Source: Ischnura elegans | Lineage: Eukaryota > Arthropoda > Insecta > Odonata > Coenagrionidae | DNA length: 64,000 bases | Direction of reading: 5' to 3' | Assembly (NCBI RefSeq): GCF_921293095.1 | Contig: NC_060251.1 | Location: 87,964,566 to 88,028,565, forward strand | Part shown: positions 1-64,000 of the stretch, one piece after another | Position numbering within the stretch: position 1 is the first letter of the stretch | How the letters are laid out: each line of letters begins with the position of its first letter | The notes under the pieces: generated by a model | Seen by the model: only the letters and a program-made list of their open reading frames with translations | Database searches by the model: none | What the model was told of the DNA's origin: nothing | Program-made: the position numbers and the translations under genes

Positions 1-1150
1 TGTGTAATGCGGGTTGCGTGAATTGTCAATTACTGGTGACGGGTGGCATACATGTATGTCATTAGGGTTTTTTACTAATTGCTTGAAATAGAAACAAAAA
101 AAATTGCAAATTCTGTTGTATTACTTCCAAGACCACCGTTATGAAGCAAAATCAACCTTCCGTCACTGGAGGTTTCGGTGAAAATATCATCCGCATTGAA
201 TGTGTTAATGAATGTCATAATTCGCAAAAATCCAGCGGATCCTGGGACATAGGCAACCCGGACAACCATTCCCGCATTTATCGTTTTCCCGCATTCATCG
301 TTCTTTTCATCCATCCCCCTGAAAAACGACAGATCGAGGTTCCACTGTATATGCAATGTTGGTAAACATTATTTGCTTATTTTGATGTATTCCAGGCGTA
401 AATTCAGCAGCAGTAGTAGAACTATCGTCTCCATGATTTAACTAAGAACAGCGAATAAACGATGATGTGAATCAACAGTAAAGATCTTTAAGGCGTCCTC
501 AAATTTCTAAATCATAACAAACAATTTCATTTCCCAATTTTAAATCATATCACATAACTATTTAGTTCATTTCTTATCCGGGATTATGATAATAATATAG
601 GTGAACACAGCAATCCACATCAGTGAAGCAGACGGCTGTGGCACCCAAAAATAACACGAAAACTGCCTGAAATGGATTATGGTTCCATGTATTGAAGCGG
701 CAGGTTGTGTATGAAATACTACTAAGTTCTTTTGAAGTGTATTACATGGAAATAGCAAGGAAGTAACGCAACACGATTTGGATGAATGCAAGTCAAGAAT
801 AAAACTTGACTCGTAATGTTTAGGTACTACAATATAAACACCTTTAGTTACGTCGTCAAGTAGTTTTCTTCAGTTTTAGATCATCTCACGGACAAAAGAG
901 GCCGAGAACTGCACCGTACGAAGGTTTAAAAGAATATTTCGATCTTATTAGCTCTTGATATTATGGTTTATGTTCTCTCTGTACGCCAATGCTTTATGAT
1001 TGTTTTGATTTTACCATCACTCTGGCGGCCATATTGGAAATTGACGTCACTGACAGCAGCGCCGCCATCGGTCATTTGAGTCTCGAATAGTGAACCTGAC
1101 AAAGTTTTACTCCTTTTATTACTATTCTCTACTATTTCCAATATAAGGAA
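1..1150. other. Unassigned flank, no gene recognised
   Basis: No exon series or known protein is visible. A motif at about 327-352, read on the minus strand, begins cagtggaacctcgat, which resembles the terminal inverted repeat of pogo/Tigger-like elements. Only one end is in view, so the rest may lie beyond the window edge. The small open frames at 75-365 lie inside this repeat-like stretch and look fortuitous. The remainder is AT-rich, apart from a short CpG-containing patch near 1020-1080. Confidence 0.4.
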
Positions 1151-1162
1151 AAAGCTTAGTGA

Positions 1163-1790
1163 AAACACATTCATCATCATCATCATCACTGGTCAACCAC
1201 CCTAAGATTGGTTTGACACAGCTCTCCACTAATTTCTCCAATCAGTTAATCTTTTCACAACTACGTTTTTCTACTCTTTCATATCCTTTTCCTGTTCCAT
1301 ATACATATTTTGTTAGAGGTCTTCCTTTTTTGTTCAACTAACCATCCACTTGTCCCTCGACGATTGTCTTCATCAGGCAATCATGTATCAAGATGTGGTC
1401 TATATGGTTGTTCCGTCTTCTTATTAATGTTCTCATGAGGCTTATCTTCACTCCTACTCTTCGTAGGACTTCCTCATTACTAACTTGATCAATCCATTTG
1501 ATCTTCATCATTCTTTTGTAGCACCACCTTTTGAAGGCCTCTATACTTGCTTTCTCCACTGCTGTCATTGTCCATGCCTCACTTCCGTATAGGGGTATAC
1601 TCCAAATGTAGGTTCTTTTGAATTGTTTCTTTACTTCCATGTTTAAGTTTCCTGCTGAAAGCAGGTCTCCTTTTGGTGGAATGCTCTCTTCGCTTGGGCT
1701 ATTCTGATGATAATTTCCTTTTTCCTTCTCCTATCGTTAGTTATCCTGCTTTTCAATTAACAGAATTCATCCACCTCTACCAGTTTTCTC
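1163..1790 (-). mobile_element. Decayed non-LTR retrotransposon: reverse transcriptase C-terminus and 3' tail
   Basis: Read on the minus strand, 1790 to 1338 gives a frame-disturbed match to the region after the reverse transcriptase palm of RTE/CR1-like elements. An initial block (IIIRIAQAKRAF) is followed by an open 100-codon stretch with WSIPLYGSEAWTM, EAFKRWCYKRMMKIKW and NEEVLRRVG. The sequence below 1338, ending near 1163 in a cat/tca run, matches tails seen again at 27842-27925 and 51849-52500, so it is a repeated 3' untranslated tail. No catalytic YADD core or endonuclease is present. Assignment to a particular clade is inference. Confidence 0.8.
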
Positions 1791-1899
1791 TTCCCCATTT
1801 TAATGTTAAGTCTTGAAAACACATCAATGAGGAATAAATAAACATCACCCAACAATACCTGCCTCCGAAGGCCCTTTTTGGTGACATCTTGGCTGGAAT

Positions 1900-2058
1900 A
1901 TTTGGGCAGCACACAAGCAAACGGATACTGCAGTAAGACATCACGAGGAGAACTGTATTAGCAAAGGTGTTCATCAAAAGGAAAGAGCTAATTAAAGAAT
2001 CGTTATGTATGAGTTTAAAGAAAAGGCTTGTGAAGAGCCTTGAACTGGAGTTCAGCAC
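1900..2058 (+). mobile_element. Reverse transcriptase fragment in opposite orientation
   Basis: The plus strand reads as a broken version of the stretch seen intact at 7590-7750: [13 protein letters not shown], then RRTVLAKVFIKRKELIKES and SLCMSLKKRLVKSL. It carries frameshifts and stops. It is the same non-LTR family as the 7293-8154 copy but a different family from the neighbouring minus-strand copy at 1163-1790, so two degraded elements meet here tail to body. Confidence 0.7.
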
Positions 2059-2059
2059 T

Positions 2060-3900
2060 TAATGGTTGGGAAACATGGACCCAATGTGTTTTGGACATTT
2101 GCCTTTCTTTTTGGAGAAGATCACTTGTTTTGGTCAAACTCGTACATCATGTGACCGTGTCATATTTTCCAAGAATTCTTAGTATTTTCTTCTATGGCCC
2201 TTCTCCGTAAAGTGTGGTAGCCCTGGTAAAGGTAGTTTGGTGCAATTGTGATTATCAGATTTTGTGTGGCGACTCACAAAATAAAGTGTATTTCAGGATA
2301 TACAGTAGCACAACCTGTGATTTTTTTCTCCTTTGTCGCATGCACAAATTTTATTCTAGTTGTCATCGCATTACATGTATGCAAATGATTCTGAGCCTTG
2401 TTTTTAGGAAATAAGTTAGTGGGAAGGGTTTCCATCATCCAAGTGGTGAGAAGCTTGAGGTTAAGTCACTGTGGCTTTTAGGTCTTCAGGCATTGAGCCC
2501 GTTGGCCATCAGTGAAAGGGTTGCAAGCTCTGGCTCTTTTGTTTGGGAAACGGTAAGGCTTGGCTTATTTTTCAAAACAGAATGAAATGTTTGTAACATA
2601 TGCTTCATGGAATCTAAAATACTATACTCTAATAAATTAAATTTTGCACCTAACTCCTGTAAGAGTAAACATGATATTTTATGTTATCTATGGTAAAATT
2701 TTTTTGCTACTTTTGTCTAGTCTGACGCCCTCTCTGATATATTGGATGGCATGGCAAAGTGAGCACGGAAAGGGCACCCGTGAGTGCCCTTGCCTACTCC
2801 CCTATAGTGGCACTCAATGGCAGGCAAGGCAGCAACTTCCCTACTGCTGCTTGGTCTCTTGTTTCTAATAGCCCTGGAGTCATTCTTTAAGTGCTTGTCT
2901 CCAACAATGTGTATCTTTGTTTAGTCTGTCTTGCTTACTTCTTAAAACCATCTAAATTTCTTAACATCATTTGAATCATGAAGGATGCCCCTCTTGGGAA
3001 AATTATGGTCAATTCTCATTTGAATATATCCATGAAATTGGGAAACATCTCAAGAAGCATATAGGATAAATTCTGGAAGGTTGCATGATTTATGGGCTGG
3101 TAATTCCCTGTTCGAAGATCACTCTTTGTCACATACTTATAAGGGTGTGATTGTTCTTATTGTGTAGAGTATGATATTTGCTTCAGATTAATTAATAATT
3201 CTATTTCTTATCTGTTGCAGGCTTTTGACTGATAAATGAGACTATTCTCAGTGCTGGAGACTTTTTATACTGTGAGGTGTGCATCAGGAGTGTTCCAAAG
3301 TGGTTTTCTGATGCATTAAGACGATAGATGATTCTTATAGTATATATTTTTCCAAAAGTTCAATTTGTCAAAAGACTGACAGACACTGAGTGATTTATAC
3401 ATGTTCAGCTTGAAACAAATGTATTAAAAAAGACAATATAAATTTACACCTATTAAAGTGAAGAAGGTGGTTCAATATGGACCATAGTCAATTCTCACTT
3501 TAAATATCAAATTATTTTATAAGTTCAGACACTCTTATAAGTGATACACTAGTTTGCCATTCTTGGATTGATGTTACACAGTCACTTTAAATTACTACGA
3601 TTAGAAACACCGGCAGACACTGGTAAGGCTACATTTGCTATCACACTGAAAGAGAGCACCGTCACAGAGACTGGTGGTCACATGTAACCACTGAAGTTTG
3701 TGTCAAGCAAATGAGGACACACTAACGGCTAGTCGAAGATGAAATACAGGTATGTTGAAGGGGGAGGAAGATGAATGTAGAAGGGAGAATCTGCACTGCA
3801 ATTTATCACCTGAACCCTATTTCTTTTGGTGGGGGTCACACACTCTCACTTGCCATTGGTGAAAGCCCAAAGCATGGGACATGCAACTGTTTTTCCTAGC
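2060..3900. other. AT-rich 3' flank of MEAF6, nothing recognised
   Basis: This stretch lies downstream of the MEAF6 stop codon (MEAF6 is on the minus strand), so it probably includes that gene's 3' untranslated region. I see no coding exon, RNA gene or clear repeat. A short GC-richer patch at 2760-2875 has repeated gcactc/gtgccc words but no clear boundaries. Confidence 0.4.
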
Positions 3901-3917
3901 AGCAGTTGCTGATTGTG

Positions 3918-6900
3918 TCATCGGTGTCGTGGCTTCTTAATGCCCTTCTTAATTCGATGAAGTGGTTTAGATTCCTTGCTTAATGAGTCTTTGGGAGGGA
4001 TGAGGAGATTTGTTGGCTCACTGGTACCATTTACAGTACCATTGTTATCATTGATGTTTTTTCCTGAATCCTTGCTATTGTCCTCACTTCCACTATTACC
4101 AGTTTGTGATTCAGTTTCACTGCTGCGATCTGAAATAGCAATAAAAAAAAATGGTGATAGCCCATAGAGAGATTTCATCATGTACATTCGTGCACCTTCA
4201 TTGAGGATGCAATGTAAATTCAGCTATTCAACGACATTATCCAATATTGTTAACAGCAAAGAAAATAAAATCAACTACTGCTTTACCTTTATCTTGAGGA
4301 GGATCCACAAGTCCACTCACAGCCTTGAAAATAAGACAGATCACTCTCTTTAGTATGATACTATCAAATATTTAGCATGTACATCAACAAGCACCTACAT
4401 CAAGTTTCAGCCCCAGGAAGTAAATGATATCAGTATCATGCATTGCTTCCACACCATCTTTTGAGATGTCACATCAGTGCATTTTTTCAATGCTCTCTAT
4501 TTCTACCAACTTCTATTTTAAGGATGGGCACTTGCCACATCAGCATAAAATTGTGGAAGGCGAGGATGAGAACAAATATGAATACATACATAAATAATCA
4601 GTTAAATATTTTAAATGTTGTAAATAATGACAAATGCTGAATAAGTGCATATACATATTAGGAAACGGGTGGAAGAGCTAAAACAGAAGTACAAAACCAG
4701 CTGGATTATGACCTAATTCAAATGAACTTCTAACGATACAAAGCTATGCGAGCATTAATACAATTGCTTTGGGGCTGAATCTACCTTTCCTGGTTCTGAC
4801 TATGGTGGGTAAGGCATATCTAGCCTTCTGTATATTCCCCCAATGGCAGTGGATAGGAGCTATGCTAGAGGACTTTTTTTTAGAGGCCCTCCCAGCATAG
4901 TGCCCTAAGAATGTGGCAGTGGTCCAGTGTCAGGACTCAAGTGCAGCTAATTTCTAGGTTTTTGCATCCTGAGCATTAGGGGGAGGCCAGTGTCTAACAG
5001 AGACATCAGGGAGGGACACGGAGATGGTGCCAATCCCATTTTCCTCAGCTCTCTGATTTTACGTCAGCGGATGAGGTGGTGTAACACATGAAATTTATGC
5101 ATTTTACATAAAACTGCACACAGACAGATCATAAGTGGTGGGCCAAGTTGCAAATAGTGGCCATTATATGTGGTTCCACCCACTCTGTTGAGAGAATGAT
5201 CCACCGGTGGGTAAGAGGAATGAGTGACAAAGTTTCGTCCTGGAGTCCTGGACGGCATGACCTGCTGGTGTGTAACACTCAGTCCCAAAGGTTACTGTGA
5301 ATAGTATGGACACACTAAGTTTTATGTCTCTCATTTCCAATTTCACTAAATTGTGACTTGCAAAATGAAGAGAAATGGTAAATTTGCCATCGTGTAAGGA
5401 CAAATATGGATGTGATCCACTTGAGGGTCATGCTACAACAAACATATTGATCTTATAAAAGAGAGCCACTTGATAATAAGCCGTGAATGAGCACACACAC
5501 ACAGAACAAATTGCAGCACATTTTCTCAGTATGGGAGTATGAAGGAACACAAAGGGAATAATTATAAAAAACGCCATTGCTTTGCTTTTCCTAATATCTA
5601 TTTCCATGACTGTCAACACACTAATAGTGAAGATGCATTTTACTTTGTTCATTACTGAAAATTCCTTTGACAACTTCATAGTTAAAAATTCCTCATACAC
5701 AATAACACGAGGAAACTGTACAAAAATAAGGTAGATGAAAGCCTACAGGTCTTCAATGGACCTGCAATTTCCCAATATCTCCAATTCTCCATAAAAATAA
5801 ATGAAACCCCTACTGCCAATCATAGATTTATCATTCCATATCAATTCAACCTAATAGTGTAATATCACTACCAACTGTCTCAGATAATGTAGAACTTCGT
5901 GCATTTCATCATATTACAATCATAAGAACAAACCCTAAATTTTATTGATCAAACCCCAATTCTTAAGCCTCTAAACCTGCAATTTCTCTAGGTTATAGTC
6001 TGGTACATATTATCAAATCGCCAATTTTCATCTGATGATCAATTACTTTAAGATTTAGGACTTATTTCAATTCTAAATAAAATTTATATGGGAGAAAGCA
6101 CTGCAATGACAACTACAATGAAATACAATAAATACAGTACTTGATCATGGGTGGCACCTCGATTGCTGCCATAGCCATTGCAGATGACAGCTTATGATCG
6201 AATTAATAAGTGACACTTATCAATAACCTGCATAACCTCTAGACAAAAGGGATAATTGAGCTTCAGAAAACTGTCATTTGCAAGCAGAAAAAAATTATGC
6301 ATTCATCACAGTGCACAAACATGAAGGACATACATCAATTCTTAGCCAATTAATATAGGATCATGTAAAAATAAATAGAGGTGAAACTTAGAATGATGGT
6401 TGAGACGACAGCAACCAAATGATTGCAGTCATCATGTAGCCAATTATAAAGAAGGATTTAAAACACCAGATGGCACAAGCACCAATGCCTTGGACATGCA
6501 TTACTCAAGAATAAAATGGTTCAGCCTATAAAGAGAAGTATGTATCATGCAGTGAACCAGTGGCGTAGCTAAGAATATGCTTCTGGGGGATGGGATGGCG
6601 ATCGCCCCCCCCCAAGGCAATGGGGGATCTGGGAAAATTTTTGGAAAATGACAAGCCTGGAAATACATTTTACATCATTTTGGTACTAAAAATTTAACTT
6701 AAAGCAGATGCAGTTATTTTTAGTTTAAACTAGACAATAGTTTATAATAATTCTTTTGCTTCTCCCAGGCCCTGGGAAGGATCTATTCCCTCATCCCCCC
6801 ATAGTTATGTCACTGCAGTGAACTATCCACAACATTTTTATGGGACCCTACCCTTCATGTATGGTATAGTAATTGGTGGAGGCGACCAACAGCACAGGTC

Positions 6901-9667
6901 ACTTTTGCCATGAGGGAAGGGTGGAGAGAAACCGCCAAGGGGACCATGGCTTAACGTCCCATCCAATGGACAGAATGCTACACTTGAAGTGCCCTCCAAA
7001 AGGCACTCAAGCAGAGATCGGGAAGCCTCTGAAATATCTCTGCCATAACCGGGAATCGAACCAGGACCCATTGGGTGGGAAGCCAGTTCTCTAGCCACCA
7101 CACCAACCAGATCCCTTCCTTCATGTTTTCATCCCTCCAAATACATATGACAGTGCTACTCAGCCAAATATGCTGGTAATAATGTTTCAAATATCAGTTA
7201 ATTATCAATGTCTTCGATTCACTTTGTTTTAAAATATTAGTAGTTATTGTCAATGCAATAGTATCAAATTACTGTCATTCATTTATTGTGTTTTGAATTG
7301 TCAGTTAGCAGAAATTGTTAGAGAAGCGTGGGGCAAGTTGGAAGCTGGAGTGAAAGTGGGAGGAATGATTTTTAAATCGGTATGGTTCGCATATGATCAG
7401 GCGCTGATTAGCCAGTCAGCAAGGGGACTACAGGCTCTAGTGGATGCGTTGAACAAGCGGTGCGAGGAGTATGGGATGAGGATTAATCACAAGAAGACTA
7501 AGGTAATGCGGTTTTGTTAAGTATCGCGAGTGAGGAATGTGAGACTCAAGATAAAAGTAGGTGGGGAAAAACTTGAGCAGGTAGAGCAATTTAACTATTT
7601 GGGCAGCACATTAGAGGAAAATGGACACAGTAGCAAGGACATCAGGAAGCGAAATGCACTGGCAAAGGAGGCGTTCAAGAACAGGAAGAAGCTTCTGAGA
7701 GGATCATTATGTAAGAGTTTAAAGAAAGGGTTAGCGAAGAGTTTGATCTGGAGTGCAGCTCTCTACGGTGCGGAAACGTGGACACTGAGGGAAGATGACG
7801 AGAGGAGATTGGAGGCATTCGAGATGTGGGTATGGGGATGAATGGAGAGGGTGAAATGGACGGAGAGGAAAAGGAATGACGAAGTGCAGGACATGGTTGG
7901 CGAGAAGAGGCAGCTTTAAGATGAGATACGGATGAGACAAGGTATGGATGGAGGGAGTACTTAGCCGGGAGGGGATGTTGAAAATGGTGTTAGAGGGTAG
8001 AATGTTAGGGAAAATAGGGAGGGGAAGGAAAAGAATAGGATTTTTAGATAGATTAAAAGGGAGTAGGCCTTACAGTGAATTGAAGAAAGCAGTGCTGGAA
8101 GGAAAGGGAGGCTCCCAGATCACTTCTTTAATACTACATGGAAATCTACCTTAATCAGTAGAATACTATATAAAAAAATGAATAAAAGTAATTGTTACTG
8201 TCAATCCATTAATCTAACGCGTTGATTTAATTTATTCTCAAGTATAAATTGTTGTTATTGCTAATTTAAATGAATTAAATCTTTCTCTTTAACCTAACCT
8301 GCACAAAATAACTAAATTTATGAGCAGTCGACAAACCGCTTGCTGATTTGACAATCCATTGTCGTCTGCTACAGGATGCTAAAGCGAAGTAGTTTCCCAT
8401 CCGTGATCAATATAAATAACGTTTTAATTGTATTTGCTTTTCCCTGAATCTAATACCGATTAGAACTTGAAATAAATTAAGAATCCAAAATTTGGTGATC
8501 ATGGACAAAAACTGGACAATGGATATAACCCTACTGCAACCACTCCTTGCTTCGCCAATAAATACGCCATAATTATCAAGGCACACCGGTGTATTATAAT
8601 AATGCTATTTCATTATTTGTTATATCCAATCAAATTTGACAGCAATGAACACATGAATGAAAGTTGGAAAAAAATATGAGAATAGCCTCTGTTGAGACAT
8701 GCAGCTATTTGTAACATTAAATGCTTGAAATTGCAACAACAATTTTCCAATAAAATTTATAGCATTAATAATAATGGTGTTCATAAGATTGTGCTCCACC
8801 CCTCTCTTACTATTGTCAACAAGGTGATGATATGAAATAAACAATTCTTAAGTGACCCATCATCAAAACCTCACCACCTCGAAATAGGTGTTCTGCAAGT
8901 AATTTCAAAGGCAGATAAACGCAAAATTCTATAGACTTCATGTATACTCTCGTATAGAGAAAAAAATTTGATTAAAAATATAAACAACATTAATTCATTC
9001 ATTACTTCTCCAGTTTTATTCATGCTCACTATTATGCATCAGTGTATCAAATTTCATAATGTGTAAATATGTGGCCTCTGAGATTTCTTTACAGAACGTG
9101 TATACAATATTACACATAAACCTGCTATTAGCAAGCCATGGGTATTTTCTTTGTCACAACCATCCAACCAGTCTGTAAACATCATTCTTTAACTAAGCAG
9201 AAATGAGATAGTAAAAACTACTTACAGCCATTGATGTAATAGAAGATTTTGAAAATAGTCTTTCAGCTTCTTTAAACTTTCTATTCCTCTTGTCAGCTTT
9301 ACTGTTTGTATTCTTATTGCTTGCTAAGTAGCGGTCCCATCCTCGAATAATATTTCCATATAGTTGGGTGTCTTCTAAATAGCTGCCTTCAAATGCATAA
9401 ATCTGCCTTTCTAGATTTGCTAGGGTTTCCTGTAAAATTATTTAATTACACTTTTGTAACAATACATTTTTTGATAGTGCCAAGCATAACAACTACATTT
9501 GACAATATGAAATAACCATCCATATCGAGTTCAAAGTAAATTTATTTTAGATGAAAATCAATTACTACGTAAAAATAAGAGAAACTTACAGCGATTTCTG
9601 CCTTTCTCTTCACTAATTCCGCTAATTCTGCCCTTGTATCAATTGTTGTTGGTGCTTTCGCCGCCAT
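3918..9667 (-). CDS. MEAF6: MEAF6 (Esa1-associated factor 6), histone acetyltransferase complex subunit, 4 exons
   Basis: Spliced CDS on the minus strand: exon 1 9667-9590, exon 2 9429-9226, exon 3 4323-4287, exon 4 4129-3918 (stop TGA). All junctions are GT-AG and the frame stays open for 176 aa, close to the size of animal MEAF6 proteins. Residues 11-46 form the conserved coiled-coil start ([25 protein letters not shown]). They are followed by [12 protein letters not shown] (about 50-61) and the basic [16 protein letters not shown] block (about 74-89), which are hallmarks of the Eaf6 family. The tail is low-complexity and Ser/Asn rich and ends in a basic [13 protein letters not shown]. In other animals this protein is a shared subunit of NuA4/TIP60 and of HBO1/MOZ-type MYST acetyltransferases in the nucleus. 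The ATG sits in good context (gccgccATGgcg reads from a CpG-bearing first exon). Intron 2 is 4.9 kb and holds most of the transposon load. It is head to head with PEX2. Confidence 0.95.
6558..6815. mobile_element. hAT-type MITE, CAGTGGCGTA family, in MEAF6 intron 2
   Basis: 258 bp beginning cagtggcgtagct and ending gttatgtcactg, with C and G homopolymer runs just inside each end. It is flanked by a perfect 8-bp duplication, cagtgaac (6550-6557 and 6816-6823), the length typical of hAT superfamily insertions. The AT-rich middle (aaatacattttacatcatttt) is shared with 39470-39724 and, inverted, with 61246-61528. Confidence 0.85.
6838..7115 (-). repeat. tRNA-derived SINE
   Basis: On the minus strand there is a tRNA-like head. 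An A-box-like tggtgtggtggctagaga (about 7107-7088) and a B box ggttcgattccc (7062-7051) are spaced as in a Pol III internal promoter. The non-tRNA body continues to about 6838 and contains gatgggacgttaagcc. There is no clover-leaf acceptor stem, so this is a SINE and not a functional tRNA gene. Its boundaries are approximate. Confidence 0.75.
7293..8154 (+). mobile_element. Non-LTR retrotransposon reverse transcriptase fragment, inactivated
   Basis: Three frame-broken segments in order. 7293-7520 covers the palm ([17 protein letters not shown], then [26 protein letters not shown]). 7530-7841 covers [19 protein letters not shown] through [20 protein letters not shown]. 7948-8154 is the basic C-terminal end ([14 protein letters not shown]). 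The family's catalytic F/Y-A-D-D reads FAYDQ here (about 7387-7401), so a catalytic aspartate is lost, and stops separate the segments. The 5' part (endonuclease) is absent, consistent with 5' truncation. It lies in MEAF6 intron 2, antisense to that gene. Confidence 0.88.
8160..9220. other. AT-rich part of MEAF6 intron 2
   Basis: No exon, RNA gene or bounded repeat seen. The sequence is uniformly AT-rich and leads to the donor side of exon 2 (donor at 9225 on the minus strand). Confidence 0.4.
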
Positions 9668-9722
9668 TTCTGCGATTTGAGTTGGCGATAGATCGAATTG
9701 TTCTGGAATCGGAAATGTGGTA

Positions 9723-9760
9723 ACTATCGATGCCTTGGTATCATCGATACCTATCGATAT
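9723..9760. promoter_or_regulatory. Cluster of DRE-like (TATCGATA) motifs in the MEAF6/PEX2 divergent promoter
   Basis: Three ATCGAT cores lie within 40 bp and 56-93 bp upstream of the MEAF6 start codon: ctatcgatg (9724-9732), tcatcgatac (9741-9750) and an exact TATCGATA (9752-9759). TATCGATA is the Drosophila DNA replication-related element bound by DREF and BEAF-32 at housekeeping promoters. That the same factors act here is inference from motif and position. The hAT element starts only 33 bp farther upstream. Confidence 0.6.
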
Positions 9761-9792
9761 ATTTGTCTATCGCTGTTCATGCCACCTGAAAC

Positions 9793-10583
9793 TAGTGATG
9801 AGCGGAACTGTGATTTTCGGATCACTTCGTTACCTGCGACTGCTACTCATCAGTAACGGTGATTCTTAACTGTGATTGCGATCACCGAGGTGAATCACTC
9901 TTTAAAGTCATCGGTGATTTGTGGCGCTGCTATTCCTGCTACTTTGTCCAATTCCAAGGAATGAGCTCTTCTCAATAGGAACAAATAAACTTATAGAAAG
10001 TTGTAAAATTAGACAAAATATTTTTTTGAGGGAATAGTTCTGATTCCGAGTTTATATTACAACAATAAAGTAAATTTGATGTGGTAGAAGAATTGATAAG
10101 GGGCAATCATTTTTTGTACGTATTTATAATCAAACCATCATAATTCAAAGCTTCAGCTGTATATTTCGCACAGAATGTCTTATTTATCATTAAATATGAA
10201 TAAGACGTCGTTATTTTACTGTTGGTAGCATCATGGTAGCTGCCGAAGCTAACTTCACCGTATTCACAGTCGCAGTGATTTCGAGTATTTGGTGATTTAG
10301 TCACCGGCAGTGATTTCGAGCATTCGGTGATTCAATCACCGGCAGTGACGGGCAGTGATTTCGAGCATTCGGTGATTTTGTCACCGGCAGTGATCGGCTA
10401 CTTCTATTCAATCACAGGTGGCGATATATCGCATATCACTTGTTAGTAGCCAGCGCTATCATCACCGAATCCAGTGATTGAATCACCGATCACGGTGATT
10501 TCGAATATTGAATCACCGACAGTGACTGCTACTTTTCAGTAACGGTGATTCAATCACAGTTAGCGATATATCGCTCATCACTA
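9793..10583. mobile_element. Non-autonomous hAT element between MEAF6 and PEX2
   Basis: 791 bp with perfect 12-bp terminal inverted repeats tagtgatgagcg / cgctcatcacta and a perfect 8-bp target duplication cctgaaac (9785-9792 and 10584-10591), diagnostic of the hAT superfamily. It has no transposase frame. Its interior holds many short inverted words of the cggtgatt / aatcaccg type arranged as an irregular minisatellite, densest at 10255-10545. It occupies most of the space between the two divergent genes. Confidence 0.92.
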
Positions 10584-10895
10584 CCTGAAACTCTGGTTGT
10601 TGTTTTTCCTTCGCCGAAGTTTTTATTACAGAAGTTTTGTATGTCGCTTATCGCAGTTCTTGCTACTGAAAAGTAGATAGATGAATGTTTAAATGTATCC
10701 TCAAGCAATCTGGTGGATATATGCTTATTCTTTGTGAGAAATGCGATGAATGAAGTTGGCATCTAGCAGCTCATGCTTGCTTAAGCTTAGTGGAGGATAA
10801 TAAGCTAATTACGGCTATATTCCTTAATTCTCAATATGAGATAATGAAAGAACCCTTGTAATATTACGAGGGTTGAAGAAAGAGATTAATCAATC

Positions 10896-13800
10896 ATGGA
10901 TCGTGCCGCCTCGTCGTACGTACCTCGGGTTGAACAGGTAAGCTTCGCGTTTCGTCTAGGTTCTCCTTTTTGTCGCATTTTTATGCATCTGTTGCCGTTT
11001 GTGTGGTACTGGTAGGATTTGTACTGTAGGTCACAATTATGAAAGTATTTATCGGTTCCGTTTTTTCTATCGATCTGTGACTTAATCATACATATTACCA
11101 GTCTAGTAGGTAACGATTGCTTCCTGCCTTAGTTATTACCTATTTTATGAAAAAAAATATCTTTCGTAAGAAATTTTATATGCCTTATCACTCTGTCTTG
11201 TCCCTGTTCTCTTTCCCGCTCTGAATCTCCCTCTTTAACTGAGCGTAGAGCGTATTATTCTCAATTGTATCCCTGCAGCCTGTTCTCTTCCTTTGTCCTC
11301 CTCACCAACCCTACATACTTCTATCACGATTTGAAGCATTCCTTTTCCCATGAGTACACTTTCCATTCTCATCAATTGTCTCCTATAATGTCCACTAGAA
11401 CATTCCTCTCCCACTATGTTTAGAAGGTGTCCCATCTAGCTTTCCTCCCATCCATTAGGATCTTTTCTATTCTCCTCTATAACCACTTAATCAACACCTC
11501 AAGTCTATTCTCATCCTCCTATCTTATTATCATTATTCCTGGGCCATTAGGTGCTGCGTCGTTGGCTTTATATCAATGCTCTTTATCAACAGGTTGTGTA
11601 GGAGCATTGGTTATTAGGAGAAATGGTTAGCCAAGGAGGTAGCTCTGAATGAGGCAGAAATATTGATGCTCATGAAGGAGTTATAGAACATTTCTACCTC
11701 TTGACAAATGGTATTTTAAATTACTCTCAATTCACCCATCCATATTCTGGAAAAAATCGAGGAGGCTTCATTTGAGAGCGGTTAGAATTGAGGATAGGGT
11801 TGTATTTCCGACCTTATCCCCAAGTTATTTTGGAGGATTTTTACCTATAACTCCCCCAATATCTACAGCCTTGCTTTAATCTATGTCTTTTTGTAATGTC
11901 TGACAGAGAAAAATAATAATATGGCAATAAACTATCCACATTTCTTTTGTATTTCGTCAGCTTTTTTTTGTTTTGGATCAAGGTTTATATGTAATTCTCA
12001 GAATTTCTGCCACATTTCCAAAGGTAAAGTAACTGTTTATAGTTATTTAATTGCAATCATTCTGATTTAACAGTTTCTTGCTATTTAGTTACCTTAATTA
12101 TTCTCAAAAAATTTGCTGAACATTCACCATATTCTCTTATGCACAATGTGCATCTATCCCCCTTTTTGCCATTCATGAAGCACATTGCCCTGATATATAC
12201 AACATGCCTCTTGGTATGGGAAATGTACTACGTACTTATTTACAAATGTACCAAGGAATGTAAAATGCACATATGTTCTAACTAAAACATCAAAATGGCC
12301 AGGTGTGATATTGAAAAGTGATTTCCGGAATGAAACGTGTTGCTGTTATAAATAAAATAGAAACACCTAATCTGTCATTTTGATGGGTGTTGTTCTTTTA
12401 AGGTAGAAAAATGGTATAACTTCTTGTCTATGTGAAAAAATTAAATTTCGTTTCAACGGAATATGTACCACAAATAGTAAATGAAAGTAAAAAAAAAATT
12501 AAAATGATAGAAAAAAATGTAGGTAATTATATTCATTAATGTGATTAAGTACGTACAGGTTACCTGCCAAAATAGATCATTTCTAGTTATAAGGGTGTTC
12601 TATCTAAAGAATATTTGTAGAGAATTGGCTATGTAGTTTCGTACCAGAATTTAGACTCGAGCAGTATAAGGTTTTATCCCTTATGAATGCAAAATAAGTA
12701 CCATATAATGAATATTATACTTTTGTTGATGAATGCTTGTACATTTTCCTTGCAGCTTGATGCTGTCGATCTAGACAAAGAAGTAACAGGGGTACTCAAA
12801 GATCAGTTGCTGAACATCTTTAAGTTCTCTGGTGTAAGTATTGCTGGCATTAAAAATTTTCACGTGAGAAGTCCTGATTAAGTTGACTGATTTGGAAATT
12901 TTACAAAGCGTTGTGACGACCAATTTTTGTTCTGCTGATATCCAAATACATATATTCCAATGGTATTCTGTGAAGTAGCTTCAAACCTCATCATAGTTGG
13001 TGAAAGATTTGAGGTTTTCATGGTGGATAGCATGCAGAAATTTTTCTTATTTTTGTATAGCTGTTATTTTATAGGTACAAAATAACATGATGCAGCCTTA
13101 AATATACAGCACAGACCTTTTATTATTTAGTTGCTTCATAGAAAAAAAGATTGCCAACCAAGTTTGGCTTGTACATTACATTTCTTTATCAAACTTTTGA
13201 GACACCATAAGCATTGCTCAACTTCATGGCGATACAACCCTTGCCTAGAACTGGAGCAAACTCGCAATTTGCTAGTTTTATAGTACCGCTTACATTCTCA
13301 CCGAGGTCATCCATCTGTCTGAAAGGAGTCACATGGTGAGAAGCTCCGTAATCCACAAGTTTTCTCCTTTCTTCTACCGGTCACTTTCACTGATAAAGCA
13401 AAAATATTTCTACCATTTCACCATTTTCTCATTTCGTTTTCCACTCCAACAAATTTAGAACTGTTCCATCCTATGTGACCTGGATTTTTGCATGCAAATC
13501 AGACCACTTTCCTTGTGCCATTACTCCAAGGACTTTTCTTGTTTATACATCTATCTGCCTCCTGTTCGTAAGGTGTTTCCAATTCTTACTTAATTTTCTT
13601 CATCAGTTACATCTTCCTCTTCACCATTAAGTGCTTCACTTCCTTCTTATTTTCATACTTTCGCATAAAATTTTCTTGTTTCTTCTCCAAAAAAATATTT
13701 TTTAGCACTGACAATATAAAATTGTCCTCGTCTCATTCGATGGACAAATTGAAGCCCTTGTACTTATGCTTTGGAAGTCCTCTGAGTAGATAAATTGTTT

Positions 13801-16800
13801 TTTCTTTTTCAGGTAATACAACACCTCAATTCAATTTTCGGGAATAACTGCTGAACGTTAGACAAGTCATCCTTCATGGGCATATCACCTATCTTATTCA
13901 TCGTTACTAACTCTTCTATTAGCGTCGCTTGGTGAAGCCATGAATAATTACTATGACAAGCCTTAAGTATTGTCCATCCTTCACAATTTAGCATACAGAT
14001 CTCCCCTTCTGTTGAGCATTGATCGTCAGCATGTTCAGTAATAAAGTTCAATGCTTAGAAGCAATGTAGAACTACATTACGATTTCTTTGATCATGTGAT
14101 CAATCTTAAATGTTGTCTAATTGTTAGTACCCTTGTTCAGTAGCATCTCATTGTCATCTCTTCTGCAACATCAGCTGGATTCAAAGCAACCAAGTCCTTT
14201 AGTTATCATTATCCATTGGCTGAATCTTAGTCTTAACAGACCTCATCATCGTCTAGGTGCACAAAAACAGTCCATCGTGGAAAACACTCATCATCAGTAA
14301 AAATATTCATTGTTGGCTAAACACAGATCTCAGTTTGTTGTGTGCCTATATTCGTCACTTATATATGCATATTTTTCATTCTTACCCAGTGGTAAGAGGG
14401 CCTGGGCCCATTACCTGACATTTCATAGGCATGAAATCACACAACTACTTCACCATACACTTTTAATGGATTATACATGGATACATGCTATGTATTTAGT
14501 ACCTATAAAATAACAGCTATCAATCAAGTTACATCATTGATGATTTAAACAAATTATGGAGGTATATTGTGAATAGGTTCACTAAATGTGAAGTACAATT
14601 GCATTTCAGTTATTTTAAGTGTACCTATTCCGTGCAATAATCATTGCCAAACATCATCACCTTTGCTCTTATTTTGCCTTGCAGAATTCATTTTTAGCCT
14701 CATGGGAACCCGAGCTTGAGCTATTCTTAAAGATAATGATCTGGAAGGTAAGTGTAAACTGATCTTATATGGTGTAATTTTTTGTATTTCCTCTGTTATT
14801 AAAGAATAATGAATGCTTTTTGATTATTAATGAATTTTTAATTAAACTCACGCAGTGTGAAATGTGTACATAGTACTTTTATATTCACATAGGTGTAAAA
14901 TAAATGTACACCTTGCATAATTTTATCCAGCTATTTTACTGAATTTTTATTTTATAATTTTGATTATTTACGCATGTATGATTATTTTTGATAATCTGTG
15001 TAGGGCCTATTATTGTAAGTAAATAAATTTAATGCAAGTTGGTTTTCATTAATTGTTAAAAGTTGTAATTCATTGATTTTAGTATAAAATTCGAGGAATC
15101 AAGCGAGATGGAGTGGAATTGATTAATAATGAAAGATGATATGCAATTTTCCACAAAAATTTTTGTGGGAAATTGCAAATCATCTTTCATCATTGATTTT
15201 AGCTTGTGAATATTTTTTGTATATATATCTTTTGATTGATGGAATTTTGGTGCTGCATATTAGTACAAATCAATTTCTTTGATTATTTAATGCTTGTTGC
15301 ATTACATAAAATCTTAATTTTAATAGTACATTTTTTAATCATGTGATTCCTATGCTGCATTCAATTTGATTATTTTAAATTTCATCCCTAGTTCTCAGTG
15401 ATGAAAAACTATGCCACATTTGGACATCAACTACTAGGGCTAAAATTTGGCGGAAAATTCAACAGCAGGAAGGCATGGCTATTGGCATTTATCATGTTTG
15501 GATCCAAGTACTTACAGTCACGGTCGATTGAGATAGCCAACTTAACATCCTCAAGATCATCTAAAGATATGGTAATTTTCCTGTTTTCGTGTCTTCATTA
15601 TTAAAAACTTCTCTTACTCTTGTACTTAATATTGTTAGTATTGAATGATTTCTTCATCTTATCAGGTCCACAAGACTACACGATATGTGGAAGTGAGTGT
15701 TCATGTGCTCAATTTGGTTAACTTTTTAATATTCCTGAGGAAAGGATTGTACCCAACTTTGGCTTACAGGCTTCTTGGTCTCACAATTGTACCAATTGAA
15801 CCAGGCAAAAGCCGCACTATTGGTTATTCTTACATGACTAGAGAGCTGTTATGGCATGGATTTGCAGTAAGTATGTTTTAATGAATAGTTATCTTTGTGA
15901 AAGATTAGTAGCTTTCAAATTTGATGATTTTATTTTCCAAAATTGTCATTAGAGCGACCTGGGTTAATTCTCCTTTCCTCCAGCTATTTTTGGGCTGTGT
16001 AAGTTTCGAATTTTTGAGTGAGAAAAAAATCACTGCTCAGCTCCCACCTGATTTTGAGATTTATATGCTTAAAAAAACGGAATCTCGAGCTTAACCCAAG
16101 ATGGTTTTAGATCTCCACTGCAGTGGACTTAATATCTGTGGGCCTTAACATATTGTGTGACCTAGTAAAGTAATGTTACTTCCATTACACTTGTTTGGCA
16201 GTTTCATGTTGCCATATCACAAAATATCGAGAAATCTCTTAGTTCTAGACATGACGAGGAGATAGGCTACTGGGGTATAGGAGCTTTTTTATTTAAGTTT
16301 TCGTCCAGTTTTAAACGAAACCTTTCCTGACAAAATACAAATATATTTCATTTATTCAAGGATATGGTGAAGTGCACTATTATTATTATTATTCGCTGCG
16401 AAAACCTTAAAACTAAAAGTTATGGTGAAGTATTTGTGGTGGGATTCTATGCCATCTTACACTGTCAAAGATTCATTTCAGTGTCTTAATTTGCAGATTT
16501 TTTAAGCGGTGAATTGCAATCATCTCATATATTTGATGAAAACTTCTTAGAGAGTGATGGTTTCCAGTTTTCTTGAAAAATATTTCTGATTAAGCAGCTG
16601 TTGATGCTATTGAAATATTTTTATGGGCTGAAAAATGTCACCCTCTATTAATATTATACTTTGATTTTATTTTGACCAAGTTTTAGAGACTTGCACTGGT
16701 TTTTGTTGTCCTTACATTACAAAAGGTCAGGTGTCAATTTTACATGACATTTCACATTAAATTCAACAAAACTATAGTTTAACCCTTTTGCTGCTTCAAT

Positions 16801-19800
16801 AGATTTTTCATCGGTTCCATTATTTTGCCTATTATCCAGAAAAAAATTAATTGAATCATTCATTTGACGTCGCTGAATGTCGCCGCACGAATGGACATAG
16901 TTCCGCTAGAATTTCGAGCAGATGACAGCACCTACGACCGAAGGGAGGGTTTTTAGAAAACGTAGATATTTACCCGCATGTCGTGTTGAAAGGAAAAGTT
17001 TTTTGAAAGTCGTGGAATATCCCCGCATGTCGCAGGCAATAACCATAATGTTTTTGCGGGTATTCCCGCTTGTAGCAGCAAAAGGGTTAAATAGTGCAAC
17101 CAGGAATTTTAAAGTGTTTTCAAGACTTCTGAAGAAAAATAAGAAATCTGCATTCGACATTGGAAGTTGAAAATTAATTTCTAATGCATGTCAGGAGCTC
17201 GTGCCTGGAGTAGGGAACCCAGGACTCGCCTATTTTGAATGAGGACTTTTTTCTCAATTTTTCCATATTTTGAGCTGTTCATGTACTCACCGATATTTGT
17301 AGATCCTACACTGATAAAATATGCAGAATATTGAGCTGAATAAAGAGAAAATTATGCACTTTATGTTGTGTCTCTGTACATCATAAAGTAGGTAACGTTA
17401 ATGCGTGTGTTTTTTACCCAGGAGCATTATACAAAATCTATGTATGTAAATACAGTGGAGGACCTCAAATCCGGAATCCAGAAAAAACGGAAATCTGGAA
17501 CCTTTGAAAATTCCTCTGCGTAGTGTTTCGACTTGCTACCTTGAGGCACCACTCTCCGAGCCTTGTTCTGGAACGAGTAGGAAGTTACCACACGCTATGA
17601 ACATATGCTAACAATCTAGGCAGAGGGACGTAGGGATCTCAAATATCAAGCAATATAGCCTGAACGCATTTATAAATTAATTAATTAAAAAAATATAGCA
17701 TTTGCACAGATTTACTGTCCGACTAAGGAAGGTATCGATAGATATGGCAACATCTGCTAGCAAATGCTATCAATGAAAGCTGAAGAAAAAGATGTATTTA
17801 TTGCTCGTTCTCATCCAGTATGCACATATAGTTTATGCTGCAGATGCTAAGGTTGTGATTTGACTTATATTGCTTTAAAATTCTCAAAAAAAGTGTACCA
17901 TTTTTTCCGCGTGTTGATGACCAGAAATCCAGGAACCCTTTGGTCCCAAGCTTTCCGAATATGAGGTGCTGAACTGCATCTAAAAGAGGATGTCTGTTTT
18001 TTGTCTACAATGCATTTCTATATGTCTGCACCGATTCCCACCAACGTTAGTACATAGGTGCATCTCATGCTCCCAAAGCCCATAGTGCTACTTTCGGTTG
18101 TGTCTGACGCATCATTTTCTTATTACAGTTTGTTACGTCATGTCATACAACTTCTGTGATTGGACATCCTGCCGGGTAGGCCCTCCTCTTGACACAATTT
18201 ATGAGAAAACATAAAAATCATGCTAGAATGTGACCATGAATTCCATGTTCCAAGTTTCCTTTTTCTATAGGTACTATCCTTCCTGAGCAATGCCAGGTGT
18301 CCTGCTGGTGCAGGGGTGGATACAGGGTTTTTTTCTGGAGGGAGGGGGGGGGGGCACAAGGGTCTGACAGGCAAACTACCTTCTCATACATGAGATTGAA
18401 AACAAGATAAAACAATTACTGTATGTAATATTCTCTTTGTTTTAATGTGAAAGTTAGTAATATGAAATTAAATGGTTGAGGCTCCGTAATACACTAAACA
18501 AAACGAATTAATGGGAACCATATAAAATATTTTGTATATCTTTTTAAGCATCTGGGGGGGGTGTGCCCCCCCTAAATCCGCCTATGCACTGGTGTATAAT
18601 ATAGCCTGAATTGGGCTATTTTGCATTTCATGTGCTCAAAGCCTGTTTATTTAACCCTCATATGGATTTACAAAATTAGTTACGTCGTTGGATTTTCGGC
18701 GCCGCAGCGGCGCCGCGTCATTTTTTGCTATTATCTTTCAAAGTTAGCCAGAATTTACAAGTTTTCCGATTGATAATGGTAAATACATAAATTATCTTCA
18801 TTTCTTACCGTGTTTTGCTAGATTTAAACCCTTATTGTTGAAGTTATAACAAAAAATCTTGAACGCTGCATTCTTTTCCATTTCTTGCCGTAATGCTCTT
18901 TATTTCAGTTCCCTTTGTTTGTTATTTTTGAATGAAAGTTTTAATTTCATGTGTTATTGTCGTTTGAAATATTTTTCTGATATGCAGAGCTCGACAAACT
19001 CCGCTTTTTAATGTTTATATTGTTTATAATTTTATGTATCTAAATACTAAAAATGATGACCAAATAAAATTCGTTTATGCCCCTATGACATAATTTTGCT
19101 TCACTACGTCCACCCATTTGTTATATCTTTGCAGTGTATATAGAAGGAAAAGTTATTAAACGTTAAAAATGGAACAGCTGTAGGTTAAGTGAGAAGAGAC
19201 GAGTGTTACTTTCGTGATTTTTACAAGATTCTGTCGATCAAGACAAATCTTACGAATATTCTGGGAGCTTATGTCCTGCATTAAAAAAATCAAGTCTTAT
19301 GGGTTTTGAAATATAAATAATATGGGATGACAAGCGACGTGTCAAAGAACCCTACGCTTCTTTGGAGTTGAAGCTAGAAGAGTCGGTACTCTTTTCCTAC
19401 CACGGAGCCCTATTCCCCCACTGGGGACGTGTAGCCCAAGGAAAAGGTTTCCTTAGATATGGACGGGTAAATGTTTTGCGTGGGAGTGCATCAGATTAGG
19501 TTTTACTCCTGGATTGGTGGGAAATCCAAAAACAATAAATTCTTAGAAGTATGTGTTATTGGTGGTAGGGGAGAAGGAGCAGCTGCCTTTTTTTCGTCCA
19601 GCTCTGCGAGAGAAACCAATGAAAGAATGCTCTGGGGTGACAAAAATACCCTCACTTTGGAAGGACTTCCCTTACATTTTCTTTCCGTTTTCTTTCTTAG
19701 CGTTTCACTTACCCAAATATTGAGACTGTCCATACCTTCCCACTAAGCTCCCTTCTTCGTCATTCACCACCTTCTTCCCCCCTCCCACAAAACTTGATTG

Positions 19801-22800
19801 AACTTCTCTCCACCCTAATGACCCACCCGAGCTAGACCTTCTCGGAATGAAGGGAGGGCCACCGCGGGGCGTTTTGACAAGGCTTTTGTTCCCTGTCCCT
19901 CATGCAGCGATGGAAGGAAGAAGAAAAAGAATGCTTTTGTATCTAATTGCCTCCTTGCACTCCCAACCTTTTCCGCGATCAGGATTTTCTACTCCTACCT
20001 GTCCTAACGATCTGGGTATTCCCCGATCCTTGGCAGTCGACACACTACCACCACTTCACCCCAAAACAACCTCCTGGCATTCCTTCTCCTTTCTCGTCCT
20101 CACTCACCCCTTTACGTTAGTAACACCCCCAATGCATAAAACATCTGTGCATTTCAGTACACAAAGAAACGAGAAATATGTTCACAAATTTTCACCTCAC
20201 GGTAAATTGTCTTTTCACCTATTCATAATGAAACGATTTTTACCATGTAAAGTCTAAACTCATCGTCAGGAAAGAGAAATTATTTTCTATCACACAATTA
20301 GTTGGGTAGTTATCTGGATTTCACCCCAATGGTAAACTGTCACGTCATCAGTAACTGTATAAACGCTTGCAATTTTGTATAGACTATCTTAGACGCAAAG
20401 GGATTTTTTTTTCGAATGAAAGGTACAAGACATATAACAATAACTGTGCGATGTGTTCTTCACGGTAGTCGGTGAAATTTCTGAATCTCCTGGCAAGTTA
20501 CAGTTACTCATTCAGCGAGAAATATTCACACAACGGTGAGGAGGCATTATTCTACGAATTCGGATAATGAATTGTGTTAAATTTTTCTTAGAATTGCGGC
20601 TTGGAGTAATTCTAAACAGAGTCACCCTAGGATGTACCCAAAGGTGACTATCACCACGGCAGGTACGTGGGCGCGGAGCGGAGAAGGTGCCCAAGCAAAA
20701 CTAAGTCGGAAGCCACGGAAAAACAAGGAAAACTTGGCTAGCCATGAGTTGCTATGAATAATTCTTGCGAAAAGATGAAGTTTTGTCAATGAACATTACA
20801 ACGAAGCAAACATAATGATTCTTAGTTAAAAGAGGAAGCACAATTGGTATTGCAATATTTTCCTTTTGTTAAACAATTTCACTTGGTTTATAAGTTTAAA
20901 AAAATAAATAATAGGATTATAAATGTATTATTGCATTTCATATGAAACATAATTGCTTTGACATTAGCGTTGAGAGTGCAGACCCTGACGTAGCGACGAG
21001 GAAATTCTCGGCCCAAGCAAAACTAAGTCGGAGGCCCATGAAAAAACAACTTTGACTAGCCATGAGTTTTTATGAATAATTCTCGTAAAAAGATGAAATT
21101 TTGTCAATGAACATCAAAACGAGGCAAATAGATTGATTCTTAGCTAAAATAGAAAGCAAAATTGGTATGGTAATATTTTCCTTTTGTTTAACAATTTTAT
21201 TTTGTTTATAATGTTTAGAAATATAAATAATATGATTATAAATATATTATAGCATTTCATACGAAACATAATTGCTTTGACATTAACATTTAGAGTGCAG
21301 TCAACGACGTAGCGACGAGGAAATACTGAGCGCCGCAGCGGCGCCGAAAATCCAACGACGTAACTTTTTCCATTAGAGGCCAATAAAATGTAAACTATAA
21401 ACACTACGCTAACAAAATTTTACATTTAGACGTACGAAGCAGAAAAAATAGACTACTGAAAATTTCAAAATGATTCATTGGAATGGAAAATTTTTACACC
21501 ACTTTTAAAACCACGAGCGCCGCTAAGGCGCAGTGAATCCATATGAGGTTTAACAGAAGTTTGTGAAAGAAGGTCAAGCTAAATTGGACTTTTGGCATCA
21601 TGTAGTCTTTGGGAGTGTTCAACAGCACTATCCTCAGAAACCATTTTTTATTCCAACATTCCTTGTGCACGCCCTAATATTATGTTTATTCATATGAAAA
21701 TATGGTCAGTAGAATCACACCTTACATCTGCAATCCATTGTATTCTTTGAATACCCTAAATGCATGTAAATTATATATTTATTTATTATTATCTGTATTT
21801 ATTAATCCTTGTATCTTTGTGTAGTTTGATGGGAGTCTGATAAACTCAAATATAATTCATATCCTGTTTTCTGTATCAAATCTATAATATATACAGCCCG
21901 ATGTGTGACGGATAGCTCACTGACTGATTCACTCACTGATTCACGTATACAAATTCCCGACCACTTCCGGACGTGCTGGGAAGACGAAATTTTTACAGGT
22001 CGTGGAGAAAAAATATTCATCGGGGGGAAAAGTCCGAAAACTCGAAAAAGTCGATCGGTTTTCGAGATATATCGATCCGAATTAACATTGGAGCCTTATG
22101 GGACTAAAACATATTCCATTTTTTGCCTACATAAAAATGTCACGGGAACATGAAATGTCACTGACGGAAACTAGATTTTTTGGCCGATTTTTTGATGCGA
22201 AACATTTTGCCATATTTTGTTTATAAGTATTTTTTATAATTTTTTTAAATTTCCAATGCTTTTCTTATGGGCCTATCTTTGGATTTTTTTAAAACCAACT
22301 TATAATCGTTGTAGGAATAAGTCCTTAACTTATGAGATACTAGATTTTTTGGTTGATTTTTTGGTGTGGTCGCCTTTGCAATTTTTTGTTTAAAAGTATT
22401 TTTTTTAACAATTTAAAATTTCCAATGCTTTTCTTATGGGCTCACTTTGGGAATTTTTTTGACCAATTGGCAATAATCGTAGGACCAATTCAATTTAATG
22501 CAAGATACTAGATTTTTTTCTTAATTTTTTGGCTATCCTTTGATATCCACATGTTAATCAAACTTCGAGTAATTAACGATTATGTATTTTCATTGAATTT
22601 GCGACTCCTACAACGTTTGGTAACTTACAACACATCCGCCGTGAAGTTTGCATTCCCTCAACACACGATTTTAAATTTTTCGGAATTTTTTTTCGCCACT
22701 TCCCGACGACGTACGGACACCAAATTAACGTGAGTGACGTCTTTTTTGTGCCCCTACGTGCCGATACCCGGAGAGCGCAGAATATTTAATTTAAACGGGT

Positions 22801-25800
22801 AACACCTTCGAAAAACCATGCTTGCACTACAGCTAAAGAGCCGAAATTTTTATCGAAGGTAAACGATGCCGCGTTATACGGGACAAGCACTAAAAGTCCC
22901 CCGATAACCCCCTGGTACCCCCCCAAAAAAATTAAAATTATTTAATAAGTGGTATATTTCGTGTACCATTCATCCGAGTTGTATCGTTTTTATTTTTTCG
23001 GACTGGGCATTGTGTCGGCTATATTTACGCGTCATGTTAAATTATATTGCCCCATTTACACACCCGCAATAAAACTTCAAATTTTTAAATGTACATTTCT
23101 TAACAAAATAGTAGAGGTAAAAAAGGGCTTCCAAGACAAGGACACCTAAAAGCGATTTTTTTAAACCACTTCCCCATAAAGTACGGCTACGAAATTCACA
23201 CGAGTAATGCCTTATTACAGCGCCTATTCACCGCTATGTGGAGAACACAGAATTGGTAATATAAATGTGAGCACTACGGGAAAATTAATTGTTCCCCTAA
23301 AGCTAGATCGCTGGAATTTCTACTGTAGGTAAACAAAGACCTTTTATGCAAGAAAACCCCTCGAAATTTCAAGTGGCTTCCTATAACACCGGGGAAAAAA
23401 TTCTTTTTTTTTCTGTAAATAGCATGTTCTTCGGTGTTTTCGCATATTTTAGCAGTAATTCCCTTCTCCTATGACTCATCGCTAAGGAATTTATTTCGAT
23501 GATTGTGACCGTTGCCAGTACACTCAAAAACAACCTGTTAACCCCCGGACCGCCTTCAAAACATCGTCATAAGCTAAAATGCCACAATCACGGCTAGCAT
23601 GCGTCAAGATTCTGCCTCATTATCCCCCGGTAGCATTTGTAAACGATGGGGGATAGCTGGTAGTACGCATTGCTCTGTGAGGAGTGAAAACCCTGGCGGC
23701 GAAGCTGCCCCCGCCCCAGGAACGACGGAGCCATTCCGAGGAGTCAGAGGCGCGGAAAACCTCCGAGAACCCTCGGGCGGCAAATCTGCTCCAACACGTG
23801 GTGCAGCCGAATGGGTGTCTTACGAGGGGGGAGGGCGCCGATAACCCTTGGGCGGCAAAGCCGCCCACAGGCGAGGAACGGCGAAGCCGTTCCGAGGAGT
23901 CGACGGCTCGGTGGGACCCAGGTAAACCTTGGGCGGCGAAGCCGCCCCAACACGAGGAAGGGCGATGCCGTTCCCAGGAGTCGACCCCTCGGGGGGACTC
24001 GGGTGACCCTTGGGCGGCGAAGCCGCCCTCCCACGATGAACGGCGAAGCCGTTCCGAGGAACTAGCGGGTCTCCGTCAGAGGGCTACCTCGATATCTGGG
24101 CGGCGAAGCCGACACCGGACGAGGAACGGCGAAGCCGTTCCGAGGAGTCGCGGGCGGGACGGCGAAGCCGTCCGGTGGGGGCAGCCGGCGAAGCCGGATG
24201 CGGGGGGTTTTAGGGGGCGTAGCCCCCTAACGAGCGCGCGCAGCGCGGCGAGTTCGTAATATATACTGAAACATTGTATGCCCTGACAATACCAATAATA
24301 AATGAGAAATATTTGGCATTGGTAGAATATCTTTTATCGAGAAATATAAGTGATCAGAACTTCTGAGGGAAAAATCTTGAATGAGAAAGAAAATTTGGAA
24401 TCTTGAGCTAGATCCAAGATTTTTTTTACAAATTCTCCCTCGTTTTGCTTGACTAAAACAATCCCAACTCGCATAGCCATACTCTGTGATAATTTTTAAA
24501 TTTATACTGCCTAATGTATATGGACTCTCTAACTGTTTATTTTCTATTCCCTCAGGAACTACTTGCCTTCACTCTTCCACTTGTTAATTACCATTATTTG
24601 AAAAGGAAGATTGGCAGTTTGATTTTTACCAAAGAACCTGTGGAAGCCATGGATGCTTGCCTTGATCATAATACTCTTTGCTCATTGTGTGAAGAGCCTC
24701 CTATATTGCCATATAAAATAGGCTGTCCACATATTTTTTGTTACTACTGCATCAAGGTGAGTTATGCTGACTAAGTTTACTTCATCTTTATGCAGCAAAT
24801 TCGAGTACAATAGCTGTTCACCAAGCAGAATGCATTTCAAAGGCTTCAGGTCAATGCTTATTGTTTACATGTTAGTGATAGATGTCCTGGAAATCTTGTG
24901 TAGTTTCTGGGGAAAGTTCTGATTTTATAGTCTTAAAAAATAGAGGGAAGGCCACAAAGTATTTGTTGCTGACATTTTATGATTCATTAGTTGAATATTT
25001 TGTAATCATTAGCTGTGATTGGATTTGGTTTGAATGCATGGGAAGTACGTATTATCTGATTTTCAAAGTTTACATTAAATGTATTTTGAAATAAGGCAAA
25101 TAAAAAATCATTTCTTCAGCAAAGCTTTTCAGAAAAAAGCGTTCCTTTGCCTTCCATCTTGTGTATTCCAATGAACATTTTAAACCTTTATTGTGTGATT
25201 TTCAGATGATTTTAAAATACAGTGGGCCATTTTAATATGCATTTATTCTATTTTACATATTTATCATTCGTCTATGACATAGGTATACCTTAATGAAGGA
25301 AAAACATTTTTTAACATTCAAGAATGCGTAAAATTTAATGGATTCATCAAATGCCTTTAAACTGTCCTGTCTGCTTTGAATACCTACTGGTGAACATCTT
25401 TATAAGTTACTCATGCTGTACATTCTGTTGCACTCCTGAAATTATACGTATTGCCTGCTTTACCCAGATTCTCACCCTGAAATTTTATTACCTGGAACTC
25501 GCACCATGAGACACTATGAAATGATACATGTATGCGTTAGATGTTTGTAACTTCATTGTTGTTCATGTGAATATCACATTTAACCTATCCATTGCATTTT
25601 TTTGTTACGTTATGCTTTTATCAGTTAGATTAACCATAATTTTAAGCAAAGATAACATACGTTATAATCAAAATTGTCACTGCGTGACCTTATACAATGC
25701 CCACAAAAGTAATTTTAGTATGCAAATCTGATTTTTTCTTTGAATTACTTGGCAAAAGTATTGATTATGTGTATGTTGTAGAAGTTATGCCAGCAAATTG

Positions 25801-26133
25801 CCAATATGAATAAAAGACTTGTGATTATCTTCTAAATCTTAATTAGGTACTTACAATTAGCTTTTATTCCTGTATTTGCTCTAAATCTTAGATTTTTATT
25901 CTCAAGTGGTTGGAAATGTTAAGGTTTTTGATTCTTTGACTTTTATGCTCTGTAATTGCTTTGTTTAGTTTTAAAACATAGAAATTTTTTAAATACTTTT
26001 ATTGTGAAGGGATAATGGCAGTTTTTAATAGATCAATTCTTATTTACAGGCTCAAATGATTGCTGATTCACAATTTGAATGTAATGTCTGTGGATTCCCA
26101 TCCCGAGGATCTATTCAACTGGTGAAAATGTGA
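10896..26133 (+). CDS. PEX2: PEX2, peroxisome biogenesis factor 2 (RING E3 ubiquitin ligase), 7 exons
   Basis: Exons: 10896-10937, 12756-12833, 14685-14747, 15392-15571, 15666-15866, 24556-24756, 26050-26133 (stop TGA 26131). All introns are GT-AG and phase 0, and the spliced frame gives 282 aa against about 305 in human. The N-terminus (VEQLDAVDLDKEV) and residues 122-188 (NLVNFLIFLRKG, YMTRELLWHGFA) match the conserved membrane region. The C-terminal RING has all eight ligands in C3HC4 order: Cys230, Cys233, Cys245, His247, Cys250, Cys253, Cys266, Cys269. The last exon junction splits the RING. PEX2 forms a membrane complex with PEX10 and PEX12 that ubiquitinates the import receptor PEX5 for recycling. 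Exon 1 is tiny (14 codons) and its ATG directly follows the divergent promoter region. Intron 5 is 8.7 kb and packed with transposons. Confidence 0.97.
11150..11530 (-). mobile_element. Retrotransposon reverse transcriptase C-terminal scrap in PEX2 intron 1
   Basis: On the minus strand 11435-11235 reads GHYRRQLMRME.. GKGMLQIVIEV..VGEEDKGRE, a degraded version of the basic C-terminal block (RRQ..GHLLRR.G.L..VIEGR..GRRGRGR) found in the other non-LTR relics here. The surrounding plus strand is pyrimidine-rich, as expected for the antisense of such an element. Confidence 0.6.
13150..14060 (-). mobile_element. Ty1/copia-type retrotransposon relic (gag to protease) in PEX2 intron 2
   Basis: Minus-strand translation in shifting frames shows a CCHC-knuckle remnant CKNPGHIGWN near 13500-13465, then the copia protease start VDYGASHHVTPF near 13352-13317 (family form D-S/T-G-A-S-x-H-M/V). 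Next come GTIKLANCEFAPVLGKG near 13290-13240 and VMYKPNLVGNLF near 13175-13145. An upstream 80-codon open stretch (14051-13809) is in the place of gag. Stops and frameshifts are frequent, and no integrase, reverse transcriptase or LTR was recognised. The protease Ser/Thr of D-S/T-G reads Tyr here, consistent with decay. Confidence 0.72.
15125..15194. repeat. 70-bp near-perfect palindrome in PEX2 intron 3
   Basis: Arms 15125-15159 and 15160-15194 are 35 nt each with three mismatches and no loop (centre acaaaaa|tttttgt). It lies 197 bp upstream of exon 4. It could be a tiny foldback element or a cruciform or hairpin-forming site. There is no evidence of a mature small RNA. Confidence 0.8.
16779..17090. 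mobile_element. TTAA-flanked piggyBac-like MITE
   Basis: TTAA (16779-16782 and 17087-17090) flanks terminal inverted repeats cccttttgctgc / gcagcaaaaggg, the arrangement of piggyBac superfamily elements (TTAA duplication, CCC...GGG ends). The interior is about 300 bp, CpG-rich relative to the intron, and non-coding. The overlapping open frames on both strands (16906-17170) are products of that composition. Confidence 0.85.
17453..17976. mobile_element. pogo/Tigger-like MITE
   Basis: It starts cagtggaggacctcaaatcc just after TA and ends with the imperfect inverted copy (gaatatgaggtgctgaactg). Such ends are typical of pogo-like Tc1/mariner elements. About 524 bp, no transposase. The TIR match is partial, so the copy is old. 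Confidence 0.6.
17977..18305 (-). repeat. Dispersed repeat, inverted relative of 54066-54413
   Basis: The reverse complement aligns along its length with 54066-54413. Both share a ttgctcgggaag-type start, gttttctc, gtgtcaagagga, gatgtcct, a cagtgcagccgt-like word and a final catcctttttt. A MITE at 18308-18594 interrupts the end nearest 18300. It has no coding potential. Confidence 0.7.
18308..18597. mobile_element. hAT-like MITE (CAGTGGCG-type family, diverged)
   Basis: Begins caggggtggatacagg with a long G run and ends ccccccctaaatccgcctatgcactg. The layout matches the CAGTGGCG MITEs with verified 8-bp duplications elsewhere in this window. Its own target duplication is ambiguous because the flank repeats the end bases. 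Confidence 0.6.
18651..21553. mobile_element. 2.9 kb piggyBac-like element, non-autonomous, in PEX2 intron 5
   Basis: TTAA at 18651-18654 and 21550-21553 flanks the ends ccctcatatggatt and its inverted copy aatccatatgagg. Subterminal inverted blocks (about 18681-18720 and 21330-21373) share acgtcgttggattttcgg and a GC palindrome ggcgccgcagcggcgcc. The TTAA duplication plus CCC-type ends is the piggyBac signature. None of the internal open frames (19471-19746, 19847-20257) resembles a transposase, so it must be mobilised in trans or is dead. It contains a 322-bp tandem duplication. Confidence 0.82.
20689..21330. repeat. Tandem duplication, 2 x ~322 bp, inside the piggyBac-like element
   Basis: Copy 1 20689-21010 and copy 2 21011-21330 both begin gcccaagcaaaactaagtcg and end gtagcgacgaggaaat, with scattered substitutions and small indels. 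Copy 2 runs directly into the right subterminal GC palindrome. Confidence 0.9.
22165..22540 (+). repeat. ~169-bp tandem repeat in the unclassified element
   Basis: The words actagattttttgg..gatttttt and tttccaatgcttttcttatgg recur at a spacing of about 169 bp (for example ttccaatgct at 22251 and 22420). There are two full copies and a third partial one ending near 22540. Confidence 0.75.
22685..23405 (+). repeat. Diverged ~470-bp direct repeat in the unclassified element
   Basis: Segments starting near 22693 (ccacttcccgacgacgtacgg) and 23164 (ccacttccccataaagtacgg) run in parallel through ggagarcrcagaat-like and ggtaaacra-like words to cccc-rich ends. This indicates an old tandem duplication. 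Confidence 0.55.
23690..24250 (+). repeat. GC-rich hairpin array, ~81-86 bp units
   Basis: The palindromic word gggcggcgaagccgccc or a close variant occurs at 23850, 23931, 24012 and 24098 (spacing 81, 81, 86), with degraded copies near 23695 and 23765. It alternates with ggaacggcgaagccgttcc (23875, near 23955, 24037, 24123). The array then shortens to gacggcgaagccgtc, gccggcgaagccgg and gggggcgtagccccc. All share the loop gaag or gtag. Long open frames across it (for example 23684-24259) follow from composition and repetition and are not a recognisable protein. Confidence 0.88.
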
Positions 26134-26277
26134 TACTTCCTAAAAAAATGTTTAGAAACAAAGATGCCTTTGCAATTTCCGTGATGGAATTATGTATTGA
26201 AACAGTGAGTTTATGTGTATATATTATTTTTAAATAATTTTTATTTTGGGTATTGGTTTGTGCATACATATTTTAGC

Positions 26278-26283
26278 AATAAA
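26278..26283 (+). terminator. Candidate PEX2 polyadenylation signal AATAAA
   Basis: An exact AATAAA lies 145 nt after the PEX2 stop codon, a plausible 3' end. Usage is not shown by sequence alone. Confidence 0.45.
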
Positions 26284-26289
26284 ATAATA

Positions 26290-27840
26290 TATTGTTACAG
26301 CTCTGATTTGTTTTAGTCTCGCCATGCAAAGATTGCAAGCTATTTGCAATTGAAATACAGTCCTATAACTATTTTATGTGGGATGTTTTTGGTTATATTT
26401 TAAGGGGCATTAAATACAACATGATAAGTTTTAGCCCATCCTCCCACACTATAAAATTAGATGACGTTTATATTACTCATCTCAGGGTGAGTACTCATTA
26501 TTTACAATTTTTTTGAAGACTACTGTGCAAAGTTGTGTAAGAGCTTTGCTTTTGGAAACATAATTAGAAAGAATAGATGGAGGATTCAATTAATAAAATT
26601 TTATAATTGATGAATGATACATTTTACTATTATTCTAGAGATAAATTAATATAACTTAAATTTGAAATATGGATGATAAAATACTCAAGGATTCACATAC
26701 ACCTTCCGCTTGTGTTTTCCTTTTTGATTTTTCACCCATCTCCTTTGCTGATCATCATCTCATGTGATTTGTGGAAGTCCCCTAAGGTAAGTGATGAGAT
26801 CTACAATGTCTGGAAAACCTTGTGGCAACCACTGAATCAGTGATTGGGAAGTGGAGTCTTATTTGGCTCAACAGCTAATTTCATACAGCATTCATTATTT
26901 AAAGCTCACATTTGAGAACACTGGCTAATTACAGTTTTTCAGTAAAGTATGAAATGAAATGCGTATGCTGGTAAGCAAGCATAGAAGCTATTGTACTCAT
27001 TGAGGTACTACCTTGAAATAATTGAGGTGATACTATTTTGCTGCTAACCATTTAGGAATGTATAGCCATCAGGCTAATCACAGTTGGCATTGTGTGAATG
27101 GGACTTTATGTTGATCCTTTTTTGTGGGGTGTGTCTTTTTTATCATACCCTCTATCAATCAATTACTTAAATCCTATTCATGTAGCAGTTATATCAGGTA
27201 GGTGTGCTTAAATGCAAAAAAACTCACTCATTTTCCTTCAAACTTGAAATTTCAATAATGTTCTGAAGGGAAAGATAAAGGACCGATACCATCATGCAGT
27301 GGTGGCTGATGATTATATATCCAGGGTGTGCATTAGAGAAGATATGCAATGATGAAAAAGGGTATGAAGTTCAAATGAATGCTGCTAAATGGCGCTGAAT
27401 GCATTGACGGACTAGGATCCTGAGCGCAGGTAGCGTAGGTGGCAGCTACACCACTAACACACCACAGTTACTCACCAAATATGTGCGTGCACACTCGTGT
27501 CGTGATAAGTCTGCTCCCAGCACCCATTTGAACATGGCATGCCCTCCACTCACCTCGTCCCGCACCCACAAGCGATCGCATAGACTGAATATGCGGATGG
27601 CGTGATGCCACGGGATAGCACACTAGTAGATTGGTGTATTCGCCAAGGAGACAGCAGTAGTGTTTGGAGCTTCATATCCCATCTCTGTGTGGACAGGATT
27701 TTTATCTTTCTCTTCTTTGCAGAGGAATACATAGTTTTCTATTATAATTCATTCTTCTTTGGGTGAGCAGTTGCTGACATGCATATATGTACGCGCTGCC
27801 ACTGCCATCATGCCTCCGTCCCTGAAATGATACCACAATG
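26290..27840. other. Intergenic, nothing firm recognised
   Basis: AT-rich sequence without exons. 27298-27480 starts cagtggtggctgatg and ends near gtggcagctacaccactaa, faintly like a MITE, but no target duplication was found. Confidence 0.35.
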
Positions 27841-27841
27841 A

Positions 27842-27930
27842 TACTATCATCATCACTTGTCAAATATCCTAATATTGGTTTCATGCAGCTCTCCTCTCAA
27901 TTCTCCTATCAGTATGTCTTTAAAACATAC
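27842..27930 (-). mobile_element. Retrotransposon 3' tail fragment
   Basis: The plus strand catcatcacttgtcaaatat through ggtttcatgcagctctcctc matches the tails at 1163-1290 and 51849-51968. It stops abruptly beside the mariner relic. Confidence 0.65.
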
Positions 27931-27937
27931 AAGGTGT

Positions 27938-28600
27938 GATAAAAAAATAGTGGACTAACTTTATAACTTTTTTATTTTGGCGGATACCACTTAATCAAAC
28001 TTGTCACCCTCAAAGTGCATGCCTTGGCAGACAACTCACCTTTGCCAATGTTTCTTCCAGCTCTCGAACTCTGCCTGGTAAACTGCAATAGGGATCCTCT
28101 TCAGATCTGCTGTACAATTAGTTTTAATGTTCGCTATAGAGTTGAATTGGTGCCCTTTCAAGGATGATTTTAACTTTGGATACGAAAAAAGCCAGATGTA
28201 GCCTCATCTGTAGAATAGGGTGGCTGCGGGATCACGAAAGTTCAGGTTTTGGTGAAAAACTCTTTCACAATCAGTGTGTGAGCAGGTGCTTTATCGTGGT
28301 GGAAACGCCATCATGAGGGACAAATTTTGATGCGACATGCATCATGCCCAAATGTCTATCAAAATTGTCTGACAAGATCCAAAACTAATGTTCACTTCTT
28401 CGGCTACCTCCATAACATTTGAACGGCGATTTTCCTCTACCCCGAGTAATGAGTGGCTAACATTTGGTGTACCTACACAACCTACACAAGGTTTGATATC
28501 ATATAAATGGCCTACCTTACCCAGGGACACACCAATTCTCCCTCATAATGGTGTTGTATTTTGTCCACGACTGCTTGCTTGAATAGTTAACTTGCTTATT
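27938..28600 (-). mobile_element. mariner-like transposase relic
   Basis: The right-hand end begins acaaggtgtgataaaaaaat, a mariner-type terminal repeat. On the minus strand 28530-28342 encodes the helix-turn-helix part (VAEEVNISFGSCQTI). Further down, 28330-27965, in changing frames, are the C-terminal words LTH, RSHPILQMRLHLAFF and KGELSAKACTLRVTSLIKW. These correspond to the PPYSPDLAP..DFFLF region and the conserved end of irritans/rosa-type transposases. The central catalytic part is missing and stops are frequent, so this is a dead, internally deleted copy. Confidence 0.82.
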
Positions 28601-29480
28601 TTCCAGCTAACCTCTGTATCTAGAGTACGACCCAACATCCACAACCCAATGGATGCACTCATTGGCCTTACGCCAAGCCCGAAACATGAAACCATCTTTT
28701 GTAAATTATCAATTATTCCCAAAATGGGACAGAATAATCTCTGAAGATGCTGCCAACTTTGAATGGATGGCTAATTAATCTGTGAGCATAGACCAGTTAT
28801 ATCATGATGGAAAGTAAGTGATTTATACTTTCCAGTCATGTCAACTCTGCGTTGGAAAATTTTCAAACCCTTGGGTATATCTGGAGCTATTGATCATTAG
28901 TGCACAGAAGTTTCCTAAGCATGATAAAAATAACTGCTACATCACCTTCTACTGCTGACACTGAGATATCCTACCCTTGTCGTTCCTTATTAACATTCAA
29001 GGCTCTGCTTATTATAACAATCTATTTAGTGGCAGGAGAAGGGCATGCAAATTTATGTCAGGGCCGATGAATCAAGAGAACCTCCTCATTGTTCAGTGTG
29101 TTAAATATAAAGAATTTATGTAAAATGTGTCAAATGACATTTTACACCATATTGTCTTTTATTTGACTGAAATTCATTTTACTAGGTAGTTACTGTTTTC
29201 TGCGTGTTTCGTTTCAGTTTGTTTATAATTGAAGAATAGAATTAAAATGTATTTGAAAATAAATTTTTATTTTACTAACTCTAGCCTTTCAAAATTTTGA
29301 TGTAATGGTCGACAGGAGATAGTTTTGAAGTTGGAGGAAGTGAAGATTTTTGTCACAGTAGATCAGGGAATTTGAATTAGAGAAACTTGTTACAGCCCTT
29401 AAAATATATTTTTTGGGAGGTTTTTGGGCAGAAAGAGATGAAACTTCATGCTCAGGAAAGCGATGAAAAACTGTTTCAAG
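28600..29480. other. Intergenic, nothing recognised
   Basis: No repeat boundary, exon or RNA gene seen. AT-rich up to the CpG-bearing stretch that follows. Confidence 0.35.
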
Positions 29481-29499
29481 GCATTTTGAATAATATCAT

Positions 29500-30260
29500 A
29501 GATCGGTTTTCGCGGCACTTGTTTATTCTTTGGGTCAAGGTCAAGTGAAAGTATCGCCCTTTTCCTCGGAACATGACGACTACGGCTGGTCATCGTCGCG
29601 AGAGGAATGAGAAGTTACGAAGAAATTCGTAATTCTCAATTTCCTCGTTCGGAGGTGAAGGAAAACCGTTTGTATATCCTGACTCGTTACTTGGAGCGTC
29701 AGAATGACCTCATTGACGTGAGTTCAGCATCGCAATGACATTGGCGTCGCTTGTGTCAGAGCAACGCCCATTCAAAAGTCGCGTTAAATGCCCGCGAGCA
29801 ATTAGTACGTTATTTACCCACAATTTTGATTTTTTTTGTCGAATGGAATGCATAATTACGAAGAAATACAATCCCAGCCGTTGTTCTTCTTGGAAGATGA
29901 TGCAGAGGCTCGTACGAGGAAAAGTGGCTGGATTTATGTCGTCGGGGAAGTCACCGCCAGAGAAAAGGAGGAAGTTCTCGAGAGAGCACGTTGGAGAAAG
30001 CTTCTCCTGCGATACTCCGGCGCTATTCGTGAAGTGATCTTTACGAAGTGTTGAGTAAGAAATTTTCTTAGTGGCGTATGAAAATCATTTACGCTGAGTG
30101 TGTATTACCGTTGATTCAAGGCCATCCGAAGCTTGAAAGTGCAGTGTTGTTGTCCACCTGTTCCTAGCAGTCATCTATGTTTCTCTCGTCTGCGGCAAGA
30201 GTGGCGTGCACGACTTAACGTTCGAGGATCTCTTATCTGGTAGGTTGCATTAATTATGTA
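29500..30260 (+). promoter_or_regulatory. CpG-rich stretch, possible promoter/5' exon of the SLC5 transporter
   Basis: CpG is conspicuously frequent here compared with the AT-rich sequence on both sides. In animals with germline CpG methylation that pattern marks unmethylated promoters. The transporter's coding exon 1 is preceded by a splice acceptor (33551-33554), so a non-coding first exon upstream is required. A donor-like ctg|gtaggt occurs at 30239. Short open frames exist on both strands (29836-30054 plus; 29593-29399 minus, starting MTSRSRHVPRKRAIL), but neither was recognised. Assignment to the transporter is inference. Confidence 0.35.
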
Positions 30261-30269
30261 AATATTGGT

Positions 30270-31930
30270 GCTTATAGTCGATAAAGGGAGATTCAGTTTC
30301 AGTTTAATGTTCCCGACAGTAGTGCCTCTTTGTTTCACGTCCTTATCGCCGGCTGCCTTTGCATTTCGTTGTCTCGCCGAATTTATTACTGTGAGGGTAA
30401 AAGGGTGAGTGTCACGGTTTGCATAATTTCATGGGGATTAGCTACGTTTCAATAGTCGTTTTTTCCCGGTGGTTTGAACCGAAAATCGCATGGAAATTGG
30501 TGTGATACAATGAAATGTAGGCCGGAAATATTTGTTGTGCTTATTCTTAACGTCGAACTGATCAGTATGCTTTGGCTAAGAAAGCAGCGTTGAAATCTTA
30601 TCATACTTTCGATTTGTTATTAAATCCCGCATTTAGTATTTAGACATTTATTTCGGTAATAAGTGTCCTTAACTTCGCGAGGCATTTTAAAGTGCATTTG
30701 GAAGGGGAATTCAAAATTTTCAGGATGATAATTTTGCAGCTGGAGTTATATGTTTTTCCAAATTTCAACATTTCTTAATTGCTATCTCTTGCAGTTTTTA
30801 AAATTGATATTCATTCATATCCCAACAAGGGTTCTTCTAATCTCAATCTCACCCCAATAAAGAGATTTTTCGTACAATTATTTCTTTATTCAATAAGTTA
30901 TAAGGCTTCATATGTGATCCATGGATTTATCTTGGCAGCTTTTTCTTGTCCTAACAGTTTATTTACTACCCCCATTAGAGTGCATTAAATGTTTTTGAGC
31001 AATCTGTTTCTGATTTATCAGTCAGGATATCTCAATATCTTTTCTCCATTGCTTGCTGAAATTTTTGCGCATGTTGAACTTCTTCAATTTTTTCTGCTTG
31101 GTATTATTTTTTTACTGCTTATTTATTTTTAAATTTGGGTGGTGTTTAATCAACAGTAAATCATAGCCACCGGTAGTAACTGCCTAGTGGTACCTCTTGC
31201 ACTTCTTTAAGAACTCCTGGTACATGAACTCTTTGTCTAAGTCTGTTGAAGACTTCTTACTAACGTTTACTTAGAATTTAGTTTTGAAATTTCCACTATC
31301 ACAAACTGATAGTGAAGGAACCTCATGATGCCAGGCAGAACTATGAGCATGGCCAAGTGTGTGGTGATTTTTGATGGCCCTCTGTTGCGGGTTTTATCGC
31401 TGACTATCAGAAAACCTTTTTCGTTTTTTTGGAGGGGAATGCATTTTGTATGGGTTAATTTGAAGTGGGCTTAGCTTGACTATCTCACGAGAATTTGCCA
31501 TTTGTTGGGGACGTTAAGCCATTGAGTGCTGCATTACAAATGGCATTGGAAATAAAACCAAGTTCACCAAAAATCATGTTCTGGATGGCGGAAACAGAAT
31601 GAGTGATCATGCCCACCAGTCCGAATACCCCTGTGATGTTTTGTTGCTTTGCAGGAAGATCTTTGTTATTAGTAAATGTGCAAACTCTATATAGCCCTGC
31701 AGGAAAGCTGACAATTCTTGCTCAATTTGTGTATGAAACCAATGGTTTGACAGGGTAGATATCTCATGATATTCTTAGGTGAAATCTATGCATTCAGAAT
31801 ATTTGTTCCAATGAGCCTGCAATTGCGTGTTGTATGGAGAACATTAGACTAATACTTTTAAGCTGGTTATTGTGGTTTATGAGACGACATTATATTCCTG
31901 GAAAATGTTCTCAAAAGTTATGGTTATGGG
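30270..31930. other. Presumed transporter 5' intron or flank, nothing firm
   Basis: AT-rich sequence. ggggacgttaagcc near 31508 recalls a word in the SINE at 6838-7115 but is too short to call. No exon was found. Confidence 0.35.
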
Positions 31931-31940
31931 GGGTATGGTC

Positions 31941-32217
31941 TTGTGGCGTAACCAGGAGTTTGAAATTGGGGGGGTTCACTGGTGATATCCATGCCCTTGC
32001 ATGGTGCGTGGAAGGGTAAAAGGGGGGTTCTCCCCCAGAAAATATTGGGATTATGTTTGAAAACGTGACTATTAGGACTGAAGAACAGTAATTTTTTAAC
32101 TAGTATTTATTAAAATTTATTTAGTGAGACTAACTCATTTTTGGCACCTCTTTTAAAGGCTCAAGGGGGAGGTTCGTAACCTGGAAAACCCCTTTCCCCC
32201 CTCTGGCTATGCCACTG
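31941..32217. mobile_element. hAT-type MITE, CAGTGGCG family
   Basis: It begins ttgtggcgtaaccagg (first bases mutated) and ends ctggctatgccactg, with G-rich and C-rich subterminal runs. An 8-bp target duplication, gtatggtc / gtctggtc (31933-31940, 32218-32225), has one mismatch. Confidence 0.78.
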
Positions 32218-32228
32218 GTCTGGTCTCA

Positions 32229-32345
32229 TAGTGTTGGTTTTTAACCTTAGCCTTCATACTACAGGATCTAAGCTTGCTGCAATGGTTTGGTGTAGCTCAA
32301 AAATGACCACACTTTTATCTCCGCCAAAGATGGGAGCAGCAGGGA
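32229..32345 (+). repeat. ~115-bp segment duplicated at 34288-34400
   Basis: agtgttggtttttaacctta through accaaagatgggagca-type wording recurs at 34288-34400 with few mismatches, once upstream of and once inside transporter intron 1. The repeat is non-coding. Confidence 0.85.
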
Positions 32346-32600
32346 CAGTTGTGTTCAAACGATAATTACGTGAAGTCTTATGCAGTGTGTGTAGCCAAAA
32401 ATCCATATTTTAACTGGAAAAATTGGTGGTTGTCTTATACTCCTCTCCACCCTATGAGGTGCTGTATGGAAGCAGCAAGGGCAGCGGTGTTCAAATGATA
32501 AAATTATCATTTGATCAAATGATAAAATCATAATTTTATAAGAAGTCTTTTATGTTGAGTACAGGGTATAGCCAAAAATCTATATTTTAACCCTTTCGCT
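32336..32600 (+). repeat. Local tandem duplication, second copy interrupted by a TTAA element
   Basis: Copy A (about 32336-32465) and copy B (about 32470-32590, resuming at about 33332-33375) share gcagcaggga.., gtgttcaaa.gata, agtctt, gtagccaaaaatc.atatttt, then ggaaaaat..ggt..tcttac. Copy A has an uninterrupted ttaactggaaaaa at 32410. In copy B the foldback element sits exactly at that TTAA. Confidence 0.82.
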
Positions 32601-33335
32601 GCTGTTCTATCTCCGAAAACATTCTCCTTACATGCGGCGAAAAGGTTAAAATGCGTTTCGTGGGCCCATGGAGCAGGTACTTCCAGGATGGGTGTGGTAC
32701 ACCCTCCGAAGGGACGCTAATCTGCGGCCCTATCCTCGACGAGCTCACCCACGCAGGACCGTCTCTTCGACCCTACCAGCGGGGGCCTACCTCCCGAAAA
32801 GTACCGCTGTGACTGCAATTTCAAAATCAATCAATCAATCCGATCATCAAAAAATTATTGTTTTCATCGCACTCCTGCCAATAAAGCACGTCTTTCATCC
32901 GTGTTTCTACGATGAAAAATAACGATTTTGTTAACTTTGCTAAAAACGTGGCTGCAGACAACCGGAAAAATGGTCATTTTAGCAAAGTTAACAAAATCCT
33001 TATTTTTCATTGCAGAAACACAGTTCAAAGACGTACTTGATTGCTTCATTGGCAGGAGTGCGATGAAAACAATCATTTTTTGATGATCGGATTGATTGAT
33101 TGATTTTCAAATTGCAGTCAGAGCGGTCACTTTTCGGGAGGGAGGCTGCCTGCTTGTAGGGTCGAGGAGACGGTCCTGCGTGGGTGAGCTAGTCGGGGAT
33201 AGGGTCCTGGATTAGGGATCCTTCGAAGTGCTTCGGCGAAAGTGCTGACCCCATGGTAGGGAGGAAGAAAAAGTACGTCCACAGCAGTCTGCCGTGCGGA
33301 CGTACTAGGTACGTCCACAGCAGTGAAAGGGTTTA
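32587..33335. mobile_element. TTAA foldback element (long inverted arms), copy 1
   Basis: It starts TTAAccctttcgctgctg and ends cagcagtgaaaggg followed by TTTA, a likely mutated TTAA. The two halves fold on each other: atcaatcaatccgatcatca, atcgcactcctgccaat, cgatgaaaaataacgatttt and ttagcaaagttaacaaaa appear in both orientations around a centre near 32960. The same family is at 42535-43265 in inverse orientation. There is no transposase. The TTAA target and CCC ends suggest mobilisation by a piggyBac-type enzyme. Confidence 0.87.
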
Positions 33336-33600
33336 GTGGAAAAATTTGGTATCGTCTTACACCCCAGTTGTCTTGTACACCGGGAATTCAGTTCCATTAT
33401 GGGATCATTATTTAATGAATATTGCTTCGCTCAATTACTAACACTAATGGATACCAAGCAGTTATGAAAAAAAAATTAAATTTGTTCTTTGTTTTCTTTT
33501 TTTAATGGGCTATGGATGTGGAAGTTTTATTTGCATGCGTATATTTGATTGCAGTTGGTGCAAATATTTTGGTTGGAGTTGTTAAGCCCATTCCTCCACA

Positions 33601-36600
33601 ATGAATTATACTGTTTATGGGGAAAAGAAACCTCCTTCAAGCTTAGAAGATGTTGATTATGTTGGAGCAAGTGCCATTGTTTGTTTATATGTGACAATGT
33701 TACTGATTGGAGCTTGGGCATCATGGCGACAGTTCAAGGCTAAGTCACTGCGTGAGACCTCGGGAAGTGAAGAGTTGTACCTGGCTGGGAGACAGTTAAG
33801 CTTGCCTGTTGCTGTTGCTACTCTTGCAGGTAATTTTTTCTTAAGTAATTTGATGATTTAAAATTCGAAAATTGTAAGTAGTACTGAATTAGTGATTTAA
33901 GCATTGTAAACTTAGTCCTGAAATGGTATGAGTGACTTCAGGGTTGAATAATCATTCTCTTGGTAGGAAACTTGACTGTGGTTGTGCATCTAGTACCGAT
34001 TTATGAATGGAGACTAATTGAGAATATTTTTGGGAGAATGGCTGTTGTAGTCCTTTAAAAAATCAAAATATGTGTATAATTTTTAGCTGATCGGGTGAGG
34101 AAAAATAATTCTGTTTACTTTGTAGTATAAGAGAAACTTAAACATAGGTTTTAAATCCATGAGAATGGGTTGAATTGCTCGCCAAAACCTGAAATCTAAG
34201 GAAAATGTATTTAATTGGCTAAGTTTTTCAATTTATGTTGTCTAAAGGTTTATCTTACAGAAAGAACTTCAAATAGTTTTCACAAATAGTGTTGGTTTTT
34301 AACCTTAGCCTTCATACTACAGAATCTAAGCTTGCTGCAATGGTTAGGTTTAGATCAAAAATGACCACACTTCTATCTCCACCAAAGATGGGAGCATAAA
34401 ATCATATTTCAGTTTTCACAAAGTCATTCTCCAGGTTTTGATGAATACCTAATTGCTATTATCAAATGATCAATCGGTGCTCCTGATAAGGGAAATTAAT
34501 TGCCACTATGTAACAAATTATCAGAGGCTTTACAAAGTTTCATTTTCTTGAATGTGAAACAATGGCTATAATTATATAAAGCTGCATTCAAGATCATCAT
34601 ACTAGATATAATCCACCTGTCTACATGGCTGAACAAAATTTATGGTATCCCCACGTCTCGTTGAATCATTTCAATTATCAGGTAATCCTGATGATTACCA
34701 GGTGCTTGGTGATAGTGCCAGTGAAATATGGCTGTATAATAAATTAGCAGAGGATTTAAAAATCTCTCTTGAAAATGAAACAATGCTTTACAAAGTTAGA
34801 CTTGAGACCCTCACAATAGAGATAGTGTGTATTTGACTTGTCTTACGGGTAATTGTAAGAAGCTGAATGAAACTGAATCTCTTTGAATACATATGGACTG
34901 ATAATTCTGATTCAGAATGCAGTTTGGAGGCATGAATGAAATCCACTTGAGCTTATTTCAATCTCATGGACACATTTTAGAAAAAAAATAATTGCTTAAA
35001 AATGCTTATTTAAAAAAATTTTGTTTTGACGAATGTGGAAAGTAGACTTTAAAAATATTAACAGCACTTGGGTATTATTCTAGTAAGCAAACATTCAAGA
35101 AAATACAAACATGTAAATTTTCTGTTTAACCCTTTCCTGCTAGTGCCTGTGAAAGGATGTGTTTTCAGTGGTACGAGTAGCACGAGAATATTTTAAACCT
35201 CTTTTTCACAGAGGTCTTTTTTTGGGTGGAGTTACTCTGGTCTTCCCTCCCCACAAATTTGGACCAAACTGAATGGGTCGCCGGCTATTACTCAGGCCAC
35301 TGGACTAGGCCCTCTTACCCTAACTTAGCATGAGTCCACAGTCAACTTATTTCAATACAATTTTCCTAAAATAGTTTGCACTTATATAAGAATAACTAAC
35401 ATTTTTTAGGCATTTTAAAATTTTAAATGGATTAATAGCAGGGATCTTAAACGTTTTTTAATGGATGGGCCAAAAATCGATTTCATGTCATCCAGAGGCC
35501 CACAATGCTCCACATCACTTAAATACCACCTGATCAATAAAATGAAAAAAATTTCAAAGTGCTATAATATTTATTGATTAAAAAGTTCAATCAATCAATG
35601 CGATTGTGGAGGAGTGTGTTGATATTTGGTTTTATTTTTGTAGTTGCAAATATTTTCTTTAGCCTCTAGTGGCTGCAAGAAATTAGCCGGCGGGCTGCAT
35701 GTGGCCTGGGGGCCATGGGTTGAAGTCCCTTGATTTATAGAGCTGTTAACAAAGTTAGTAAGCACAAGGCACTAAAACTTTAACTCCATAAGTTAGTGGC
35801 ATTGCCAGGAACTTCGTTTGGGGGGTTCAAAACCAGGAGGGAAAATTTTTGAAAAACAGGATACTAAGGAGAGGGTTTTAAACTAATTTTAACACTTTTA
35901 ATAATCGGGAAAAAAACTTCATTTTTCAAAGAAATCTTTAGTAAATGCATGGTTTTTCAAAATTTGTTTTTTTTTATGGTGCAAAGTTAGTGTACTTTAA
36001 TATTTTGGGGGAGGTACGGCTCCTCCCTCGCTACCCCACTGCCATAAGACCATTAATAGTAATGCTAAAATTTCATTTAAAAATTGCATATACACATTAA
36101 AAAACTAAGAATTCATATCAAAATAAAAAACTGGAGTATGCATTAAAATTTTTCTTTGCGAAAACCGTTGACAATATGACCACTTCACAACAGATTCCTG
36201 CTGTGAGGAGGATAATATACGAGTGGCAGGGTTGGGCCCAATTGCTGAGGAATGGCATTAAGGTATTGCTAAGCTGGGTCTCAGGCAGGGCGTGAATACT
36301 TCTGACCATTGCTACCTCAGCAGTCGCTCCCCTTCCCCCACGTCGAATCTAGTCAATGTCCATTCATTTGCATTGAAATATCCATGCTGGCTGGTGCCGA
36401 TGTTTATTACCAACTTTTATTTACACCATACCGAAACTGCCATAATTAAAAAAATGTATTCAAGTAATGTTATTTCGAAAGTAGTTTCCAAAAAGAATCG
36501 TTTTATTAATAATCGAGGCATTAAATAGTTTGACAATATATGTACCTGAATTTATTAAAACATTTAAAGACTATAAAAATTCTGTTTCTAATAAAAAATA

Positions 36601-39600
36601 TTAGTTTAAATAGCATTTTATACATTAAATGAAGTAGATAGTCAGGGATAAAAGTGCTTTTTTTGATATTGAAGTTTGTGTGCCATATATATTTGTGTGG
36701 TAGAGGTGTATGATATACATAGCGTTTATGTCCAGCCTATTTTTTCCTGTAATAACTAGACTCTGATTTACCTTTTTTAATTTTTTAATTTGAAGGTCAG
36801 TAGAGTTTATTATTATTATTAATGTAATAATGATGAATTATCAGGCCTATTTTCCATGCATTGAAAAAAATGACTGCATTTTATTGGAAGTCTTCCCTTG
36901 GAGGTTAATGCTTTTAATTTATCTCCTATCCCATCCATAGTATTTTCACAGTACATCTTATAATATTTTACAAATATTTTTTTTCATAGCTACCCAGATT
37001 GGAGGTGCCTTCCTTTCTGGCACTGCAGAAGAAACCTACAAGCGAGGAATCTTATGGTGCCCTGTTCCATTTGCATACATATCCGGGATGGTAATTAGTA
37101 AGAAATTTTTTATTGTTGCCTTTGAACATGACCACTGCTTTTCAATGAGTTCATTAGGTGTAGGTTCTATGATAATACTGTTTTATTTGCTTTTGCCAGA
37201 AAGCAGTCTTTGTGTGGTATCTCCTTAAAATATTTTCATTGGAAAGATATGAAATTTTTAATATGTGGAAATTATTTTTTGGTAGATGGGTTGACATTTG
37301 CTCCGACAATGAGGAAGCGTGGATACTTGACAGTGTTTGATCCACTGCAAGAGAATTTTGGTCATGTGATGGGTGGGCTCTGCGTGGTTCCCCATATTAT
37401 TGGTGATCTATTCTGGATTGGTGCAGTTTTATCAGTTCTAGGTAAGGAAAAAAAATATTTTAGTCTATCTAATTAGATTTGCATTTAATAACCTTTGGTT
37501 AAATAAAATGATAAAACTTATTGTACTGTCGACTGGTTTATTAATAATAATGATGCGTTTTGATGCTTAGCATCATCATCAGGTCAAATAGAAATAACAA
37601 GTGAGCACTGCCGCAGCTGGTATGCTGGAATGCTGTATATCAGGCACATAAGGCTCTATTATTAATAAACCATTGGACATTTAAAATAAGTTTATCATTT
37701 TATTCAGCATGCTGTTCCACCATATCTTGCCAAACTCAGTTGAACTTACCTTTAGTTAGTCAGATATTAGGGTGATGATCTGAATGGCCCAAGGCTAAGC
37801 TGTGGCTAAGGAGTCCTTGGGGTGAGCCCATATGTGTTCACCCCTTGACCAATGAGCCCATATGAAAATAAATAGCCAAGAAGAGAATTCCAAATTCATT
37901 TACCAAACATGTAATATAAATTCTCCATCATAATGACTAAGGTATTTTGTTTTAAGTTGATGACATGCCTTTTGACTTTTTCAGTCTTTCAAAATTCTCT
38001 CCTGGCATTTAATGGCAGACAAAAATAGTGCATCTGCTGCCTGGTGGCATTTTAATATGCTCCGTGCTGGTATACCTAAGATACATTTGCCTTTTATTTA
38101 TTCATGCCTAACATTGTTGGCCTCTAATTATTAATAGGATCCACCCTGAAGGTGACGATGGGGCTGGAGAGAGAGACTTCTATACTTGTGAGCTCTGCTG
38201 TTGGGATGATTTACACGTTGTGTGGAGGCATGTTGTCTGTTGCATACACTGACGTACTGCAGATCATTGTTATATTCGTTGGCATGGTGAGTTTTAGTGC
38301 TGCTGTGTTTTTAAAATAATACATACATGTTGGGTTAGAAAAAATAATTATGTTTAACTGTTGATACCTGTTGATAAAATTCATCTCTTACTTATGGTTT
38401 TATAGTAGTTTTTTCAATTTTCTAATCATATTTAGCTATGTATTATATTCACTCAATATGGTCTAAAATTAATAGGATACAGCTCATCAGAAAAGAAACG
38501 ACAATTTTTTTTTACTATTTACCACCTGAAAGTTGCATAAATATCAGCAGAATCAGGAATTGTGTTCCTTTATTTTTTGAAATAGTCATGCACTACTATC
38601 TTCATTGGTATTTTACCCACTTAGATGGTTCGTTGTGCTTTTTGTTAGTTAACTTTTTCAGTGCTTGCCATCCTACTCAAATAGAATTACCTTCTTCAGC
38701 CGGCACAAGAACAATTATTCTTCCCTCTATCCATTGGTTCTTTTCTCTTTCTCCCCTTCAATTGCTTACCGAACATCCTTCTCTTTATCAGTATCATATT
38801 TTAAGCATCCAAGTACATTCTCCAATTCTTCATTCTCCATTCTCTGCCTTCTCCTTATTTTACTCCAGAAGTTTACATTCCTTATCTACCATGCCTACAA
38901 CTTCCTAGTTTGACATTCTCTTCATCCATTTCAGCTTTGCCTTCTCCTCTATGCCCATATCTCAAATCCCTACAGCTTCTTCTCATCCTCCTTCCTCTGC
39001 ATCCAACTTTCCACCCCATTGAGTGCTGTGATTCATATCAGACACAGGCCTTTACTTTACTCTTATATTCAATGATTCTCTCAATAACTCCTTTCTATTC
39101 ATAAATGCCTCTATTTCAATAGCTATTCCAGTCTTAATATCCTTACTGTTGCGTCTGTTTTCCTCAAAAAAAGTTGCACTTGTGGTTAAATTCTTCAACC
39201 TGTTGAAGTTTGTTACCCTTATTTTCATGTTTATCCTTGATTTATTTGCTTTCAAATCTTTAACAACACTACACAGCTCTTTTTGAATAATCCTCATACC
39301 ATATATTCACTCAGATTGTTTACCTAATGCATCGACAAGCACCTAGAAACTTTTTGCAAGCCATCTAATCAGCACCTAATTATCCATAAATCTTGCTGAC
39401 TTAAACATCAATCTGCCTGCTTTAACTCCTGCATCTAACTCTTTCAAGGTATCCTTAACATGTCCTTGGCAGTGGCGTAACTAGAAATATGCTTTGGGGG
39501 GATTACCCCTCCTCCCCCAGGGGACGGATCGGAATATTTAAAAAAAATGACATGCCTGGAAATACATTTTACATCATTTTGGTGCTAAAAAATTAACTTT

Positions 39601-42600
39601 AAGCTGATGCATTTACAATTGTCCAAACTAGGCAATGGTTTAAAATATTTATTTTTTATTTCACCGAGGCTTTGGGAGGGGGGGGGGATCTATCCCCTCA
39701 TCCATCCCCATAGTTACGCCATTGGTCCTCGGCATGCAAATTAAGTGGTGAGGGTGACATTGGACAGCCTTGTTTTATACCTCAGCCTATGCTTTCCCAC
39801 CCTCCTGGGTCTCCAATGACTACCCTCTTGCTAATTAGTTTTCTAGCATAATGTTTCACTTTCAACAAACTATTGATACATATTAAATATAAGGGATCTG
39901 AAGCAATATCCACTTGTCTCAGCAACATGAAATGACTTTGTATTTTTAGTAAGGATAGTTAATTAGATTTGGCTTCATGTTGTGATAAATTGTACTATTT
40001 CATGAGCTCTCTCATTTATGATTTGCTTGTACTGTTATAGTCTGCTTCCAAAAAAAATTTTGGTTCAAAAATGAAGAAATCTTTCTTGTATTAATCATTC
40101 ATTTTCTCTTAATCTCCGCAGTTTCTAAGCCTTGGATTTATGTTGACAAATGAGGCTGTGTCACATTCTGGCCTTGGTGGATCTGTGTCTGATTGGTTGG
40201 GACATGTTTCTGCCGCGCAGGCTGGAAGCTATGCTGATGGAATTCTGATTCCACTCCTGGGTGGATTACCTTGGCAGGTGAGGATGCTCTCCATAGCATT
40301 GGCGTAGCGAGGGGGGGTTTTGAGGGATAAACCTCACCCCCCACAGAGTTCAGAAATTTTTAAAGTAAAATCCATTTTATCTAATTGGATTAATATTACT
40401 TATAAAATAGTGTAAGGATTAATAAAATATCTTTCAGAAAGCCTTAAAACCCACTACATATTATTTGAAACATTTATCTTAAATTTTTTTACTTACCTGG
40501 CGGGTATTCTATAAGAGCAAAAACCCACATGGTCTATACCTTTCGGGAATAGTTTACTCACCCTCGGAATAGGTCGGAATGCAATCATTTAGTTGCGGCA
40601 ACTAAAAAGTTGCTGTGCACGGGGCCACAGCCAATACCATGTGTTTCATTGGATCTTCTTCAATGCAACTAAATAGTTGCTTTGAAAAAGTTACCAGTGC
40701 ATGGGGGCCCTAACACCCAGATCCCCAGTATTACTAGTAGTTGCGCCTAAAACCCCCCCTAGCCTTAATTCCTAGCTGCGCTGCTGCTCCCAAGTAAATA
40801 TAATTATGGAGGTGTGATGAAGTTGAACAATAGTTTTGCTGAGCTAATAAATATATTGGCTTGCAGCATTTTTATCCTAGGGTGCTAAAGCTAAAGTCTA
40901 TAATGGCCTACTGGACTAAGATGACTAATATTTTGTCTTCAATTTGCCCACAAGAATTCAAGAACTATATTTTGTATTTTTTCTCTGTGTTGAAGAAATT
41001 TCCTATCAATAAGCAAAGCCAAGAGAATATCTACATAATTTCACCTTCATGCTGACCAAATTCCGTATCTATTATGTCAAGGAAACAGGATGGCACTTTT
41101 TCACATAGGTATTTATTTATCCACACAAGGTGTTTCAGTTGTTCGGCCATTATCATGTCCACTGCGATATAATAATGTTTAGGAGCTCGTTATGTATTAT
41201 TGCGAGGTGTAGGGTGGAGTGTGGATGGATAGATCTGGGAAGAAGGGAGGCACAGGATAATGGGTTATTGGGAGGCTTGCTTGGAAAATGGGAGTGAGTG
41301 AGGAGCGTCTCATGAATGTTTTCTCATTCATTGGAAAGCTCGTCCTTCTTTCACAATCTCTAATTTTTCCATAACGTCCAGTCTTCAGCCTTTCCTTTAC
41401 ACATGAACTATCTCTGGATCAAATTCTCTGTATGTTTTTTTGAGGAGATGTTTAGCCCTGAGAGAGGTGGAATCTCCTTTTTTCCAACATTTCTTGTGTT
41501 CTGACATCTGGATGATGTGTGCAATGTATCTTCCAGGAGTGTCGAGTTATGAAAAATATTGGGGGAGCCCATACCAAGGGTCTTGCCTCAGAAAATTTTT
41601 ATAAATAGTGAGTTTTAAAGTTTTTTAAAGCATTTTAGAAGAGTCGTACGATCAACATTAGAACCCTGAAAACTTGACTCTCGATATCTGGACACTCTGG
41701 GGAAAATCGACAAGCCTGACACATTTTGTCCTCACCCCCATAATGAATTTATAGAGGGGGCTCGGGTCCCCTCAGGCTCCATGGAGTCGGTGCCACTGGA
41801 TTCATCGCTTGTCTTTATAAACCATACATCCTGGTAAAGCTAATGTGCCTCATAAAAGATAAAATACCCCCCTCCCTCCTCAGCTCCTAAAGCTCCTAAA
41901 AATTTTTGTATTGCAGTGGACATGATAATGGCATAACTACTGAAACACCTCGCATGGATAATTAAATTTGTGAAAAGTTTGGAGTGTGTAGATTCAAAAG
42001 AAACAATTGCAACTTGTTTGAAAAGGTGGAGGTAATCGATTGTATCGCCGTAGTTGACCGGTCGACGGTGAGGCTCTACTGTGAGTCGACTGGTGACTTC
42101 GGCTTCGCCCTGAAAGCAGTCAGTCTCGTACTGGACGCGCTCGGGTGCAGGTGGCCTACCACCTCCCTAAGAATATACCTGTTTTAAAACTACTTTCGTA
42201 GCCTATCATTTATCGAACATTTTTCGGTCCTTCGGGCCGGATTGGGATATAATTCGAACACAACTTGAAGACTAGGTCAGAATATGGTAGAGCAATTTTA
42301 AATTTAGATAAATTTATTAAAGACCTATGAGGTTATTAGGTACTCATTCATCATAGCTCTGTTTGTGGCACCTAAATGCCCAGAGCAGCAGGGAGAAGAG
42401 GTGACCCAGGTAGCATTCTGATGTTGGTCCAGTGTCGAAAGTGACTGCAGGAGGAGGAGGTGTTTGGAGGGAAAGGCTAAAGTAAACCTTGACACACCAA
42501 AATATTTAGGATAGCCAGATCAAAAGGGGTAATTTTAACCCTTTCACTGCTGTGAACGTACCTGGTACGTTCACACGGCAGGCTGCAGTGAACGTACTTT

Positions 42601-45600
42601 TTCTTCCTCCCTGATATGCACTTTTGCCAAAGCACTTCGAAGGGTCCCTAATCCGGGACCCTTTCCTCGACGAGCTCACCCTCGCTGGCCTCTTCGGCCC
42701 TCTGAGTGGGGGGGCTCCCTCCCCAAACGTGACCGCTCTGACTGCATTTTGAAAATCTATCAATCAATGATTGTTTGCATCGCACTCCTGCCAATCAGGC
42801 AATTAAGTACGTCTTTGAACCATGTTTCTGCGATGAAAAATGACGATTTTATTAACTTTACTTAAAACGTGGCTGCCAACCACCAGAAAATGGCCATTTT
42901 AGCAAAGTTAACAAAATCGTTATTTTTCATCGCAGAAACACGGTTCAAAGACGCACTTGATTGCTTGATTGGCAGGAGTGCGATGCAAACAATCATTTTT
43001 TGATGATCAGATTGATTGGTTGATTTTCAAATTGCAGTCAGAGGGGTCACTTTTCAGGAGGGAGGCTCCCCACTCGGCGGGCCCAAGAGATGGGCCAGCA
43101 AGGGTGGTCTCGTCGAGGAAAGGGTCCCAGATTTGTGACTCTGCGGAGGGTGTACCACTCCCATCCTAGAAGTACCTGCTCCATGGCACAACAAAATGCA
43201 TTTAAACCTTTTCGCCGCATTTGTGGAGAAGGTTTTCGGAGATTGAACAGCAGTGAAAGGGTTAAGCTGTTTATCTTATGCACACCAATACCAGATGATT
43301 GGAAGCAAGTGTTCTCATTAGTGCCCCTAAATAGAATGGTCACTTTTACCCACACTCCTTCCTCCCTTCCGTCTGTCAAAATTGACTCACCTGGGCCGAA
43401 AATGGAATTTTGTGTAGGTGCCACAAACTTGTAAAAGAACCTTTCAAAGCTACTAACCATCATCCTAAAAATAGAAGGTAGACATGAGCATATGCTCATT
43501 TATGATAAAACATTTAGCAGTGAAATCATGCTCTTGATAAACTATTACGCTTCTCTGTTTTGGAGATTTTTTTTTGAAATTTTGGATTTGGTTTTAGTAG
43601 GGATAAGGTTGTATTTAGTACACCTATTTTTCAGTTAAGTCACACGGTTGATAGTTTGATGCTCTGAATAACATTGCAGAACATGAAAGGATGTGTTGGA
43701 AATCATGAAAAAAGGAAAACTCTCTTAGCTCGGCTGAAACTTGTTATAACGATTCAGTGAGCATGTTTTCATTAGTGTGTATGCAGTTCATACTCTTTTT
43801 TTAGTCTTTCGGTGGCCTAAATTTTACTCTTACTTGCTTTTAAGGGTTACTACCAGAGAGCCCTATCCCTCAAGTCAGAGAAGAATGTCTTACCAATGTC
43901 GTTGCTGGCCTCCATTCTGCCATTGATGTTGATTGTTCCTCCAATTGTTATTGGTGGGGTAGCAAGGACTGCTGGTAGGTACTTGGATTTATTTATTTCT
44001 TGATATTAATTGTAGGTGGAATGTAAAATTTGATGAAACAGTATCATTTTCTTAACAACACCAAAACCAATGAGTGCTTATATAATGCATAGTTTCCTGC
44101 TTCACTAGGTGGAAATTTATGATATCACTCGTAATGGTAAAATTTAATTCCATTCTGTATGTACATTGTTATGTTGAATGACCATGGTTTTGACAGAGCG
44201 TGTCGTGAGGATGTGTCAAAGCCATGAATGTTTTAAAATGTGTTGAATAGGTTCAAGTGTTATTAATATGAGTGACTTCAGTCAGTATTGTGTACATGTG
44301 AAAAGTTTTTAATTAGGTGTAGCCATATCATGAAATGAGGTGCCATTTTACATTTGAAATTACATACATAATTGATTTACTCTCTGTGATTACTATTTCA
44401 GCTTGGAATATGACAGCTCTAGCTGCACCAATCAGCGATGGTGATGCATCTTTAGTTCTTCCATTGACTCTGAGATATTTGGTCCCTCGAGTGGTTACTT
44501 TTTTTGGTGTTGGCGCTGTAACAGCTGCAGTGATGTCAACAATTGACAGTGCAGTTTTAGGTGCAAGTTCAGCCATTGTAAACAATGTTTATAAAGGATT
44601 GTTGAGAACCAAGGTTTGTATTCACCAGGACTGATAATGTTGGTATTGCATAGTGTTTGAAGTTTTTATGATATTCTGCAATTTAATTATTATTGTATAT
44701 GATCTACTGGTCAAATCAGGTTATCCTGGAAAGAATTACCTAGGCCTATGACTTTTCCACATTAAATGCCATGTGCTCTGTGTAGGGCCTGTTCTTACTC
44801 TGAGGGCCTGTTAAGGCCTGTTTACACGATACATTAACACGTACGAGTTAATGTACGTTTGCGTGAATGATTTTTGTGGACCGGAACGGAACATATACGA
44901 ATGCATGAACCAAATTAGAACAGGTTCTATTTTCTGTGCATGCATTCGCACAAGTTGGGTGGTTACACGGTGCATCAAGCACTGGCACTGCAAAGTGATT
45001 TTTTATTTTCTTACATGCTTTTCGCCTTAGCTATTTCATCACCAGCTTCATTTGCCAGTGCCATGCCTGCATTTGATAATATCTTCTATTTGATTGCTTT
45101 GCTTCTGGCACATTGCCGATGCAAGTGTAAACTAGATTTCTTTCATTAAATCTGTGAGCTATGTTCTCCTATTCCCTCTTCGCTAATTTACCAACATCTT
45201 CCTTCAAGCACAGACTATTAAGCATCCCTGCTACCTTTAGTACGCACTCCATTCACACTACTGTCTTCTCCTCATCTTGTCACTTCTATATTCTATCCCC
45301 ACCCACCATGTCAGTCTCTTCCTCATTCCCTATAATTGTCTTCCAAATCACCTTTTCCAGTACATTTAATTCATATCTACATCTTTGGTGTTCCTGCAAT
45401 ATACTCCTCCTTTTTCCTCAGCAATAAAATTTTTGCCATGGCACCAATTCCATATTTTAAAATTGAATCAATGCATGTATAAATGATTAATTTACCATTA
45501 AAGATGCTCTACCCATGGCACAATAATAAATGCATAATCAAAACCTGGGAAGATCACAGCCGTAATGCATTGTCTTTGTCATCCACTGTCATCATATTAA

Positions 45601-46565
45601 AAATAAATTGTCTAATTGAGCTTATGATTAATGTCTGTTTTGTATTTCAGGCATCTGATGGTGAAGTAATGTGGTGCTCAAGAATCAGTATATTAGCTGT
45701 TGCTGTTGCTTCGACTGGAGTTGCTTTCATGGCTGAGTCAATCTATGGTCTGTGGTAAGTAAAATTTCATAAAAATGGATAACCGTTCTCTTTAGCATGA
45801 AGTATAATGATTGTGATGAGTGAGTACCAGCAATTTTCTCATTTGTAATGTCTGCCTTGCATAAATCCCTCCTTTAAAGTTAAGCCTGTTTATCAAAAAA
45901 AGAGACAATCAATAGTACATATTTATTTGCATTTTAATACCTTGTGTGTTCGGCCACATACCGTATTTGTCTGAATATAGCCCCCCTTTTTTTCCCAAAA
46001 TGCCTGTGATAAAAGTTAAGGGGGAACTATATTCAAACCCATTTTTTTTTCCCGAAACTCAAGCCTCAACATTAGGGGGGCGGGGCTATATTCAGAGGGG
46101 GACTATATTCAGAGGGATACGGTAATTTACATTTGAAATTATCTTTTTAATTGATTGCTATATATTCTAATGCTCTCTTTCAACAGGTACCTCTCTTCAG
46201 ACCTGATGTATGTGCTTGTATTCCCTCATTTCTTAATTGCTATGGTTGCTCCTGGTGTTGGAACACCTCTAGCAAGTGCACTTAGCTTCATTGTTGGGAT
46301 AGTTTTGCGTGTATTAGTTGGAGAAGAGTCCATAGGATTGCCACCTGTGCTGAAATTTCCAGAGACTATACCAGTACGTACTTTGACAATGGCTGTGAGC
46401 CTAGTAGTATTGGTTGTTGTGTCTCTAATCAATCAGGCCCTAAGAAACAGGCAGAGGAGAACTGTTACTCGCTATAACGTTGGGGACATTGTGAGATCCA
46501 CTGACCTCCTGACCATGAATAGTAGGTCATTTACTCAAAAAGATCATGCCCCTATGCGAAGATAG
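33601..46565 (+). CDS. SLC5A7-like sodium-coupled (choline-type) transporter, 9 coding exons
   Basis: Coding exons: 33601-33829, 36990-37097, 37286-37441, 38138-38286, 40122-40277, 43845-43974, 44402-44613, 45651-45754, 46187-46565 (stop TAG). The spliced frame is 540 aa. An in-frame TAA at 33583 supports the ATG, and an acceptor at 33551-33554 implies an upstream non-coding exon. Family marks: GTAEE after TM2, RKRGYLTVFDPLQ, LSVAYTDVLQ, LLGGLPWQGYYQRALS, FFGVGAVTAAVMS.DS and SIYGLWYLSSDLMYVLVFP, with about 13 predicted membrane spans. SLC5A7 proteins import choline with Na+ and Cl- at the plasma membrane of cholinergic neurons. This copy is divergent: the usual WVGGGYINGTAE reads TQIGGAFLSGTAE. 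At the expected Na2 site in TM8 the Ser-Ser pair reads Ser355-Thr356. The C-tail is short and basic. It is therefore probably a paralogue, and its substrate is uncertain. Confidence 0.93.
34288..34400 (+). repeat. Second copy of the 115-bp segment of 32229-32345
   Basis: Near-identical to the upstream copy, including ggatctaagcttgctgcaat-type wording (here agaatctaagcttgctgcaa). It sits in transporter intron 1. Confidence 0.85.
35439..35732. mobile_element. hAT MITE (CAGGGATCTTAAA type)
   Basis: It starts cagggatcttaaacg and ends ggttgaagtcccttg. Inner words ggcccacaatg and gggctgcatgtggcctgg resemble the widespread hAT elements that end in CAGGGGTC..AAAC. The 8-bp target duplication is attaatag / atttatag (35431-35438, 35733-35740) with one mismatch. 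Confidence 0.82.
35794..36041. mobile_element. hAT-type MITE, CAGTGGCG family
   Basis: Starts tagtggcattgccagg and ends cgctaccccactg, with G runs near the left and near the right end. The duplication is ccataagt / ccataaga (35786-35793, 36042-36049). Confidence 0.75.
37501..37713. mobile_element. Inverted-repeat MITE in transporter intron 3
   Basis: Arms of about 50 bp: aataaaatgataaaacttat and tggtttattaataat on the left reappear inverted on the right (attattaataaaccat, aagtttatcattttatt). The superfamily is not assigned. Confidence 0.75.
38650..39465 (-). mobile_element. Decayed non-LTR reverse transcriptase in transporter intron 4
   Basis: From high to low coordinate: LKELDAGVKAGRLMFKSARF, VLVDALGKQSE, YGMRI, then open 39297-39052 with NRRNSKDIKTG and EAFMNRKELLRESL, then stops and KLKWMKRMSN. 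This is the same order as the 7293-8154 copy, so it is the same family, far more degraded. It is antisense to the transporter. Confidence 0.82.
39470..39724. mobile_element. hAT-type MITE, CAGTGGCGTA family
   Basis: Starts cagtggcgtaactag and ends tagttacgccattg. The middle is nearly the same as that at 6558-6815. Target duplication gtccttgg / gtcctcgg (39462-39469, 39725-39732). Confidence 0.83.
40298..40787. mobile_element. hAT-like MITE with a nested repeat, transporter intron 5
   Basis: The left part, ggcgtagcgaggggggg..ttttgagggataaac, and the right part, gcgcctaaaacccccc..tagc, match the MITE inside the 54-58 kb tandem units. A segment around 40585-40715 (gttgcggcaactaaa, gtgcacggggcc, caactaaatagttgc, gtgcatgggggcc) is absent from those copies and looks like a second, nested insertion. 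Confidence 0.65.
41107..41971. mobile_element. Inverted-repeat element, ~865 bp, with a nested MITE
   Basis: The left arm 41107-41165 and right arm 41913-41971 are inverted copies (aggtgtttcag, gccattatcatgtccactgc and their complements). Inside, 41533-41803 is a hAT-like MITE of the kind seen at 52999-53267 in opposite orientation. The superfamily of the outer element is not assigned. Confidence 0.78.
41972..42534. other. Intron sequence with a CpG-rich repeat-like patch
   Basis: 42030-42240 is richer in CpG than its surroundings and contains ttcggtccttcgggccgg, a wording I associate with retroelement debris, though I cannot place it. No exon fits. Confidence 0.35.
42535..43265. mobile_element. 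TTAA foldback element (long inverted arms), copy 2
   Basis: TTAA at 42535-42538 and 43262-43265 flanks ccctttcactgctg and cagcagtgaaaggg. The arms fold around a centre near 42880 with the same inner words as copy 1 (32587-33335) but inverse orientation. Near one end is a perfect palindrome gtgaacgtacc|tggtacgttcac. The open frames across it (43047-43499, 43090-43434) come from the repeat and are not genes. Confidence 0.9.
44808..44985. mobile_element. MITE with GGCCTGTTTACACG-type ends
   Basis: Starts ggcctgtttacacgatacat and ends inverted near ggttacacggtgcatcaag. Internal tacgagttaatgtacgt and aatgcatgaacc/ggttcta..gcatgcatt pairs give a foldable 175-bp unit in transporter intron 7. Confidence 0.6.
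45955..46128. mobile_element. Foldback MITE in transporter intron 8
   Basis: The ends taccgtatttgtctgaatat and the inverted atattcagagggatacggta enclose C-rich and G-rich halves (tagccccc / gggggactata), so most of the 170 bp can form one hairpin. It lies 60 bp upstream of the last exon. Confidence 0.75.
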
Positions 46566-47340
46566 TTGAACTTGATTGTGTATCCACTGTCAATTTTATA
46601 AAGATATTTTAGAACATTCATGACGAGTAGCACTTCTTCCAAAAAATGTTGGAACTTGCGAAAGAAGTTGTTGGGGACAATTTTCTGGTGGGTTGAGTGA
46701 ATTTTTTGGTATACACTCAGGATGGTGTTCTATTTAAGTGGATGCTTGAGCTTGAGCTTGATGAAGAATTTTAGTACAAAATTATCTTTTCATTATGAAT
46801 AGGATTTAATGTGATGACTGATGTTCCTTTAAAGGAATGCTGTAAATGTGAAATAATAGTGATTGTTTTTAGTTGATAAATATTGTTTGTGACAGTGCTC
46901 TTTTTGAAGATTGAAAGGAATACAGAAATTTTTGAGGTAATTTTAATGTTGTGATCAGTGCGCTCACTACTGTAACAAGTTGTGATGAAACCGTGTGAAC
47001 TGGAATTTCATGTTTTTAATGAATATGCATCCTAAAAATGTATTCAATGTTCCTGTAATCTAATGTCCAACATTACTAAGTTTAATACGTTGCTACTCTA
47101 CTCTTTTATAATAATTTCATGAAATATGAGTCAGTGAGCAGTTGGAAATGGGTTTTATAGTATATATGTATGTAGATGACGATGATTGTCATCGTTATCA
47201 AGGTTTTGCCGGAAATGAAGAACTATGCTTGTTGGATTGCAAAAACAATTTTACTGTGGCTTTTGTTATTGGATTGAATTTTATTTTCATTAATTTGTTA
47301 TTGTTTAATAATGAGTAAATATTTTCTTTAATTAAATGAG
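46566..47340. other. Transporter 3' untranslated region and flank
   Basis: The sequence following the stop is AT-rich with no coding signal. An attaaa variant signal is present near 47330, just before the retrotransposon relic, and could be the 3' end. Confidence 0.4.
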
Positions 47341-47344
47341 ATTT

Positions 47345-48100
47345 TTTTATTGAGCTCTTTGAAAGAGCGAAGTTACTGTGCTACCTATTAAACCTACATC
47401 CTGCAGTGCCATTTCACATTGGTTGGTGCAGTAATAGTAGTCAGGACAAGGATGTGGAAGGCAAGGGGAAACCACCACATTATCATCCTGAGGAGCCGAA
47501 GTTACTGCACCCATAAATAATATTATCATTCTCTCCCTTACCTGTTTACCTAGCATTCTTCCCTCTGTCACATAGTTTAACTTCCCCTCTTTGCCTAGTA
47601 TTTGCACTGTCCAAAGTGGTGGCCTTCTCCTTATCTCATCTAGAGATTACCTCTCACCACCATGTTTAGAACTTCTTTGTTTGTATTCCTCTCCTTAAAT
47701 CTTACTGTCATTCTCCTTTACAGTCTATTCTCAAATGTGTGTAACCTAATCTTGTTCTTTTTCTTCACTACCAATTTTTCTGTACTGTAATGCGCTACAC
47801 TTAAGATCTGACACTCTACCAGCCTCTTCTATGCCGTCTTACAATACGATCCACTCATCAATTGTTTCCCATTCATAGTTTTCACCTTCGCTTACCTTAT
47901 TCTCTTCTTGATATCCTCACTGCTATATCTTTTTTCCTTGAACGAGCTTCCCAAATAGTTAAGCTGTTCATTCTGCTAATGTTCGCGTACATCTACATGT
48001 TAAGCCTCACTCTTCTTTCTCATGATGCTCTTAAAATTATTTAACTTTTGTATCCTTCTGATTTTCTTCTGACATTATTCCTTGCACTCTTGACTGAGCA
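47345..48100 (-). mobile_element. Decayed non-LTR reverse transcriptase C-terminal half
   Basis: Minus-strand frames show RLVECQILSVAHYSTE, KNKIRLHTFENRL, RFKERNTNKEVLNMV, then EGRMLGKQVRERM (47530-47570). This is the same linear order as in the other relics (ALYGAE.WTL, FE.W, NDEV, EGRMLGK..RGR). Multiple stops. Pyrimidine-rich sequence to about 48740 may be its upstream part. Confidence 0.75.
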
Positions 48101-48739
48101 TAACTATGTAGCAATATTTACAAGCCTTTCAGTGACTGGATAATTGATATTTGATCATTGATGAGGCTCACTGATTTAAGTATCAATCCCTCCCCTTGAC
48201 CTCCTACTTTCTCTAACTCTTCTCACACCTCTCTTGCCATGTTCTCAACATTGACATTAATCTTGTTCTAGTAATTGTTTGCTCTCTGTCTGTTTAGAAT
48301 CCTCTGTGTTACTTTTGCTGCATGTGATATCGGAAAATGGTCCTATAGTTTCTGCAATCAACACTTTTGTACTTATTCAGTCTCAGAATTAGAACTGTCT
48401 TCACAGAATTCTTGGGCTAAGACCCTCCTCATATATACTACAGATTTGTTGGAAAAACCTCCTCCCACCCATCTGTTAATTCTTATGAAGCTCACAAGGT
48501 ATATTTTCCATTCTCAATGCTTTTCTTGTTGACATATCTTTGAGGACTTTCAATTTTCATTTCTATAATCTCTAATTCAAGGTTATCCTCACTGAACTTA
48601 ACAGCTTCTGTGTTCAATATTTCTGGCAAATTACAGCTGTCATAAAGTTGAAATTTTTATTATTATTTCCTCCATGATTTTGTGTTTCTTGATCCTTCCG
48701 ATCTTAATGAATTCTTATGGCGTCTCTGACTCAATTCTT

Positions 48740-49640
48740 TTTCCTGTTTAACTCTCCCATTCATCCTCTGCTGTCTCTCTATCACCTATGTAGTTGTAGG
48801 AAGTAATTTAGATTAGTCTTTGGTATTCCCTTCTATATTGAATGTTCCACTCCATGTACCTTTGGCTTTATTTAAGCATATTTCAACCCCGTATCATAAT
48901 TCATTTGCTCTAGGTTTAGATCCAAATACAAATATGCCATCGTGAAACCTTTCCTAGTTTTTCATAACACTAATCAATCTTATTTTAACCATGAGAGAAA
49001 TTGACAATGATTGAAATAGAACAATGATAAGGGTTGGGTGCTTTTTAGTCCGTATGAACTTAAGGAAGTTTGTTGCTTGGAATTACCAATTAAGTTGATT
49101 GTATTTACTCTTATGCACTGAGGCGAGTACTCACTATCATTTTCAATAATATTTAGACACCCACCTTTACGGCACCGAAAACCGACGAGGATGGACGTGA
49201 ATGCGACTAAGCCATAGAAACTGGATTCAAACTCCTGGGGCAGAAGTCCCAGTGGATGGAAAAAAATTATTTTCGATTCCACCCCAAATTTTTATTTGAC
49301 GACACCTTTTAACTAACATGATACATTGGATAAGAGAGAACTGCTCAGAATTTGAGTCAGCAAAGAGCTGAATGTTAAGTTTTCGAAAGTATTTGCCATA
49401 TTTTGAATGAATGCCCTGAAAGGAGTGCGAAGTAGTGCCTCTCTTTCACATTTTAATTCAAACATCTATCCACTACTCACTTGACGAATCCTTGCTTCGA
49501 TATGGCTCTGCTGCAAATATTTGTCGTTTCCAGTGCGACAAATTTGAAGTTATCATAACTCCAGGATATTTCATTTCATCTGATGCCTCCATGCACAACA
49601 TATTCATTGGGATTGTTGGATGTCCGATGCAAGAAACTTT
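48740..49640. other. Intergenic, nothing recognised
   Basis: AT-rich, no exon or repeat boundary found. Confidence 0.35.
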
Positions 49641-49653
49641 CTGCCGTGCCATG

Positions 49654-49896
49654 GGCGTACCCAGCGAGGGGCAGGAGGGGTCAGCGCCCTCCCCCCCCAG
49701 AAGCAAAAATCGCAAATGTCTTTGTGGAAAATAATACTTTTTCAAGCAAATAATTTTAAAAACTAATATAGGGCTATTACAGTTTCCTTAAAATGTAGAT
49801 TTCATTCACCTTTTCCATGCTTAAATCTTACCTACAACTTGAACCACAACAATGGCTGCCCCCCTCCCCCCTAGTTTTGATCCTGGGTACGCCCTT
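49654..49896. mobile_element. hAT-type MITE, GGGCGTACCCAG family
   Basis: The ends ggcgtacccagcg and inverted ctgggtacgcc are bracketed by the perfect 8-bp duplication gtgccatg (49646-49653, 49897-49904). C-rich runs lie inside both ends. Confidence 0.85.
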
Positions 49897-50564
49897 GTGC
49901 CATGCGTTTGCCGTGGAGTTGAACACATTGCGTTTCCTATGTATTGAAATTCAATGAAATTTATTGGAAAAACGTTTATTTTTTGTTGATGTCGTACATA
50001 TTTTATTTCCTCAAGTTATTTTCGTATTGTCAGAGTCAGTGTAATTCATGTAAATACATAGAAAGTACCAACTCAGTCACATCAATAACTTCCGATGCAT
50101 ACATTGCCAAAACTGGGTTGTTTTTGAATTTGAAGCAGTGAACCGTCCCTCACTCTGAGGGCGTCGGTAGAGCAGCTTAGCGGGTGGTGTAATCCTCCGC
50201 CACTGTACTGGGCAAGACAACGGTCAACAGGGGCCTATTTTATCTGAGGTCAAATGGGCCCAATGTACAAAAAGCGGTGTTGCCCCGCAAGAATTCGGCA
50301 TTTCTGTTTTGCTGAGCCTCTCGTCGAGTGTTCACCGCTAAAAGAGCTACTCCTGAGAGACGGACCCATGGCACCTTAATGAAGACCACCGCTACCTCCG
50401 CAGCCAAGGTAATGACGTACCAAAACTCCCTACCTTCCCTTTTCTCCTGAGTCTGTTTGCTTTCCTTGAGCCGGTCACAAATCGGTGGGGATTCAATGAC
50501 GATCGTTCTTTTTTGTTTATTACTTATATTTGTTTTTCAATCGGTTTTCCTTTCTACCTTTTAA

Positions 50565-50915
50565 GCGTATTGTTATTTGTAATTTTCATAGCGTTGTTTG
50601 TTTACTCCTCTATCAATGACGTTTTGCCCTGGTTGGTTGGCGACCTAACTATTTTGTTTATCTACTCTAAGAAACAATACCATCCTTAAGTGATGTTCTT
50701 ATATTATATATCTTAAGTGATGTTTAAATGAAGTGTCATTCGATCTAAATTGAAGTCTTACTATTAATTTACGATATAACCAGTGTCCTCTAGCGGGGAT
50801 ATTAGTTCACTGTTGTTACAGTTTGGTCGCCAACCGACGAGGATAAAACATCAGCGATAAAGAAGTAAAACGTAGAACACGACTGAAAATTACAAATAAC
50901 AACAAAACGACACCG
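50565..50915. mobile_element. Foldback repeat with ~100-bp arms
   Basis: Left 50565-50660 and right 50815-50915 are inverted copies (tgttatttgtaattttc, gttggcgacc and complements). No coding content. The superfamily and target duplication are not resolved. Confidence 0.75.
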
Positions 50916-51840
50916 CACTCCTCGGGCGTGCATGCACGTTTCAGCAGCGATAGGAGAAGTTAATTATGCTGTAACTCTTTTTCTCCGGGATGGCGTCTTG
51001 GCCTGGGATTCGCCCGTGGCGTGTGGAAAACCGAAACCCCACGCAGGCCGCCGTGAGCGAGCTTTAGGATGATGTAGCGTCCATAGAGATATTTTTCGTT
51101 GCTGCCCTCCGTCTATTTCCTAAAGATTTCACGCTCAACATCACATCTGGGACTATTTTGCATGGAGCGAATGGATTTGCGTGTGAAATTGTGACCCCTG
51201 TCATTGGAACTGAGTAATTCGTGCGTTTTCAATTCTAAGGCAACTAGAGCATTGTTGACAGTGGCCGTGACGATGATCTCCCCGGCCACTATTGTTGCCG
51301 CAAAAATGTCTGGTAGGTACCTACGGTGTTGTCAGGCACCCCTAAGTTGAGTGATCTGTTTCCATGCCAGCCAGGGTTCATCATAATAATAACTCAACAA
51401 TCCTAAGGTAACTTCGGTGTTGCATGATAAGTTAAGATGGGCGTCCACTTACATAAGTAAGGCCTCAAATTATTGAATTCAAAATGATCTATGGCAATGA
51501 TGCCGCATTTCCTTTGATTCTGCTTTCCATCAACTCTCCTTTAAGCTTATACAGTGGTTAGTGTATGGTTAGTTGTGTTTTCTTGGATTACCAAGTGCTG
51601 TAGTTGAAAAAAAATTTAGGCGGTACTCATAAAAAATTCCAACAGCTGAACATGTATTATACATACGGCTGCGAAGGTATTTTAACCGGAACCCTTATAA
51701 CGAGTTTGGATTTTGGGGGGTACGGCGTACCGGCCCAACTACAGCACTGGGATTACCCCTCTATCTGACTATTCAAAGACGCCCATCAAAATATCTAAAT
51801 GCCAGAAAATAATGTACCTGATAAAATGCCTTGATGCGAT
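50916..51840. other. Intergenic with a CpG-bearing patch and an exon-like segment
   Basis: 50920-51110 is CpG-rich. 51240-51312 could be an exon: a pyrimidine-tract acceptor ending ctaag, 24 open codons of hydrophobic sequence (ALLTVAVTMISPATIVAAKMS) and a gtaggt donor. I found no neighbouring exons, so it is not called as a gene. Confidence 0.35.
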
Positions 51841-51848
51841 GTAATGTC

Positions 51849-52760
51849 ATCATCATTATCAATAGTCAAAAATCCTTTGGCTGGTTTGACGCAGTTCTCC
51901 ACTCAACTCTCCCTTCAGCTAATCTTTACACACCTGCAGTCTTCTCTTTCACATCCTTTTTTACTTGTTGTTAAGATTTCTATGAAATACGTAATTTCGT
52001 ATCTTCGCGGACAAAGCCGTTTTTATCAACGAAAAATAACTCTGTACTTCGGTAGTCAAGGGTTTGTTGACTTACTTTGTTGAGAGTTCCTTTTTACTGA
52101 TGGTTGAGAATAAAAAAACCGAAGAAAGATAGTGGAACCTGATTTTTTATTTTTCCGGACTAACTGCCGAAGCTTGTTCATCTGCGCGAAGACTTCGTCA
52201 TCAAAACAGGTATTGTCCGAGGGGGAATGTTAAGATTTCAATGAAATACATAATTTCGTATCATCGCGGACAATGCCGCTTTTTACCAACGGAAAATTAC
52301 TATGTACTTTGGTAGTCAAGGGTTTGTTGACTTACTTTGCTGAGAGTTCATTTTTAATAATGGTTGAGAATAAAAAAACTGAAGTCAGATAGTGGAACCT
52401 GATTTTTTTGTTTTTCCGGACTAACTGCCGAAGCTTGTTCAGCCGCGCGAAGACTTCGTCTACGGAGTATCGCAAATAATACTTTTTTTATCACTTGTTC
52501 CACTTATTTTGTTCGAGGCCTTTCTTTTCAGATCTTGACATCTACCTACTTGTCCCTTGACGATTGTCTTCATCAGGCCCTCATGTCTCAGGATATGGCC
52601 TTTAAGTTTGTCCCGTCTTCTTATCAATGTTTTCATGAGGCTTTCTGAGGTTTTCTTCTCTCGCACTATTCTTAGGACTTCCTCATTACTTCACACGGTC
52701 GATGCATTTGATCCTCGTCATTCTTTTTAAGCATCACATTTCATAGGCCTCCACCCTTGA
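51849..52760 (-). mobile_element. Non-LTR retrotransposon tail, interrupted by an insertion
   Basis: 51849-51969 and 52493-52760 together match the 1163-1650 relic: the catcatcattatc..ggtttgacgcagttctcc tail, then cttgacgattgtcttcatca, then minus-strand MKTLIRRRDKLKGHILRHEGL (52630-52570). Between the parts sits 51970-52492, absent from the 1163 copy. Confidence 0.82.
51970..52492. mobile_element. 523-bp insert made of a ~259-bp tandem pair, flanked by acttgtt
   Basis: Both units begin gttaagattt.(a/t)atgaaata (51970 and 52229) and run in parallel to gcgcgaagacttcgtc (52184, 52445) with a few substitutions. The 7-bp word acttgtt (51963-51969, 52493-52499) flanks the whole insert as a likely target duplication. 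There is no terminal inverted repeat or coding sequence. Confidence 0.72.
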
Positions 52761-52998
52761 TTTCTCCGGTCAGCAGCGTTACTGAAGAAGAATTGATGCG
52801 GATTCCCTTTTTTAGAGATCAAATGTAACAATAACAAGTATCTCGCGTATTTGGATGGAACCCCTTTCGTATAAGCAGGCAGAGAGGAAAATGGTCAACT
52901 TTTAATGACCGCGCCTAAAAAAATTAATTTCTTGTAGTGCTAGTTAACTGATGAACATATTACTGAAAATGAGAACTCCTTAAAGATAATATGGGAAC

Positions 52999-53267
52999 CA
53001 GTGGCGCCGACTCCATGGGGCCTTAGGGGGCCCGAGCCCCCTCAAAAATTCGTTATGGGCTTGAGGAAAAAATGTGTCAGGCTTGTCGATTTTCCCCGAA
53101 GTGTCCAGATATCGAGATTCGAGTTATCAGGGTCCTAATGTTGATCTTCTGAAATGACGAATGAATGATGACTCTTCGGAAATGCTTAAAAACCTACTTA
53201 TAAAATTTACCGGGGCAAGAGCCCAGGTTTGGGCCCCCCCAATATTTTTTGTAAGTCAGCATCCCTG
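52999..53267. mobile_element. hAT-type MITE, CAGTGGCGCCGACTCC family
   Basis: Starts cagtggcgccgactccatgg and ends gtcagcatccctg, with a perfect 8-bp duplication atgggaac (52991-52998, 53268-53275). Its inverted relative is at 41533-41803. Confidence 0.88.
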
Positions 53268-53279
53268 ATGGGAACAATT

Positions 53280-54060
53280 AGAAAGACGTCACCCAAATCG
53301 GGCCCAAGTGTCTATGTGGGATGTAGTGTCTGTTCGCATGAGGCGATTCATTAATTTGTCTAACGCTATTTTCAACTTTACTTCCATTACGTCTATTTTT
53401 TGTATGTGATAAAATTAAATTTCCACTTAGCTTTAGAGCCACAAATTTAAGAAAAAAATAACATGACAACAAATCCGAGGCATATTTTTAAAAATTCTAA
53501 ATGGTTTAATTGCTGTGTGGGTTAATGCGATTAGGATTTATTTATCGAACAATTGCTATTGCTTTCCGTTCATTATATAGTAGTCGCTAATGGAGATACG
53601 CCTAAGATATGTACCGATTTGAACATGTATTTGAAGACTCGGGAGAAAGCAATGAATGATCAATGACCCCTGGCAGGCTGCTCCAGTGCTCCCTTTCTTC
53701 ATAGAGATACTTCCCTCTTCACTTCACTCGAGATCATAATTCACGAAATGGTGAATTTGCACGATTTGGCCAATTGAAAAGTATAATTACTTCGATCGGT
53801 TTGAAAATAGGTTTCTTTTTGTTTCACGTGATCTAGATCAATAAAATGACAATTTAAAAAATAGGTATTTAGAACTCCAAATGCCCCCAAAAAGTACAGT
53901 AATAGAGGCAGTTGGAAACACTGTACTTGACAGAAAATTTAGTGTTTCGACAATTTTTCGTTAGGTTACAGACATTTCAGTGGGGTTCAAATCTATGACT
54001 TTTTGTCGTATCTCGTCTCGTTCACCCCAAACATTTGTATGTATGTCAGTCGTCGGAAGT
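53280..54060. other. Intergenic, nothing recognised
   Basis: No exon, RNA gene or repeat boundary found. Confidence 0.35.
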
Positions 54061-54065
54061 GGGTT

Positions 54066-54413
54066 TTATAGTATACTAGCAAACCACCCGTCGTTGCTCG
54101 GGAAGAATAGTACGCAGAGAAGTGGGAAACTAGGAACTTGGATTTCATGATTATATAGGATTCCTATGTTTTCTCTTTGAGCGTGTCAAGAGGAGTGTCT
54201 ATCCGTCAGGATGTCCTACCGCAGAGGTTGTATGACGTGACGTAACAAACGATAATGTGATTACGACGAAAAGGACTCGTCGGACGCTACCGAAAATAGC
54301 ACTACGGGGTTTGGGAGAATGAGATGTACCAATGTACTAACTTTGATCGCAATCAGTGCAGCCGTATGGAAACGCATAGCGGACCGACTAACAGGCATCC
54401 TTTTTTATATATC
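54066..54413 (+). repeat. Short dispersed repeat, TATACTAGCAAACC...TTATATAT
   Basis: A plus-strand relative of 17977-18305 (inverted). It begins tatactagcaaaccacccg, has a late cagtgcagccgta word and ends ttttttatatat directly against the first 2.1 kb unit. The start (ctagc..acccg), late word and AT tail echo the termini of that larger unit, suggesting one family of elements with shared ends. Confidence 0.7.
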
Positions 54414-56548
54414 TACTAGCTGACCCGGCGAACTTCGTACCGCCTAACAATCAATGAACTTACAGTTTACTTACACCATTTATAAATCAAGAGCGGCTGT
54501 ATCGTTTTTAATCATGTTTAATTTATTATAATAAATTAAGGATACAAATTCAATAAAACTACGTAAATGAGTACCAAAATTGCTTGTCAGAAAGACATTT
54601 TCTTTATTGAATCTACATAGGGTGAATCGGAGCACGTTTACGCGGATTTTTTTCAACAAATTTTCTTACGTTTTAGCTGAAGAAATTTTGGGCATTGTGG
54701 TTTAATAAAGCAGTTCATGAAATAAAAATTATACGCATTAAGTTGTTGGCTATTTGCGTTATTAGCTGTAAAAAAATGTTTTTAGGTCCAAGTCTGTTGC
54801 ATACACTTGGCCCATTGAGGGGGCAGGTTGACACGACCCCAGACCGACGCTTGACTGATGCTCAAAATCGTACAAGAAAAGCCCCTATGAAGCAGCATTC
54901 GCATTAAATGACTTAAGGCGCGCCAGTTTTAGTATCTCTGTTTGAAAAAAATGCACTGCGTAAACGTACTGCATGCGTAAACGCACCACGGTGAGCCCTA
55001 CACATTCGGGTTTAATGTCTTGCGTCAAGCACCTTCTGAGAAACAACAGTTTTTGTTTTGTTGTCAGGCGCAAGATAAAGCGGATGAAGCTAAATAAATA
55101 TAGCGAAGCAAAGCAGTGACGCAGCGAGGGGAGGTTTTGGGGGATAAACCCCCCCCCCCCCCCCAAGAGCTTAGAGAATTTTTTAATGAAAGATTTTGTT
55201 ATTAATATTAGGGGGACGGATGACTAACAAACAAAACATATTTAACTATTCACACAGCCACAAAACTCACTATTTTGAACCATTTATCTTAAAAAATGTC
55301 TGGGGGAAGTGCCCCCACACTTCCCGCTTACCTTAGCGAGTTTTCTATACCCTACAGACCCGTGGTATTAGCTGCGCCCAAAACCCCCTATCCTAGCTAC
55401 GCACTTGAAGCGAAGGAAGAAATGCAGAGGATGGTTTATCGACTCGTGAATATAGCGCGCTAAATTGACCATGAGAAAATCATGGGTTTTCATTAGCACA
55501 TGAGCAAAAACAACACAAAAACTGAAAGAATGACCATGCGATTTTTTAATCGTTATCACGAATGCATAACGAATTTGAAATTGGATACGTTTAAGCTCAA
55601 AAGGGCATATGAGTTGAGATCATGGAATCTACGGAATGAGGACTTCCTAACCTTTGAATTTTCCTTTGAGTACAGTTGCGTGAATCACATTCATCACCAA
55701 TTTTTTAATGATCACACACGTTCCGTTGGATAGTTATGGTTGGTTTAGGCTTCGAAAGATCATGAGCACAGAAACTACATTTTTCTGTAAATCGTGCCTT
55801 GGTAAGCCAGGTACGTCCAAGGACTTAAAATATTCAGATAGATAGTTGGTGATTTCGTCTTCGTTTGTTACACATTTAAAAGATTCGAATCCATGCAGAG
55901 TACGAACTATTTGAATTTACCTCGTTTTAGTCATCCGCATCTTCGTTCTTGCTCGCTAAATCAACCATCTTTGATTCTTTTGGTGATCAATCATATTCTG
56001 GAACTCTTTGTTGATGAGCTTACCTTTCGCTGAAACTAATTTGCAATCATCCAAGGAAATGAGTTAAAACTACTCGATTCCTTGACAGAAACACGGACAT
56101 TACCGCTTGTCAACAATTGCTTGGAGATTTGTTTACAAACACGGTAGTGAAGTGTCAACTCGAGCTGGGCCACGACTGGGCTTACAATTAGCTCGAATTA
56201 AATTTTTTAAATGTAACTTCAATTTAATTAATATTTTGAATATATTTAGTAATAAAAATGTTATGTTGTTACTAAATTCAGTTATTAAAGTGGTAAAAAC
56301 AAAACAAATTATTTAATTTGTAGTTTTGACCGACTTATCAATTGTTGTGTTACTATAACTCCTAAAAGCATGCCCATAGGAAAGAGATGAATTTTTTTTG
56401 TGAAATTATCCTTTTTTTAATGGCCTATATGTTAACCCCGCCTGAGACGAATCCAAAGAATCAAATCTCATTGAAATCGGTGCAGCCGTTCTCGAGTTAT
56501 AAGTGTTCTAACTAACACGATTTTCGACTTTCTTTTATATATATAAGA
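54414..56548 (+). mobile_element. 2.1 kb repeat unit, tandem copy 1
   Basis: Begins tactagctgacccggcgaac and ends after gaaatcggtgcagccgttct, ctcgagttataagtg and a tatatata tail. These termini are widespread in insect repeats, often as truncated retroelement tails, but I find no reverse transcriptase here. A 77-codon open frame (55500-55733) is kept identical in copy 2 simply because the copies are very similar. It contains a nested hAT-like MITE, 55114-55407, with duplication aagcaaag / aagcgaag. Confidence 0.85.
55114..55407. mobile_element. hAT-like MITE nested in tandem copy 1
   Basis: Starts cagtgacgcagcgagggg and ends ctagctacgcacttg, with an 8-bp duplication (one mismatch) at 55106-55113 and 55408-55415. 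The same insertion is in copy 2 (57248-57541), so it predates the duplication. Confidence 0.78.
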
Positions 56549-58572
56549 TACTAGCTGACCCGGCGAACTTCGTACCACCTAACAATCAATGAACTTACAG
56601 TTTACTTAGACCATTTATAAATCAAGAGCGGCTGTATCGTTTTTAATCATGTTTAATTTATTATAATAAAATAAGGCTACAAATTCAATAAAACTACGTA
56701 AATGAGTACCAAAATTGCTTGTCAGAAAGACATTTTCTTTATTGAATCTACATGGGGTGGATCGGAGCACGTTTACGCGGATTTTTTTCAACAAATTTTC
56801 TTACGTTTTGGCTTAAGAAATTTTGGGCATTGTGGTTTAATAAAGCAGTTTATGAAATAAAAATTATACGCATTAAGTTGTTGGCTATTTGCGTTATTAG
56901 CTGTAAAAAAATGTTTTTAGGTCCAAGTCTGTTGCATACACTTGGCCCTTTCAGAGGGCAGGTTGACACAACCCCAGACCGACGCTTGACTGATGCTCAA
57001 AATCGTGCAAGAAAAGCCCCTATGAAGCAGCATTCGCATTAAATGACTTAAGGCGCGCCAGGTTTAGTATCTCTATTTGGAAAAAATGCACTGCGTAAAC
57101 GTACTGCATGCGTAAACGCACCACGGTGAGCCCTACACATTCGGGTTTAATGTCTTGCGTCAAGCACCTTCTGATAAACAACAGTTTTTGTTTTGTATCA
57201 GGCGCAAGATGAAGCGGATGAAGCTAAATAAATATAGCGAAGCAAAGCAGTGACGCAGCGAGGGGAGGCTTTGGGGGATAAACCCCCCCCCCCCCCCCAA
57301 GAGCTTAGAGAATTTTTTAATGAAAGATTTTGTTATTAATATTAGGGGGACGGATGACTAACAAACAAAACATATTTAACTATTCACACAGCCACAAAAC
57401 TCACTATTTTGAACCATTTATCTTAAAAAATGTCTGGGGGAAGTGCCCCCACACTTCCCGCTTACCTTAGCGAGTTTTCTATACCCTACAGACCCGTGGT
57501 ATTAGCTGCGCCCAAAACCCCCTATCCTAGCTACGCACTTGAAGCGAAGGAAGAAATACAGAGGATGGTTTATCGACTCGTGAATATAGCGCGCTAAATT
57601 GACCATGAGAAAATCATGGGTTTTCATTAGCACATGAGCAAAAACAACACAAAAACTGAAAGAATGACCATGCGATTTTTTAATCGTTATCACGAATGCA
57701 TAACGAATTTGAAATTGGATACGTTTAAGCTCAAAAGGGCATATGAGTTGAGATCATGGAATCTACGGAATGAGGACTTCCTAACCTTTGAATTTTCCTT
57801 TGAGTACAGTTGCGTGAATCACATTCATCACCAATTTTTTAATGATCACACACGTTCCGTTGGATAGTTATGGTTGGTTTAGGCTTCGAAAGATCATGAG
57901 CACAGAAACTACATTTTTCTGTAAATCGTGCCTTGGTAAGCCAGGTACGTCCAAGGACTTAAAATATTCAGATAGATAGTTGGTGATTTCGTCTTCGTTT
58001 GTTACACATTTAAAAGATTCGAATCCATGCAGAGTACGAACTATTTGAATTTACCTCGTTTTAGTCATCCACATCTTCGTTCTTGCTCGCTAAATCAACC
58101 ATCTTTGATTCGGAACACGGACATTACCGTTTGTCAACAATTGCTTGGAGATTTGTTTACAAACACGGTAGTGAAGTGTCAACTCGAGCTGGGCCACGGC
58201 TGGGCTTACAATCAGCTCGAATTAAATTTAAAAAATTTAATTTCAATTTAATAAATATTTTGAATACATTTAGTAATTAAAATGTTATATTGTTACTAAA
58301 TTCAGTTATTAAAGTGGTAAAAACAAAACAAATTATTTAATTTGTAGTTTTGACCGACTTATCAATTGTTGTGTTACTATAACTCCTAAATGCATGTGCA
58401 TAGGAAAGAGATGAATTTTTTTAGTGAAATTATCCTTTTTTTAATGGCCTATATGTTAACCCCGCCTGAGACGAATCCAAAGAACCAAATCTCATTGAAA
58501 TCGGTGCAGCCGTTCTCGAGTTATAAGTGTTCTAACTAACACGATTTTCGACTTTCTTTTATATATATAGAT
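56549..58572 (+). mobile_element. 2.1 kb repeat unit, tandem copy 2
   Basis: A head-to-tail second copy starting at the same word as copy 1 (offset 2135 bp) and nearly identical, including the nested MITE (57248-57541). It lacks about 110 bp present in copy 1 at about 55980-56090. It ends in ttttatatatatag. Confidence 0.87.
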
Positions 58573-60720
58573 AGATAAGACGAATGACTCGATATTGTCA
58601 AGAAGAGAACCTGATTTTCACTTCGCGTATAGAATATTTCATTTGTCGTTGTGACGAGGGGAAGTGCTATGTTATTTTCTTGATGCCATTCGGGAATGTC
58701 TCAACGGCGCACCGCCCTAACGGTTAGGATATCATAGTAGCTATTTTCGTGAAGAGGGCTATTTTTTGGTGGAAGGCCATGAGACGCAATGGGATACAAT
58801 AAACGGGATCTATTTGCATGCTGCTAAAGGAATACACAATCTCACGGCTAAAGCATTCCGAGAAGCAAGGGCCCACCTGTAGCGTCCACAATTTCGCCTC
58901 CCGGGAAGAGAATTACATTTTGGATCATGGTTCACAATGAGCCATCAGATGCGGGGGCACGGCTTGTTTATTTTTCCGACACGCCCGAGAAAGTTGCCTC
59001 TGGGTTACGCCGGATGACAGCGCGATGAGATCGGAGGGAGACGCCTTATCCCCCCTCCTCGAGATATCTCGATTTTAAGATCTCCCTGCGACCTATGCTC
59101 TCGGGGTTCTCCGCATGGGAAGTCGAGTAGGGAAGCGTCCCATTCCGGTAGTATATCCAAACGCCCTCAACAGCGTTGGAAAGTTCGATGATATCTCCTT
59201 AATGTCTCTAATTCTAATAGCAGAGGAACGTACGCTTCCTCGGGCTCTCGGATGAGGTGGGGCGAGTTCTTTCCTCTTGTGAACTGGGCACCCATTCTCA
59301 GCAGTATGCTGAAATAAATCGAATGGCATTTCACCGGCTCGATACCTTGAAAAACCACCACTAGTGTGTTTGAGTGGGGGTTTGTAATTCTCCCCAGCAT
59401 GCCCTTGCAATAAGTTACATGTAATACTACCACAATGTCCCGTGAAAATATGTAGCAGGGGTTAGATCTCACCAAGCATGCACCTTTGGCTCATGTACGA
59501 GGTTTATTTAGAAAATAACGGGAATTTTTTAAAGTAAACGGATTTGAAGAGTCCGATTGCCATTTTTAAATTACGTTTTTATACAGGCCCCTGAAGTATG
59601 AAAAAATTTTCTGCTGTAATCATTGTTTACTTTGTCCGCTAAGGTTAGACGTGTTTTCATGAGCTCGCCGATTCTTGTTTGTTAAAATTAATGGATCAAA
59701 AATCAAAGAATGAATAGCAAATAAAGTGTAAAAAAGCGTGTGAAATGTTAAGTTTGCTATGAGCAAAACAAGAATTTACGAGTGGTATTAGCTTTTTTAA
59801 GATGGCCGTAAATAAGTTGAAGACTACGAACGCGCCAGCACATCAACAACCGATGAAAGCATGGTAAAAGTTAAAGAAATGCTTATGAATATCCAATAAA
59901 ACAAATATCAACTGAGGAATTTTTGATGGTGGCAATATTTATGTAGACTAATACATGATTTAAGAAAAAAAAAACTAATATTCACGTTATTTTCTGAACA
60001 AACCTCGAAGGACGGTATTTATTTCCAGATCTGCATTATTCATAGGTTAAGGGCATTCAGCTGCGCACATTATTACTGCAACCCGTTGTATTACATAGCC
60101 TATAACATTACAACCCGTTATTACCCCTGGCTTATTATCCGACAGTAAAAAGTAAACAACGAAGGAGCTACACTGTCAAACTAATGGAGGAACTTTCCGT
60201 CTCACTTCTTCTTTGCCATATCTTTCGAATTTAATTTGCATCGCATTTAAAATCAAGTCCTTTCTTTCGCATTTTAAACTTTAGTCCTGGCCTTAAAAGG
60301 AGACGAAAATATTTCAAGTTTGTAGCCATTTACATCCTTGGTGGTCATTAATTACGGGCAGAGGGTTAATTTGGGATAACATTCTCTCGAATAGAAATTT
60401 ACTAGGTTTGATACCGTGCTGTTCTGTATTCTCTTCCAAGCTGGATGGATATATTCTCTGGAAAGTGTAGCAATAAAGTACTGAGGTTATGAGGAATCAT
60501 GCTCAAAGGACAACGAGAGAAAATCGAATGCATTTCATTAAAAATTTTTAACTCCAGATGTAGAATTTTCCACCCACTCTTGTACTAAGTACCACTACTT
60601 ACCTGAATTAGTCATTTTATAAAATATTTTATATTTCCTTCCATTACTCATTACTTTAATCTAAATGTATTCTTTTCTTCTGAAATAAAAATCAAAGATA
60701 TCGTTCTGACCGCTTAATTT
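58573..60720. other. Intergenic, partly CpG-rich, no gene recognised
   Basis: 58600-59480 has a higher CpG content than the rest, with overlapping open frames (59093-59475 minus) that match nothing I know. 60185-60340 has a diverged direct relative at 63245-63400. Confidence 0.35.
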
Positions 60721-60822
60721 CATTTCACAGCTCTACAACACCTGTTTCGATTGGCTTGTGATCATCATCAAGTACCCATTGCAAAATTGTAAGCCAATGA
60801 TGCAAGCCAGTCGAAGCACGTG
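60721..60822. repeat. Imperfect 100-bp hairpin
   Basis: ctacaacacctgtttcgatt and ggcttgtgatcatcatc on the left pair with gatgcaagccagtcgaag and cacgtgtag on the right. Probably a foldback or the end of a transposon. Confidence 0.6.
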
Positions 60823-61245
60823 TAGTGCAGTTTGTAATATTAAAATTAAGTGGGGAGAAAGATATCTTTGTTTATCATTTGATATGCTTTTCCACGATAT
60901 CTCTCCGGAAAAAGTTGACGTTATTCTTTTCATAATCCGCCAACCCAGCATCCACTCTGTATTACGGTTTCTGGGATATTCTCGCCTATGCATATTGCTG
61001 TAACCACTTCCTCTATCTCTTTCATGCCTCTTACGTGAGTTCCTTCTCCTTGCCAATCATGTTAAGATCTTTCTCGTTCGTCCACTTGTCTTCCACCAAC
61101 TTTCCCATCTCTTTTCTCTATCCCGCATCTCAATCGCCGGAAACCTATTCCAATCTTCCTTGTAGTATTTTTTCTACTGTGAATAAGACGACGGGCTCTA
61201 GAATTAAGTAGGCCAGAATTATTCCACTCATTCCAGCGTCCAGTT

Positions 61246-61528
61246 CAGTGGCGTAACTATGGGGAGGCGGGATGAGGGGGATAGATCCCCCCCCAAAGCC
61301 TCAGAGAAATAAAAATAATATTCTAAACTATTGTCTAGTTTTGACTTATAGTAAATTTTAACGTAACCTTTTAATGAAACCCAAATTTTAAGTGCTAAAA
61401 TTGTGTAAAATGTATTTGCAGGAGTTTCGTTTTTCCAAAATTTTCCTAAAAGAAGAAGATGGGGAAGAGGTCGCTCTTCCCCATCCCCTCTCATCCCCCC
61501 CCCCCAAAGCATCCTAGTTACACCACTG
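61246..61528. mobile_element. hAT-type MITE, CAGTGGCGTA family (inverse orientation)
   Basis: Starts cagtggcgtaactatgggg and ends ctagttacaccactg, with duplication gtccagtt / gttcagtt (61238-61245, 61529-61536). Its interior is the inverted counterpart of 6558-6815 and 39470-39724. Confidence 0.83.
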
Positions 61529-61529
61529 G

Positions 61530-64000
61530 TTCAGTTCATATGGTAAATGGCCGCGCCAGCTACATTTTTACCTCTTCAGAAACCTTTATTTTGTTTTTAT
61601 TTTAAGTGTTTCCTTTTCATATTCATTGCCAGTCCATGAAGCATTTATATAAGCCTTTTTTTTGAGTGCTATGTGCGGTATACTCTCGGTATTGAGTTTC
61701 GGAGGAGTGTGTATTTTACCACCTTACAATGTCTCGACAACAGTCACATGTTTCACAGAAAAGCGTTAGGATTTTCGAGTTTTTTTTGCAAATCTCTGGT
61801 ATTGGCCACGGTTGTATACGATTAGGGCAATTATTTTATTGGACTGAGATGGAATTAGCCTATGTAATATGCTGGGTAGGTATAGATTTTAATTTTCATT
61901 TTGATACAAATTGAGTTCATTTGTCGAATTTTTTGTTTTTTTTTGTCCTTCTTACTTTATGTCATTACTTCCTTGTTTGGAGCCAGTTATGGTTTGCAGA
62001 AGAAAACTGATGCGTAATCTGACTAATTGTGCCTTCGTTCCGAAAGAGTTACCTGAAATTTAATATTCTCATTTTTAGTCCTCTCGTATTGAGTCCAGTC
62101 GCAACTGTGATAGAAGACGAGAGTTTTCAACTTTTTATTTTACGGCGATTAATTGCCGTGGTGTTTCAGAATTTGGTCTACAGTCTCTTCTAAACCCGCG
62201 AGCAACATATTCGTGTTCTGAGACAGGTTTTTCGTTACGGTTTTGTAATTGTAACTGGAATAATCCGCTCCTTTGTCACCTACAATTTAAATTTGAAAAA
62301 TGATGATATGGGTAAACTCTAACATATAGGCATAATTAAAATTTCCCGGAAGGCATAAATGAATAAAATAATAGTGTAATTTATCCATTTAAACTCGAAA
62401 TATTATCTTCATCAGAACCAGCAAGGACATGGGTTCTTCAATCTCATTCCATAAATCAAATTTTACCCCGTTTTCCCGTTGCCGTCCCTCTTCGTTCTAG
62501 AGCTACGACCGGTGTTTCGCCCACGTTCGTATCTTTCTGTTTTGGGTTTTCGGTTTCCGAAAGCGTCATTTGGATTCCGAAACAAAATAGGCCGATACGT
62601 TTTTGTCCGAATTTCTAGTTTTTTTTTTTTAAGTTCGGGACCGGTTGTATTTCTAATAATCAGGCTGTTTATGTTTGTTCGAAAGCGATCAGCATCTCTG
62701 AATTGCATTGGTATAGGTTTTTACCGATTTTATCTCTGTTTTGTTGCTAGTAAACTTGTACAAAATCGCATTAAATTCGAATGTCACATTTTTATCATAA
62801 TTTGGAATGTAGAATCCTTTGCTCGACTCATTATAAACCAATATTACTTCTTAGTAACATGAAAAATGTATTAAATGTCTACTCTATTCAGGAAAGATTT
62901 AAACTACGTGTTATTTTGTGGTGTAAAGTTTAATAGTGAAATATGTAGCTCCACAATAAGTATGATAAAGTAGAAATTTTCTCTTAAAAAAATGAGAAAT
63001 CTGAAAATTTAATTTTTCTCAGAAGTAGCTCTGGGTTAGAAAGGGTTAAATTCTCCTTCTCTACCAGTCACTAATCCGAAATAATTAGTGTGACACTTAT
63101 TCAATGTTAAGTTACATCAGTCCACTTTTCATGTTTCCCTTATCATCAACTGAAAAATCCGTCATTTCGTATTTAAAGTCGTTGATGGAGCCATTAACTT
63201 CTCCAGTCGTAATAATATGTAGTAAAAATTTTAATTCAATGTCGATCGAATGGAGGAGCCTTCCGCCTCACTTCGTATTTGTCCTATTTTTCGAATTTAA
63301 TTAACCTCGCCTTTTTAATAAGATAAAAAAATTTAGGCCCTCCATAAAAAGAGACGAAAAGATTCCTAAAATATTTTAATGGTTTTACATAAGACCCTTC
63401 ATGTTTTCGGCGATGAAACTGATGTTTAATAAGGACTCAATTTAAGGCTAATTTTGGCGGCGCGTGACTGCTGAAAGGATATCCATTCAGAAGCTATCTT
63501 TCTTGCTTTCACCTATAGATAACGAGTATTCTCATCACTGCAGGCGTCTAAAAGGCGTCACTTGGATCAATTAAAAATGTACCAATGTAAATGGAAAGAT
63601 ATTAGTGACTAATCATGAGGTCAATGGATGGAAACGTTCGGAAAATCAATTTTTCTAAGCCCAAATTTGATCGATATATATAATGGAAGACTTTCTACCT
63701 TGATTTTCGCACAGGATGTCGTTTGTGATTCCATTTCTATATCGTGCTTACTAAAATTCCCTAAAGGCATTTCTTTGGAGATACAGCTCACTGCTCTAGA
63801 TATGATCAAAATAATCGCTGATAAATTATTCTGAGAGTTGTTCCGATTGATTTTAAACGAGCTTCTCGTTTCCTGCATAATTAAAAGTGACCAGGTATTA
63901 ATTATAGGCATCAGGAGGCAAGTTGTGGACGAGGAAGATGAAATCTTGAAGAGGCGAAGCCAGTGTCTCTTCACGCCTTTTCATCTGTACATAATGATGT
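61530..64000. other. AT-rich end of window, no gene recognised
   Basis: No convincing exon. Open frames at 62479-62862 and 63621-63974 match no family I know and have no supporting splice context. A half-motif aaagggttaa at 63040 resembles the end of the TTAA elements but has no partner. Confidence 0.35.

Follow-up and report, generated by a model that had tools for sequence, protein, structure and literature searches.

The element and its limits

The window analyzed here is a stretch of 64,000 nucleotides from Ischnura elegans (NC_060251.1, positions 87,964,566 to 88,028,565 of the forward strand). A perfect 10-bp direct repeat, TAATATATAC, is present at 21885–21894 and 24257–24266 and brackets 2,362 bp, as the first-pass annotation had described; it was read there as a target duplication at the two ends of a mobile element. 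In other copies, however, the left end starts as A/TCTATATTATATACARCCC and the 3' end closes as GCGAG/T (the slash marks the junction), and therefore the element in the window extends from 21881 to 24252 (2,372 bp), with A (21880) and T (24253) as the neighbouring bases. Judged from these copies, the left TAATATATAC is a part of the element's own left end (A/TCTATAATATATAC), whose counterparts elsewhere are TCTATATTATATAC, TCCTATCTATATAC and TCTCTATTATATAC, and the right TAATATATAC is host DNA. The features are listed in Table 1.

Table 1. Features of the element and its flanks (positions in the window)
Feature	Position	Strand	Basis
Element copy, very probably a non-autonomous Helitron, 5'-TC...CGAG-3'	21881..24252	+	Limits from other copies and array junctions
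Host A, 5' junction A/TC	21880..21880	+	Read in sequence; base tally at other 5' ends
Left terminal motif TCTATAATATATAC, holds left 10-mer copy (21885-21894)	21881..21894	+	Counterparts in other copies
Host flank TTCGTAATATATAC: junction T and target-like TATATAC box; holds right 10-mer copy (24257-24266)	24253..24266	+	
5' subterminal region	22008..22595	+	79-83% partial match to unit 3' of RepHel element in L097
Tandem duplication, 169-bp spacing, 80% identity	22167..22459	+	
Weak second duplication, 22685-22864 vs 23155-23334, 67%, offset 470	22685..23334	+	
Short hairpin units (GGGCGGCGAAGCCGCCC, GGAACGGCGAAGCCGTTCC) in a GC-rich array, partly with period 81	23690..24200	+	
Right terminal sequence	24153..24252	+	95% identity to C14 RepHel element 3' end
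Hairpin, 9-bp stem	24210..24230	+	Folding
Terminal hairpin, stops 2 nt short of 3' end CGAG	24231..24250	+	Folding

The earlier description was right in several respects: the element is mobile and non-coding and has many copies, its 3' end carries hairpins, and TIRs, LTRs and poly-A are all lacking. Three inverted-repeat pairs were detected in the element, none of them terminal. In the 5' subterminal region, positions 131–487 and 535–718 of sequence A align with locus L097. The claimed 169-bp tandem duplication is real (22167–22290 and 22336–22459), and the "~470-bp" duplication is weak, covering ~180 bp. The GC content of the right half is ~0.58–0.70, and the 81-bp period of the hairpin array is seen at 23842–24060. 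When the last 96 nt were folded as single-stranded DNA, the z score was −4.06 and none of 200 shuffled sequences was equally good, and the last 31 nt folded alone were unremarkable (z −0.28).

Copies in the genome

In the host genome, both the left and the right ends were found to recur at many places. The 3'-end motif had 1,676 exact matches in the 1.72-Gb genome, with 0 for the reversed control, and exact A-type left ends outside junctions numbered 136. The base before the 5' end was A in 87, T in 12 and C in 1 of the 100 listed among these 136, G having been excluded beforehand by the search pattern. The 3' end of the GCGTGCGAG subtype was followed by T and a non-C base in 307 places and by a non-T base in 7; the window copy belongs to the GCGCGGCGAG subtype. 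Nothing matched in the plasmid and phage collections searched, GARAGCTGAAATTTGGCAYG, patterned on a known motif, was found 0 times in prokaryote genome contigs, and Rfam gave one match, far under its gathering score.

Target site

A nested relative in locus L105 provides one case of an insertion with its uninterrupted counterpart: AAAGTTCGAA and TAATCTCACC flank a 405-bp insert, and the uninterrupted AAAGTTCGAATAATCTCACCT exists in four of the loci fetched. The insert sits exactly between A and T, and a target duplication is absent. The sequences flanking 40 copies on the right, all of the GCGTGCGAG subtype, were also tabulated; they are all different, and no constant direct repeat was found in them. 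The nested site and these flanks speak against the 10-mer as a target duplication. The flanks do have a common preference. TATA occurs in the first 20 nt of 31 of the 40, as compared with 5, 4, 8 and 4 in the next four 20-nt stretches, and TATAC occurs in 14, as compared with 1, 1, 3 and 1. In 5,000 shuffles, the mean count of TATAC was 2.0 and the maximum 8, and thus the TATAC box exceeds plain AT-richness. The TATA/TATAC box ends ~12–15 nt from the junction in many of the right flanks, and likewise in the element's own left end; the TATAC box lies ~8–15 nt from the A/T exchange point at a variable place.

A likely RepHel partner with the same 3' end

An autonomous coding relative, which the first reading had recommended looking for, was found in the same genome. 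An open RepHel frame of 1,841 aa lies on C14, and is a homologue of Helraiser (7lcc), matched over residues 479–1819 with an E value of 6.5e-157. It contains PIF1 (2.2e-50) and Helitron_like_N (4.1e-31) in Pfam, the motifs PHAH at 922, YLFKY at 1064 and GPGGYGKT at 1408, and a Herpes_teg_N match of 27.0 bits against a cut-off of 25; an endonuclease domain had no Pfam match at E 0.1 in this ORF. The 3' end of the C14 element is 95% identical to that of the window element over ~100 bp (A 2276–2376 vs L098 1855–1956). The 3' ends were of the window-element kind in all five fetched loci of this RepHel class, where the path from ORF to 3' end was read continuously on C14 only and the other four have a gap of ~2–3 kb in the reading, from the Rep match to the fetched piece. 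The terminal GCGCGC hairpin is present in three of these loci (L098, L099, L100) and a shorter form in two (L097, L101). The common 3' end and the junctions described below make a C14-type RepHel the likely partner.

The 6 kb that precede the C14 ORF were searched and no left end of the element was found, and the one in L097 is that of the unit after the RepHel element, rather than the RepHel element's own. A-type left ends lie 31–54 kb upstream of RepHel ORFs, from which the idea of a "giant" element of 46–52 kb on C14 arose; it was ruled out, as the upstream left end in L103 belongs to a separate copy that is followed by another copy. RepHel matches on C5 are spaced 39.0 kb apart, which may be an array period, and three of them have a 3' end exactly 5,327 bp away.

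A class-ii Helitron of 1,491 aa was also observed at one locus (L096). The 3.7 kb that follow its ORF include an old relative of the 5' region and one bare GCGAGT string, and the hairpin-GCGAG end was not found there.

Head-to-tail arrays and a proposed model of movement

Unlike units meet at GCGAG/TC, in the order A-B in L007, L010 and L002 and B-A in L034, and RepHel elements are joined head to tail at the same junction to B (L099) and to A (L101). A C14-type RepHel, or a close relative, would nick at A/TC and peel off one strand; the peeling would halt at the 3' hairpin and CGAG, and the freed strand would be joined between the A and the T of an AT-rich target. The 10-bp repeat in the window would then follow from the presence of TAATATATAC in both the left end and this particular target. 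Movement by the C14-type RepHel is inferred from the common 3' end and the junctions.

The resemblance between left end and target may explain the head-to-tail pile-up. We tentatively propose that the left end mimics the preferred target, so that the transposase reads one A/T...TATAC signal both for the donor cut and for landing; every resident's left end would then be a prime target, unlike copies would insert directly before residents, and arrays would grow in front. If true, this target mimicry would account mechanistically for the clustering that is known in Helitrons.

A competing account, which opposes the mimicry and not the identity as a Helitron, holds that the arrays arise solely from rolling-circle read-through or unequal crossing-over, and that the likeness of left end and target is a by-product of nick-site needs. 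We regard it as a serious possibility, if somewhat short of an even chance. Some neighbours are near-identical, as it predicts (5 mismatches in 3,781 bp in L034 and 3 in 3,125 bp in L011/L012), and tandem arrays elsewhere have been attributed to terminator bypass (PMC4067079). However, the unlike neighbours listed above are joined by one and the same GCGAG/TC junction, one A-A pair is just 90.6% identical over 1.7 kb (L103), and the TATAC box goes beyond AT-richness in the shuffle control.

Class of the element

The window element is very probably a non-autonomous Helitron. Two hallmarks of this class, a partner with HUH/Rep and a Pif1-type helicase and an A/T insertion site that is not duplicated, are seen in the 1,841-aa ORF, linked through the 3' end and the junctions, and in the one nested case with the base tallies, respectively. 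The 5' terminus is TC. The 3' ends that motif searches or BLAST of the right end recovered are GCGAG rather than CTRR, and we therefore place the element in Helitrons at large, outside canonical-terminus Helitron1. Non-canonical termini have been reported in other Helitrons (PMC5148889). The C-terminal endonuclease that marks Helentron/Helitron2 was not detected in the 1,841-aa ORF.

The first-pass annotation had concluded that no known class fits and had proposed an undescribed or poorly described group. It set Helitrons aside because of the apparent target duplication, which is a product of the likeness between left end and target. The Helitron class does fit, as this genome has a RepHel frame on an element whose 3' end is the same, and the false "undescribed class" is removed; a target preference resembling an element's own end can pose as a target duplication.

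It is very unlikely that a site-specific recombinase, either an integron-like one or a Crypton-like tyrosine recombinase, integrated a circle at a short TATATAC core and left a direct repeat. The resemblance of the target to the left end, the mixed head-to-tail arrays and the hairpin at one end would suit it, but the exchange point is A/T with the box at a variable distance, and the coding elements found with the window-type 3' end encode RepHel. A TIR-less DNA transposon, for example Mutator-like, with a true 10-bp target duplication is hardly credible: Mutator-like elements make target duplications of 8–11 bp and a perfect 10-mer stands on both sides of the window copy, but the left 10-mer is inside a left end common to other copies, the constant repeat is absent from the 40 different right flanks, the nested site refutes the idea for the nested copy, and the array junctions are GCGAG/TC.

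Comparison with known Helitrons

The family has variant traits, namely CGAG in place of CTRR at the 3' end, the GC-rich hairpin array, the herpes-tegument-like domain and the mixed arrays, and its 3'-motif matches, arrays and RepHel partners in one genome form a large natural data set for target choice and clustering. With Helraiser/Helibat1, the bat Helitron (PMC4778049), it shares 5'-TC, a hairpin near the 3' end, the A/T target, an AT-rich preference that peaks beside the 3' end, and head-to-tail circle junctions. It differs in having CGAG instead of CTAG, the long hairpin array, an extra N-terminal domain in the C14 partner and the TATA/TATAC box at its targets, of which the consulted part of that paper makes no mention. 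Helentron/HINE elements (DINE-1; PMC4067079) are likewise abundant rolling-circle elements that are non-autonomous and rely on a partner to move, some with internal tandem repeats; an endonuclease domain was not found in the C14 partner, and insertion here is at A/T, as compared with a T-rich preference there. VTD-bearing Helitrons (PMC9741609) share a herpes-tegument-like, deubiquitinase-type domain fused to RepHel, and were assigned to the Helentron group, with an endonuclease at the C-terminus; none was found in the C14 partner. Plants, bats and silkworm also have tandem Helitron arrays in head-to-tail order (PMC5876387, PMC4067079), whereas those of I. elegans mix several non-autonomous types and RepHel elements at GCGAG/TC.

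Ends and internal structure of the element

The element was placed at 21881-24252 of the window (2,372 bp), because independent copies (L002, L003, L007, L010, L012 and the window) have a common sequence from A|TCTATAWTATATACARCCC on and are divergent to the left of it, and because array junctions, at which the 3' end of one unit is joined directly to the 5' end of the next, read GCGAG|TC. One such junction (L013) has three additional bases, TCT, ahead of TCTATATT, and another (L016) carries the variant TCTATGATATATGC. The 10-mer TAATATATAC stands at 21885-21894 and 24257-24266, as described in the first-pass annotation, and the GC-rich array of short hairpins in the right half and the 169-bp-spaced duplication in the left half were likewise present. 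A repeat corresponding to the "470-bp" duplication was also detected, but it covers only ~180 bp at 67% identity. A short GC-rich palindromic stretch (GAGCGCCGCAGCGGCGCC, ACGACGTAGCGACGAGG) lies just upstream of the element, at 21300-21540, and is possibly a remnant of another such element. An exon-like ORF at 24514-24774, which matched a RING finger weakly (zf-C3HC4, E 0.0023, not reaching the cut-off), is reminiscent of a peroxin 2 gene; if it is such a gene, the element would be located in or next to a host gene.

Genomic copies and the insertion site

Searching the genome (1.72 Gb, 110 contigs) with the element gave at least 68 matches, a lower bound with 11 of the 2,791 candidates scored. 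Among the 16 matches exceeding 1 kb, 15, the window included, extend from query base 1 and the remaining one from base 3, and thus the left 10-mer region is common to other copies. The 3'-end motif AGCCCCNTAACGAGCGCG occurs 1,676 times (805 + 871; reversed control, 0), and the 100 listed of these form clusters near contig ends (Table).

After the GCGTGCGAG end, the sequence continues with T and a base other than C, that is, outside array junctions, at 307 places, and with a base other than T at 7 places. Forty of the 307 right flanks were sampled, in which the T right after the end was fixed by the pattern, and no two were alike. Past the T, the flanks are AT-rich over ~16 nt, with A+T of 80% at nt 1-16 vs 64% at nt 20-60 (40 flanks, the window and L015). 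Of 100 places listed from 136, 87 have A immediately before TCTATATTATATACARCCCGATGTG, 12 have T and 1 has C, G being excluded by the pattern. At one locus (L105), a 405-bp relative is inserted in a 3' region of the same family, which lies there in reverse orientation, giving the arrangement AAAGTTCGAA|TCTATATTATATAC...GCGTGCGAG|TAATCTCACC. The intact site AAAGTTCGAATAATCTCACCT is present in L004, L013 and L033, and also in L105 itself, inside the inserted copy. In this one case, the insertion occurred exactly at A|T with 0 bases duplicated or lost. From the differing flanks (40/40) and the nested site, the earlier interpretation of the 10-mer as a target duplication was not sustained.

A target box resembling the left end

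TATA was found within 20 nt of the 3' junction in 31 of 40 flanks, vs 5, 4, 8 and 4 in the four successive 20-nt stretches beyond. TATAC was present in the first 20 nt of 14/40 flanks, vs 1, 1, 3 and 1 in the following stretches and a mean of 2.0 (maximum 8) in 5,000 shuffles. It ends at +12 to +15 in 11 of these 14 flanks, and at +14 in the element's own left end. When the flank profile was aligned position by position to the left end, no sharp optimum appeared at offset 0, because the position of the box differs among flanks by a few nucleotides. What the flanks and the left end share is a box at a comparable distance rather than a constant 14-mer. A stretch of at least 9 bases in common with the left-end motifs was detected in 7 of 42 flanks, by inspection the window (10 bases), L015 (9) and 5 of the 40 sampled, vs 0/41 at +40-60 or +80-100, 2/3,000 random host 20-mers and 3/3,000 such 20-mers taken at A|T sites of the host. 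From the box preference and these counts, the perfect repeat of the window lies at the upper extreme of a preference for targets similar to the left end.

The probable RepHel partner

A probable autonomous partner, of the kind called for by the first-pass annotation, was found on C14, where a frame for RepHel (Rep and Pif1-type helicase transposase) is accompanied by the same kind of 3' end; the last ~100 bp of the window match this end (L098) at 95%. The protein matched Helraiser (7lcc) over 479-1819 (6.5e-157) and contains PHAH, YLFKY and a Walker motif. Repeats of the KYATDHPEVNREAVR type lie between its N-terminal Herpes_teg_N domain and the RepHel part (Table).

Helitron_like_N (PF14214) gave 119 matches in the genome, and one class has frames mostly of about 1,550-1,925 aa. 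The 3' side was read at five loci of this class, and the hairpin end of the window element's family was present in 5/5 (Table); the reading from ORF to 3' end was gap-free at C14 only (L098, L102). In L097, the RepHel element end runs straight into another unit through the junction GCGAG|TCCCGTCTATATACAGCGGG, and the 5' region of this unit matches window 22008-22595 at 79-83%. The RepHel element is directly joined to a B-type copy (another non-autonomous type in these arrays) in L099, and to an A-type copy (like the window element) in L101. TAGCGAGCAAACGCGAGT was found at 19 sites (reversed control, 0), three of which are each located precisely 5,327 bp past one of three C5 RepHel matches. These three ends are spaced by 39.0 and 78.4 kb, and belong either to very large Helitrons or to the unit of a higher-order array.

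For the left end of the C14 element, no end motif was found within 6 kb on the upstream side of the ORF, a stretch that is partly common to three other contigs with RepHel matches (C15, C16 and C71). Blocks of 1,612 and ~1,530 bp upstream of this ORF (L104, C14:13032500-13038499) recur alone in many places at 88-93%, and are either nested repeats or captured DNA. Beside another Helitron class (L096, C5:80626400-80636399), an old relative of the family's 5' region (TTGATACAAATTCACAGCCCAAACTACCGGGCC...) lies on the reverse strand at 9287-9700, ~3 kb past the ORF, and the 5' module may therefore predate the window element's family.

Table. Features of the probable RepHel partner and distribution of 3' ends
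Feature	Location	Strand	Remark
C14 RepHel ORF	L102:326-5851	(-)	1,841 aa
Herpes_teg_N (deubiquitinase-type)	residues 15-165 of C14 ORF		N-terminus; 27.0 bits, cut-off 25
Helitron_like_N	residues 745-927 of C14 ORF		
PIF1	residues 1379-1588 of C14 ORF		
Pif1_2B	residues 1682-1726 of C14 ORF		
RepHel locus 3' end	C14 (L098)		terminal GCGCGC hairpin
RepHel locus 3' end	C13 (L099)		terminal GCGCGC hairpin
RepHel locus 3' end	C1 (L100)		terminal GCGCGC hairpin
RepHel locus 3' end	C5 (L097)		shorter form
RepHel locus 3' end	C11 (L101)		shorter form
C5 RepHel matches with 3' end 5,327 bp away	75914953, 75953952, 76032327	(-)	
Cluster of 3'-end copies	C1:1.26-1.84 Mb		among 100 listed of 1,676
Cluster of 3'-end copies	C1:153-169 Mb		among 100 listed of 1,676
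Cluster of 3'-end copies	C2:10-216 kb		among 100 listed of 1,676

Formation of the arrays

Judging from the sequences, recent tandem amplification is indicated by near-identical array neighbours (5 differences in 3,781; 3 in 3,125), and serial insertion by unlike ones (A-B, B-A, RepHel-A, RepHel-B and one A-A pair at 90.6%). Because the left end of a resident copy, A|TCTATATTATATAC, itself qualifies as a good target under the rule of A|T plus box, insertion in front of residents would produce the observed GCGAG|TCTATATTATATAC junctions. Helitron insertion near other Helitrons has already been published (PMC12477314). In a limited search of the Helitron literature, with sources consulted in part, no statement of the left end as a target mimic was found.

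Comparison with known Helitrons

The window element is a Helitron at large, with a RepHel partner, insertion at A|T without duplication, 5'-TC and a 3' hairpin, and the earlier statement that no known class fits has to be withdrawn. The canonical 3'-CTRR was absent and all the ends read were GCGAG; therefore, the element was not filed as a canonical-terminus Helitron1. Helentrons are distinguished by an endonuclease, whereas no such domain was found in the 1,841-aa ORF of the C14 partner. The tegument-like domain is known in Helitrons, and those that carry it are assigned to the endonuclease-bearing group (PMC9741609), whereas the C14 protein has this domain with no endonuclease detected. Helraiser inserts at AT, with an AT-rich preference strongest adjoining the 3' end, and forms head-to-tail circles with the 3' hairpin acting as a terminator (PMC4778049), and Helitrons make no target duplication (PMC5876387). 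This behaviour fits the observations on the window element's family.
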